Of a stretch of 64,000 nucleotides of DNA, positions 1-64,000 are shown piece after piece. Both the position numbers and the translations under genes were made by a program. Every line of letters begins with the position of its first letter. Positions within the stretch are counted from its first letter, which is position 1. This DNA comes from Fulvia fulva (taxonomy: Eukaryota > Ascomycota > Dothideomycetes > Mycosphaerellales > Mycosphaerellaceae), in the NCBI RefSeq assembly GCF_020509005.1, contig NC_063016.1:3038001-3102000 (forward strand). The letters are read 5' to 3'. Under the pieces are notes generated by a model. That model did no database searches. It was not told the DNA's origin and worked only from the letters and a program-made list of their open reading frames with translations.

Positions 1-532
1 TGTGCCTCTACCTCAAGCAACGTCGTCTGAGTTTGACGGAGCGGACAGTGACAGAGTCATCATTGACATGCCAGAGCATCACCCAGGAGATATGGGCGCT
101 ACCATGCGTCTTGGAATCAAACCAACATTCTGGCAGCCAGATACAGAGTGGAGCAAGCTTCGCGCACTTTATGGTTTGAAGAACGACAGCGTCGATGAGC
201 GACACCGTCATCGATATGAGGTTAATCCCGCCTACACCGCCCAACTTGAGCAGAACGGATTGACGTTCATCGGCAAGGATTCGACAGGCGTCAGACAGGA
301 AGTCATCGAGCTCAAAGACCATCCGTGGTTCGTTGGTGTCCAATATCATCCGGAGTATCTATCTCGTGTCCTAAACCCTTCAAAGCCATACCTTGGCTTC
401 ATTGCGGCTAGCGCGGGTATGCTCGACGAGGTTCTCCGGGGTGGCAGCCCTACTGGTCGCATGTCACCAACAGCAGGGCTGTACGAGGACTCTTCACATG
501 GACTGACGAATGGCGATAAGACATCAGCTTGA
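1..532 (+). CDS. URA7: CTP synthase, C-terminal glutamine amidotransferase part (5' end outside window)
   Basis: CTP synthase makes CTP from UTP, ATP and glutamine in the last step of de novo pyrimidine nucleotide synthesis in the cytosol. About 176 residues are visible, the end of a protein that is usually about 580 residues long; the frame is open through the left edge, so the start lies outside. The visible part is the end of the class I glutamine amidotransferase domain. The motif VGVQYHPEYLSR (local residues 111-122) carries the catalytic His and Glu (H116, E118); the nucleophilic Cys would lie upstream. Other typical blocks are the MRLGIKPTFW stretch and RHRHRYEVNP. The end (GGSPTGRMSPTAGLYEDSS...) is a low-complexity fungal tail. 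The TGA stop is at 530-532. Codon use and CpG content look like normal host sequence, with no RIP. The family call is secure; the symbol is by analogy to yeast. Confidence 0.95.
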   Translation, partial: VPLPQATSSEFDGADSDRVIIDMPEHHPGDMGATMRLGIKPTFWQPDTEWSKLRALYGLKNDSVDERHRHRYEVNPAYTAQLEQNGLTFIGKDSTGVRQEVIELKDHPWFVGVQYHPEYLSRVLNPSKPYLGFIAASAGMLDEVLRGGSPTGRMSPTAGLYEDSSHGLTNGDKTSA

Positions 533-1000
533 GTGAGAGGGAACGCTGGTCTGATTCCGTATTGCATTTCAGAGGTCTGAGGCACAGGCGCATTGGCTGT
601 CCTGATCAAGATGGGATTGAGTATAGAGATACACCACATGGAGTCCGGGAAACGGGAGTCAGGAGCAAAGTCGCATGAGATACACCGGCTTCTCTCGATC
701 ATAGGAATGCCATGGATTGAAAGTTCGATATCGACAGGTCTTCCTCGCAGATACAGGCTATCCTTCCGTATGATTGTTTCTTGTGAGTCACCAAACCACC
801 TTGCTATTGGCTGCCTTAGCTGCTTACTTTCCCTCGGACAGGCCTGTATGTTCGTTGCGACGACAACACTGTTTCTAGAACGCTGAAAGAACGCTTGAAG
901 TCGCAACGCTAACCGTGAAGAGCCTCGATCTTTGGATCCTTACAATTTTGATTTTCCTATGACATGGAATAAGGCGGTGTATGAAGCCTAAGACACTAGA
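533..1000. other. Intergenic, no gene seen
   Basis: Downstream flank of the CTP synthase gene. It probably includes its 3' UTR. Short open frames on both strands show no recognisable motif, and composition is host-like with normal CpA/TpG. I see no tRNA or repeat. Confidence 0.6.
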
Positions 1001-1009
1001 GTGAGTGAA

Positions 1010-1321
1010 CCTAACCACTTCACCGGACCCCAGCTGGCCGACCGGACCCCATCATTTACCGCTTATATTGATTGAGCTTTTGCTACTACAACTCCAAACT
1101 GCACCTCAAAAACCGCTTAGAATCTATCTTTTCCGCGCACTCGAGCCGGCAACGAGTGGGAGGGGGTCCCTCACAAGGCAGGGGTAAGGGCGCCGCCGAT
1201 GTGCCCTCCCGGAGGCGCAACGGCGACGTGCAAGACTGTCGACATTTGATGGAACTTGATTGGGAACTTGATGGGTCACTGGGGTCCGATCGGCTAGCTG
1301 GGGTCCGGGGAAGTGATGAGG
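1010..1321. mobile_element. Non-autonomous DNA transposon (MITE), Mutator-like by its 9-bp TSD
   Basis: Seen: imperfect terminal inverted repeats of 42 bp (1010-1051 against 1280-1321, 37 of 42 paired) beginning CCTAACCACTTC on the left and CCTCATCACTTC on the right (reverse complement). Each arm contains two copies of CCGGACCCC or a close variant. The element is flanked by a perfect 9-bp direct repeat, GTGAGTGAA, at 1001-1009 and 1322-1330. The 312-bp body has no coding capacity. Known: 9-11-bp duplications with long TIRs are typical of Mutator-like elements such as Hop in Fusarium. Inferred: a MULE-derived MITE, not RIPed. Without other copies the family is provisional. Confidence 0.7.
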
Positions 1322-1330
1322 GTGAGTGAA

Positions 1331-2945
1331 CAGTCAGGGCGAAGCTCTTACTACCCAAAGGCACCGCCCGCTGCTTGCAACAACCACAGAGACAGTACTG
1401 TTACTTTGCCCTTGCACTCATTCCGGTGGGTCTTCAGAGCTAAATCGCCATGCCCGTGGCGGTGCCCAGGGCTTCCGCCGTATAGCGCACAAGAAGTACT
1501 GCAGGACCTACATTGAGATGACAACTCTACTATCTCGTCATGACAGACCTATGCCATTGGTGGATGCATCTCCCATCCCTTTGCACCTTTTGTCGGTCCA
1601 AGTCAGTGCGGAGGCCCTGTCTAGTTTTAAACGTTGTTTAACAACGCAGACAGAGTCTGACTGGTCCGGTCTGTCGCTGCATGGCTTGCACAGGCAATTT
1701 TTGTGAACGTAATCCAGTTTGAAGCCCTGTGACCAGGGTGAATAGGTTTGTCAACGAGAATGCAAAAGGATAGTTGAGGAATACTAAGCCAATGCTGGGA
1801 TGCTGCTGGCGCAATCACGTGTCGATGCTTAATCCCTAGACGCATCCGCCGCGGAATTGAAAAGTCGGCGAGGTCAATTGAGAAGACCTGGATTGTCGGC
1901 GAATGAGTGTCCATCCTCCGAGAATCGATGGTTGCATGAGTGACGAACGCTACAAGCTTCTCGCATTCATCGGTACCCTAGCCGCCTCGTGTATATGCTT
2001 TGTTCACCTGGCGGGATTCGCGACTGTTCCTGGGATGCTCCATGACATTGATGAATATACTTTGGTTGTTGTCCAGATTCCAGATGAGGTAATTATGTGA
2101 TGCTCGGGCAGCAGAATCATTTCGAGAATCTGCCTCACTGCTATGCAACAGATCGCGATCAGGTTGAATTGCAGCGGACACATGGTCTCACGAGTGGATG
2201 AGCTCGGCCGCAATGTCAGTACATGGACCGCAGCCAAACTTCCTGGCTGTCAGGACAGTCGCGACGTGCGAGTCATGACTGAGATACAGTATCGTTGCCC
2301 TGTGCAGGTCAACGACAGCCGCACCGCCCCGGACGTAGAGAGTAAAAGCAAAGACCATCTCTCAGACCAGGACCTCCGGAACAGGACAGCCCATAGCAAA
2401 GCTTGCAGAAAAGCATCATCACGTCATGGTCAAGTCTATCCTAGTTTACATTACAGGAGTCCACCTCTGGGTACTGGTAACAGAAGAGAACACATCGTCA
2501 TGTCAGGCCACCGATCGTGAGTAAGCCGAGACATTTCCACCAACAGTCGCTTCATCCACAATGAAGACGATGCTCCGCTCCGCTACACTCCGTCGCTATG
2601 CTCTGTCACCGCTTGAAAGATAGAATATGCTGTCGTCGCTGAATGCGACGATATGTTGCCACCGAAAAGGAATTGTAAATGTCGAGCGAAAGATATGCGG
2701 AGATGATAGTGTGCCTTGTACCAGAGTCTGAACGTCATTCATGTACATGTCGTGTCCCTGTCGGCAGTTGAGATCCAGCCGTGCAGTGTCGTTGATCAAG
2801 GTCTTCGCGGTTGTGTGTAACGTCACACAAACGCCAAATGATCGAGACGCAGTCCAGATCAGGCCCGGATCGTTGACCGCTCTTCACAGCCAAGAGCTGT
2901 AGTGTAGATCCGCCGCTGCCACAAGAGCGCATCACGTATATCATC
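1331..2945. other. Intergenic, no supported gene
   Basis: About 1.6 kb between the MITE and the velvet gene. It contains only short, motif-free open frames on both strands. Composition is host-like. The right part would hold the 3' UTR of the minus-strand velvet gene. No RNA gene or repeat could be supported by eye. Confidence 0.5.
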
Positions 2946-4406
2946 TCACTCGTCCCTCTTCCTCCTCTTCCCCTTCTTCCTTGCCATCGTCTTCGGACTC
3001 GCATCCCCACTGCTACTATGCATTCCGCCATCACTACCTCCACCACCACCATCACCCTCCTCTTCACTACTACTTTCACTCCCATCATGTTCCTTCTTCG
3101 CCCCTCCTGCGCCCTTCCCACCGCCTTTTCCCTTCCTCGCCTCACTCCCCTTCTTCACGCCGACATTCAAGCCCTGCCGCCGCAACGCTTTGAGGAGTGC
3201 ACTACTCGCCCGCATTCCTGGGAAGTCTTTCGCGGTGTAAACGCTGAAGACCTCGGTCGTAATGCCCGCTACGCTGCCACTTATGGAGCCTGGGGTCGTG
3301 TTCGTCGGATCCACACGCAGGAGCTTGAAGCGTAAGCGATACTTTCCCGGGCTTCGACAGGAGAGATCAGGGAAGACGAAGAACGTCCCAGCGGTTCCGC
3401 GCTCGTCTTTGGCTTGGTAAGGAGATGCGACGAGCGTTCCCATCAGTCGACGTGTGGATGGCATATCGGGATGCGCTGGCGGCAACTCTGTCTCGTCATC
3501 GTTCCCGTCCGGGGAGAGGAGCGAGCATGTCAAGGCTAACATGGCATTGGGGTCCTGCTCGGGAGCTCCTGTTTCTCGGTTCATTATCTTTAGTTCCAAG
3601 ATTGGTGGTGGGTCGATCACGCGGCGGTCTCGTTCGCCGAAACCGCAGGCGCGGGCAGCAGCGGGCTGTTGCCGAATGTAGAGGTTGTAAGTGAACTGTG
3701 GTGGAGGCTTGGAGATTTGAGGACGTTGGGTAAGAGAGGTTGTGGTCGAGGGGCCAATGGAGGAGCGAGGGGAGGTTTCCGAGTGGGTGTAGCTCGGGGA
3801 AGAGTGAGCGCTCAGAGAAGGACTGGTCTGCTGGGATGGTCGTTGAGGGTAGCTGTGGGGTGGTGGCCCTGGCGCCGGGGTGTATTGTCGTCTAGGAAAT
3901 TGGTCTGTCGAGTATGACGGTGCTGGTGCTCGATTTGCGCCTATGCTGTGCTCGTGGCGGTGGTATGGTGCTTGTGGGTAGGAGTGATGGTGCTGCGGTG
4001 GAAAGCCTGCAAGAGGGGATCTCATGTGAGCCCTTGGTGGCGATGGCTGATACGTTTCATGAGTAGCTTGTGCAAGAGGATGTGACCTCGGTGGTGACGG
4101 TGGATCGGTCGACAGTAGCTGGGCGACTGGTATTGAACGTATCGATGCGGTACTGGGTGACGAGATCGCTCCGGCCCGCGGCACCTGCATTGGTGGAAGT
4201 TGCATTGGTCTACCATTGTCATACGAGGCAAAGTTCGCTGGCACCGACTGTATTGGAGGTAGCTGTGGTCCTGGACGTCGTTGTTCCGGTCGTCCTGCGA
4301 AGTTGGCACGTGGTAAGGACGGCGGATGCTGTGTTTGCGCCATGTTACCGGTACTGTAGCCCTGATATGGCGGTTGAGTTGGCAAAGGCCGTCCTGAATG
4401 CGACAT
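2946..4406 (-). CDS. velC: Velvet-domain transcriptional regulator, VelC-like
   Basis: Velvet proteins are fungal DNA-binding regulators that form homo- and heterodimers and coordinate development with secondary metabolism in the nucleus. The 486-residue frame starts at ATG 4406. Residues 1-235 are a long Pro/Ser/Gln/His-rich, probably disordered region. The velvet domain spans about 238-412: it opens FTYNLYIRQQP, has ARACGFGERDRRVIDPPPI (251-269), the GTFFVFPDLSCR block (340-351), GKYRLRFKL, and ends with SVYTAKDFPGM (388-398). The tail (413-486) has an acidic Ser/Glu-Gly stretch and a basic cluster (KKGKRRKR, 478-485) that may be a nuclear localisation signal. A velvet domain placed at the C-terminal end after a long Pro-rich region fits VelC better than VosA (N-terminal domain) or VelB (domain split by an insert); this paralogue call is inference. 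An upstream 5' intron ending in a CAG near 4421 is possible, so the N-terminus could change. It is the last recognisable host gene before the RIPed block. Confidence 0.85.
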   Translation of the reverse strand: MSHSGRPLPTQPPYQGYSTGNMAQTQHPPSLPRANFAGRPEQRRPGPQLPPIQSVPANFASYDNGRPMQLPPMQVPRAGAISSPSTASIRSIPVAQLLSTDPPSPPRSHPLAQATHETYQPSPPRAHMRSPLAGFPPQHHHSYPQAPYHRHEHSIGANRAPAPSYSTDQFPRRQYTPAPGPPPHSYPQRPSQQTSPSLSAHSSPSYTHSETSPRSSIGPSTTTSLTQRPQISKPPPQFTYNLYIRQQPAAARACGFGERDRRVIDPPPILELKIMNRETGAPEQDPNAMLALTCSLLSPDGNDDETELPPAHPDMPSTRRLMGTLVASPYQAKDERGTAGTFFVFPDLSCRSPGKYRLRFKLLRVDPTNTTPGSISGSVAGITTEVFSVYTAKDFPGMRASSALLKALRRQGLNVGVKKGSEARKGKGGGKGAGGAKKEHDGSESSSEEEGDGGGGGSDGGMHSSSGDASPKTMARKKGKRRKRDE

Positions 4407-6950
4407 AGATCCTGGTGCTGTGAAAGCTAATCAAGCGATAACCATCAGACACAGTCTCGTACAGACCTGGAGGATGCTGTCTGTTGTGGTTGATTTGAGA
4501 TGCTGATGCTGTAGTGGTGACCAAGCTGTAATGTAGAGAATCTTTGGTCCGTGGCCGGCACTTGGGACTTTTCTTCGAATGGAGCTGCTCGAGGAGCTGC
4601 CTGGCTGACTCTGGTGCTGATATGCAATTATGTACCCACTCATGCATGCATGATACAGGCTGATGCTTTCCTTGAGTCCGGTACGGGATTTGAGTAGTGT
4701 CAATCGCCTTTTGCGGCGACGTAGTGAGACCAAATCCACCCGGCAAGAATGCTGTGTGAGATAGTGGACCCGAGCCGAAGATCATGCGCTGCGTGCAATC
4801 TGGGTACGAGAACGGATTATATTCGTCTTGGGCGACTCGTAGGGACGAGTGGACAAGAGCGTGTGGCACGGAGGGTGAAGCACTGCAGTGTATAGCAACA
4901 AATGTAAACAGCGGTCGGTCCAATCGAAGCAGGGATACCTCCGTCTACATCATGTCCTTCGCCGCTACACCACCTCGAAGCGCTAAAGCAAGCGGAGTCG
5001 AATGAAGACACCCTGGTTTCGAGCATTGCTGCACCTGCACAAAGGCGTCGAAAGCCAGCAACAAGTAGACGATTTCTCGGTAGCGAATCGCAAGGGTGGT
5101 GCAGGCCAGTCACTGCTTTGCAAGACGTCAGGAATCGACTGCGTCGCGTGTGGGACTTGCCGGGCGCAGTAGTATACGGCCCTAGTCAAGAGGTGTGGAC
5201 AAACATGGGCCGGGCAAGTCGAACTATTTGTTGCGCTGTGGGACACCTTGGACCTGGTACCTTCTCCCCTGCCAGCACACGGTGCAATCAGCCGTAGGAA
5301 GCTGTTTTCCCTGTGACACTGGATGCGGAATAGGGCAAGCAGGGCAAATCGAAGCGCTTACCGCTATGAAGGTCGCATCGAGTATGAAATCCAGGTTATC
5401 GGCGCACGCAAGCCGCAAAGAACCGTGGCAGAGCACGCTACCAAAACTCTATCACTGTTGTGCAACGAGGAGTGAAGTTGTGCGCATGAACCGCTCCACA
5501 CGCGCAAAGTCGACCATCTTTTGCGAAACACAAAGAGTGAGGCGCGAGATACTCAGTTCCACTCTCCCTAACCCAAGATTGGCTCGCGTGGCCTTGGCAA
5601 AGACCGGGGCCTAGCATCAGTGGTGAAGGCAGCGGTCTCATGTTGGTTTCGTACTTGGATACGAGATGCCTGAACATCCAGGATAGAAAACTCTCTGCAG
5701 CAAGGAGAGGGCTCCTGATACAATCCGAGATAGGCGGGTCCTCCGTGCTGCACGCGGAGATGGCTCGCACTTGGGTGCATTTGTGCTCCCGACCATTACC
5801 ATTATTTCACACCTCCAACGCAGATCGATCCGATCACAGGCAGCGTGCTCACCAGGTAGCTTGATCCGCTGGAAGTCTTGCGGTGAGTGAGCCGCGACGC
5901 TGACTGCGCTTGGGTTGTATTGCAGAGACCACGTTACCATACTTGACCATCATGACTTGCGATTCAGCGCAGAAGTGCCGCTCTGCGTGTACGAACTTGT
6001 CCCCACTGTCTACAGCTCCCGCCAGCGCAGACAACATGGTTGTTGAGGTGGCTCCCGCAAAGTCAGAAGTTCGGATGAATAGTTCCTGGTCAATCCCGGG
6101 AAGCGCTGTGAGATGCAGGCAGGGTCTGCGTCTTCTCTCAGCCAAGGCCCGCAGCTAGGCAATGAATGCATGAGATGGCCAAAGGCCGATGTGATAAGGG
6201 CATGAATGAGATCGACGCCATATATGCGCTTCCTGCAAGCCAGCTGCCACATGTGTAAAATACCTGCACGGAAGGTCTGCTGTATGCGGTAGAGGAGCAC
6301 CTGGCCTTCGGTTAGGGCATCCGTTGTGTGATCCTTGATCCCTGTGGACGGATAAATTGTGCGAGACATGGCGGCACAGTCGTGGCTCAGTACCGGCACA
6401 CAATAATGTCAGCTATGTACATACATGTAGAAGCATCATCCGGACAGAAACATACTCTCGTATGATGTAATTCTGCTCCTCCAGCGGTGTTGGCAATGTC
6501 CCATGCGGTGTGTCCACGACGCGAGGCGCGTGAGCTGAAGCTGAAGCATGAGTATGTATGTACTGTATGACCCAGTGGCCCCCGCATCACCAGATTTCCG
6601 CACCGCGTTGGGTGATAGTGTTGCCTCTCTGCAGCCACACGGTGCACACAGTCTACAGACCTCCGAGAGGGTGGGTACTCGAGCATTGCAAACCCGGACA
6701 GCACCGCTGCTAGCACCGCAAGCGGCCATCGTACGCGCTCACCGGGAGGAGGCACAAGCGGAGTGGAGGCTCGGGCTCGAGTAACGTGGTATTGCTTAGC
6801 CTCGGCGCTTCCTGTTTGGAGCAGGTGTATACAGACAGTATTTGATGGTGGTGTGAGCACTTCCTACCTCCTACATGTACTCCATAGCTGAACCTGACGT
6901 CTCCCTTCCCGAGCACGTGGGAAATAGTCTAGCGCTCGGCTGTGGCGTTT
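4407..6950. other. Upstream region of the velvet gene and intergenic DNA, no supported gene
   Basis: Holds the promoter and 5' UTR of the minus-strand velvet gene. On that strand, pyrimidine and CAG contexts before 4421 could mark a 5' UTR intron, but no exon could be confirmed. Several frames of 60-190 codons exist on both strands. None shows a domain, a signal peptide or consistent coding character. Composition stays host-like until about 6950. Confidence 0.5.
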
Positions 6951-8229
6951 CGTCTCGTTTCCTTCCGCTCTGAAATTCTGAATCCTTTTGACACCTATAC
7001 GGACGACCGTTAGAGACTTTTGTGCAACAACTCGAAATAGAAATAGCTAAAGCAGTTTCGCGTTCTATAGGAGACCTCGCTTCTTTCTTTAATTATAATA
7101 CGCTTAATACGTATTGTACGTCCAATTTACGCGGGTATTAATATCGCCGTCTATTATAGAAGACATATATTATCGTAAGATTTTGTAATAGTATTAATAT
7201 ATAGTAATAGCCTTATCGTAGTATTAATATACAATACTTAAGAGAGAACTACCGGGAACGTTAATTATATATATATATAGTACCGAGGGATTAGCTAGGA
7301 AGAATCTTCTCTAAGAAGGGATAGGCTAGGATTATAGGATTAAAGATATTTTAAAAAGTAATTATAGTTAATAGAGCCCGAAGGTAATATATAGAATAGT
7401 AAGGCTTAGGACGTACGGGAGCCTAGTATATATTATATATATAAAGTAAGGTAAAGCCTAGGCTACGATTAGGAAAGGTATTAAAGATACGATCGTAAAG
7501 TAAGGCCTAAAGCAAAAGGTAAGTAATAGTAAGGTTCGCTCCTTTCTTAGAGGTTCTATTAAGATAAGGTCGTATATACTTACTATATAGCTTATACGTA
7601 CGGTCGCTACCTCTCGTTAATATAAGATATTCTATCTAAGTAAATTAATCCTTCTTACTAACTATAATAACCTCTTCGATCTCTTCTATCTATATAGCTC
7701 TTACTATCATTTTGATATCCTCTACTATACGTATAACTATTACTACTATAGCGCTAATTAAGTACGGCTCTCTATTCGATCTTACTAATAAGGAGCTAGA
7801 TAATAATAATCTCTCTCTTAAGAATCTAGCTAATATTTTTAAAGGAAGCGTAATAATATATTTCTAGCTTTATAAAGCTACTACTAACGTATATAATTAT
7901 AGCGTTAAAGAGACTAAACGGATCTTTAAGAGCGGAACATCGACGAGGACTATCTACTTAATAGCCCTTATTAAGACGAGTAATCTACTTAAGTAGTAGC
8001 GACCCGCCTACGCTAGCGGCGGCGTAATCGTAGTATAAAGAACCCTAAAACTAAGGTTCCGTTCCCCTAATAGTAGACCCTAGAGTTACGGAGTTACGAA
8101 GGATAACTACCTAATTAGGAAGCGCGACCTCACCCCGAATCGTAGCGGAGAATAGTAACTAACGAGAGCCTTAGTATTACGAACATTCTATACTAAGAGC
8201 TAAACCGGGGAATAAACTAAGAAAAAACC
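6951..8229. repeat. Edge of RIPed repeat block, unassigned
   Basis: From about 6950-7080 composition changes abruptly. CA and TG nearly vanish, TA dominates and CG stays common, which is the mark of CpA-to-TpA RIP. No long open frame survives. Part may be the 5' region of the LINE whose ORF1 relic starts near 8230, but I could not match it to the other elements here. Confidence 0.6.
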
Positions 8230-8833
8230 TAGGATATAAGCTAAGGCCTACTATATAGAAAGTAGAGGCTAACGACAAATAATATAGCGTAGACGACCCT
8301 ATATACGGAGGCGGAAAACTTACTAGGGGATAACGAACACCTAGCCCGGGTATATAAGAACACTATAGTATAGCTACTAGGAGCGCTAAAAGCGCTATTA
8401 TACTAAATCCTAAGGACAATCTAACAAGTAATACAGAAGGTAGCCTAGGGACTAACTATATAGATAATAGTAGTAGTAGGTAAGAATTAACCCCCTACGA
8501 AGGCAAGTAATACGGTACGCCTATACATTACTAATCCGGCGGAGAAACAAGAAATCGTAGCCCTAATAAGTAAGGAGATTGTTAACAGAATCGGCTAAAA
8601 GGAGGTAGTTAGAGCGAAGGTAGAGGCAATAGGCGTAGTAAGACTCTTTACCGTATAAGAGTCTAATAGACAAAAACTAGAGACCTATAAGGAGTAGACT
8701 ACTAAAGTCGCGAAGTTAGTACGAGTCTCCTACTAATAGTATACCGTTATTGTCTATAGGGTCCCTAGGACATTTAAGGTCGAAGACCTTCCCTAACTCT
8801 AAGTATAGAACTAGAACTAATACGTACAATACG
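8230..8833 (+). pseudogene. RIPed Tad-like LINE ORF1 fragment
   Basis: With its many TAG/TAA stops read through, the plus-strand frame from about 8500 to 8790 parallels the intact LINE-B ORF1 product of this window. Blocks such as VRLYITNPAEKQEI, SKEIVNRIG, VVRLFTV and TVIVYRV align in order with VYISDQQEQKEI, GKEIIQKIG, VLKLFTA and MVIAYRM of LINE-B. Upstream, LLGALKALLY matches LLGGLKALRS. The relic is cut at 8834, where the Gyp-A LTR starts, before the zinc knuckles, so Gyp-A probably inserted into this LINE. It is non-functional. The stops are the types expected from CAG, CAA and TGG. Confidence 0.7.
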
Positions 8834-9012
8834 TAAGACAGGGCGTAAACGTATTAATACCTTAGAATCGAATAAGTTCTACGAGGAAGAGAAGATAAGA
8901 AAGTCGCGAAGCCGCGATAAAGTAAACGTCGAGGTTAGGGTCTAGGGTCCGGGCGCGCTAGCGTACTAGGTCACGTGACACTAAGTGTAGCCTTACGAGG
9001 TAGACCGTGATA
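8834..9012 (-). repeat. Gyp-A 3' LTR
   Basis: 179 bp, direct copy of 33951-34129 with differences mostly of the CpA/TpA type. On the minus strand it starts TATCACGG, from an expected TGTCACGG after RIP. It is preceded by the polypurine tract. Confidence 0.8.
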
Positions 9013-12000
9013 CCCTCCCCCTCTTAAACTGCCGTACGCCCTCGTACGCGGAAATATATCGCCGTAGGGTATATCCGTAAGGAAGAACCGTACTATTAGG
9101 AAGCGCTAGCTTACGTCGGGTTAACCGTAGAGAGACTATATATCTTGCCGTAGTAAGCCTTAAGTCGAGTCTATATTATACCGTAGTATATCTTAGACAA
9201 GCTAACTATATATCAAGCCTTAGCTTGCCTTAAGTTATATCTATATTACGCGGGCGTCGTAAGGTCGACTATTAGTAACGATATCTAGGTCGTCTAATAT
9301 CTAACCTTTAGGCTTACGCTATCTAGGTAGTAGACCGGCCGCTAACGGGTTCTTATAATAATAATCTACTATCGCTTCCTCGGTACTACCTTTTAATTTG
9401 CTATAAGGCACTTCTATAATAGTACTACCTTCCTAACGGACGGTATACTTTATATACTTCTTAGCTCTACTAGTCTATCTACTGTCTATAATCGCCTTAA
9501 CCGCGTATTTATCTAGCTCCTCGCTATCGCCTTCGGAGGCCTCGATAAGTAGTTAACCTAAGCTTTAATTAGGGAATAGGTCGTCGTTTACTAGGCGTAG
9601 TACGCTAGTATAGAACCTCGGGTATATACGTATACTTTCCTAAAGGTCGAGCTCGTATACGTCTACGTTAATCTTACGGGTAATTGTAAAGGGACCTATA
9701 TTCTTATAGTCAAGTTTCTTATAGGGCCTTTAAGTACGGATGTTTCTAGTATCTAGCTAAACCTTATCGCCGATCGCGTATCTTAGTATAGGCTTACGCT
9801 TATTCGCTACGGTGTCTACGTACTACTCTTAGGTATATCTAAGCTATATAATATAGTATACGTTAACGTTCTCTATAAAAGTCGCGAAATCTTCTACGTA
9901 CTACTTCGATAAGGCCTATATTTTCGGAAGCTTAGTACCGTTACCGCTCGTAGCCTAAGGTAATACCTCTATTCGAGGATTACGGCCTAGCGTTACGAAG
10001 AACGGTAATATACCTATAGTAGCGCTCTATTAATTGTTTAGGGCAAACTCTACGATAGGTAACTACTAGACCTAATCGTCCTACGTATAGTTAACGTACG
10101 CGCCTAGGTACTATTCTATAGCTTAGTTCGTACGTTCTAACTACCTATTAGTCTAAGGGTAAAAGGTAGTCGAGATCTTTATACGTATAGCTAGACGCGC
10201 TATAAGAGCCTTCTAGAATTAGCTTACCTACTAACTACTACGGTCTAATACTACCGTATCGAATAGGCCCTAATCCTTAATCACGTACTTTAATACGGCG
10301 TCGGCCGCTACCTTAGGGGTCAAATCTACTACGGGTATAAGATGCTTCCTCTTAGTAAGTCTATAGGTCAGGGTAAGGATAGCGTTATACTTCACGCCCT
10401 TAGTACTATAACTTTCCGGTAGCTCTACTACGTAATCGAGTACTACCTCCTTATAGGTACCCGAGGGTATAGGTAACTGTCGGAGTATACCTTAGTACGT
10501 ATTATAAAAAGCCTTGGATCGTATATATAGGTAACAATTCTTAACGTACTTAGCGACATCTACTACTAGACTAGGCTAGTAGTATATACGCGTAAGTAGG
10601 TCGACTGTCTTCTTACGCCTAGAATACCTAGCTAATAGAGTATTGTAGTACCTCGCTATTAGCTCCGGACGAAGCTTATACAGTACGTATATACGTCCTT
10701 AGATCTTAATTAGGTTACCGTCTAACTTATAGTTACTAAGCGAGATATAGCTAGAGCCTTCTAGGCTTAGTAGTAAAGTACGAGCATTATCGTCTAGGGC
10801 CTTCTTAATACCGTACGCTAGCTCGTCTTTAGTATAGGCTTCCTCGATAAGTTCTTTAATAGAGGCCTTGTTTACTTCAAGTACGTAAAGTACTAATTAA
10901 TACTAGTCGGCCGTAGTACGCGGAGTAGTTATAGCTAATAGCTTAAAGCGCTTACGTATATTAGGAGGGAGATTACGTAGCTTTAATATAGCTTACTACC
11001 TATGTTTTATATCATCCTTATCGTCTATATCTTGTCTACGGCGCGTAAGGCTATCGGGCTTTGTCCTAAGCTTACTAGGGCAATATTCTATCTAGAAGTC
11101 AAACCCGGATAGGAACTCGCTCTAGCGCGCTTATCGGCGGGTTAGCTACTTAGTCGTTATGAGCTACTCTAAGCCCTTATAGTCGGTAAGAACCTTAGAG
11201 GGAGCGCTTATTAGCTCCGGCCTCTATTCCTCGAACGCTCTAATAATAGCTATTAGCTCCTTGTCGTAAATCTCGTAATTATATTCTACTAGGTTTATCT
11301 TTATCGAGTAGAATACGATAGGATACAATTCACCGTCCTCTCTAACCTAAGACAATACGCTAGCTCTATACCTATCTAAGGAATTAGTTTCTATAACGTA
11401 GGGCTTAGTAATGTTAAAATGTACTAATACTAGGCGTTTATAGAATACTACCTTTAGGGTCTCGAACGCACTTTAGTAGTCTAGGCTCTATACGAAGGGT
11501 ACACGATTCTTAAGTACGTTACCGCGTATAAGGTCGGTCAAAGGTATAACGATACCGGAAAAGTTATTAATAAACCTCCTATAGAAGTTAGCTAGCCTAA
11601 GGAAGGACAGTACATCCTTTAAGCTCTATAGAGTAGCCTAATCTATAATAGTCTAGACCTTAGATTTATCTATCTAAATGCCCTTATTAGTAATGATTAG
11701 TCCTAAGAACTTGACGCTCTTCTAGAAGAAGCGGTACTTATAGACGTCTATAGGAAGTCGAGCGTTAATTAGACACTTAATAATAGTACGTACGTGTTTC
11801 ACGTGTTCCTTAAATGAACTATACGTAAACACGATGTAGTCGTCTAGGTATATAGACACGAAGTCGTCTAGGTGTCTATATAATGCTTTGTTAATATATA
11901 CCTAGAACGCGCTTAGTACGTTATAGAGACTAAATGGCACTACAAGCCATTCGTAGGTACTATATCGGGTAGTAAAGGCTGTCTTCTATTCGTCGCCTTT

Positions 12001-13967
12001 ACGGATACGTAGCTCGTTAAATGCTATAATAATGTCTAAGGTAGTGAACTACTATACGCCGCTTATACGAGCTAGGGTCTTACGGACTTAAGGTATCGGG
12101 TACCTATTCTTAACGGTAATAGCGTTAAAAGCTCTATAGTCTACGTAGACACGGAGTCCTCTACCTAGCTCCTTAATAATAATGATAGGACTAGCGATCT
12201 AGGACGTAGAGCGTCGGATTTTACTAGCGGCTTCTTCCTTATCGACGTAGGCTTTAGTTATATCGAGCTCTAGTTTCGATATAGAATAAGGACGCTTGAA
12301 AGGTAGCTTAGCGCCTTTAACGAATTCAATCGCTAAATCTGATTTGGGGCGATAGGGAGGTAGGCCTTTAGCGACAGACGGGTCAAATCCGTGCTTTAGG
12401 TCTATTAGCTATAAGGGTAGTAAGGATTCGACTTCTCGTATAGTCGCTTGCTTCTTATTTATATAGATAGCCTTGTCTTTAGCTAATATAGTACTTAGCC
12501 GTATACTAATGTCGTAAATATGTTCCTTAGTTATAGGCTCTAGCTTATTAGGGTTAAGAGTCCCTATTTCCTAAATAAGGTAACCTTCGTCTAGGTTTTC
12601 TTCGTAGGCTTCGCTAATCGTTATACTAGATACCTAGATGTTAGGTTCTAGAGTCTATAAATAAGGGATAGCGTGCTATATACAAACCTTTGTACCGCCG
12701 ATAGTCGTAGGGTAAGGATCGTAATAATCCGTATAGTACTTTTTAGTAAATATAAATATATTAGCTCCCTAGTCTAGTATAGGGTAGTACTTCTAGAACT
12801 AGGGTATACTAAACACGAATTCGTAGTCGAGGTTAGTAACGAAGTAACTAACTTCCTCGACATAACCGTTTAGGTCGAGCTTGGTCTTAATACATCCCGT
12901 AGCTTAACTAGATACTTTAGGGTTAGCTCCTAGGTCTATCTTCTAAGCCTAAGGCAGTCGTGTTTATAATAGATGTTTCTTCGTAAACTTCGTATTATAA
13001 AATAGCGACTCGGTACCGGGATCTATAAGAATACGTACTAGCTTACTACCCGCTACGCCTACTACTATAATGTACGAGCTTCTTAGCGGAAGGTCTATCG
13101 TCTTTATAGTATATAGTATAACCTCCGGACTAAAGATTACGGGGATGTTACTAATTACTATTTCCTACTATATAGGGTTCCTCTTTCCTCTATAACGGTA
13201 ATATAATAAGGGCGTAACCTTAGGAGATTCTAGTAGTACCGTCTTCGGAGGATTAGTACTAGGCGCGAGTATAGGCTACTAGTCGGTACGTATACGACTA
13301 GAGCCTAGGCTTCCTACGACTCGGTAGCCTTAAGCTCTACTAGTACGTCGCCGACCTAGATCGATACGTTCTTCGTAGCGTTATTAGCGTCGCTACTAGT
13401 CTTCTTATACTTCTTAAAGGGACACTTAGGCGACTAGGCACCCTTATAGTCTATAGCCTTATATACGTAGTAGAACATATCCTCCTTAGGCTTAGCTACT
13501 TCTTCCTTAGTAAGATTACGGAAGGTATAACTATCGTACTTAGCGGCTTTAAGATTATATTCCTTACGAATCTTCTCGTTATAGTAGATATACTTAGGCT
13601 TACCTTCGTTACTACCGCGACGGCTACTATTATTACGGCCGCTACCGCCTCCGCCGGAACCCCTAATATCGTCTAATTTTAGTTTGACATCGCGAAGGTA
13701 TCGCTAAAGGGCTAGGAGGTCATTAAAGTCGTCGCGATATACTAGTGCCTACTTTAACATGTCGTTTAGCTTGTCCTAGATATCGTCGATAAGTTCCTTA
13801 TCTATCTTCTCTAGGTAGTACCCGTGCTCTAGGAACTTAGTATAAAATACGTTAAATGTACGATTACCTTAGGTATAGTTATTATAAGCCTTCTTGTACT
13901 TCTTAAGCTTATAGTACTCGCCGTAAGAGTCGTTTAGCACTGTTATTAACTTACGCTAACCGGTTAC
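9013..13967 (-). pseudogene. Gyp-A pol and gag 3' part (RIPed)
   Basis: Reading the minus strand through RIP stops gives a recognisable Gypsy pol. The reverse transcriptase lies at about 11650-12330: [29 protein letters not shown] and the catalytic box YLDDYIVF near 11840, then VKFLGLIIT at about 11700 and NFYRRFI. RNase H follows (YNEIYDKEL-like block near 11270, ARWSEFLSGF near 11115). The integrase core lies at about 9700-10700. The 13000-13960 part is the protease/gag side and ends at the LINE-A1 insertion. Dozens of TAG/TAA stops make it inactive. It continues at 17929. Confidence 0.8.
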
Positions 13968-14179
13968 CTTCTTCTTATATAGATAGATAGATAGATATTT
14001 CATTAAGCTGTTGTAGTGCCCTTTGGCCTATGCAGCTATGCTATCTTGTTTTTGTATATATAGAGGGGAAACCGTGTTGGTGAAAACCCCTCCTCCTTCC
14101 CGCCTGTCTTTTCCTCCTCGTTGTCGTCTTAAATTTCCCTTGTTAGGGGTACGCTAGTGTCATGGGCCTGCCCTGATGA

Positions 14180-16819
14180 CTACCCTATCTGCAACCCCCC
14201 TCGCTTCCGCCTCTTGTCTATCCACTCCTCCGTCTCGCTCGCGAGGCTAAACTGCTGGAGGTATCCCTGCTGTAGTATCCACCGAGAGATTCGGCGAATG
14301 TTGCCTTTGTCCCTAATAATTGACTTGTAGTCTCTCCTTCCCGCTTGGTGCCTCCAATTTCCCCTGCCTCTCGCCCACTGCGGGCATCGTAGTAGCATAT
14401 GTTCTGGGTTTTGCGATGGGTAGCCACACTGGCAGGCTGGGCTATAGATGTCTAGTGCGCGTCTCCTGAACAGGTAGGCCCTTAATCCAATGTGTTCGGA
14501 CCTGATTTGGATCGCTATGCTTGCTTCGGCCCTTGTCAGGTCCCTATATAGCTGGTAATTGTGTCTCTGGAAGGCTCGGAGCGCTATCGGGGCTGTTGTC
14601 TTAGGGGGCTTCCTTTTCCAGTCCTGCTCCCATAGGCAGCTCGCTATCTGTTCCGCTAGGTTTTGGGTCTTAGCCTTGCTCCCGCCGGCCTGGCGAGTCC
14701 TACGCTCCTCCTCCTTTCGTGCTAGCCATTCGGTGCTTGTCTGTACGGCCGTAAAGGTAGTAAGGTCATCCTCTTTTTGGCTTGTCCTATATCCTGCCCC
14801 TCTCCGGTAGCGGCTTTCTATCTTATTCTTTGCCTCCTGGATCGTGGTTTGTGCTAGGTAACCTGTCGTCTTTGCCGCGTATTGAATTCTCATTCCCCGG
14901 ATGTACTGGCCGATTGGTGGTATTCCTGTCTCCATTTCTACCGTGCTTGTTGACGTTGTCTTGTATGCGCCTAGTACCCTACGTAGGTTGCCTGCCTGTG
15001 TCCTGTTTAGGGGTTGCTCTATCCGTTTCGGGATCGGCTTGCCTGCGCCTCCTGTTCCCCAAATCTGTGCCCCGTATAACATAGCTGGTCTGACGATCGC
15101 CTTATACATTACTCTTGCCTTGTCGAATGTTGCTCCCCATGTAGATGCCGTAAGCCTCTTTATCGAGGCTTCATTGACTTGCGCTCGACTCTGGGCTTTC
15201 TTAATCTGTACATTCCAGCTTAGCTTCGGGTCGAGCCAGATCCCTAGTACTCGTAGCTCCGCTGATGGCTTGGTCTCGTAGCCTTGGATTCTTACCGCCG
15301 CCTTCATATTATGGTGTGTTCTCGCTTTACTGAAGTGTATAAGTTGGTACTTTTCAGGGGCGAACCGGGCACCATGCTTCTTTGCCCACTCCTCGCATTT
15401 CTTGTGCCTATCTTCAAGGAGGCGACAGTTCTCTTCTGTCGAGTCTGACCAGGCTAGGATGTTTGTATCGTCTACGAACCCCGATGCTGAGGTTTGCGGA
15501 GAGGTGAGTAGGGGGATTAGATCCGACATAAATATCAGAAACAGGATAGGGGAGAGAGTAGATCCCTGAGGTATTCCAGTCTCTGCCTTCACCGGGTCGG
15601 ACGTGTACCTTCCTAGGACTAGGTATGTCGTCCGTTCCTGGAGAAAGGAGAAGACGAACGACGTTGCCCACTGGGGGATGCCTTTCTGCTGTAGGATATG
15701 TATTAGCCTTTGGTGTGAGACGTTGTCGAAGGCCCCTGCGATGTCGAGGGATAGTAAGGACGCCGCTCGGTTCCTGCCGTAGTGCCAGAGGGTCTGAATT
15801 TGCTCCGTAATTAGCTCCATTGCTGTTAGTGTCGATCGCTGGCTTCTTCCCCCCATCTGTGTTGCTGGGAGTACGTGGTTGTCCTCGGCAAGCTGCGTAA
15901 GTCTCTGGGCTACTATCTTTTCTAGGACCTTCCCTATCGTATTTAGAAGTGCTATTGGTCTGTACGACTTGGGCTGAGTATAGTCTTCCTTCTGTGGCTT
16001 GCGTAGCACTACTGTCATAGACTCTCTGTACGGCTTCGGGTGATACCCTAGCCGTAGGCACGCGGTAAATAGGTTTGCAAGGCTCGGCGCGATCTCTTCT
16101 CTACACTCTTTTAGCAGTACGTTTGGTATCCTGTCTGGGCCTGGGGCTTTTCGTCCCTTTAGCTTACTTATGACTCCTGTTACTGTGTTAGAGCTAACCG
16201 CCCAATCCATGTCCAGGGGTTCCGGGTATGTGCTCGGGTCGATGTCCGTAAGGTCTGCCTCTACTTGCGTCGAAAAGAAATGGTCGGCTAACGCTTTTGC
16301 CTTGCCCCGGGGCGTAGCCTGGGCAATCCCTTCGCGGTCTACGATTGGGGGGAAGTGAGGGGCTTGTTGCTCTTCAGGTAGTCGTGCCCATTTAGCAAGT
16401 CTCCACATCTGTTCCGGGTTTTCTGTAACGAGCCCGATCGTCGCTCTCCAGTCCTGCAGCTTATCGCGTCTTATCTGTGCCTTCTTCTCTTGTGTCGCGT
16501 GGCAGTATTGCTCCCACGTCTCTTGGGTGTGCTCCTTCGTCCACTGTCGCCTTGCCCTTCTAGCCTCCCTTACCTTCGTAGAGCATTCAGGGGTCCAGAA
16601 GGCCTTCTGCTGCGTTGAGGGCCGGAGTAACGGCGTGTATTGTTCCGCTGCTTGCCATATGACCGAGGTAATCTGTTCCGCTGCTTGATCTAGCTGAGCT
16701 GTCGTCTCGAGTTCTCTATGCTGTGGTAGGTTCGCTATTAGGAAGCCTCTTATGTCGTCCCAGCGTGCCTTCTTCCAGTTACGGCGTGGTTCGTTTGCTG
16801 GCTCCTCTATCGCCTTCAC
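14180..16819 (-). pseudogene. LINE-A1 ORF2 fragment: reverse transcriptase without endonuclease
   Basis: An open frame of about 880 codons. Compared with the LINE-B ORF2 of this window it begins after the endonuclease domain. The stretch KAFWTPECSTKVREARRARR matches the post-endonuclease linker. The RT domain shows APGPDRIPN, SYRPIALLNTIGK, LSLDIAGAFDNVSHQRL, GIPQGSTLSPILFLIFMSDL and the catalytic box FVDDTNILAW. A C-terminal CCHC-like motif (CQCGYPSQNPEHMLLRC) follows, as in other Tad-clade LINEs. There is no ATG at the frame start: the first in-frame candidate is GTG and a TAA lies just upstream near 16849. This copy is therefore probably not translated properly, despite being uninterrupted. 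It is a deletion product, not a full ORF2. Confidence 0.9.
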
Positions 16820-16836
16820 CCCTAGCGTCGTTTGGC

Positions 16837-17836
16837 AAGGAAGGAATCGTATTTAGCAAGCTAGCTACGAGATAAGGTGACAAGTCTTAACCGCGCTTTC
16901 CCACTCATCTAGCACCACCGTGTAGCCTCGTTTCGAGAGGTTAGCCCGGAGCAAAAGCTTCCCTCTACGCCCTCCCTCCCTGTTTGCTCCTTAAGCCAAT
17001 ATCCACCTCCATAGGCCTAAGCCCTTTAGTGCTCTCTATTGACCGACATGCGCATCCGTCCTCTCGGGCTGTACAGACAGTGTCAGCCGTCGCTGCCAGT
17101 GTACACCACGCCCCAGGTTTTGACGCCCTTCGCGTTACCGCAGCCTATCTCTAGAAAGCGGCCGTCCATGCCTCGCAGGTTTGCTCGGGGCACACACCAC
17201 GCCGGGCAGCGTACTCCTTGCGTTTCCACCTACTAACCAATATGAAGTTCCTTATCACCCTGCCCTCGATCCTCCCCGATCACAGAACTAATCCACTTGC
17301 ATTGTACGTCTTTTCCCCGTCCTAACAGCCGTCTTTTCCTTGCTTAGGCTATCGTCTTTTCCTCGTCGCAATCTACCATGTCAGACTAGGTGCGTTGTGT
17401 AGCGGGACAGGCAGTGCCTCAGGCAAAACCCTCGTTCCTATACCGGGTGTTCAACAGGCCCTTATAGGCTTCGCCGCGTGTCCACCTACCCACCGCATTG
17501 CCCGCTGGCAAACACCAGATTGTTTCGTAGTCCGCTCGACGCCGTTGCATAGTCCGCTCAGTTGTTGTTCTGTAGTCCGCTCGTCTAATGTTCGTCGCTT
17601 AGCCCGCTCGGTTTGCGGTCTCCGGAGGTGAAAATTCTGCACTCATACCAGAGGTGTCCTGTCGAGCGTATAGGCCACGGTTCCGCGCCCTTCTTACACG
17701 TAGAAAGAAGAGGGACTCGCTCCCGACACGAGTACACGCTCGTCGGATGGTTTTCATACCCGTTTTGCTGGTAGTCCTCTGTTCGCCGCGGCTTCGCCTA
17801 CGCTACGCGCCCGTCGCGCCCACGACGCTCCAGCGT
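16837..17836 (-). other. LINE-A1 5' region (no ORF1)
   Basis: About 1 kb shared in inverted orientation with 26615-27612 of LINE-A2. There is no credible ORF1 and no zinc knuckle. Short frames on both strands lack motifs. It is CpG-rich. It carries four spaced decamers (see 17528-17609) and probably acts as the internal promoter and 5' UTR. The junction to ORF2 near 16837 is where an internal deletion must have joined the 5' region to the RT part. Confidence 0.6.
17528..17609 (+). promoter_or_regulatory. Four spaced decamer repeats in the LINE-A 5' region
   Basis: TAGTCCGCTC occurs at 17528-17537, 17550-17559 and 17573-17582, with a one-base variant TAGCCCGCTC at 17600-17609. The spacing is 22, 23 and 27 bp, about two helical turns. 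The same array, inverted, lies in LINE-A2 around 26842-26923. Such arrays can bind a regulator of the internal LINE promoter; this role is inference. Confidence 0.45.
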
Positions 17837-17913
17837 GAGAATACTTGGCTCTCTCGTAGCTAGACGAGAGGTTCGTAGCCGACACCACGTACAGGTGATT
17901 CTCGTCGTCGACC
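17837..17913 (-). ncRNA. HDV-like self-cleaving ribozyme at the LINE-A1 5' end
   Basis: The minus-strand 77 nt, identical to 26538-26614, fold as a nested double pseudoknot. P1 is GGTCGAC with GTCGGCT (7 bp, G.U at the cleavage end). P2 is GAGAAT with ATTCTC. P3 is ACC with GGT (3 bp). The 7-nt L3 is TGTACGT, whose GT pairs with the AC following P1 (P1.1). P4 is the hairpin CTCTCGT/ACGAGAG at 17851-17870. J4/2 is AGCCAAGT with the expected catalytic C. Cleavage would fall between 17914 (TSD) and 17913 (first element base). Known: HDV-like ribozymes process the 5' ends of R2, RTE and L1Tc LINE transcripts. Activity here is predicted from structure only. Confidence 0.8.
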
Positions 17914-17928
17914 CTTCTTCTTATATAG

Positions 17929-18204
17929 CCGTAGGCGGGCGTTAGTATTACCGACGACAAAGTTATTAAACACTACTAAGTATACTATATAAAATCGGCT
18001 ATATAACTCTTCTATAGTTATATAGTCCTCTACTTTCTCCTTCTACTCTATAAATCCGAGTTCATCCTTATAATTAGGTATATTAGCTAAGAATATAGGA
18101 ATCTTCCTCGAGTTAATCGGGTTACGGGTACCGCCGTTACTACGCTAGATAGCGGCGTTAACTAAGACTACCGTAGTGTTATTATTACCGCTAGTTACGG
18201 TAGA
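17929..18204 (-). pseudogene. Gyp-A gag fragment between LINE-A1 and Gyp-B
   Basis: RIPed gag-side sequence that continues Gyp-A after the LINE-A1 target duplication and ends at the Gyp-B insertion (GTAGA, 18200-18204). There is no intact frame. It is assigned by continuity and composition. Confidence 0.6.
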
Positions 18205-18724
18205 TGTCAGGGCGAGAGCCTGGCCTGTGAGATGCAAGGGTGAAAGCGAGAATGCAGGTGCGAAGTGCAGATGCAAAAGGGTATGGTATGATTGCTACAC
18301 AAAACAAAAGACGAAGAAAGCAAGAGAGGCCTGGGGAAGGCCAGATATTTATACGCGACCCTCGCGAGTGCGTGTCCCCGCATCAACAGGGCTAACCCGT
18401 GCGAAGCCGCGCTCAGCAGCTTTGCTCAAAACCTTATTCCAACCTGCCCTACGTTCCGAGTCTTCCACGTGCTTCTTCCAGGGTCCAGCGCAGTCGCGGG
18501 TGCTCGCGGGAGTGCCGTGAGTCACACAGTCACGAGCCGAAGTGAATCTGTCAAGGTTTGGTAGAGGGGTGAATTTGGAGGGCTGGGTCCCGTAGCGAAT
18601 GTTGCGGGGCATGTGATTCTTGGCGCTCACACACCAAGCTGGACTGTCACTTCTTGACGACTTCTGAGCACTCTGAGGCTCTTCTGTCCCCACCTTCTGT
18701 ACACTCTGTGGGGAGACCATGACA
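18205..18724 (-). repeat. Gyp-B 3' LTR
   Basis: 520 bp, identical by eye to 23976-24495. On the minus strand it follows a G-rich polypurine tract (GGGGGGCTAC, about 18725-18734). The pol frame runs into it and stops near 18349. Confidence 0.95.
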
Positions 18725-21700
18725 GTAGCCCCCCCGAACAAAGCTGAGTTCCTACGAAGCCGTAGTAGTTCCACATATCGAGGATGTTCAGCTTCAGTAC
18801 CAGGCCTAGGCCTGATGTCATGGTCGATACACCATTGGTAAGCCCCGTCGAAAAGCTCAGATTCGAAGAGCCTGCCGATGTTGACTTCTGGGCCGTCTGC
18901 GCGGGCGTGGTATTCTTCGATTGCTTGACGATTGAAGATGATATGTTGGATAGGTTCCCATGAGGTATCCCACTCAGGGCAACCTTGCCATTCGACTTCA
19001 TACTTGATCGGCGGTAGTCCTTCAACGTCGTTGGGCTCTACGCGGATTCCCCGGATCTTGCGGACGGCATAGTCGTCAGAAGGTAGGTTAACAGGCTCGT
19101 CGACTTCTACTTCATCGGGAGGACCTGGCATGTCTTGGTTTTGGTTCGGGAATGGGTCCTCAGCCGACGGCCGAAGGCGTACGGGATGGAAGACGTCGTG
19201 GATCTTTATGTTCGCAGGAAGAGCTAGACGGTAGGCGTGTGAACTGATACGCTCGGTGATCTCAAAAGGACCTAGGTTCTTCCAGTTCAGCTTCTTGGAG
19301 GGGCGGTCTGTCTTGATGTTCTTGGAGTTGAGGTAGACCATATCGCCTACTTGGTAGTCGGGAGCTGGCTGGCGACGACGATTGGCTTGATCCTCGTAGA
19401 TTGCTTGTGCGTACACCATCTCGTCGTGAACTTCTTCATGGATCTGTGAGAGCATAGTAGCGAACTCGTCTGCTGCTTGCTCGTTTGCGTCTTCGGTAGG
19501 CGGGAGAGGTTCTTCTGGTTCCATGCCTGTACGAGGGTGGTAACCTCTCGTAGTATAGAAGGGAGAGTAGCCAGTAGTCTCCGAGTCCCAGTTACGAGTA
19601 GCGAACTCCACCGCAGGGATATGCTGAGGCCAATCCTTCTGGTGGTAGTCGACGAAGCAACGAAGGACCTGCTCGAGGATAGCGTTCGTAATTTCGGTCT
19701 GGCCGTCGGTCTGTGGCTGAAAACTGGTCGAGAGGTTATGCTTGATGCCCAGGATAGCACACAGACGCTTCCAGAAGTGCGAGATGAACTGGGTGCCTCT
19801 GTCAGAGGTGATGCTATCCGGGAGGCCTTGAAAGCGCCAGACGAATTCGTAGAACAAGCGAGCAGTCTCCTTTGCGGTCATGCTCCAGCACGGGATCATG
19901 TACCGGTCCTTGGAGTGACGGTCCACGATCACTAGAAGGGCCTTTGCTTTCACGCCGCTGAAGGTCTTGCCGTGAGGAAGATCGGTGATAAAGTCCATAG
20001 TGATGTGCTTCCACGGACGATCAGGAGCCGGGAGAGGGTGCAAGAGACCGTGGGGACGGTGGCGGTTAGCTTTGGCTCTTCGGCAAGCAGCGCAGTTCAG
20101 CACGTAGCGGCGGACGTCCTTCCAGGAATGCGGCCACCAGTAATACCTAGCGAGGAGCTTGTGGGTCTTGGCTACGCCTGGGTGACCCCCAGAGGCGGAG
20201 TCGTGGATGATTTGAAGAATCTCAGCTCGGATATTAGAGCCTTCGGGCTGCGGTACGTAAAGCTTCTTACGGAAGTAGACGACACCTTCCTGGAGCTCGC
20301 ACTCGGACAGCGAGAAGCCCGGGAATGTCCTCGCGCCAGATTCAAGGGCCTGAACTAACTCTTGGGCGTCTATGTCGGCATCGTACGCTGTTCGTACTCG
20401 TGCCATGATGCCTTCGGGCTGCTCCTCATTATCAAACCCCTTAAAGTCTGATTCGGATGAGCCGTCGGTCGTTACTGAGCCCTCTTCATCGTCGTTCAAG
20501 TCCTCAGCGTCCGAGGCGTATTCTTCAGGCTCGGATTCATCGTCACTCTCGTCAAGGTAGGCAGGAGCGAGCACGAGAGTAGCAAAGGAAGCGGCGAGCG
20601 TAGGCTGGCCATTCGATAGGTACTCTCGAAGCTCGGAAGAGAGGTTGTGCTCTTTGATGACTTGTTGCCCTGCGATTTGCCGGCCCCCTCTTCGATCAAC
20701 TGGAGAGTCACCAGGGCGGCGGGTAAGGGCGTCGGCCATCGAGTTGGCCTTGCCGGGCGTGTACGAGATCACGAAGTTGAACCGGGAGAGGAACTCGCTC
20801 CAGCGGGCCTGGCGACGATTGAGCAGCTTGCTCTTCATAAAGTAGACGAGGTTCTTATGGTCGGAGCTTACTTGGACGGGCATAGCAGAGCCTTCGAGCT
20901 CGGGGCGCCACTCTTCGAAAGCTTTGACGATGGCGAGAAGCTCCTTGTCGTAGATCTCGTAGTTACACTCCGTGGCGGTCATCTTCTTGGAGAGGAAGGC
21001 GACAGGTAACCAGGGGGATTCAGGCGAGCGGCGTTGTAGCAGGACACCGCCCACCACGCCGTCGGATGCGTCGGTCTCTACACGGGTCTCCAGTTCGAAA
21101 TCGAAGTGCCGTAGAAGCGGGTTCTCAACAAACTTCGCTTTGAGCAAGTCAAAAGCCTCCTGGCATTCGTCGGTCCAGGCGAACTTCTCACCCTTGCGCG
21201 TGAGCTTCGTCAAAGGGCGTACCACGCCCGAAAATGCGTGGATGAAGCGGCGGTAGAAGTTGGCAAAGCCTAGGAAACCCTGGACCTCTTTGACGTTCGT
21301 AGGAGCATCCCATTCGACGATAGCGTCGATCTTCTCTTGGTCCATCTTGATGCCGTCTGCGGTAATGATCAAACCAAGGAACTTGACTTCGGTCTTCTCA
21401 AACTCGCACTTGTCGATGTCGAGCTGCAAGCCGGCGTCTGCGAGCTTCTGAAGGACCTTACAGACGTGCTCGCGGTGCTCCTCCTTGGTCTCGCTATAGA
21501 CTAGGATGTCGTCGATGTAGGCAGTGCAGAACTGATCGAGGAACTCCTGAAGGATGTCGTTAATGAAGTTCTGGAAGGTACTAGGCCCGTTACAAACGCC
21601 GAAGGGCATAACGAGCGACTCGAACAGCCCGTAGCGAGTACGGAAGGCTGTGAGATACTCGTGTCCTTCTGCCATTCGTAACTTGTTGAACGCAGCGATG

Positions 21701-22788
21701 ACATCGAGCTTGGTGAAGTACTTGGCCTTAGAGAGGCGCTCGAGCGTCTCCTGAATCAACGGTATTGGGTAGCGGTTCTTCTTTGTAACAGCGTTCAAGC
21801 CTCGGTAGTCTACGCAGAAGCGTAGACCACCGCCGGGCTTCTTGACGAACATGACGGGACTGCCAGCGCTGGAACGGCTCGCTCGAATGAACCCCTTCTT
21901 TAGGTTCTCTTCGAGGTATCTCTTGAGGACGATAAGCTCTTCTCGGGACATGGAATATAACGGTCCGAACGGTGTCTCTGCACCTTCTTCTAGCTCAATC
22001 TTGTGGTCGTGAGGGCGATGAGGAGGCAGCTCGTCTGCGGCTTTAGCATCGAATACGTGGAGGATGTGGTGTGCCCAAGGAGGGACCTTCGTAGCAGGGT
22101 CGGTAGGTGTACGCTTCTTGTCGAGCTTCTCGAGGGCGATGTCGATATCGCGGAGAGAGGCGGCGAAGACTTGAGCTTTGGGCTGCTTAGCAGCAGTGGT
22201 GAAGGCAGCGGCGTTCACCTGGAAGATCTTGGTATACTCAGGACCGCGCTGAGGCGGCGGAGAAGGCGGAGGTGCCGGAGGAACTTCTGGAGGGAAGCTG
22301 ACAGTAAGGGAAGTCCAGTCGATGATAGGTCGGTGTCGTCTGAACCAGGGGAGGCCGAGGATAAACTTCTGATGCGGTAGGGACGTAAGGAAGCTGGTGA
22401 TCGACATACGCTTGCCTCCGAGGGTGATTGACGTGTGTACAACATGAGTAATCTTACCAGTGGTAGTCTCCGTGCCGTCAAAGAGTTCAAGGGTGCGAGG
22501 GTACTTCAGTTCCTGGGGTTCGAGGTTGAGAGAGGTCGCGAGTTTATAGTCCATAAAAGACTCGCCTAGTGCGCCAGTGTCCATGAGAGTGAGATTGGAA
22601 GAAGAGAGTTTCTTTGAGCCGATATTTACATTCGTGACGAACGGTTTGCAAGCGTGGTCCTTGCCCGTCTCGTCGTACAGGTCTAGCTGTGCTGTATTGA
22701 TCCTCAACTTCTTTCCTCTCTTCACTTTCGGTAAACGTTGTTCTTGGTCTTCATCGCGTCGATGAGGAAGACCTAGGCTTTTTCCTGC
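18349..22788 (-). CDS. Gyp-B Pol: protease, reverse transcriptase, RNase H, integrase, chromodomain
   Basis: Pol is made as a Gag-Pol fusion and copies and integrates the element. The frame opens right after a TGA at 22789-22791 and has no ATG at its start. Numbering from the GTG at 22725: the aspartic protease motif MDTGA is at about 48-52; RT has DYRGLNAVTKKNRYPIPLI, LDVIAAFNKLRM and the catalytic box YIDD near 402-405; RNase H has VETDASDGVVGGV; the integrase zinc finger (HDSASGGHPG...CAACRRAK) lies near 840-880, followed by DDE blocks ITMDFITDLP, ITSDRGTQF and QTDGQTEITN. A chromodomain (VRKIRGIRV...YEVEWQGCPEWDTSWEP, about 1218-1275) should guide insertion to modified chromatin. The last 125 residues or so are encoded by the 3' LTR. 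No stop or frameshift is seen. Length (about 1,480 residues including the shift region) is normal apart from the LTR-encoded tail. Confidence 0.95.
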   Translation of the reverse strand, partial: AGKSLGLPHRRDEDQEQRLPKVKRGKKLRINTAQLDLYDETGKDHACKPFVTNVNIGSKKLSSSNLTLMDTGALGESFMDYKLATSLNLEPQELKYPRTLELFDGTETTTGKITHVVHTSITLGGKRMSITSFLTSLPHQKFILGLPWFRRHRPIIDWTSLTVSFPPEVPPAPPPSPPPQRGPEYTKIFQVNAAAFTTAAKQPKAQVFAASLRDIDIALEKLDKKRTPTDPATKVPPWAHHILHVFDAKAADELPPHRPHDHKIELEEGAETPFGPLYSMSREELIVLKRYLEENLKKGFIRASRSSAGSPVMFVKKPGGGLRFCVDYRGLNAVTKKNRYPIPLIQETLERLSKAKYFTKLDVIAAFNKLRMAEGHEYLTAFRTRYGLFESLVMPFGVCNGPSTFQNFINDILQEFLDQFCTAYIDDILVYSETKEEHREHVCKVLQKLADAGLQLDIDKCEFEKTEVKFLGLIITADGIKMDQEKIDAIVEWDAPTNVKEVQGFLGFANFYRRFIHAFSGVVRPLTKLTRKGEKFAWTDECQEAFDLLKAKFVENPLLRHFDFELETRVETDASDGVVGGVLLQRRSPESPWLPVAFLSKKMTATECNYEIYDKELLAIVKAFEEWRPELEGSAMPVQVSSDHKNLVYFMKSKLLNRRQARWSEFLSRFNFVISYTPGKANSMADALTRRPGDSPVDRRGGRQIAGQQVIKEHNLSSELREYLSNGQPTLAASFATLVLAPAYLDESDDESEPEEYASDAEDLNDDEEGSVTTDGSSESDFKGFDNEEQPEGIMARVRTAYDADIDAQELVQALESGARTFPGFSLSECELQEGVVYFRKKLYVPQPEGSNIRAEILQIIHDSASGGHPGVAKTHKLLARYYWWPHSWKDVRRYVLNCAACRRAKANRHRPHGLLHPLPAPDRPWKHITMDFITDLPHGKTFSGVKAKALLVIVDRHSKDRYMIPCWSMTAKETARLFYEFVWRFQGLPDSITSDRGTQFISHFWKRLCAILGIKHNLSTSFQPQTDGQTEITNAILEQVLRCFVDYHQKDWPQHIPAVEFATRNWDSETTGYSPFYTTRGYHPRTGMEPEEPLPPTEDANEQAADEFATMLSQIHEEVHDEMVYAQAIYEDQANRRRQPAPDYQVGDMVYLNSKNIKTDRPSKKLNWKNLGPFEITERISSHAYRLALPANIKIHDVFHPVRLRPSAEDPFPNQNQDMPGPPDEVEVDEPVNLPSDDYAVRKIRGIRVEPNDVEGLPPIKYEVEWQGCPEWDTSWEPIQHIIFNRQAIEEYHARADGPEVNIGRLFESELFDGAYQWCIDHDIRPRPGTEAEHPRYVELLRLRRNSALFGGATVMVSPQSVQKVGTEEPQSAQKSSRSDSPAWCVSAKNHMPRNIRYGTQPSKFTPLPNLDRFTSARDCVTHGTPASTRDCAGPWKKHVEDSERRAGWNKVLSKAAERGFARVSPVDAGTRTREGRV

Positions 22789-22791
22789 TCA
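22773..22791 (-). promoter_or_regulatory. Gyp-B gag-pol -1 frameshift window
   Basis: The gag frame ends CAG GAA AAA GCC TAG (stop at 22773-22775). The pol frame is closed by TGA at 22789-22791 and open afterwards, reading GCA GGA AAA AGC CTA. The ribosome must therefore change to the -1 frame inside about 13 nt, which contain GGAAAAAG (run of five A at 22779-22783). A Lys tRNA can re-pair perfectly after slipping back one base. This is the usual place and direction for Gypsy frameshifting; the slippery role is inference. Confidence 0.7.
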
Positions 22792-23933
22792 GCGGGAGCA
22801 GCAGGAGCAGGCTCGATAGCGCCGACAGCGCCGCGAACCGGGTTGCGGGCGTTACGAGCAGCGAGCTGCGGACAGTTGGCTGCGATGTGGCCTGGACCGC
22901 CGCAGTAGGTGCAGAGTCCGGCCTGGCGACGGCGAAGCTTCTCTTCGGGAGTGAGCTTACCGTTGACGAGGCCCTGGACTCGAGGGACGGCGGCACCAGC
23001 GCTGAGATCCATAGCGTCACCTACAGAGACGGGAGGGAGAGCCGTAGGAGCGGCGGCGCCTAGTGGAGCAGCGAAGTGGCTTCCGGGACCACGAGGCTGA
23101 CGACCTTGAGAACGGGAAGCGAGGAGAGAGGCGGTGTGTTTCATGTTGGAGTCGAGGCGCTGGCAGGTCTCGACGAGCTCACGGAAGCTCATAGCACCGA
23201 CGTCCTTGTCCTCGAGGGCTCGAAGAAGCTCTGCTGACAAACCACGGCGGAGAGTGCTCTTCTTGGTCTCTTCGTTGTAGCCGGTGAACCCGATGTCGCG
23301 GTTGAAGGCCGCGAGGTACTCGGCGAAGCTCTTGTTCTTCTGGAGGAGGTTGTGGATGGCGTTCTGGGCGGTGGCTCTACGGTCTGGATCACCAAAGGCA
23401 GCACGGAGGTCCTGCATCAAGGTGAGGACGTCCGGGCAGCCGATAGTCTGCGTGGCGTTGTCGATGTAGTGTTGTACCTGAGCCGCGGCGTCTCCCCGAA
23501 GGAGGGAGAAGACGTACGTGACTTTGTCCTTCTCTTGCGGAAAGTGGTCGGCATTAGCCAACAGCTTGATGGTGAGCTGTGTCTCAAATGCCTCAAACTT
23601 GCTCTTGTTGCCGTCGAACTCGTCTGGGTCGTTGACCTTCTTGGAGAAGTGCTGGCGGCGGTTGTCGTCGGCGTGCGGGGCGAGGTTCTGGAAGGTGTTC
23701 ACAATACCTTGAAGGTATGTTGCTTGGTTGTTTGCTTGCTCGACCTGCTGGGCGGTCTCGCGGAAAGAGGAGACGGTGCGGTTGATGAGAGCGTAGGCGG
23801 TGTCGGGGTTGGCGTTTGCCCAGGCACCGAAGGCAGCGGCGTTCGAGAAGGGGATGTCAGTCCACTCACTGAAGTGGAATGGAGTGTCTTGGTTGTCGAG
23901 GTTGACACCTCTATCGGTGGCGTGGTCACCCAT
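22773..23933 (-). CDS. Gyp-B Gag (capsid and nucleocapsid)
   Basis: Gag forms the particle that packages the element RNA. I start it at ATG 23933 (MGDHATDRGVNLDN), giving 386 residues; the frame is open upstream into the LTR but has no earlier ATG. The N-terminal and middle parts are helical capsid-like sequence (FEAFETQLTIKL, EKDKVTYVFSLLRGDAAAQVQ, FGDPDRRATAQNAIHNL), as in Gypsy Gag proteins. The nucleocapsid end has one zinc knuckle, CTYCGGPGHIAANC, at about 341-354 (CX2CX4HX4C). It ends in TAG at 22773-22775, directly after the frameshift window. It is intact. Confidence 0.9.
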   Translation of the reverse strand: MGDHATDRGVNLDNQDTPFHFSEWTDIPFSNAAAFGAWANANPDTAYALINRTVSSFRETAQQVEQANNQATYLQGIVNTFQNLAPHADDNRRQHFSKKVNDPDEFDGNKSKFEAFETQLTIKLLANADHFPQEKDKVTYVFSLLRGDAAAQVQHYIDNATQTIGCPDVLTLMQDLRAAFGDPDRRATAQNAIHNLLQKNKSFAEYLAAFNRDIGFTGYNEETKKSTLRRGLSAELLRALEDKDVGAMSFRELVETCQRLDSNMKHTASLLASRSQGRQPRGPGSHFAAPLGAAAPTALPPVSVGDAMDLSAGAAVPRVQGLVNGKLTPEEKLRRRQAGLCTYCGGPGHIAANCPQLAARNARNPVRGAVGAIEPAPAAPAEQEKA

Positions 23934-23964
23934 GAGGATGACTCGAGTGGTTGACGGTTTGTTG

Positions 23965-23973
23965 GTCTTTTGT
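23965..23973 (-). promoter_or_regulatory. Gyp-B candidate self-priming primer-binding site
   Basis: Two bases inside the 5' LTR, the minus strand reads ACAAAAGAC. This is complementary to GTCTTTTGT at 24075-24083 of the same LTR, where transcription is expected to start. It lacks the TGG start usual for tRNA primer sites. Tf1/sushi-group Gypsy elements prime from their own RNA 5' end; that mechanism is inferred here. Confidence 0.5.
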
Positions 23974-23975
23974 GA

Positions 23976-24495
23976 TGTCAGGGCGAGAGCCTGGCCTGTG
24001 AGATGCAAGGGTGAAAGCGAGAATGCAGGTGCGAAGTGCAGATGCAAAAGGGTATGGTATGATTGCTACACAAAACAAAAGACGAAGAAAGCAAGAGAGG
24101 CCTGGGGAAGGCCAGATATTTATACGCGACCCTCGCGAGTGCGTGTCCCCGCATCAACAGGGCTAACCCGTGCGAAGCCGCGCTCAGCAGCTTTGCTCAA
24201 AACCTTATTCCAACCTGCCCTACGTTCCGAGTCTTCCACGTGCTTCTTCCAGGGTCCAGCGCAGTCGCGGGTGCTCGCGGGAGTGCCGTGAGTCACACAG
24301 TCACGAGCCGAAGTGAATCTGTCAAGGTTTGGTAGAGGGGTGAATTTGGAGGGCTGGGTCCCGTAGCGAATGTTGCGGGGCATGTGATTCTTGGCGCTCA
24401 CACACCAAGCTGGACTGTCACTTCTTGACGACTTCTGAGCACTCTGAGGCTCTTCTGTCCCCACCTTCTGTACACTCTGTGGGGAGACCATGACA
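23976..24495 (-). repeat. Gyp-B 5' LTR
   Basis: 520 bp, identical by eye to the 3' LTR. On the minus strand it contains a TATA box (TATAAATA, 24117-24124), and about 34 bp downstream the GTCTTTTGT that matches the primer site. This suggests U3 of about 412 bp and R-U5 of about 108 bp. Confidence 0.95.
24117..24124 (-). promoter_or_regulatory. TATA box of the Gyp-B 5' LTR
   Basis: The minus-strand TATAAATA lies 34 bp upstream of 24083, the likely transcript start. The same box lies in the 3' LTR at about 18346-18353. Confidence 0.55.
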
Positions 24496-24500
24496 GTAGA

Positions 24501-25342
24501 GGTAGCCTTCTTAGTCTTCGTTATACCTATCTTAATACTAGAGTCCTCGCCGTCGAGTAGCTTCTCGAGGGCGGACTTCTACCTTATAGGAGGTAGTAGA
24601 GGTGTCGGTTCCTTAGGCTTTAGTTAAGCGATATAGTTATCGCGCTCCTTTAGCTAGGCTTATAGATCCGTAATAAACGCGGTAGTACGCTTACATAAGC
24701 TCTACTTAGTAGCTAACTTAGTCTAGGTCGCTTCGAGTTTACTAGCTAGATCTATATTACGACTACGTAAGTTCTTAATCTTAGCGGCCGCCTTCTTACC
24801 TAACTTCTTTAGGTAAGCGATCTTAGCTACTAAGTCCTTATCGTCCCTAAGCTCGTCGAGTATTACTTAGACCGATACTAACTTATCCTTATACCGATTA
24901 GCCTTAGCCTATAGCCGACTCTTCTAAGTAGTTAATACCTCCCGTACCTCCTTAAGACCGAGGTAGGCGAGACGGTGTTCGTCTAGGATATCTAGCTAGG
25001 CTTCTAGGTTCTTAGTAACCGAGTAAGAAAGCTCCTTAGCTATAGCGATCTAGAACTCGGTAGGGTTGTACCGTAGCCTATATTCTACCTCTTCGCCCTT
25101 CTAGGTAAAGTTAATCGGTATCGTATAGCGGTAGCTAAGATGTTCCTCCTTCCGCGTACGTATACCCTATTATAAGGTCTTATCCTCTCTACCTATACGG
25201 AGTCGAGTTTCCTTCTTAGACTAACGTCGGTTATACTTATTACGTAGTAGCTCTTAGTGCTTCTAGCGCCGACGTTCTTCCTCTTACTAACGAGCCTACT
25301 TAGTATCTCCGCGACCCTAAGTCTCGTTCTATATCTCTTACG
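24501..25342 (-). pseudogene. Gyp-A gag fragment between Gyp-B and Copia-A
   Basis: RIPed sequence with no intact frame. On the minus strand it reads as charged, coiled-coil-like gag sequence with many TAG/TAA stops. It ends at the Copia-A target duplication TTACG (25338-25342) and continues at 33640. Confidence 0.6.
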
Positions 25343-25576
25343 TATTAAATAGGTACGAGTTACGTAGTAGTAGAAGACGGCGGATTATACGAAAGACGAA
25401 GAAGGACCTAATAGGATAGCGTGTATCTATATATAGTATCGCTAGTATTAGTATAGGTAGATACTAGGTGTCCGGATGTTTGCTAGCCTATAGGCTAGTA
25501 AACCCTAGTCACGTGATCTAGTTATATAATACACCTATACCTATATGCTTGTCCTACGGCCTATATATTCTTAACA
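25343..25576 (-). repeat. Copia-A 3' LTR
   Basis: 234 bp, paired with 33401-33634. Its outer half resembles the Copia-B LTR (right-end CTGTTTAACA motif inverted); the rest differs, so Copia-A and Copia-B are subfamilies. Confidence 0.85.
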
Positions 25577-26537
25577 CTCCTACTTAGGCTACATAGTCTC
25601 TTACAATCCCTTTACGTAAGCTAGAGCTACCTTATAAAGTTTTAGAACTACTAGCTATTAAGGGGCTTTGTTAACCTATTAGTAGCTATGTCCTTTATAT
25701 AGTAGTAGTCCACTATAATCTTCTTCTACTACTAGAGATGTCTAACATAGTTATATATAACATCAATATGCTTTGACCTTTTATATATATAGGTATATTT
25801 AACAAGTGTCAAAGCGGCTTAGTTATTACCTATAAGCTTGACTAGCCTAAGAAATTGTGACTACTTTACGGCTACGTTTATAGCTATAAACTCAGCTTCT
25901 ATTATTGATGTTACAATAGACTTCTACTTCCTACTTATCTAGGACATAGGTGATCTATAAAGGAGCTATACGTATCCTAGAGTTAAGACTCTATCCACTT
26001 TGTCTATAGCGTAGTTAGAGTCCGAGTATCCCTAGAGATTGCCCCCTCCCTATCTATATATAAGACCTAGGTCTAGGTACGACCGTAGGTATTAGGAGAG
26101 CTTCTTTAAAGCCTTTATATACTACTACGAGGGATCAGTAACATATAAGCTAATTCTTCTGAGGGGGAATACTAAGTCTAGCCTTGTCATTGTCATTAGC
26201 CACATCTAGGTACTATTATAGCTCTAGTAATCCTGTTTGTTGCACCTCTTATCTATAGGTACCGTAGGCACTAAATGCTCGTAGCTCTCTATAGGTGAGT
26301 AGGTTAGCGTAGCCTTCTCTCTAGCTATGTTCATCTTGGCCAAGTTAGCGTAGAAATAGTGTCCTTAATTAAGCTTTAAAGTGCCTTAGGACCTGTCTCT
26401 TATAATCCTTATTCTAAGGATCTTCGTAGGTTCACCAAGATCTTTAATCTTAAACACTTTTCTAAGCTTAGCCTTAAACCACTGAACATCTAATAGCTTC
26501 GGAGCTATAATAGGTATGTTATCTATATAGGTAAGGA
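25577..26537 (-). pseudogene. Copia-A pol 3' part (RNase H, RT end), RIPed
   Basis: Minus-strand relic. At 26386-26560 it reads LTYIDNIPIIAPKLLDVQWFKAKLRKVF, matching the Copia-B RT block TYVDDIPIAAPKLSDVQWFKAELGKVF. The catalytic YVDD has become YIDN, so it is dead. RNase H-side sequence follows toward 25577. LINE-A2 inserted just upstream of the catalytic box. Confidence 0.85.
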
Positions 26538-26614
26538 GGTCGACGACGAGAATCACCTGTACGTGGTGTCGGCTACGAACCTCTCGTCTAGCTACGAGAG
26601 AGCCAAGTATTCTC
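26538..26614 (+). ncRNA. HDV-like self-cleaving ribozyme at the LINE-A2 5' end
   Basis: Elements: P1 26538-26544 with 26568-26574 (all seven pairs, G.U at the cleavage end); P2 26548-26553 with 26609-26614; P3 26555-26557 with 26565-26567; L3 26558-26564 (TGTACGT); P1.1 GT 26559-26560 with AC 26575-26576; P4 26581-26587 with 26594-26600; J4/2 26601-26608 including GCCAA. Cleavage would fall between 26537 (last TSD base) and 26538 (first element base). L3 keeps the U, C and G expected at positions 1, 5 and 6 in HDV ribozymes. The sequence is identical to that of LINE-A1. Activity is untested. Confidence 0.82.
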
Positions 26615-27612
26615 ACGCTGGAGCGTCGTGGGCGCGACGGGCGCGTAGCGTAGGCGAAGCCGCGGCGAACAGAGGACTACCAGCAAAACGGGTATAAAAA
26701 CCATCCGACGAGCGTGTACTCGTGTCGGGAGCGAGTCCCTCTTCTTTCTACGTGTAAGAAGGGCGCGGAACCGTGGCCTATACACTCGACAGGACACCTC
26801 TGGTATGAGTGCAGAATTTTCACCTCCGGAGACCGCAAACCGAGCGGGCTAAGCGACGAACATTAGACGAGCGGACTACAGAACAACAACTGAGCGGACT
26901 ATGCAACGGCGTCGAGCGGACTACGAAACAATCTGGTGTTTGAGAGCGGGCAATGCGGTGGGTAGGTGGACACGCGACGAAGCCTGTAAGGGCCTGTTGA
27001 ACACCCGGTATGGGAACGAGGGTTTTGCCTAAGGCACTGCCTGTCCCGCTACACAACGCACCTAGTCTGATATGGTAGATTGCGACGAGGAAAAGACGAT
27101 AGCCTGAGCAAGGAAAAGACGGCTGTTAGGACGGGGAAAAGACGTACAATGCAAGTGGATTAGTTCTGTGATCGGGGAGGATCGAGGGCAGGGTAATAAG
27201 GAACTTCATATTGGTTAGTAGGTGGAAACGCAAGGAGTACGCTGCCCGGCGTGGTGTGTGCCCCGAGCAAACCTGCGAGGCATGGACGGCCGCTTTCTAG
27301 AGATAGGCTGCGGTAACGCGAAGGGCGTCAAAACCTGGGGCGTGGTGTACACTGGCAGCGACGGCTGACACTGTCTGTACAGCCCGAGAGGACGGATGCG
27401 CATGTCGGTCAATAGAGAGCACTAAAGGGCTTAGGCCTATGGAGGTGGATATTGGCTTAAGGAGCAAACAGGGAGGGAGGGCGTAGAGGGAAGCTTTTGC
27501 TCCGGGCTAACCTCTCGAAACGAGGCTACACGGTAGTGCTAGATGAGTAGGAAAGCGCGGTTAAGACTTGTCACCTTATCTCGTAGCTAGCTTGCTAAAT
27601 ACGATTCCTTCC

Positions 27613-29186
27613 TTGCCCTCGACATCGCAGGGGCCTTCGACAACGTCTCACACCAAAGGCTAATACATATCCTACAGCAGAAAGGCATCCCCCAGTGGGC
27701 AACGTCGTTCGTCTTCTCCTTTCTCCAGGAACGGACGACATACCTAGTCCTAGGAAGGTACACGTCCGACCCGGTGAAGGCAGAGACTGGAATACCTCAG
27801 GGATCTACTCTCTCCCCTATCCTGTTTCTGATATTTATGTCGGATCTAATCCCCCTACTCACCTCTCCGCAAACCTCAGCATCGGGGTTCGTAGACGATA
27901 CAAACATCCTAGCCTGGTCAGACTCGACAGAAGAGAACTGTCGCCTCCTTGAAGATAGGCACAAGAAATGCGAGGAGTGGGCAAAGAAGCATAGTGCCCG
28001 GTTCGCCCCTAAAAAGTACCAACTTATACACTTCAGTAAAGCGAGAACACACCATAATATGAAGGCGGCGGTAAGAATCCAAGGCTACGAGACCAAGCCA
28101 TCAGCGGAGCTACGAGTACTAGGGATCTGGCTCGACCCGAAGCTAAGCTGGAATGTACAGATTAAGAAAGCCCAGAGTCGAGCGCAAGTCAATGAAGCCT
28201 CGATAAAGAGGCTTACGGCATCTACATGGGGAGCAACATTCGACAAGGCAAGAGTAATGTATAAGGCGATCGTCAGACCAGCTATGTTATACGGGGCACA
28301 GATTTGGGGAACAGGAGGCGCAGGCAAGCCGATCCCGAAACGGATAGAGCAACCCCTAAACAGGACATAGGCAGGCAACCTACGTAGGGTACTAGGCGCA
28401 TACAAGACAACGTCAACAAGCACGGTAGAAATGGAGACAGGAATACCACCAATCGGCCAGTACATCCGGGGAATGAGAATTCAATACGCGGCAAAGACGA
28501 CAGGTTACCTAGCACAAACCACGATCTAGGAGGCAAAGAATAAGATAGAAAGCCGCTACCGGAGAGGGGCAGGATATAGGACAAGCCAAAAAGAGGATGA
28601 CCTTACTACCTTTACGGCCGTACAGACAAGCACCGAATGGCTAGCACGAAAGGAGGAGGAGCGTAGGACTCGCCAGGCCGGCGGGAGCAAGGCTAAGACC
28701 CAAAACCTAGCGGAACAGATAGCGAGCTGCCTATGGGAGCAGGACTGGAAAAGGAAGCCCCCTAAGACAACAGCCCCGATAGCGCTCCGAGCCTTCCAGA
28801 GACACAATTACCAGCTATATAGGGACCTGACAAGGGCCGAAGCAAGCATAGCGATCCAAATCAGGTCCGAACACATTGGATTAAGGGCCTACCTATTCAG
28901 GAGACGCGCACTAGACATCTATAGCCCAGCCTGCCAGTGTGGCTACCCATCGCAAAACCCAGAACATATGCTACTACGATGCCCGCAGTGGGCGAGAGGC
29001 AGGGGAAATTGGAGGCACCAAGCGGGAAGGAGAGACTACAAGTCAATTATTAGGGACAAAGGCAACATTCGCCGAATCTCTCGGTGGATACTACAGCAGG
29101 GATACCTCCAGCAGTTTAGCCTCGCGAGCGAGACGGAGGAGTGGATAGACAAGAGGCGGAAGCGAGGGGGGTTGCAGATAGGGTAG
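27613..29186 (+). pseudogene. LINE-A2 ORF2 remnant (RT C-terminal half)
   Basis: The frame begins inside RT motif A (LDIAGAFDNVSHQRL) because of the internal deletion, so the first RT motifs are lost. GIPQGSTLSP, FVDDTNILAW and the C-terminal CCHC (CQCGYPSQNPEHMLLRC) remain. Two in-frame TAG codons (28368 and 28527) stand where LINE-A1 has CAG. A few other G-to-A changes fit RIP, such as the lysine pair near 28011. It cannot encode a working RT. Confidence 0.88.
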
Positions 29187-29394
29187 TCATCAGGGCAGGC
29201 CCATGACACTAGCGTACCCCTAACAAGGGAAATTTAAGACGACAACGAGGAGGAAAAGACAGGCGGGAAGGAGGAGGGGTTTTCACCAACACGGTTTCCC
29301 CTCTATATATACAAAAACAAGATAGCATAGCTGCATAGGCCAAAGGGCACTACAACAGCTTAATGAAATATCTATCTATCTATATAGGTAAGGA

Positions 29395-32300
29395 CTATAA
29401 GGTCTCTATCCGTATAGATAAGTAGGCATAGATCTACCTAGGACTAGGTAAATCTAATCTTCTCTAGCTTCGTAATATAGAGCTTGTTCTAATCTCTAGC
29501 TACTTGCTTAAGCCTATAAAGGCTTTATAGGACCTTGAACACTATGTTTCGAGGTGCTTCAACTCCTAGGGGTGGGATTATATAGATGTCTTTAAGAAGG
29601 CTACTTTAGGTAAAAGTATTATTTATATCTACTAGGTGCATCTCGAGATCTCTCTTATATACTACTGCTATGAATACTCGGAGAGTATTATGGCTAATAG
29701 TAGGTGTAAAGGTCTCTTCGAAGTCAACCCTATATTTCTATAAAAACCCTCTTATAACTAGTCTTGCCTTAAACTTCTTAATAGCTCTACTAATCATTCT
29801 TTTCACATCAAAGACCTACCTAGAAGTAATTAGATTCGTACCCTTTAGCGGTACAACTGCTTCCTAGGTGTTATTGCTTACTAAGGTAATAAGTTCGTTC
29901 TCGATTGCCTCTCTCTATATATGTCCCTATTCGGGGTCTCCTACGGCTACCTTATAGGACTTTGGGATTAGCACTTCCTACTAATAGGCTATGGCCTACC
30001 TAATAGTAGCAAATGTATGTTCTTCTACGTCGTTCAGAATCTCCTCTACCTAGCTTATTATAGGGTCTAGATAGAACATCTAGGCAATAAGAGCCTTATA
30101 GTGTTTAGCCTTATACTCTTTAGAGTTATTATCTCCGTCCCCCCTTAACCTCTTAAGCCCTATAACCTAAGGTGGCGCTAGGTGTTCGGATAGGTCGAAC
30201 TGAACGACATCTTCTTTTTCTTTTATTAGAGTACCCTAATCTCTAAACTTCTAGTATTCCCTAATGTCCTTTAGGGGAGGGGGAAGTTGTACAAATAGCG
30301 GTTGCTATAGTATTAATGACTTAGGTAGGTTCTGTATAGATCTACCGTTATCGGCCTTCGATAGTGTTAAAACCGCCTTAATATTTTCTCCTAGCCTTCG
30401 TAACGGTGTCTCTAATAATCCCCTATCGGAAAATTTCGCCCTAAAGGGCTTCCTCCTAATAGGATTACGCTATAGCGCTCGACTCGGCTAGTTAGTGAAG
30501 GTGATACTAAGATCTATATCTCCCCCCTTCTTATTCTCAAACTAGTCGACGTGACTATACGCTTTTATAGCTTTTATATCGGGATCCTAGAACAGCTATT
30601 GTTTTGTAGTATTTTCTAAGTAGCCTATAAACACGGCTTCTTTTCCTCGATTCATTAACTTGTCTCTCCTTAAGCCTTAAGGTTGGGCTCTTAGGTCTAT
30701 ATAGACTATAGCTTTATATCCCTAGACGCGGAAATAGTCGACTAACGGTACTTAGCTAGTAAAGACTTCTTCTAGTAAAAGAGCAATACTATTAATGATC
30801 GGACTATTAGGCAGTCTATTTCTAATTACAGTCTGTACTTATAAAGCTTCTAGCTAGAACTTAACTAGCATACTAGAGTCTTTAAGTATAGCCCGGACTA
30901 TGTTCTTAGAGGCTTGAATTGACCTTTCTATAGGTCTATTTTGAAGAGAGTTGTAGGCATTAGTTGTGTCTATCTAAGTGCTAAACTCCCTCTCCTACTC
31001 TTTTAGTAAGGCGAGAATTTCCTTTATACTATTACTACGGATCGTAGACAGAAAGCACCTTGACTACCGTTCTACCTAGACCTTCTAATCCCGTAGGGCT
31101 GTAGGAGCGTCGCTCCTAGCCTTTAAAGGGATTACCTACTTCTTCCTAGAGAAGTTGTCTACAATCTTAAGCTAATATTTATATCCTAGCCTAGAGACTA
31201 CGCCCTGAAAAGGCCTATATATATCAATAGAGATGAGGGCTAGCCTCTCCCCTTTCCTCTCTATAGTAGGTCCTTTGAACTTTCTTATGTTTGTAAGGGA
31301 GTAGACCTTGCAATTCTAGTGTTTAGAAGGAACAGGAATAGGATCTTTCTTATTAGTGACTCTGTATAGGTTTCTTAGTAGTCCCTTACCAAGGTGTACA
31401 CATCTTCTATACTATAGCTCCTACTAATCTTCGGACTTAGTATTAGCTAAAGCGGTACCGTCACGTTCTTAAGAGAGTATACTAGCATACTATAGCTTAA
31501 GAATTTCCGAGATCGAGTAGATAAACGGTACTCCTCCTCAAAGTTTAGTCTAGACAACGGGTTTACTAGATAAGGATTTTAGGGTGAAACTAGGTAGTTA
31601 GATAGCAAACTGTTAGCTAAACTAATTCTACGAAACAAGACTAACTCTAAGGCTAGGAACAAACAGGACATTTTCTAAGACAATTTACTTTCTAGAAGGA
31701 CTACCTATTACTATACTTCCTATATATATAGCTTATAGATAGCCACCCCTAACCTTGATCCACTTCCTCTTTTAAAGAGACTTTAGTGTCCTAAATAGTG
31801 AATCTTAGTCAGTTATATATAATGATGCACAAGAGTTAAGTAACTACTCGGACGAGGGGTACTTACCTTTAGCTTCTATAGTAGAATAGGCAACCTCATT
31901 AACATTATCATCTTCTGATAGTATCTTAGAGTCTAATACGTCTTCCTAGGTCGTATAGGCCCTTATAGGCTTACTAGAGGAGGCCTTTAGCTTACGGCTC
32001 TCCTTCATCTACTTTGTAAGGTCCGTTATTACCTTAAGGACATCACGAAGGTTTAGTAATAATAACATCCTACGAGGTAGTGACGGTTGTCTCTTAGTAG
32101 GGTAGGTAACCCTAGCTAGTTTATCCTTGTTTCTAATAGCCTACTAAGCTGTAGAAAGGTATAGGCACTTGCTTATAAAATGGTCACTACTATAGAGATA
32201 GTACGTAAGCTTGCCCTAGAAACCCTTCTTAGCGAATATAACTATCCCTTAATAAATTATTGATTCTTGCTTCTCCCTAAGAATTGTAAGAATGTCTTAT

Positions 32301-33400
32301 AGTAAGAGATTTACCTAGGCATCAATTACATCGCGAATTGAGCCAAATGAGTCTAGTAGAGCTACTAAGAGTTACTAGATCTTTCTGTCCTTAGTCTTAA
32401 TGTCTTAGAACTAAGGCGAGATTGAAACAGCCCTCCTTATAATTGAGCTAAGCTCCTACTAGGTGTTATCTATTGACTAGTTCTCTGTTATCACGAAATT
32501 AGTGTATTGCTAAAGCAAACTTCTTCTAGTAGCGAGAAGTCTTCTCTTATATTTAGCTTTAGCCTATTCCTATAACTCCTTCGTATACCGGATCTCGTAT
32601 ATTATCTCTTAGTTATCTATCAACAGATAGATATACATCTTATACAGGGCCGTTATATTATGCCGTCTATACGATGCCTTCCTTATCGCTTGATCTAAAG
32701 GAAGGGATGACTCCGATAATATAGAGGGTGTCGCTATAGATAGGGTTGTAGTAGGAATGTCCGTAATAATGTCTTCGAGGACCTAGTTAACCTACTTTAA
32801 TACTAGGTGTATTCTTATTAGCTTGAACCATGTTTCGTGGTTCTCTCTTATTAGAATAGGTACTACTCTCTTTCTTATAAACCTAGTCTCGTTCTCTATT
32901 TTTTGTAAGTTAAGGGATAGTTTAGCTACCCTTAGGTAAAAGGATGTATTCGGTCGTACGCGATCGGATCGAAATAGGATAAAACGAACGCGAGGTTAAT
33001 AGCGGAGAGGATAGCTATCCGCCGGGAAGGGGAGGAAAGTCGAAGGATCGTGTTAGTACTAAGACACTATAGCGTAACTCTCTTAGTAGAGGGGGTTTCT
33101 AAGACACTACGGCTCTCTTAGAATGAACAGTTAGTCGATACGAACGCGATGTCCGGAGAGCGACTCTTCTTAGTAAGCTCGCCTACTTGTCTAAGGTATT
33201 AGTATAGGCTCCCTAACTCGGAGTCTAATAGTGCCTCACTAGGCTCTTATACGTCTTATATACACCTATAGTACGGCTTTAGCTTCCGATACAATACGGG
33301 TGCGGCCTCTAGTCTACCTTCCTTTTGTTCTAAAGAGGAATAACTCTAATACGACTTTATCGAGGGTGAAATACCGAGTTACTAACCCGGGCTTATAACC
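29395..33400 (-). pseudogene. Copia-A gag-pol 5' part (RIPed)
   Basis: The minus strand reads as the RIPed counterpart of Copia-B: RT 5' half (about 29400-30000), integrase (about 30700-31400), protease and gag up to about 32850, in the order expected for a minus-strand Copia. Stops are dense. The 5' leader ends at the primer site beside the LTR. No functional product. Confidence 0.8.
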
Positions 33401-33634
33401 TATTAAACAGGTACGAGTTACGTAGTAGTAGAAGACGGCGGATTATACGAAAGACGAAGAAGGACCTAATAGGATAGCGTATATCTATATATAGTATCGC
33501 TAGTATTAGTATAGGTAGATGCTAGGTGTCTAGATGTTTACTAGCCTATAGGCTAGCAAACCCTAGTTACGTGATCTAGTTATATAACATACCTACACCT
33601 ATATACTTGTCCTACGGCCTATATGTTCTCAACA
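33401..33634 (-). repeat. Copia-A 5' LTR
   Basis: 234 bp, paired with 25343-25576. The target duplication TTACG follows at 33635-33639. Confidence 0.85.
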
Positions 33635-33639
33635 TTACG

Positions 33640-33950
33640 CTATATTACGTAGTCGTTCTATACCTACGGTATCGTCGAAATACGGATCCTACTACGACTC
33701 GTCTTCTACCTCTTACTACGCTACGCTAAGTACGCCGTTCCGCTTTTATCGGGCTTCTCGGAGGAACGCCTTCGTAAGAGGGTTTAGGTTAAGTCTTAGG
33801 ATAAAGGATAACTCGTCTAGTCCGATAGTCGTATTAGTACCTACGGCTATTTAAGTCTCGGTCGTACGCGGTCGTAGTAGCGATACGTAGTCTATTATCG
33901 TACGGCTCGGTAATCTAAGGGCGGTAGAACTTAATAATACGGATAAGGCG
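33640..33950 (-). pseudogene. Gyp-A 5' leader and gag start (RIPed)
   Basis: RIPed sequence between the Copia-A insertion and the Gyp-A 5' LTR. There is no intact frame. It is assigned by position. Confidence 0.55.
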
Positions 33951-34129
33951 TAAGATAGGGCGCAAACGTATCAATACCTTAGAATCGAATAAGTTCTACG
34001 AAGAAGAGAAGATAAGAAAGTCGCGAAGCCGCGATAAAGTAAACGTTAAGGTTAGGGTCTAGGGTCCGGGCGCGCTAGCGTACTAGGTTACGTAATACTA
34101 AGTATAGCCTTATAAGGTGAACCGTAATA
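33951..34129 (-). repeat. Gyp-A 5' LTR
   Basis: 179 bp, direct copy of 8834-9012. Differences are mainly CpA/TpG-to-TpA. It abuts Gyp-C at 34130. Confidence 0.8.
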
Positions 34130-37100
34130 GTAACTACGAGACTACTATCCGACGTTTAGTAATAAGGTTAGGGGGATAGTAAGTAAGGCGGACTACCTTT
34201 AGGAGGTCCTTCTTAGCTAAATTTTCGAGATCCGATACCTATTCGATATTAGGAAGTCGAGAATATCTTAAAGAGATAGTCCGGGCCGAGAAAGGGAAAA
34301 GCCCTAGGGAGTAGGATATAAAGGAGTTTATCCGTCTCTTCGTAGCCTTTAGTAACCTAATTGATCCCGAAGACCTCGAGAATAGCTCCCGTAGCCGTCT
34401 TCTACTTTAGGGGCTCCTAGAGTCAGTTACTAAGGTAGTTTATAAGAATCGTAGACTCTATCCGAAGTAGCCTAAGAAGTTTCGGCGCTTTTAAAAGATA
34501 CTAGACGAGGCGATAAGTATTGCTAATAGTAAAGAAGGATAGAAGGCCATATATACGGACTTTCTACTTACTTTACCGTAGCTCTATCGATTAGTTATAA
34601 AGTAGATACCGCGCTTAATCCCTAAGATTAATAAACTTAATAAAATAGCTGTTTCTACTACTATCGACGATGACCTTATTTAGAAAATAGTAGAAATAAG
34701 CATTCGAGCTTACTAACGAGGTCGCGTAGCGGAGGTTAGATCCTTTAACCCTAGTAAAAATCAAAGGTCTATATAACTAGAGAACCCCGATCGAGTACCT
34801 AAACCGTAGGATTACTCAATATAGCGCCCGTAGTTATAGAACCGCGAGTAGTCTAAAGCGCTTAATAGGTACTATTACAACTATAGTAGTACGGAATATT
34901 AGGCTAATAGGTGTCCCGCGATACTATTCCTTATCTTATAAGGGTATGTCTTTTTAGCGACGAATAACTAGTAGTACCTAGGAAAGAAGACTGATCTAAA
35001 TCCCCCTAAGTTTAACTTCCGACGGGACTATAGTAAGCCTAAGCTCCTTTATATACTTTCGTAGCTTAAGGAACACTATGGCCCGATTCTATTTAATAAG
35101 GACATAAAAATCCCTACGCTTTAGAAACAATAGATAGGTCGAGATTATACTAGTGTCTTACGTATAAAGCTTCCTAACTACTCTAAACCTCTACCTAATA
35201 ACCGACACCTTATAGAATACGGCCCTTAAGATACTAGATCTAGGTAGTAACTAACGGCCGCTAGTAGCTACTAGATATAGCTTAAGGAAGAAGAACCGGC
35301 GCTATAGGGGAGTAGGATTATAAACTACGACGAGGTTAAGGTTAAGGCCTACCTAATCTAGAGTAACATATCTCGAGGCAAAGCTCTAGTAGGAATTATA
35401 AAGAACCCGAATCCTCGAACTAGGTCTAGTATATAGGCATTAAGAGTACGAGCCGAGGCCGCTAAAGCTATATAATGAGAACTCGAAGAGGAGATCCGGT
35501 AGGAAGAACTCGATTAGTAGGAGGTAGAGAAGATTAAAGACGCCGGTTCTAGGGCTAGTAGAAGCTAGTTAACGATAGCGTTAGGGGAGACTTATAGAAG
35601 GAGGGCACCTAGGCCTCGAGCTAAGTTAAGGCCTACGCCCTCGGAATAGCCGGTAGGGCCTACTAATACCCTATTCGTATAGCGTAAACGGCTGTAGAAT
35701 ATAAAGACGATAAGGATTAATAACTACGTCCGATAGTATAGTATAGGAGATAGGCCCGTTACTAAGGAGGAGGGAGTGACCTATTAGATTGATCAAATTC
35801 TTTAGACTACGTTTCTAAACGTTAATACCCGGGACTAGTTTCGGTATAGTCGCTAGTTTAAGACTGCCTTGTTTAGGAGAGTAGCAAATACCCCTGATCT
35901 ATAGTCTAAGCTTACTACCGTCTATAAGTTAGCTAGCTAAGAAGGGACTAAAGTCCGTACGAGTCATATCGCTACCTATAAAGACGAGGAAGAAGAGGCT
36001 AATAAAGAAGTCTTTCGGGATGATTATTAAGCTCGCTTTATAGGTGTGTTCTTAACGATGTTATATAGTAAGGATACTGTCCCTACCGCCGAGTTATACG
36101 AGAACATTAAAAAGATCGGTCTTTCTAGTATACTAGACGATTCTATAATAGTACCTAGCCCTTAGGTAGTTACCGAGCTTAGGACTAGTAAAGGACAGAC
36201 TCGAGCCCTACTTAACGAGGGATCTAAAGTCAATATTATTAGCCCGAGGATAGTATATAAGTTTAGCTTGCCTATCGTATCTAGCGCCTACTTGTCCTTT
36301 CGAGGAGCGGGTAGAAGAGCGAAGTTTAAGGGGGTAATTTCAAAGCTTAATACTTAGGTGTTTAGTATATACTAGATCGATATGTTTGTCTCCGCTAATC
36401 TAGATTCGCCTACGATCCTTAGCCGCCCTTAGTATAGGAAGGTACGACTAATAGGCCGTAACTACGACGATAGATTATAGGAGGGAACAATCGCTAGTAG
36501 GAAAGGTAAAAGTGTAATGTTTACGGCTATTATAGGTACTAACAAGTACAAAACTCTTTAAGAACTTCTATAGTCCTCAAAAAATACGAACGCGGGTTAA
36601 TTCACGGTAGTCAACCCGCTATAAGCATTAGAAGTCCGGTTTTAAAACAAGTCTGCTTTTCGAGTCTAGTCGGGGAGACCTTAGTAAATATATTAGGGGC
36701 GGAGTGTTCTAACAATACGGCGTATCGACATCGATAAGAAGGCATAACGAAGCTAAACCTAAAGCCTATAGACACGACTGTCTTCGACTACTTTAAGAAC
36801 TACCGCGGCCCCGTATTATAACAAAGAGAAAATGTCCTCGACCTTAGCCTATATTCGAAGGAATTACTAGGACTACTCGGGAACTGCTAATACTTAAGCG
36901 CTAAGGTGACTACTAACGCTCTAGGAGGGTAGGTTATTATAAATATATACTCCGTATAGGGCGACTAGTATACGGAGATCCTAAAACAGGGCTAGATTAA
37001 TAGGTAGGCTTAGAAACGAGACGTAGGGTTATATAGACCCGGTATTAGGATGCCGTATATATTTACTATATATAAGCGTAAAGCTAATAAGAAAAGACCT

Positions 37101-38340
37101 ATTAATACGAGCGTTTACGAGAGGCCTTAGTCGAAAGTAGATAGTGATATAGATTAGAAGCGGAAGGCCCTTTACTAGGAATCTCTAATACTAGTAGGGT
37201 AAGGCCCGTTCGATAGGAGGTATTATATTAAAAAGCTCTCTAGTATCGAGCGCGGCTCGAGGATTACACCTAAAAGGCTCGCTAGTATTAAGGTTAGTAT
37301 CGCTCTATCGGCTAAGGAAAGACAAATGTTTAATAAAATGCTCTTTAACTAAGAAGGTGTCCTAGCGTAGGATTTTAGCTATATACGGCAGATTAGACAT
37401 AATATTGTACCTCCTTAGAAGATTATAACGATTGCGTACAAACCGTAGTAGGCGCGGAATATTCGGTTATACCTAAGCTTACGAGCGATTATAGAATAGA
37501 TAATCCGCGCTCGAATTAAGAATAGAATTCTTAAGTATAGTTAAGGTGCTTATACGAATACTTAGTTCTTAGTAGCGAAGAAGGTCGAGCTAAATAGCGA
37601 AGCTATACTATATAGGTTGATTAACTCTACTATACTCTTAAACGAGGTGACGATAAGGGATACGAACATTCCCCTAGATACGGACGGGTTCTCGGAAGAC
37701 TTTACTAGGTATAGAGTAGCCTCTTTAGTAGACTTGTTTTCGGGGTACGACTAGATCACGCTTAACGAAAGCAGCCGAGACTTAACGGCCTTTATAACGC
37801 CTCTTAGGCTTATACGGTATATAACGGTACTATAGGGTACGACGAACTTAGTTACTCAGTTCGTACGGGTAGTAACTAAGGTGTTAATAGACTATATTTC
37901 TTACCGAGCAAAACTATTTCTTAACGATATCGGCGTAAAAGGTCCTACTAAGGACTATAGTAACGCTAAGGTAGAGCCTAGCCTTCGACGATAGGTCGTA
38001 GAATATATTATGTCCCTTAATCTTGTTCTTACGGACCTAGAGAGGGCCGGAGCGGTAGTCGTAGGGGAGAAGTCGTAGTGGCTTTATAAGACCCTAAAGA
38101 TCGTAGGCTATATTACTAGCCCGAGCGGCCGCTATCTAGATCCTAAGCTACTAGCTAAGATCTTAGACTAGCTAACCCTAAAGTACGTAAAGGACGTTCG
38201 AGTTTATATTAGGATCTATAATTACTTCCGGATTTAGGTCCCCTAGTTCGTAATCGTCGCTCGGCCAATATATAAGCTTTTAAGGAAGGACGTCGAGCTT
38301 AAGGTTCTCTATCGATAGTAGGACTATATTACGTACCTAG
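34130..38340 (+). mobile_element. Gyp-C: RIPed Gypsy relic, truncated, no LTR seen
   Basis: Plus-strand reading through stops shows gag (about 34250-34960) with a zinc-knuckle relic near 34870-34920 (RIPed Cys codons read Tyr), a protease-like block (about 36190-36420), and RT at about 37280-38250: TIRDTNIPLDTDGFSEDF, LVDLFSGYD, LTAFITPL and FLNDIGVKGP. This RT belongs to a Gypsy lineage different from Gyp-A and Gyp-B. RNase H and integrase are missing; the element is cut near 38340 by Gyp-D sequence. It is inactive. Confidence 0.75.
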
Positions 38341-41300
38341 TATATTATTAGCGTATAGGACTTATTATAGTACTTAGTTTACTACTTAGCTACTACGTTC
38401 TAGCGCTCCTCTAGTATTACGTATATTTTACGTATACGGTTCGTAGTTACTAGAGCTACTAGTACCTCCCTTCTAGGGGCCTCGTCCCGAGGCCTCGCTA
38501 TATATAGCGCTAACTCTAGACGCTAGCTATATATAACCTCGAAGAGACTAATATATAGCGACTACGATACGCTGTTATTACTTATAAATTCCGCTAGTAC
38601 TAGCTATTCCGACTACTTACTCTACTACTTATAGTAGTAGTACCTTAGATATTATTTAAGGGTTTAGTTTACCCTTCTAGTTTACCTATTAGTTTAAGGG
38701 TAGAACGTAGTACTAAGCTTATGTACTATATACGCCTCGTAGTAGAAGTTACTCTAGAACTAGTTAGTAAATACCGACGCTTAATTACTAATAATTCCTA
38801 TAGAAACGCCGTAATACTATATAACTTCGTCGCGAAGGATACGCGCTAGCTTCGCGACCGTATACTACTTCGTAGTCGGGATATATAGAACTATCTTAGA
38901 GAACCTATTAATAATTACTAGAATTACGTCGAATACCTAATTACCGCGCGTACTTAGCGGTAGGCCGGTTATAAAGTCTATAGTATCTCTTACTAAGGTC
39001 TATCTAGCCTTAGAAGAGGCTATAGTGTACTATATAGATAGTAGCGCCGCGTCTTTAATACCTAGTAGATACGGTATTCTTATATATATTTAGCTATATC
39101 TATTAATAAAGAGGCCTACTAGTACTTCCGTAATAGTAACTCTTAAGTCTAAGTCTTGATCTCCCTAAAATAACTAGCTAAGGGGTCGTCGTAGTATATC
39201 CGTAATAGTTACGTCCTAAGTATATAGTCTAGTAGTATATATAGCTCCTTAGCGTAATATAGAATACTATTCTAGACGGTAAACTCTACGACCTCTTTAC
39301 GGTTTGCCTTCGCTACGCGCTCGATATACTCTAGGTCGTATCTTTATAAGATTTTAGTAAGGGCTAGTAGTATACTATCTATAGAGCTATAGAGGTTCTC
39401 TCTAGCTATTACCGCTACGTATACTCTAGTAGAAAGAGATCTTAGATACTTAATAGAGTATTTGGAAGTACTTCTAAGCGAGCCGTAGGTAGCCCTTACT
39501 TATAATACTATCGCTATATTATTGCTCTATAAGGTACTATTCTAGAAAGCTAGCTTACTCTATAAAGTAGGTAGTAAGTTCGACGTCTATTAGGTAACGC
39601 CTACGTAGTTACTTCGCCTTAATAGCCTATTAGCTAGGTTTATCTTCTCTACTTAATACTCGATTACGAAGTCGAAGGTATACAGAAATATTACCTATCG
39701 GGCTTACCTACTATTTAGCTACTTTACGGTTATAAATCTATTAAGGTTAGTATAATCGATAAGTACCTATACCGTATACGTAGCGTCTTCGAGGACGGTC
39801 GCTAATACTTAGAGGCTTCTATTACTACTAGTAGTTCCTAGTCGTAGATCTCGTAGTTATATTTCTACCGGGATTATCTTTTTTAAGTAGAAAGCGGTAG
39901 AGTACTATTTAGACCCGAAGAGCTACGATAAGATATACGTAATCGCGAAGCCTAACGTATCGGTCTCGACGCGTATACGTAGTAACGCGTTAAAGTATCT
40001 TAAAATAGGTACTTCTAGAAAGCCCTACTTTAGTCGGCGGAACGTCTACTTCTTAGCGTCGCCTTACGGTAGAGAACCTATCTTCTTACTATTCTTAGCG
40101 TCCTTTATAAGGTCTATTAAAGCCTTATAGACCTTCGAGTACGCTTCTATAAAACGGCGGTAGAAGTTATAGAATCCTAGAAATAACTATACGTTATAAA
40201 AAGTTAAGAGCCCTAGCTACTTCTAAATAGTAATAACTTTACTTCTATCTATTAATACGCCGGCGGTACTTATAATAAATCCTAGGAACTTAGTCTCCTT
40301 CTAAAAGAAGTAATACTTCTTAGAGTTAGTAAATAAAGTATACTTATAAAGTCGCGCTAGTATAGCGCGTACGGTACGTACGTACTTCTCTCTCGTCTTA
40401 CTATAGACGAGGATATTATTAAGGTATATACTATAGGTTTTATCTACGAGCTCTATAAGTATACGGTTAATCTACCTCTAGAAGGTCGCTAGCGTATTAG
40501 TTAGCCTAAATATTATAACTAGGTACTTATAGTAGCCGTAATGAATACGGAATACCGTCTTCTACTTATCGAGGCGCTTAATAGATATATAGTAGTACGT
40601 ATCTATTAAGTTAATAGTAGTGAAATACTCGGATCCCTATAGGCGATTAAGAGTCTTACTAATTAGTAGAAGGGGATACCTATTCTTAATAGTAATCTCG
40701 TTTAAGCTACGATAGTCGACGTAGAGGCGGAGAGTACCGTTCTTCTTAAAGATAAATAGAATAGACGTACCTACCTCGCTAGTAGAGCGCCTAATCTACG
40801 CCTCCTTAATCGCCTTAGCGATATACTTTCTAAGCTCCTCTAGCTTAGTCTACGACTAATAGTATAGAGGCTTAAAGAGTAGCGTCGTACTAAGCTTTAG
40901 ATCTATTATATAGTATATACTAGTAAAGAGTCTATAGCGCGCCTTCTCGTTATAGTTATAGACGTCTTCGAAGTCTTAGAACTATAAGGGTATATATCGT
41001 AATATATAGTACGCCTACGATTCTCTAAATCCTAGATAAACTAATTCTTACTATTCTTATAAAGCGCGTACGCGCCGTAAGGTATACGGATGCGTTAGTT
41101 ACGTAGAGCTTAGTAGTAGCTAGCCTCGTAACTATCGCTCTAACTTTACTTTCTAAGGCTATACTAGCCTACTATTATAAATAACATCTAAGTATCTACG
41201 CTTATAATTAAGTCTTTAACGAAAAACGCGGAATCTAGATTATAACTACTATCTAATTACGAGCCGGGATCGCTATTACGAATTACTATCGCCTATTTCT

Positions 41301-41380
41301 TTTATAACGAGGTACTCTCCGACGACGTAGTTTAGTAGCGACTAAAGAAGGTGGGATTTAATATTATATAAACGACGTTT
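38341..41380 (-). mobile_element. Gyp-D: RIPed Gypsy relic
   Basis: Minus-strand pol relic with integrase (about 38400-39500), RNase H (about 39600-39950), RT (about 40000-40950) and a protease-side end near 41000-41340. The NFYRRFIEAYSK block lies near 40160 and a VETDTLGF-like RNase H start near 39970. No LTR was identified. Dense RIP stops. The boundaries with Gyp-C and the integrase-core relic are approximate. Confidence 0.7.
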
Positions 41381-41429
41381 ATATACGCGAGGCGGCTAAT
41401 AGATATAAAGAGAAGACTTTAGCGAAGCG

Positions 41430-42440
41430 AATTTCTAAGTAGAAGAAAGGAATATATTAGAGTAATAAAGCGGGAACTTGATTCCTAGTATATTATTAAC
41501 TATAGTAGGGCGTACCTCTAAGCGTACATCCGTATACTTGAATTAGGTTAAATATTTCTCGGAAGGTATTATACTAGCGGGCTTAAGGAGCGTCTATAGT
41601 ACTACTTAAGTATAGTCTATACTAAGATATATTTATAAAATACGGCTATACGTACTAGTACGCGAGGTTAACCTAAGCGGAGTATATTAGCGTATCTATA
41701 ACTTTTAGAACTAGCGTAGAATAAATATAATACCCGGTCCGGACTTTATATAGTCTATAGACGCTTACTATAAACTCGAGGACTTCGGCTTCTAGATCTA
41801 CGCCTACGTCGATAGTTATTTACGCTATATTCTCTAGTCCTACTATAGCCTATCCTTACGTATAATAATCTCCGTACTATACTAGTACTCGCTAGCCGCG
41901 ATATTCTATAGTAGGACTTCGTACCTTATCTAAACGGATAGGAGTAAGGAGACTATTATACTTACCGATATATCGGTAAGTATATATATATATATTGGTA
42001 AGTATAATAGTCTCCTTACTCCTATCCGTTTAGATAAGGTAGTAAGGAGACTATTACCGATATATATTTCTAATATATATAATAGGTACGAGATATAAAC
42101 AAGCTATCTTACCGGACGTTTTATTTTAGTAAAAGTATAAAGAATATACGGATCGAGTCGTAGTAGTAATAGATAGTACGAGGAATACTTAGGTATTAGA
42201 GTATAAGTATCTTTCAAATAGTGATCTATACTTATACTACGCTATACTACTAAAGATATATTATATTCTAAGCCTACGTAAATATATAATAAGTAGCTAA
42301 GCTAATAGGACTCTTTATAAGATTACTTCCGCGCTCTTTACGCTATAGAGTTTTATAGTAAGACTAATAACCGTAACCGGATTACTATAAAGTGTATCTA
42401 TAAGCGTATTATCTAATAATAGCTATAGCGCCTCGTCGAG
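41430..42440 (+). pseudogene. RIPed integrase-core (rve-like) transposon protein relic
   Basis: With stops read through, 41725-41960 gives PGPDFI.SIDAYYKLEDFGF.IYAYVDSYLRYIL and, further on, FYSRTSYLI.TDRSKETIILTDI. This resembles the DDE core found in many fungal integrase-core proteins (first Asp in SIDxY, YxxVDxYSRYI, and a TDRG-like second Asp). The reading is interrupted by the palindrome at 41922-42041 and picks up again near 42042 with KETI. The family name is from memory and moderate in certainty. No ends or target duplication were found. Confidence 0.5.
41922..42041. repeat. 120-bp palindrome with 50-bp arms
   Basis: The arms 41922-41971 and 41992-42041 are inverted copies with one or two mismatches, separated by 20 bp of mainly TA sequence. 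Inside, 41957-41984 is a perfect 28-bp palindrome. The left arm is in frame with the integrase-core relic. Part of it (GTAAGGAGACTATTA) appears a third time at 42042-42056, so it is probably an inverted local duplication and not a transposon. Confidence 0.8.
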
Positions 42441-42451
42441 GTATAGAATAT

Positions 42452-43620
42452 ATATAGATAGATAGATATTTCATTAAGCTATTATAGTACCCTTTGGCCT
42501 ATATAGCTATACTATCTTATTTTCGTATATATAGAGGGGAAACTATATTAGTAAAAACCCCTCCTCGTTCTTACCTATCTTTTCCCCCTCGTTATCGTCT
42601 TAGATTTCCCTTATTAAGGGTACGCTAGTATTATAGGCCTGCCCTAATAACTACCCTATCTATAACCCCCCTAGCTTCCGCCTCTTATCTATCTACTCCT
42701 CCGTCTCGCTAGCGAGGCTAAACTACTAGAGGTATCTCTACTATAGTATCTACCGAGCTATTCGGCAAATGTTATCTTTGTCCCTAATAATTGACTTATA
42801 GTCTCTCCTTCCCGCTTAGTGCCTCTAATTTCCCCTACTACTGGCCTACTACGGGCATCGTAGTAGTATATATTCTAGGTTTTGTAATAGGTAGCTATAC
42901 TAGTAGGCTAGGCTTTAGATATCTAGTACGCGTCTCCTAAATAGGTAGGCCCTTGATCTAATATATTCGGACCTAATTTGGATCGCTATGCTTACTTCGG
43001 CCCTTATAAGGTCCCTATATAGCTAGTAATTATGTCTCTAGAAGGCTCGGAGTACTATCGAGCCTATTGTCCTAGGGGGCTTCCTTTTCTAGTCCTACTC
43101 CTATAGGTAGCTCGCTATCTATTCCGCTAGGCTTTAGGTCTTAGCCTTACTCCCGCCGGCCTAGCGAGCCCTACGCTCCTCCTCTTTTCGTACTAGCTGT
43201 TCGGTGCTTATCTATACGGCCGTAAAGGTAGTAAGGTCATCCTCTTTTTAACTTGTCCTATGTCTAGCCCCTCTCCGGTAGCGGCTTTCTATCTTATTCT
43301 TTACCTCCTAGATCGTGGTTTGTACTAGGTAATCTGTCGTCTTTGCCGCGTATTAAATTCTTATTCCCCGGATATATTGGCCGATTAGTAGTGTTCCTGT
43401 CTCTATTTCTACCGTACTTATTAACATTGTCTTATATACGCCTAGTATCCTACGTAGGTTACCTACCTATATCCTATTTAGGGGTTGCTCTATCCGTTTC
43501 GGAATCGGCTTACCTACGCCTCCTGTTCCCTAAATCTATACCCCGTATAACATAGCTAGTCTAACGATCGCCTTATACATTACTCTTACCTTATCGAATG
43601 TTACTCTCTATATAGACGCC
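42452..43620 (-). mobile_element. LINE-A3: heavily RIPed 3' part of a LINE-A copy
   Basis: Aligns with LINE-A1 13983-15152 base by base apart from CpA/TpG-to-TpA changes: same (TAGA)n tail, 3' UTR and ORF2 C-terminus. It stops at 43620 exactly where LINE-B sequence starts. Because LINE-A1 itself shows no RIP, LINE-A3 is an older copy. No target duplication was found. Confidence 0.85.
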
Positions 43621-43624
43621 GTAG

Positions 43625-44908
43625 ATGGATAAGGTTCAGAGAGACACGATGATAGCGATCGCAGGAAACGACCAGGAGCAGGAGAGTAACGAGTGGAAGG
43701 AGGTCTGCAGGAAGGCAGAAACAATGGCAATGGCAGGAGATGGCGAGCACCCAGAAAGAGCACTTAAGGGGATGATTTTGGAGCTCCTTGGAGGGCTAAA
43801 GGCACTAAGGAGCCAAACAGGACAGATCATTAACAGGACAGTAGCAGCAGCAGCAAAGAAGAGGACACAGGAAGGCCAGAAACTAAGCCAACCAACCTGG
43901 GCAGCAGTTGCATCCCAAAACCCTCCCCCCCAGAAAACAGCTATCAAGGTCTACATTTCCGACCAGCAAGAGCAGAAAGAGATTGAGGGCCTGTCAGGCA
44001 AGGAGATCATACAGAAGATTGGGATACAAGGCATCATTGGAGCCAGGAAAGAGAAGGGAGGTGTCCTTAAGCTGTTCACGGCACAGGAGCAAGACAGGAA
44101 GAGGCTAGAGACACAGAAGGAGTGGACAGTCAAACTAGGCAAGACGGCTAAGGTCTCACACCAACAAAATATGGTTATTGCCTATAGGATGACCACAAAG
44201 TTTGACATTGAAGGAGACCTTAAGAGGCTGCAGGACCAGAACCAGGCTGTATGCCCAGGGCTACAGATCACAAAAGCAGCATGGGTCAACAGAAAGACAA
44301 AGGACACAAAGAGAGAGTCTTCTCTAGTGCTCTGGATAGGCACTGTAGAACAGGCAAACACCGTGCTTGACAAGGGCATCTTCTGGGAATGCGAAAGAAT
44401 GGACACAGAAATCCATAGAAGCACCCACAGACTACTGCAATGCTTCAAGTGCCAACAGTATGGTCATATCTCTACTAGATGCCCAAGCCAAAAGGACACT
44501 TGTTCCCACTGTGCTGGTAGCCACAAAGTACAGAATTGCACAGCCCCAAAGAGTGAAGCCAGATGTGCATGCTGTGGAAAGAAACACCCTTCCTGGTCCC
44601 AAGACTGCACAGCTAGGATTGAGGCAAAGAGGAGGGCAAGAGAAGCCAGGATCAACACCCCTATCAGATTCCAGACAGGGACAATCACCCAAGAACCCCT
44701 AAGGACTGTCTACAACCCTCTGAAAAGAGGCAGAACAGAAGAGACCACACAGGCCCAAGGCCACCCTGCTATGGGTAGACCAAAATCAATTGTGGTTGCA
44801 GGAAGAGACCCGTCACAAAGCAGGCTCAACCTTACCACAATCCCAAATAGCAGCCAGCAGCAGGAAGCACGAGAAGACCAGCAGGAGACCAGCATGGATG
44901 AGTCATGA
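43625..44908 (+). CDS. LINE-B ORF1 protein (RNA-binding, three zinc knuckles)
   Basis: ORF1 proteins of Tad-like LINEs bind element RNA to form the RNP. The 427-residue frame is intact from ATG 43625 to TGA 44906-44908. Residues 1-100 are helical and Ala/Lys-rich, and about 110-240 form the conserved central region. Three CCHC-type knuckles follow: CFKCQQYGHISTRC (273-286), CSHCAGSHKVQNC (from 293, CX2CX3HX4C) and CACCGKKHPSWSQDC (from 314, CX2CX3HX6C). The C-terminus is basic, then Gln-rich. The stop overlaps the ORF2 start (ATGA). RIP has not broken it, in contrast to all other ORF1 relics here. Confidence 0.92.
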   Translation: MDKVQRDTMIAIAGNDQEQESNEWKEVCRKAETMAMAGDGEHPERALKGMILELLGGLKALRSQTGQIINRTVAAAAKKRTQEGQKLSQPTWAAVASQNPPPQKTAIKVYISDQQEQKEIEGLSGKEIIQKIGIQGIIGARKEKGGVLKLFTAQEQDRKRLETQKEWTVKLGKTAKVSHQQNMVIAYRMTTKFDIEGDLKRLQDQNQAVCPGLQITKAAWVNRKTKDTKRESSLVLWIGTVEQANTVLDKGIFWECERMDTEIHRSTHRLLQCFKCQQYGHISTRCPSQKDTCSHCAGSHKVQNCTAPKSEARCACCGKKHPSWSQDCTARIEAKRRAREARINTPIRFQTGTITQEPLRTVYNPLKRGRTEETTQAQGHPAMGRPKSIVVAGRDPSQSRLNLTTIPNSSQQQEAREDQQETSMDES

Positions 44909-47900
44909 TTGAGACACCTAATCTTACCACCATCCAGTACAACGTCAACAAAAACCAGCACAAGGTCCAGAGAAGCTTTCTCCAAGCACTGGACCCAAAG
45001 AAACACCTAGTTATTGCAGTCCAGGAACCTTGGATTAGCAGCAAATCTAACAGACCATCTACTGCTAACGACCCAAGGTATCACACACTCCTAGCCAAAC
45101 AAGGCACCCCTAGAACATGCATGTACATCAGCAAAGAGATGGCAACAGACAGCTGGGAACAAATCCAACAGGAAGGGGGAGACATCACCTCAGTCAGACT
45201 CAACACCAACCAAGGCAGCATCCACATCCACAGTGTATACAACCCACCCCCCAGCTCCAGAAGCAGCACCCAGCTGGGCACACTACAACAGCTGCCAGAC
45301 ATCTTGCAGAGTGACTCCCAACACATCGTGCTGGGAGACTTCAACTTGCACCATCCTACATGGGGATCAGACTTTGCACCTGCCCATCACTTCCTAGCTA
45401 ACAGACTCCTCTCCACTACCCAAAGCAACAACATGCACCTAGTTACCCCAAAGGGCCTAACTACCTGGTCACAGAGAGCAAGCTCAAGCACCATTGACCT
45501 GTGCTTTGCATCACATGACCTGCAGCAGAAGGTCACCAGATGCTGGGTTAACCAGGACTTGGAGTCCTCATCAGATCACCTCCCAATTCAGGTGGAGTTT
45601 GAAACACAGACACAGCAGGAAGGAGACCTAGAACCTCAGCTGGCCTGGAAGGCAGCCAACTGGGAACAGATCAGACAAGACCTGGAACAGAAGCTAGCTG
45701 GACTAGAGACCAGGAGACTGGAAACAGCCTTAGACATAGACCAAGCAGTGGCAGAACTGGTTAGAACAATGCAGGAAACTGCGGCAGCCCACATCAGAGA
45801 AAAGAAACAGTCACTGTACCAGAAGCCATTCTGGACAAAGGAATGCTCAGAGAAGGTCAAGGCAGCCAGGCAGGCCAGGAGAGCCCTTACCCAGAGCCAC
45901 TCCCAGGAAGCATGGGACAGATACAACCAGGCAACCAGAGACAAGAAGGCCCAGATCAAGAGGGACAAGATGCTGGAGTGGAGGTCAACAGTTGGATCCA
46001 TTACCCAGAATCCTGAGAAGATGTGGAAACTAGCAAAGTGGGCAAGACAACCCACACAGGACAGAAACATGCTGCCCCAGTTTCCAAACATTGAAGACCA
46101 GGAAGGAGTAATCCAACACACTCTCCCAGGAAAGGCACAGGCATTGGGGAAACATTTCTTTGGCACACAGGTAGAAGCTGACCTGCAGGATCTGGAGGGC
46201 AGTGTGTATCCAACACCACTAGAGCAACCCTGCACAGTGGGAGAGGGAGAGATCAAGAGCATCATTAAGACACTCTCAGGAAACAAGGCCCCGGGACCAG
46301 ATGGGATTCCAAACTTGTTCATCAAGACATGCAAGGACCAGATCTCCCCTGCACTGTCAAACATCTTTTCACAGTGCATGGCCCAAGGACACTGCCCTAA
46401 ACACTTCAAGGAGTCACTGACTGTGGTCTTGAGAAAACCATAGAAAGAGGACTACACAAAGCTAAAGGCATACAGACCTATTGCCTTGCTCAACACACTA
46501 GGCAAACTCCTGGAAAAGATCATAGCAGAAAGGCTGACAAACCTAGCTGAAGAACATGGAATCCTTCCTGAAGAACAGATGGGAGGCAGGAAACAAAGAT
46601 CAACACTAACAGCTGTGGAACTTATCACAGAGCAGATCAAGACCCTATGGCACTTTGGGAACAACAAAGCAGCCACACTCCTCTCACTAGACATATCAGG
46701 AGCCTTTGACAATGTCTCACACCAGAGGCTGATCCACATCCTGAAACAGAAGGCTATCCCCAACTGGACAGTCCAGTTTATCCAGTCCTTCCTCAGAGGC
46801 AGAACCACAAGACTAAGACTGGGCAGATACAAATCTGACAGCATGCCTACAGAGACAGGAATCCCACAGGGATCAACAATGTCTCCAATCCTGTTTCTCC
46901 TCTTTATGGCAGACCTGCCAGCAAAGCTAAACTCCAGAAACACATCAGCCTCAGGGTTTGTAGATGACACAAACATCCTAGCCTGGTCAGACAGCACAGA
47001 AGAGAACTGCAGAATCTTGCAGAAGAAACACAAGGAATGTGAGGAATGGGCCAGGAAACATGGAGCCAGATTTGCCCCAGAGAAGTATCAACTCATCCAC
47101 TTCAGTAGAGCCAGAAACAGACACAATATGCAAGCCCCAATCACTATTCAGGGACACACAACAGAACCCTCAAGTGAATTAAGGGTGCTAGGAATATGGA
47201 TGGATCCAAAGCTCAGCTGGGGACCACAGGTCAAGAAAGCATAGGCAAGAGCAGACAACAACAGGCAATCAATTGACAGGCTTACAGCCTCCACATGGGG
47301 AGCCACATTTGCGAAAGCAAAGGTTATGTACAAGGCCATTGTGAAGCCAGCCATGCTATATGGAGCCCAGATCTGGTCAGCCCAAGACAAGATCCCAAAG
47401 AGAATTGCAGATCCCATCAGCAGAGCCCAAGCCTCCTGTCTGAAAAAGGTGCTTGGAGCATACAAGTCAACTCCAACAAGGGTGGTCGAAATGGAGTCTG
47501 GCTCCCCACCAGCCAAGCTCTACCTTCAAGGGTTGAGATACCAGTATGCAGGAAAGACGTCTGCATACCCAGCCCAGCTAGTAATCCAGAAGGCAGTCAA
47601 CAAAATCAGGAGCCAGTGCACAAGAAGGCACAGACAAGCAAGACCCAATCCAGCCCCACAGAAGCAGCAGGACCTGCAGAAGTTCAAAGAACTAACAGAA
47701 CAGCTGCACCTAGCCCAGCAGGAACAGGACAGAAGGGCTCAAGGGAGAGGATCAGCAGCCAGCCAAGGGAAGAAGCAACAGTCTCTAGCTGAAAGGATGG
47801 CAGGTCTCCTCTGGAAGACTGAATGGACAAGAACCCCACAGAGGCCAGGAACCCCAAAGGCACTCCAACAGTTTGGTAGCCACAACTACCTACTGTACTC

Positions 47901-48291
47901 AGACCTGACCAGGTCAGAAGCAAGCATAGCAATACAAATCCGCTCTGAACACATCGAAGTCAGGGCATACCTGCATCAGAGAAAAGTCCCAGGTATCGAA
48001 GACAAGAGTTGCCCATGCGGCTACCTGTCCCAGAATGTCGAACATAGACTTCTGGTTTGCAAAGAATGGAGTACAGGGAGAGGTGAATGGAGGGCAAGGG
48101 CAAGGAACAGAAACTTCCAAGCCATGATCAGCAATAAGGGAGACCTCCAGAGAATTACAAGGTGGATCATCCACCAAGGATTTTTGGAGCAGTTCTCTCT
48201 TACTAGGGAAACAGAGAGATGGATTGAGGAGAGAAAGAAGGAGGAGGAGAGCAGGAAGAGGGGGACAACTCTAGGGTTGCAGACAAGGTAG
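44905..48291 (+). pseudogene. LINE-B ORF2: endonuclease and reverse transcriptase, two TAG stops
   Basis: A single frame of 1,128 codons plus stop, broken only by TAG at 46441-46443 and 47242-47244. Both are in contexts expected from CAG by a C-to-T change at CpA. Domains: apurinic-type endonuclease at about 5-230 (VAVQEPW, VYNPPP, VLGDFNLHHPTWG, SSDHLPIQV), linker, RT with APGPDGIPN, PIALLNTLGK, LSLDISGAFDNVSHQRL, GIPQGSTMSPILFLLFMADL and FVDDTNILAW, and a C-terminal CCHC (CPCGYLSQNVEHRLLVC). The ATG at 44905 overlaps the ORF1 TGA, suggesting termination-reinitiation. Translation of the full protein would need readthrough of both stops. Confidence 0.92.
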
Positions 48292-48489
48292 TCAGAGGCT
48301 AACCACCATGACACTAGTGCACCCTAATGGAAGGAAAACTGAGAACTCATGGCAAGGAAGCTATTAGAGAAGGAGAGGAGGTTTTTACCTAGGAATAGGT
48401 TTCCTACCTTATGCAGTAACATATATAGACATAAGCCCGCATAGGCCGGAGGGCACCACAACGGGTAAATGAATTATCTATCTATCTAT

Positions 48490-49057
48490 ATAATACCTAT
48501 TATACTCCTCTATTATTAAGGCCTATCGTAGGCCCTTACTATTATCTAGTAATAATAGAAAACTATAGGTATCTACTCCCTTTTTATCGGATCTTACCTT
48601 ACTTATAAGGTTCCGACTATCGTATACCTTACTATTATTAACCTCTAAGGAGGACCGATTTTCGCCTTATATCGCTAGATACGACATATTCGAAAGCTGT
48701 TATTAAGGCTATTCTAACGATCTATAAAGTAGGCCACTGCCCCTAGAATTAAGGGAGTTCTACCTTATTTAACTTAGATAGCTTAAAGTTCTCTTTACCC
48801 TGTTTCTTTAGCTCTAAACGCCGCGGAGGTGCCTAGCTATATTGAGCAACTCCTAGGCAATAGTAGCCTAGGCTACGGCACTACCGGCGCCTACGGCTCT
48901 ATAGGCGAAGCTCCCCTAAGACAACTAGTAGCAACTTATAGAGGACGTAAAAAGTATAGAAACTAACGATTAGCTCCTATACCGGTCTCTATAGGTGATA
49001 ATTACTTAGCTACGTACGGCGCTTATACTATCGTATTACCGAGGGTAATAAGAAATA
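48490..49057. repeat. Left inverted arm (hAT-associated sequence)
   Basis: RIPed noncoding sequence. About 48690-49057 is the inverted copy of 53615-54230, with the solo LTR removed. 48490-48690 matches 54230-54450 more weakly. The arm ends at GGTAATAAGAAATA, mirrored by TATTTCTTATTACC at the right arm. No coding frame was recognised. Confidence 0.75.
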
Positions 49058-52000
49058 AGGACGACGTCTTAGGCGATTAATAAGGCCACCCGGAATTAAC
49101 ACCCCTCTAGCTAGATATCGGTCGCGGTATCGATACTAGGCCCCCGCCTAACGTACGATATAGTTACGATCCGTATTATAGTAAAGGAAGACTAGGCCGA
49201 AGTTACGAAGCTATCGAACAAGGAGCTCGCCTAACGAATTAATTAACTAGGGGTGGTCGTAGTGAACTAATAGTCTAACGGCACTCTATAGATCTATACT
49301 AGCTCTACTACTACTAGGAGGCACCTAGAGGAATAGCTATAGTAGGCATCTAAGGTTACGGTATTAGCGGAGGTCTTAACGAAGTAATTTACGATCCTAG
49401 TCTACGATATACCTAAGGAGTTCGACCTAACTAACTAAGGTCACCTACGTACTCTCTAAGAGGACAACCCGGTCACTCTTAACTCTCTAATCTAGAAGGC
49501 GACTTAGCTCTATAGGAAATGGCTAGAAGGTAAGAAGGCCTCGGCGCTAATCGTATAGCTATAAGATACGAAAGCGGCGGATCTAGCGATAGAACAAGGC
49601 CTAATCTAGTAATATAGCCTTAAGATAGTAGAAAAGCACTCCTTATCCTTTAGTGTCCTCTAATACTTCAAATGCTAATAGTATAGACACTAAACCTATA
49701 CGTATATAAATAAGTAGGCCTACTCGAACTATATAGGAGACTATATATCTAGGGACTATATATCGGCTACGAGACGGTACGCGAACTGTCCGGGGCACTA
49801 CCTATTATATAGTACGGAATGCCTATAGCGGAAACTAGCGAAAAACAAGGCAATCACAAACAGAACCGTCGCCCTAAGATTCTACGGCGACCGTAAGGCT
49901 AGTCTATACCGGAACTAGCTAGCGGCGGTCGGGTATAAGCGCCCTAGGGCCGAGAACGATATAAAGGATACGCAACCTAGGGCGTACGGGAGGCCACGTA
50001 CCCTACTAGCTACGGCGAGGGAATCTAACTAGGCCCGGCTCCCCTTTAGTATATAGCCGATAGTCGTAGACTAGGACGTATAAGGTAGTAGGACATAGGA
50101 TATTATAGAGGAAATAATTGTCGATAACAATAACTAGCCTCGACACGCTTAGTATTATCTAGTATAACGTCAACTATAGCAAGGATATAGTCTAGAACCA
50201 TTTCCTACACGAGGCGGACCCGCGCGTCTACCACGTCCTTACAATCTAGGAGCTATAGATTAACCCGTACTATAAGAGACCAACGACCTACAAGTCACTA
50301 GGCTACACGACATGCCTACGAGGCGACGGCAGACCCCGTACGTGCTTCTATGTCAGCAAGGACATACTAGAATCCGACTGGGAGGTAGTGTACTACGTAG
50401 ACGAAGAAGGCGGGGGGCGATATTACCTCCCTCTACGTAGGTAGCACCTAGATACACAACCTATATATATAACCGCTAGCCTCGAGGTCTAGCCGCGACC
50501 TTAGAGTCTATAGACACCTAGATAGTACGCTTAAGAGACAAGGGTGCTATATCGTAGTAGGAGACTTCAATATATACTACCCTTCCTAGGAAAGCCTTAT
50601 ATAGCCGTACCCTATAGCCGACGAAGTAATCGACTTGATAGCGAGTTACGTAATTACCCTTAATACCCCGAAGGACCTAGGCACCTAGAAGAGAGGGGGA
50701 CTCTAAGGCACGATCGACCTCTCCTAGATCTTAGATAGCTACTACTATATAGTAACCTACTATAGGATCGAATATAAACTCGAGGCGTCGTTATACTATA
50801 TACTAGTTAGGACCTCTATTACGATATAGATATAACGTATACTAGCGAGAACCCCTAAGCTAAACTAGGGAAAGGCCTACTAGGCTAATATCTAGGCGTA
50901 CCTCGATAACTCTAAGAGGCTAGTCTAGATCGCGTAGTAGTAATATAATAGTAAAGACGAGATAGACGAGGCAGTCTAAGGGTTAATAGACGAAATAAGA
51001 AAAGCGACCTTACTTTACGTTCCGCTTACCTAACTAACGATATAGTCTAAACTATACTAGACGCCGAAGTATACTACGGTAGTAAGAGAAGTAAGGAGAG
51101 CCCGCCGGGTATAGACGAGTAGCTATAGCGAGGAGGCCTAGAACGTATATAGGGAGGTATACTAATAGAAGAAAGCTATAATACGGAGGGAGAAAGTAGT
51201 TGGCTAGAGAGCTATAGTAGAAGAAATCGCCGGTAAGCTACCGAGGATATAGAAGCTAGCGAAATAGGCCTAATAAGACCCTATATAGGGCCCCTCCTTC
51301 TCTATCCTAGCGCTATAATCGCCCAGTAGCCCGGTTAGCGACCCCGAGGCTAAGGCGCGTCTACTAGCTAGTAAGTTCTTCCCGCCCCTAGTCGAGGCTA
51401 ATCTAAGCGACATAAATAGCTCTATTCCCCTAGCCCCTAGTATCGCGGTCTAATAGGAGGTGTCCGAGGGAGAAGTTACCGCTATACTTAGGAAGGTACC
51501 GGCGAAGAAAGCCCCGGGGCCGGATAGGATCCTAAACGAGCTATTAAAGAAGTATAGAGATTAACTAGCCCTAGTAGTCGTAGCGATCTTTCACGCCTAC
51601 CTATAGACCGGATACTACCCGATAGCATTTAAATAATCGACGATAGTAGTCCTACGTAAGCCGTAAAAGGAAGACTATACGTAGATAAAGTCGTACCGCC
51701 TAATTACGCTCCTTAATACTCTTAGGAAGGCGCTTAAGAAGCTAGTTATAACGAGACTCTCCGAGGCGGTAGAGGAATACTCCCTACTCCCGGACACCTA
51801 GATAGGTACGCGCCTATAGCGATCGACGCTATCCGCGATAGAACTTATTACCTCTTAGGTAAAGGCTATCTAGTATAAGAATAGGGACAAGGTAGTATCC
51901 TTACTTAGTCTAGACATATCGGGAGCCTTCGACTACGTATTATACCCGCGGCTACTCTATATCCTAAGGTCGAAAGGACTCCCTAAGTAGCTTATTAACT

Positions 52001-53614
52001 TCGTACGGTCCTACCTCTAAAACCGTAGTACGTCGATCCTAGTCGGTTAGTACAAAAGCCTATTTTAAGTAGTCTATACTAGAATTCCGTAAGGCTTAAC
52101 GCTAGTACCTATCCTATTCCTCTTCTTTATAGCGACGCTACTCCTAGCCCTAGAATCCTAGAATACCGCTACGAGCGGCTTCGTAGACAATACGAATATT
52201 CTAGCGTAGTCTTCCTCGACTAAGGAGAACTATAGGCTACTAGAAGAGAAGTATAAGATCTATAAGGACTAGGCTAGGAGGTATAGGGCTCGGTTTGCCC
52301 TAGAAAAGTACAATCTAATACACTTTACGCGCCGGCTACGGTTCTATAATATATAAGCTTCTATCTAGATATAGCGGTATACGACTAACCCGGTAAACTA
52401 GCTTAGGATCCTCGGACTATAGGTAGACCCGGCGCTACGGTAGAGGAAGTACGTATAGGCAATATTACGGAAAGCTAAATAGAATATAGTATTATACTAG
52501 AGGCTTACTACGTCTATATAGAGGGCGGACTTTCGGTAGTTACGACTTCTATATACGGCTATTATACGGCTAGTCCTTACCTATAGTAGCTAAGTATAGT
52601 CCTTAGGCGAGAGGGTCTACCTTTTAAAGGGACTCGTCGCGCCGTTAGCGAAGATCTAAAACTAATGCCTAAGGAAGGTTACCGGGGTATATAAGTCGAT
52701 ACTAATAAGGATACTTAAGTACGAGACCGCTATACCGCCGATCGACCTATATATCTAGGGACTACGGACCTCCTACTTAGGCAAGTCGGTATAGTACCTA
52801 GTATAGAAGGTTATCGCTAGTATAGTCGTAAGGGTCCGCGAATTAGTACTAGCGTATAAGGGCATTCCACCCGGAAACGAGCCGAACTACCGGGTAAGGG
52901 ACAAATAGCTAGTAATATAATAGGAGGGTAAGAAATTGTTTATAGAGCAACTATAGAAGGAAAGGTAGAACAACTAGGTTATAGGGTATAGTAGACGCCC
53001 TTAGCTAGCGGGACAACCTAAGGAATAGTTAGCTACAAAATCTACGGTTAAGTACCCCCCGAAGCTTATCTACTACCGCCTTACGAGGGTATAGAGTAGT
53101 ATAGTAACCTAACTACAAAGCGAATACATCGGCCTCTAGGGGTACCTATCATAGAGGAAGGTTCTAGAATATACGAATACTAGCTACCCCTATAGCTATT
53201 ACTCCTAGAATGTACGGTACGTACTCCTTATCTACCCGAGGTAGTCGCTAGGAAGGGGGGAGTAGATAGTAAAGGCGAGGAACCGGACGATTAGGGCACT
53301 TCTTAATAACGTTAAGGACCTACGGCGTATTACGAACTAGATACTAGAGAATAGCTAGCTAGAATAGTACCGCCTAGTAGGAGTAGTATAGGAAGAGAGG
53401 ATACGGCGTAGCGCGACGAGACCGGCTAGGAGCGGGGGCTAACGGGGTAGTGATATAGACTACGTACGTTTAGAGGGAAAGCTAATCTAGATAAAGAGAA
53501 GTCGGGGGCGGGAAGGGTTTTTACCTATTCGGGTTTCCCTTTGTATATAACAATAGATATATACCTATATAGGCCGAATAGGGTCCTAGAATAGGGGAAT
53601 AATAAATCTATCTA
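49058..53614 (+). mobile_element. LINE-C: full-length RIPed Tad-like LINE relic
   Basis: Plus-strand reading through stops shows an ORF1 relic with a knuckle-like CPGHYLLYSTEC near 49790; an endonuclease (about 50130-50900) with GGDITSLYVGSTYIH and VVGDFNIYYPSWE; and RT (about 51480-52330) with APGPDRILNELLKK, LSLDISGAFDYV and SGFVDNTNIL. The 3' end is a (CTAT)n tail near 53605. Local RIP is uneven: 50200-50410 keeps more CA/TG. It lies between two inverted arms of the same sequence. The exact 5' end is not determined. Confidence 0.8.
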
Positions 53615-54390
53615 TCTATTTCTTATTACCCTCGGTAATATAATAGTACTAGCGCCGTACGTAGCTAAGTAATTATTACCTATAGGGACCGGTATAGGAG
53701 CTGATCGTTAGTTTCTATTAAGATGTAGCATCTCAAAGGGAGTTAATAATCAGGAAGTGATCTGGTAGCCTAAGGCATCCACGATGACTCAGCTTATAGG
53801 GAGATACCTTCTCTCCCCTTTAGCTTAGATAGACATCTAATACAATCAACATATTAGTTCCTAATATATTACTATATACTCGTGCTATTAGTTAGTTAAA
53901 GATTGATCTCTTACTCCACTCCGCTACTATCTACCCGTACCTGTTTAACAGTTTCTATACTTTTTACGTCCTCTATAAGTTGCTACTAGTTGTCTTAGGG
54001 GAGCTTCGTCTATAGAGCCGTAGGCGCCGGTAGTACCGTAGCCTAGACTACTATTACCTAGGAGTTACCTAATAAAGCTAGGCACCTCCGCGGCGTTTAG
54101 AGCTAAACAAACAGGGTGAAGAGAACTTTAAGCTATCTAAATTAAATAAGGTAGAACTCCCTTAATTCTAGGGGTAGTAGCCTACTTTATAGATCGTTAG
54201 GATAGCCTTAATAAGGGCTTTTAAATGTGTCGTATTCGGCGATAGCGCCTAATAACGTCCTTAAGGCTTACTATTAGTATACTAGTAGTTACCTCCTTCC
54301 TAAATAGGAAGGTAGATATAGTTTATAAGATATTATTACTATTACTCGGTCCTACCTATACCTCTTTATTTACCTTATTCTCTAATACCT
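53615..54390. repeat. Right inverted arm, interrupted by a solo LTR
   Basis: Inverted copy of 48690-49057 and adjoining sequence, split at 53716-53950 by a solo LTR. Beyond 54230 it runs into the 3' side of the hAT transposase relic, so the arm is probably hAT terminal or subterminal DNA. Confidence 0.7.
53716..53950. repeat. Solo Copia-type LTR
   Basis: 235 bp beginning TATTAAGATG (expected TGTTAAG before RIP) and ending CTGTTTAACA, flanked by the perfect 5-bp duplication GTTTC (53711-53715 and 53951-53955). The end is shared with the Copia-B LTR while the body differs. It keeps more CA/TG than its surroundings, so it is younger. Probably a product of LTR-LTR recombination. Confidence 0.8.
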
Positions 54391-55392
54391 CCTACTATTA
54401 CTAAATCGTCCGCTTATTAAAGTTAATATTATAGTCCGTTACTATCGTCTCCTTACTATCTATATCTTCGCCTTTACCTAGAGGTCTATACTAGCTACGG
54501 AGGTAACTATAGGCCTCTATAACGAGGTCTCCGAGCTATAATCTTCGATAGTGTATTATATTACGGCTAGTACTAAAGCTACGCTCTAGAGTATCGCTTA
54601 TAAGCGGTAGTACTAGTATATCGAAGGCAAATTGTACTAGCTTAGGCTCTATATCTCGGCGTACGTACTAGTATCTAAGCATAGCGTATAGGGCTATCTT
54701 CTAGTCCTTAATCTCCTTTAGTAACTTATCGGCGTATAGATCAGGCTTATAAGCTTATAATAGGTAGCGCTCAAATAAGTTAATCCTTAGTATTAGTATA
54801 AATAAGTCCGTAATTTTACGGCGCTTAAACTTCGATAGATTAGCTCAAAAAACGTCCTCGCTATCGGCCTTAATAATAGGATATTTTTAAGTCTCTACAG
54901 CTTACGATTGTAATTATAACTACTTCTTCTTCCCCTTCCGCTTCTTTAGAGGTGTTACGGTATTAGTAGAGGTATTAATCTAGCTAGCGGGTTTATAGAA
55001 CGTCTCCCAGATATCTATTACCTATACTTTCGTGCTCTTAATCTAAGACTACTAATCTTTCGTACCGGCGCTCTAGAGGTCTATAAACTACGCGTGTTTT
55101 AATATAGGGTTTAGTATTACTACGGCGTAGTAGATAGGTATATCGTCTATAGCTTAGAAGTACTTCTCGACCTTCCGCTACGAGGCTTCGTAGTATTTCG
55201 AGAGATAATCGAAGGAATCGTCTTTCTCGGTTTCCTACTTATACTCGGTATTATAGGCGTTAAGGGTATTAAGTATAAAGTAGAGAGTCGGATACTAGTC
55301 GAAGAGGTGTTTCTACTCGCCCTAGGTGTCTATAGTCGTAATCTCGAAGACCTATAGCGTATTATATAGCCTATCGAGTTAATACTAGTTAC
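54391..55392 (-). pseudogene. RIPed hAT transposase relic (C-terminal part)
   Basis: Minus-strand reading through TAG/TAA stops gives VVILNPILKHA.FIDL, then a basic KKRKGKKK stretch, and near 54560-54650 FAFDILVLPLISDTLERSFSTSRNIIHYRRL. This is the hAT C-terminal dimerisation region, usually (A/L)xxxLSIPxxSxxxERxFSxxxxxxxxxRxxL. Copia-B (GTTAC) interrupts it at 55392; the upstream coding continues at 60841-60860 before LINE-D. It is dead. The N-terminal part lies beyond LINE-D, outside the window. Confidence 0.75.
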
Positions 55393-55610
55393 TGTTAAGA
55401 ATATGCAGGTCATAGGGTCAACATTAGGTGCTTAGGGGGATTAGTAATCAGGGCTTACTAGTCAAGTCCTAAGTATAGCTGTCCCTCCTAAAACACCTAC
55501 ACTAACACCGGCGATACTGTATATAGATACACGCTATCCTATTGGGTCCTTCTTCGTCTTTCGTGTGATCCGCCGTCTTCCACTACTACGCAACTCGTAC
55601 CTGTTTAACA
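55393..55610 (+). repeat. Copia-B 5' LTR
   Basis: 218 bp. It carries ten CpA/TpG-to-TpA transitions relative to the 3' LTR and is otherwise identical by eye. Confidence 0.95.
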
Positions 55611-55624
55611 GGTTATGAGCCCGG
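55611..55624 (+). promoter_or_regulatory. Copia-B primer-binding site, half-tRNA-iMet type
   Basis: GGTTATGAGCCCGG follows the 5' LTR directly. It is the reverse complement of a tRNA-iMet anticodon stem-loop (CCGGGCTCATAACC, anticodon CAT), as in Drosophila copia, which uses a cleaved tRNA half as primer. Confidence 0.8.
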
Positions 55625-56111
55625 GTTAGCAACTCGGTGTTTCACCCTCGACAAAGTCGTATTAGAGTTATTCCTCTTCAGAACAAAAGGAACGCAGACT
55701 GGAGGCCGCACCCGCATTACATAGGAAGCTACAGCCGTGCTATAGGTGCATATAAGACGTGAAAGAGCCTAGTAAGGCACTGTTAGACTCCGAGTCAGGG
55801 AGCCTGTGCTAATACCTTAGACAAGTAGGCGAGCTTACTAAGAAGAGTCGCTCTCCGGACATCGCGTTCGCATCGACTAACTGTTCATTCTAAGAGAGCC
55901 GTAGTGTCTCAGAAACCCCCTCTACTAAACGAGTTACGCTACAGTGTCTTAGCACCAACACGATCCTTCGACTTTCCTCCCCTTCCCGGCGGATAGCCAT
56001 CCTCGCCGCCATCAACCTCGCGTTCGTTTTATCCCATTTCGATCCGATCGCGTACGACCGAATACATCCTTTTACCTAAGGGTAGCCAACCTGTCCCTTA
56101 ACTTACAAAAA

Positions 56112-59100
56112 ATGGAGAACGAGACTAGGTTTACAAGAAAGAGAGCAGCACCTGTTCTGACAAGAGAGAACCACGAAACATGGTTCAAGCTGATAAGAAT
56201 ACACCTGGTATTAAAGCAGGTTGACTAGGTCCTCGAAGACATTATTACGGACATTCCCGCTACAACCCTATCTATAGCGACACCCTCTACATCATCGGAG
56301 TCATCCCTTCCTTTAGATCAAGCGATAAGGAAGGCATCGTACAGACGGCACAATGCAACGGCCCTGTATGAGATGTACATCTGTCTGTCGACAGATGACT
56401 AAGAGATGACATACGAGATCCGGCATGCGAAGGAGTTGTGGGAATGGGCTGAAGCCAAATACAAGAGAAGACTTCTCGCTACTGGAAGAAGTTTGCTTCA
56501 GCAATACACCAATTTCGTGATGACAGAGGACCAGTCAATAGATGACGCCTGGCAGGAGCTTAGCTCAATTGTAAGGAGGGCTGTTTTAATCTCGCCTCAG
56601 TTCCAAGACATCAAGACTGAGGACAGAAAGATCCAGCAACTCTTAGCAGCTCTACCAGACTCATTTGGCTCAATTCGCGATGCAATTGATGCCCAGGTGA
56701 ATCTCTCACCACAAGACATTCTTGCAATCCTTAGGGAGAAGCAAGAATCAATGATTCATCAAGGGACAGCCATGTTCGCTAAGAAGGGTTTCCAGGGCAA
56801 GCTCACGTGCCATCTCTGCAATGGTGACCATTTTATGAGCAAGTGCCCACACCTTTCTGCAGCTCAGCAGGCTGTTAGGAACAAGGACAAACTAGCTAGG
56901 GTTACCTACCCTGCTAAGAGACAACCGTCACCACCTCGTAGGAGGTCATCATCACCAAACCTTCGTGATGTCCTCAAGGTGATGACGGACCTTGCAAAGC
57001 AGATGAAGGAGAGCCGCAAGCCAAAGGCCTCCTCTAGTAAGAAGCCTGCAAGGGCCCGTGCGACCCAGGAAGACGCATCAGACCCTGAGATACCATCAGA
57101 AGATGATGATGTTGATGAGGTTGCCCATTCCACTGTGGAAGCCAAGGGCAAGTACCCCTCGTCCGAGTGGTTGCTTGACTCTTGTGCTTCATCACATATG
57201 ACTGACCAAGATTCACTATTCAGGACACTGAAGCCTCTTCAAAAGAGGAAGTGGATCAAGGTTGGGGGTGGCTATCTACAAGCTACACATATGGGAAGTG
57301 CAGTAATGGGTGGTCCTTCTGGAAAGCAAATTGTCTTAGAAAATGTCTTGTTTGTTCCTGGCCTTGGAGTTAGTCTTGTTTCTTGGAATCAGTTCAGCCA
57401 ACAATTTGCTGTCCAACCACCCAGTTTCACCCTTAAATCCCTTTCTGGAAAACCTGTTGTCCAGACAAAACTGAGAGGGGGTGTTCCATTCATTCAAAGT
57501 GTTTCAGAGCAGCTTGAAGCTATGCCTCAAGCATATGCCTCTCTACAGGAGCATGACTTGGATCTGTCCAAGTTAGGTACACATTTTGAGTGTGAATTGG
57601 AACAGGCTATGACTGCCACTGAGTCCCAGGACCAGTGGGAGCTATAGCATAGAAGATGTGCACACCTTAGCAAGGGACTGCTAAGAAACCTGCATAGAGT
57701 CACTGACAAGAAAGATCCCATTCCTGTTCCTTCTGAACACTAGAACTACAAGGTCTGCTCCCTTGCAAACATGAGGAAGTTCAAAGGACCTGCCATAGAG
57801 AGGAAAGGAGAGAGGCTGGCCCTCATCTCTATTGACATCTGTGGGCCTTTTCAAGGTGCAGTCTCAAGACTTGGCTTCAAGTACTGGCTTGAGATTGTAG
57901 ACAACTTCTTATAGAAGAAGTGGGTAATCCCTTTGAAGGCTAGGAGTGATGCTCCTACAGCTCTAGAGGAATAGAAGGTTCAGGTAGAGAACAGCTCAAG
58001 GTGTTTTCTATCTGCAATCCGTAGTGATGGTGCAAGGGAAATTCTTTCCTTGCTAAAACAGTGGGAGAAGGAGTTTGGCATTCAGATGGACACAACTGAT
58101 GCCTACAACTCACTTCAGAATGGACCTGTGGAAAGGTCAATCCAAGCCTCTGAGAATACAGTGAGAGCTATGCTTGAGGATTCAAATATGCCAGTTGAAT
58201 TCTGGCTAGAGGCCCTTATTGCTCAAACTGTGGTCAGAAACAGACTTCCAAATAGACCAACAATAGATGGTACTACTCTTTCACTAGAAGAAGCCTTCAC
58301 TGGCCAGGTACTATTGGTTGACCATTTAAGAGTCTAGGGATGTAAAGCAGTGGTCTATATAGACCCGAGATCCCAACCTCAAGGCTTGAGAAGTGACAAG
58401 CTCATAAATAGGGGTAAAGAAGTTGTCTTTGTTGGCTATGTGGAGAACACCACAAAGCAATGGCTCTTCTGGGAGCCTGACATGAAAGCCATCAAAACAC
58501 ACGGGCAAGTTGACTGGTTTGAGAATGAGAAGGGGGGTGATATGGATCTTGGCATCACCTTCACAAACCAGTTAAGCAGAGCCCTGAAGAGAAACCCCGT
58601 TGGAAGACCTCCTGCTCAGGTCTCCAGTTCATCAATGCAGCCACAGCAGCTCCAGGCAAAGCCTCTGTTTGTGCAACTTCCCCAACCTCTAAAAGACATT
58701 AGAGTGTACCAGAAGAGTGGAGTAGAGGGGACTCCAAGAAAAGAAAAGGAAGAGGAACTTGTTCAGGAGGATCAACCTCAACAGCCACCTCAGCTTGCAG
58801 GCAACAAGAGGTCAAGGGGGATGAAGATGATGGCTTTGCTGAGCATGAAGCCAAGCATCATAGGGCATTGATTGCTCAGATGTTTCATCTTGATCCAACT
58901 ATGAGCTGGGTTGAGGAAATCCTGAATGATGTGGAGGGATATGCATTTGCTGCTGTTAGGCAGGCCATAGCCTACCAGCAGGAAGTGCCAATCCTAAAGT
59001 CCTATAAGGAGGCAGTGGGAGACCCCAATTGGGGACATATGTGGAAAGAGGCAATCCAGAAAGAACTTATTGCCTTAGGAAGCAACAACACCTTAGGTCC

Positions 59101-60583
59101 AGTTGTACCACCAAGGGGTGCAAGCCTGGTTACATCTAAGTGGGTTTTTGATGTGAAAAGAATGATCAGTGGAGCCATTGAAGAGTTCAAGGCAAGACTG
59201 GTTGCAAGAGGGTTTTCACAGAAATATGGTGTTGACTTTGAAGAGACCTTTGCACCTACTGTTAGGCATGATACCCTTAGGGTCTTCATGGCTGTAGTAT
59301 GTGAGAGAGATCTTGAGATACACCAGGTGGATGTGAACAATGCTTTCACCGAAAGCAGCCTTCTTGAAGACATCTACATGATCCCACCCCTAGGTGTTGA
59401 AATTCCACCAAATATGGTCTTCAAGGTCCTTAGAAGCCTGTATGGACTGAAGCAAGCAGCTAGAGATTGGAACAAGCTCTATGTTGCCAAGCTAGAACAG
59501 ATTGGATCCACCTAGTCCCAGGTGGATCCATGCCTACTCATCTATAGAGGAAGAGACCTCATGGTCCTCACCTATGTGGATGACATCCCCATTGCAGCTC
59601 CAAAGCTGTCAGATGTTCAGTGGTTTAAGGCTGAGCTTGGAAAAGTGTTTAAGATTAAAGATCTTGGTGAACCTACGAAGATCCTTGGAATGAGGATTAT
59701 AAGAGACAGGTCCCAAGGCACTGTAAAGCTTGATCAAGGACACTACATCCAAACTAACCTTGCCAAGATGGGCATCTCTCCAGAGAAGGCCACACCCACA
59801 CTCTCACCTATAGACAGCTATGAGGATCTGAGACCTTCAGCTACTATGGATGAGAGGTGCAACAAACAGGAGTACCAGGGTTGCAATGGTACCTGGATGT
59901 GGCCAATGACAATGACAAGGCCAGACCTTGCTTTCCCCCTTGGAAGAATCAGCTCATATGTTGCTGACCCTCCAAAGCAACATCTTAGAGCTTTGAAGAA
60001 ACTCTCCAGGTATCTGAGATCATACCCGGACCTGGGCTTGATGCACAGAAGAGGAGGAGGTATTCTCCAGGGATACTCAGATTCTGGTTATGCTATGGAC
60101 AAGGCAGACAGAGTCTTAATCCTTGGACATATATGGTTCCTTTGTGGATCACCTATGTCCTAGATGAGTAGGAAGCAGAAGTCTGTTGCCACATCAACAA
60201 TGGAGGCTGAGTTCATGGCCATGAATGCAGCAGCCAAGCAGTCACAGTTTCTTGCTGCAGTCCTTAGGGAGATGAGGTGTCCTGACCTGGTTGAAGAGTG
60301 TTCATTCCAACCTAGGATCAAGGCAAGCAGTACTGTTGATGAGCTGAGACCCGTGGAGCTTATGGGTGACAACCAAGCAGCTTTGACCTTTGTCAAAGAT
60401 GCCCATGTCCATGACAGTTCAAAGCATATTGATGTTGCATACCACTATGTCAGGAATCTCTCGTGGCAAAGGAAGATTGCAGTGGATTACTGCCATATAA
60501 AGGACATAGTTGCTGATAGGCTGGCTAAGCCCCTCAATGGCCAGCAGTTTCAAAACTTTGTAAGGCAGCTCCAGCTTGTATAA
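56112..60583 (+). pseudogene. Copia-B Gag-Pol polyprotein with RIP-type stops
   Basis: Starts at ATG 56112. Gag includes the knuckle CHLCNGDHFMSKC (about 56811-56849). Protease motif WLLDSCASSH is near 57170. The GAG-pre-integrase His/Cys block starts at 57648 and the integrase core at about 57820-58200 (SIDICGPF, NGPVERSIQ). RT is at about 59090-59680: SKWVFDVKR, ARLVARGFSQKYGVDF, QVDVNNAF, YGLKQAARDWNKLY and YVDDIPIA. RNase H follows at about 60060-60560 (GYSDSGYAMDKAD, SVATSTMEAEFMAM). Stops: TAG at 56226, 57645, 57741, 57912, 57972, 58335, 59513 and 60161, and TAA at 56400; none is TGA. A 1-nt shift moves the frame near 58811-58822, in a run of G. Otherwise coding quality is high, which points to a recent death. 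Confidence 0.92.
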
Positions 60584-60617
60584 GGGATTGTTTGAGACCT
60601 TCTGACCTGAGTGGGAG

Positions 60618-60835
60618 TGTTGAGAATATGCAGGTCATAGGGTCAACATTAGGTGCTTAGGGGGATTAGTAATCAGGGCTTGCTAGTCAAGTCCTGAGTA
60701 CAGCTGTCCCTCCTGAAACACCTACACCAACACCGGCGATACTGTATGTAGATACACGCTATCCCATTGGGTCCTTCTTCGTCTTTCGTGTGATCCGCCG
60801 TCTTCCACTGCTGCGCAACTCGTACCTGTTTAACA
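60618..60835 (+). repeat. Copia-B 3' LTR
   Basis: 218 bp, less RIPed partner of 55393-55610. Ends CTGTTTAACA, then the duplication GTTAC. Confidence 0.95.
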
Positions 60836-60840
60836 GTTAC

Positions 60841-60860
60841 TAGTCGAGGGCGCATTGTTT
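60841..60860 (-). pseudogene. hAT relic fragment between Copia-B and LINE-D
   Basis: A short piece that continues the hAT target sequence from 55392, in frame with the relic on the minus strand, up to the LINE-D tail. Confidence 0.5.
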
Positions 60861-63800
60861 TTAATAAATAAATAAATAAATACATTTATAATGCCTATCT
60901 AGCTTCTAAAAGGTCTACGAGGCCGGGGGCTATTGAGGAAGAGAGAGGGGAAAACCGTCGTACGGGGAAAAGCCCTCTTTAGGTATTAGTAAGTTCTCTC
61001 TATTACTTATTAGTTAATCTATCGTACTAGAAGCGGTAAGTACTAGGTAGTTAGCCGCCCCGGAGTACTAATCTACCCGGTACCTAGGAACGAGTATTAG
61101 TAGCTAGCCGACTATTAAATAGACGATAGGTCGACTATTAGTAGAGGCGGGTCGCCTATTAAGTAGGAGACAGGTCGACCGTCGAGCGGAAAACGGGCTA
61201 GCCGTCGAGTAGACGACGAGTCGACCCTTCCGGGCTCCTATACTCTATCCGTACTCCTATCGCTATTCCTCCTACGCTCGGGGTTACTATAGGCTACGGT
61301 CTACCCGTCTACGTAGTCGTCGGCGCTACCGGAGTTCTACTACGTCTATAGGTAGGGCGCCTTCGGAGGCTCCCTAGAGCTCTTCCTCCTAGGCTATCTC
61401 CCCTATTCTTACTACTATCTTACTCGCTATCTAGAACTACTATAGTAGGCCGGTCCGTATTACTATTCGTACCGCTACTCGTATCCTACGCGCTATACCT
61501 ATTATATATTAAAAGTCTATAGCCCCCGTCTCGAGGCGTATTACCTACCGGGCTTCTATAAAGCGTAGGTAGAATAGTACGACGTATTTCGGCGTCTAGA
61601 TACGTCTATATTCGTATAGGCTACTATCTACTCCCGGTACCTTTCGGCGGTATAGATAGTCCTTAAACCTAATATATTCCGAGCGGAGTAGTATCGCGAC
61701 TATTACCTATACGCGGGTAAGGGCTCGGAAGAGTATTACTCTATCCCGGCTAATAGGTCCTATCTTTGCCGCTACCTCGTCTTCTTGTCGGTACGCTCGT
61801 CGCTATAGTAGTTACCCGTTTAGGTACCTTTTGCCTTTCTCCTAGCGCTCGATCTAGATTCCCTATATATGTCTATAGACCGCGTTTGTTATAGCCTTCC
61901 GTTCTTCGCGTCTCTATCCCGCTCCTATTACTAGTATACTACTAGCTAGGGCCTATACTCGGAACCTTACTATTAGGGTTTATTACGTATCTAGCTACCG
62001 CTAGGCCTTTAACCCTATCTTCTTTTTAGGCGCTATAGATCGAAGGCGTGTCGTAATCGCCCGGTACGCCGCGCGGATATCGCCCCCTACCTTACTATTC
62101 GCCGTCTAGAGCGTATAGCCTATAGCGAGCTATTAGAGATAAAGGTCTAGCGGCGCGATCTACGTATCCGCTTCTAGGACTTACGTCGGTATAGTACGGT
62201 ATACCCCGGTCGCCCTACGTAAATATTCGTTCTATACGTTTTAAATCTACTTTATCTAGCTAGTCGCGTAGGATAGATACTAGACTAGTGCCCTAAAGGT
62301 GATCGCCGGTCGGACGATAGAGCTATATAGCTAGCGTACCTTTACGGAGGCTACGCTCTATATAGAGGCCGCGAGGCGTATAACTAAGGCTTTGTTCTAG
62401 TCTCTCCGCTACCGGAGCTACTTTAGGTAGGCGTACTACCGGAGTTATATATCTATCTAGAATCCCAGGACCCGGATAGATAGCTATAGAGTAATCTAGC
62501 TTACGCCGGTCCCGGCCCCGATCGTAGCTTAGAGGTTATACTTCTTTAGGGTCCTCGTAAGGTAGATTATCTAGTACTTCTTAGGTACGAAGACTACCCC
62601 GTATCGCGCTACCTAGTCGTTATATACCTCGAGCGCCGCTTCGAGTTAGCGGTAATAAGTCTCGGTTAAGTCGCTATATATTAGGATCTTCGTATCGTCG
62701 ACAAAGCCTATATAGGAGTTAGTACCGCCGGCGCTTCCCCTTAGTAGCGGGAGGAGCGTAGAGGTAAAGAAAAGGAAGAGGATCGGAGAGAGCGATAAGC
62801 CCTACGGGATCCCTATTTCTATAGGCCGTATCTAAGGTTTACGCTACTCCCCTAGTACGAGCTAGGTAGACCGGTTACTAAGAAAGGACTTAATAAACGC
62901 GACGAGCTAGCTAGGCAGACCTTTCGCCCGGAGGTTATAGAGTAGTCGGGCGTAGGAAACCTTATCGAACGCCCCCGAGATATCGAGGGATAGTAGGGTA
63001 GCGACCTATTATCGGCGTATTACCTAGATTATATAAACCTATTCCGTAACGAGTTCTAGGGCGGTCATCGTAGACCGCCCTAGTCGGGCTCCTATCTACT
63101 CGGCTAGGAGGAGCTAGTACTCCTCGGCTAGCTTAGAGATATAATCGGCTACGATACGCTCTAGCGCCTTACCGATCGTACTAAGTAGGGCTATCGGGCG
63201 GTAGGCCTTCCTAACGTCGTATCTAGCCTTACCCTCCTTACGGAGGACGACTATGCTCGAGTACCTAAAGGGAGTCGGTACGTATAACTACTAGAGGTAT
63301 ACCGTAAATAGCCCCGCGAGGTACGGGGCGAGCGTCTAGCGGTAGTACTTAAGGAAACGGTTAGGGATCTTATCTAGTCCTAGGGCCTTATCTAGTAGCG
63401 CCGCTTTTAGTACTATTAGTACCTCCGCCTCCGTTACTTCTTAGCTAGTCTCGAGCTCCGTTAGGTATACGAAGCCTTCGATATCGTCAAGTCGGGTAGT
63501 AACTAGGGGAGGGAAGAACGCCTCTACTAGCGCGTCGGCTCTACCTTACTAGGCTTTCTAGAGGACCTCTTACCTATTACGGATAGGTAGGAACTATAGT
63601 AGTAGTAGCGGCGTCTCTAGCTTCCTTATACGCGCCTACCTAGCGAGCTTCTAGACCTTACTTCGGTCTCCTATAACTTCGCGGACGGCCTTACGCTACG
63701 TAGTATTGCCCTAGCGCCTAATAATCCTACCCTTCTCGTTATCTAGTCGGCGGTATCGGGCGTATTTAGCGTCCTATTTTATCTCGTTCTACCGGCGCCG

Positions 63801-64000
63801 CGCCGCTACCGTTATACGGACTACGTCTACGTATTCCTACGACTAGGCTAGCGACACGTACTTCGAGGGTCGGGTATAGGGGATCTTATCCCGGATTACT
63901 CCTACTATATACTACTATAGGCTTCTTACCGCCGCGTCGATTTCTGCCTCTAGGCGGAGGGGTACCGGCGGTACGAGGGCCGTTATTCGTTCTTATAGTG
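60861..64000 (-). mobile_element. LINE-D: RIPed Tad-like LINE, 5' part outside window
   Basis: The 3' end carries a (TAAA)n tail (60861-60883), different from the (TAGA)n tails of LINE-A, LINE-B and LINE-C. Minus-strand reading through stops shows RT at about 62690-63110: DISGAFDKVSYARLLYNLRAKGLPS, GIP.GLSLSPILFLFFTSTLLP and YIGFVDDTKIL. The linker and possibly the endonuclease side run toward 64000. It is heavily RIPed and inactive. It inserted into the hAT relic. Confidence 0.8.

Follow-up and report, generated by a model that had tools for sequence, protein, structure and literature searches.

The MINE elements of Magnaporthe were reportedly described by Fudal in 2005, and variant HDV-like ribozymes of fungi by Li and Breaker (2017). 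Ribozymes of this type are present at the 5' ends of RTE LINEs. R2, L1Tc/ingi and further LINEs also begin with one, according to the available text of two papers (PMC3774820, PMC4035085). The fungal survey comprises 230 representatives from 26 species, of which two were tested and cleave, and in the text available it calls the gene associations "widely variable" (PMC5640933); the string "transpos" is absent from its main text. In Drosophila, the R2/R1 hybrid SIDEs place the R2 ribozyme before the 3' end of another LINE and are mobilised by that LINE, as described in the available part of PMC3414825. In Magnaporthe, MINE elements join a WEIRD RNA to a 5'-truncated MGL LINE; WEIRD is 1,113 nt long, non-coding and expressed, the jump motif in the LINE is GCC*, a tripartite form exists, and the available sections report neither a solo copy of WEIRD nor a relative elsewhere among genomes (PMC2104539). 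The same paper lists GenBank EF585235–EF585237 for three MINEs that are transcribed. Each of these three themes, namely HDV-like ribozymes in fungi, LINEs capped by a ribozyme and MINE chimeras, has thus been described separately, and in the open-licence literature, as far as its text was available, we found no report tying an HDV-like ribozyme to MINE/WEIRD-type elements or to Tad LINEs.

Here, we describe a 64-kb stretch of DNA (the window) in which these themes meet, together with searches of the Cladosporium fulvum Race 5 genome (67,169,167 bases in 14 contigs). Two composite insertions lie in the window. In copy A2, a WEIRD-like non-coding module of 1078 nt (26538–27615, plus strand) ends in CCTTCCTTG, the next C belonging either to the module or to the LINE, and is fused to a 5'-truncated LINE-A fragment (27616–29376, plus strand) that has an ATCT-repeat tail at its end and broken RT reading frames at 27591–28370 and 28530–29186. 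The whole is flanked by 18-nt target-site duplications at 26520–26537 (5') and 29377–29394 (3'). Copy A1 (locus L014) lies on the minus strand, with the module at 16836–17913 and the LINE-A fragment at 13983–16835; here an 890-aa RT-containing frame (14180–16852), beginning in the module end, is open, and the target-site duplications lie at 17914–17928 (5'; CTATATAAGAAGAAG) and 13968–13982 (3'). The architecture matches that of MINE: as far as the published text is available, the two systems have in common a full-length non-coding 5' part of ~1.1 kb, a variable 5'-truncated LINE, target duplications, a C-rich LINE junction site, tripartite double jumps and the lack of a recognised solo copy (PMC2104539). 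The likeness is one of architecture, and there are two differences: 502 module 5' ends are found here compared with 33 chimeras in Magnaporthe, and an HDV-like fold is recognised here, whereas the available text makes no mention of one for MINE (PMC2104539). We consider it quite probable that the window holds two MINE-type chimeric retroelements, in each of which a ~1,078-nt non-coding RNA, copied over its whole length, forms the 5' side and a 5'-truncated LINE the 3' side, and that a free non-polyadenylated RNA, its 5' end cut by an HDV-like ribozyme, served as the template-jump acceptor for the LINE reverse transcriptase.

The candidate ribozyme occupies the first 77 nt of the module, at 26538–26614 (plus strand) in A2, and the same 77 nt recur at 17837–17913 (minus strand) in A1. 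All helices of the HDV-type double pseudoknot can form there in the order P1, P2, P3, P1.1, P4, as had been predicted. With nt 1 placed at 26538, P1 pairs nt 1–7 with 31–37 (7 bp, with G1·U37 at the cleavage end), J1/2 is GAC, P2 pairs nt 11–16 with 72–77 (6 bp), C17 between P2 and P3 is unpaired, P3 pairs nt 18–20 with 28–30, and L3 is UGUACGU (nt 21–27). P1.1 is made by G22-C39 and U23-A38, and P4 is a plain 7-bp helix (nt 44–50/57–63) with a 6-nt loop. In J4/2 (AGCCAAGU), the active-site C followed by N-A-A/G appears as C66-C67-A68-A69; C66, at 26603, is the putative catalytic C. The extra nucleotide between P2 and P3, here C17, is shared with the fungal HDV variants, in which it is usually a C; on the other hand, the cleavage-site pair of these variants is typically C-G and their P4 contains a loop E, rather than G1·U37 and a plain P4 (PMC5640933, available text). 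The predicted scissile bond, 26537/26538, falls exactly on the insertion junction. The original prediction had placed this junction from the target duplication, and the position is borne out, although the duplication is 18 nt long instead of the 17 given there.

Could the resemblance to an HDV ribozyme have arisen by chance? Two results speak for that possibility, the low Rfam score and a stable alternative fold. At gathering thresholds, Rfam gives no match for the candidate. In a 181-nt stretch, the only Rfam match at E ≤ 10 is HDV-F-prausnitzii, which starts exactly at 26538 with 13.1 bits and E = 3.1; the score is below the gathering threshold (44 for RF02682), which is a detection rule that lies outside the structural definition of an HDV-like ribozyme. 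In a permissive Rfam search of the whole window, the stretch at 26538 was not among the matches at E ≤ 5, and RF00094 gave none at E ≤ 10 across the genome, with 86 of 1,350 candidates scored. The covariance-model check that the original prediction had proposed thus returned no significant HDV match in either set of searches. Furthermore, a nested, non-pseudoknotted fold of an 80-nt stretch reaches −22.7 kcal/mol and is more stable than either pseudoknot half (−19.2 for P1+P3+P4 and −15.4 kcal/mol for P2+P3+P4, each without pseudoknot energy).

Against a chance origin stands the rarity of the fold combined with its position. A descriptor of the family anatomy matched only 26538 (plus strand) and 17913 (minus strand) on the two strands of the 64-kb window. 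After dinucleotide shuffling of the window, 46.08 Mb contained 5 starts (~1 per 9 Mb), and shuffles of the first 300 nt of the module contained 1 in 7.2 Mb. This test is not blind, because the descriptor was composed after the candidate was known. Relaxing the descriptor to accept C or G at +1 and a weaker P4 gave just the module and one other sequence in the window plus fetched loci (0.64 Mb, both strands), compared with 2 matches in 3.84 Mb of shuffles. With about one start per 9 Mb expected, the fold nevertheless sits at the one position that the junction predicts, and we regard a chance resemblance as very improbable. In the comparison with HDV-F-prausnitzii, L3 is UGUACGU here and UCUaCGU in the Rfam alignment, and the base change is compensated in P1.1, where G22-C39 replaces the C-G of the consensus. 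Relative to this one distant consensus, both partners have changed with pairing kept in four pairs of P1 and one of P1.1, as we read the alignment. Any covariation rests on this single consensus because no relatives from other species were obtained; a DNA pattern search and a protein scan, covering viral contigs, returned none outside this genome.

The ribozyme fold belongs to the separate 1,078-nt non-coding module and not to the LINE. In an alignment of the 3.9-kb copy A1 with the window and 20 fetched loci, constant sequence extended over the first ~1,078 nt and gave way to variable sequence downstream. The module measured 1,078 nt in 21 of the 21 copies first read and in 17 of 18 further copies picked by exact end words, the remaining copy having 1,073 nt. 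Forty loci all begin with GGTCGACGACG directly after their own flanks, a biased sample in that they are the best matches to the 5' end. In a sample of 49 taken on contig C1 by 3' ends, the exact 5' 22-mer was present in 27, always at exactly 1,078 nt. Of the other 22, we retrieved 20; in 14 of these the 5' end is present in register but carries point changes, in 5 it is shifted by 1–6 nt, and 1 lacks it, being a broken module that starts near nt 474–487. One further C1 copy has the 5' 22-mer 1,786 nt away, and 1 of the 49 was not read. Across the genome, the module 5' 22-mer has 502 matches at ≤2 mismatches. In the 5' flanks of the 40 loci, the target duplications often begin with CTATATA or a variant of it, suggesting an endonuclease preference of the LINEs.

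No long ORF was seen in the ~1 kb of the module. Its folding energy (−372, compared with −385 ± 10 for 30 shuffles) gives no sign of a rod-like fold, and we rejected a viroid-like, highly base-paired genome, as the module folds no more strongly than its shuffles. Head-to-tail module copies were absent from genomic DNA in searches for exact copies with a 0–12-nt gap and for copies with ≤3 mismatches at one-C spacing.

The junctions with the LINEs are many. In A1 numbering, LINE-A is joined at positions 1079, 1388, 1588, 1696, 1776, 2006, 2154 and 3068, and other copies continue into sequences 72–83% identical to LINE-A, which by our reading would represent at least two further LINE families, or at least three in all. 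Target duplications of 12–18 nt flank 18 of the 21 copies first read, and among all 21 we count 18 distinct junctions. A further 40 junctions, taken by the 3' end on contigs C2 and C3, form 31 groups of joined sequence. Six groups and two loci occur in both sets, which leaves 59 loci with 43 distinct junctions, a figure in which RIP divergence could have split a few groups. Some of the joined sequences are unclassified: some match only flanks, and L111 has no long match and, when extended (L113), runs into unassigned sequence. Three of the 40 C2/C3 junctions (L080–L082, on C2 near 2.49, 2.53 and 2.57 Mb) are spaced ~37 kb apart, and chimeric copies L067–L069 (on C1 near 8.83 Mb) are also regularly spaced; within each group the junction or flank is the same, and both groups are probable segmental or tandem duplications.

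These junctions bear on the possibility of a ribozyme that caps the LINE, like those of R2 and L1Tc, with the variable junctions arising as internal deletions of one long element. In its favour, the insertion that starts with the ribozyme was mobilised by a LINE and has target duplications, and the likeness to R2 goes that far: in R2, too, the cut site is the 5' junction of the element and integration is of the LINE type, as the available literature describes it. Internal deletions are disfavoured, however, because random ones would vary both sides of the junction, whereas the module side is constant, its LINE partner changes from copy to copy, and the same module occurs with several LINE families. 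Moreover, two full-length copies of the LINE, L050 and L051, both open with another sequence, AACCGACCCATC, which precedes ORF1 (470 aa from stop to stop) and the beginning of ORF2; ORF2 frames of 1,118 aa lie at their contig sites, and the descriptor has no match in the loci of L050, L051 or a third, shorter fetched copy, L052. A ribozyme within the LINE proper was rejected in view of these differing 5' ends and the lack of a descriptor match, and we find the LINE-cap explanation, with its internal deletions, scarcely credible.

Consequently, the original prediction has to be amended. The cut site of the HDV-like fold is indeed the 5' end of the inserted element, and that element is mobilised by a LINE; the fold, however, is not the LINE's own 5' end, since the full-length copies start elsewhere without the motif and the module has partners at many positions and in several families of LINE. 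The assignment to LINE-A2 is inexact: the first 1,078 nt of that insertion are not LINE sequence. The suggested aid to translation is unlikely because a ~1-kb module without a long ORF follows the ribozyme. Among the named protein matches was a LINE from Passalora fulva (58% identity), the same species as Cladosporium fulvum. LINE Tad1 makes up 16.3% of the C. fulvum Race 5 genome (67.17 Mb in 14 contigs), according to the available text of PMC9453070, and five assemblies of the species have been published in PMC10823647. The window contains one more LINE-A-related copy (~7910–12118), with an 11-nt target duplication (ATAGCGTTAAA), another 5' sequence and neither module nor descriptor match.

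The sequence at the junctions suggests how the module was joined to the LINEs. Among 268 exact genomic matches to the module end, CCTTG is followed by C in 241, by T in 25 and by A in 2. By our reading, 15 distinct LINE-A junctions (nine from a first set and six new ones from a second) have a C at the site, within CC in 13 and GCC in 6, and in L095 the LINE reference has T at the junction site. The LINE usually also has that C, so it may be either the last base of the module, as a 1-nt microhomology, or a base of the LINE. No poly(A) was present at the junctions read. Splicing as the cause of a constant/variable junction was rejected, as LINE-A has no AG acceptor before the junction in the 12 copies placed. 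Locus L115 (C3:1269800–1274200) contains a full module, module nt 297–1077 and a LINE-type end within a single 17-nt duplication, which points to the reverse transcriptase having jumped twice in succession to one and the same RNA 3' end. Some junctions are common to several copies, for example LINE-A position 2897 in L025–L027, and may reflect hot spots or chimeras that transposed again as whole units.

The course of events that we favour, a template jump by the LINE reverse transcriptase, would proceed as follows. A longer transcript containing the module would be made, and the ribozyme, whose fold can be drawn in full, would cut it at G1 and so set the 5' end of the RNA. The module RNA would have a precise non-polyadenylated 3' end, as its junction is constant and lacks poly(A). 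The LINE reverse transcriptase would begin target-primed synthesis on LINE RNA, stall at a C-containing site (often CC) and, as the junctions suggest, jump to the 3' end of the module RNA. It would then copy to the ribozyme-made 5' end, and joining of the cDNA to the upstream target would place the target duplication directly against G1, where the junctions indeed show it. In this way, the module would spread by capturing LINE synthesis part-way, in contrast to a SINE, which imitates the LINE 3' end. The scheme differs from that of R2 and L1Tc, in which, according to the available literature, the LINE itself contains the ribozyme; here the ribozyme would be part of a separate RNA added by template jumping. 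It also differs from the Drosophila R2/R1 SIDEs, which, in the published text available, are short and carry the ribozyme directly before R1 3' sequence; here there are a constant 1,078-nt module and many junctions.

Stable HDV-like folds at the 5' end of the template raise the efficiency of R2 insertion (PMC11331408, available text), so the structure of the module may help even after cutting. The same finding lends weight to another interpretation, in which the 77-nt fold persists as a stable cap at the 5' end that protects the RNA or helps to form the 5' junction, with self-cleavage either not required or no longer present. Yet a mere cap needs no cut site exactly at the first nucleotide, and C66, L3 and P1.1 are intact in young copies, albeit copies chosen by their 5' ends. 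We did not use the invariance of the ribozyme in young copies as evidence of selection, because of that choice. A cap structure without the need to cleave seems unlikely to us.

Many genomic copies are damaged, with RIP-type changes recurring at core positions of the ribozyme. In 23 copies with an altered 5' end region (nt 1–77), the recurrent changes are of RIP type (CpA to TpA or its complement): G22A in 20 copies, G28A in 18, C77T in 18, C67T in 12, C17T in 7 and G31A in 3. The only recurrent changes in these 77 nt that are not of RIP type, A53T (9) and G54A (8), both fall in the loop L4, and single copies carry C4T, G11A, C19T, C20T, A57C and C66A. Variants at module nt 109, 111, 314, 733 and 895 define lineages that divide the copies into groups, as would fit an amplifying element or an evolving single source. 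In copies with fewer than 30 differences, 11 sites show A>G compared with 3 showing T>C on the module strand; this excess is too weak, and its polarity too uncertain, to be taken as evidence that the RNA was edited before it was reverse-transcribed.

What would the captured RNA be? The pseudogene view of WEIRD taken by Gogvadze et al. 2007 (PMC2104539, available text) would translate here into a host housekeeping non-coding RNA, the ribozyme having a host function and the LINE-joined copies being processed pseudogenes. This alternative keeps the ribozyme and the jump and differs in what the RNA is. A precise-ended RNA that was abundant enough for many separate jumps is what it would lead one to expect, the sequence lineages are few, and WEIRD is well expressed according to the text available (PMC2104539); however, 502 genomic 5' ends and successive lineages resemble an amplifying element, and no solo copy was recognised among the ~60 junctions read, in which several joined sequences are unclassified. 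We hold the host RNA to be possible, with the balance leaning against it.

Alternatively, the module may be an RNA-level parasite without an ordinary gene, in which one ribozyme cuts unit-length monomers from a multimeric or circular RNA. A single kind of cut would then set both ends, G1 and nt 1078/1079, together, and DNA copies would arise solely where LINE reverse transcriptases jump to the RNA 3' end. The lack of head-to-tail copies in the genomic searches and of unusual overall folding speaks against it. If true, this would also explain why no source gene for WEIRD was found in Magnaporthe. We think such a parasite improbable, clearly more so than a host RNA.

If the template-jump reading is true, the ribozyme would explain the first letter that the copies have in common and would supply a mechanism for the MINE puzzle of 2005–2007, namely a complete 5' RNA with constant ends. 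It would also carry ribozyme capping beyond LINEs, to an RNA that uses template jumping to hitchhike on them, and would suggest a role in mobile elements for at least some fungal HDV-like ribozymes. With ~500 copies, the formation of the 5' end, the jump sites and the source RNA become directly testable in one fungus.

Two other features of the window were noted. Weak matches to several microRNA/roX families occur on both strands at 41932–42031 and are probably due to low-complexity sequence. Between the two chimeras, identical 300-bp direct repeats at 18203–18502 and 23974–24273, 5.8 kb apart, enclose long open frames, and this unit is probably a recent LTR retrotransposon.
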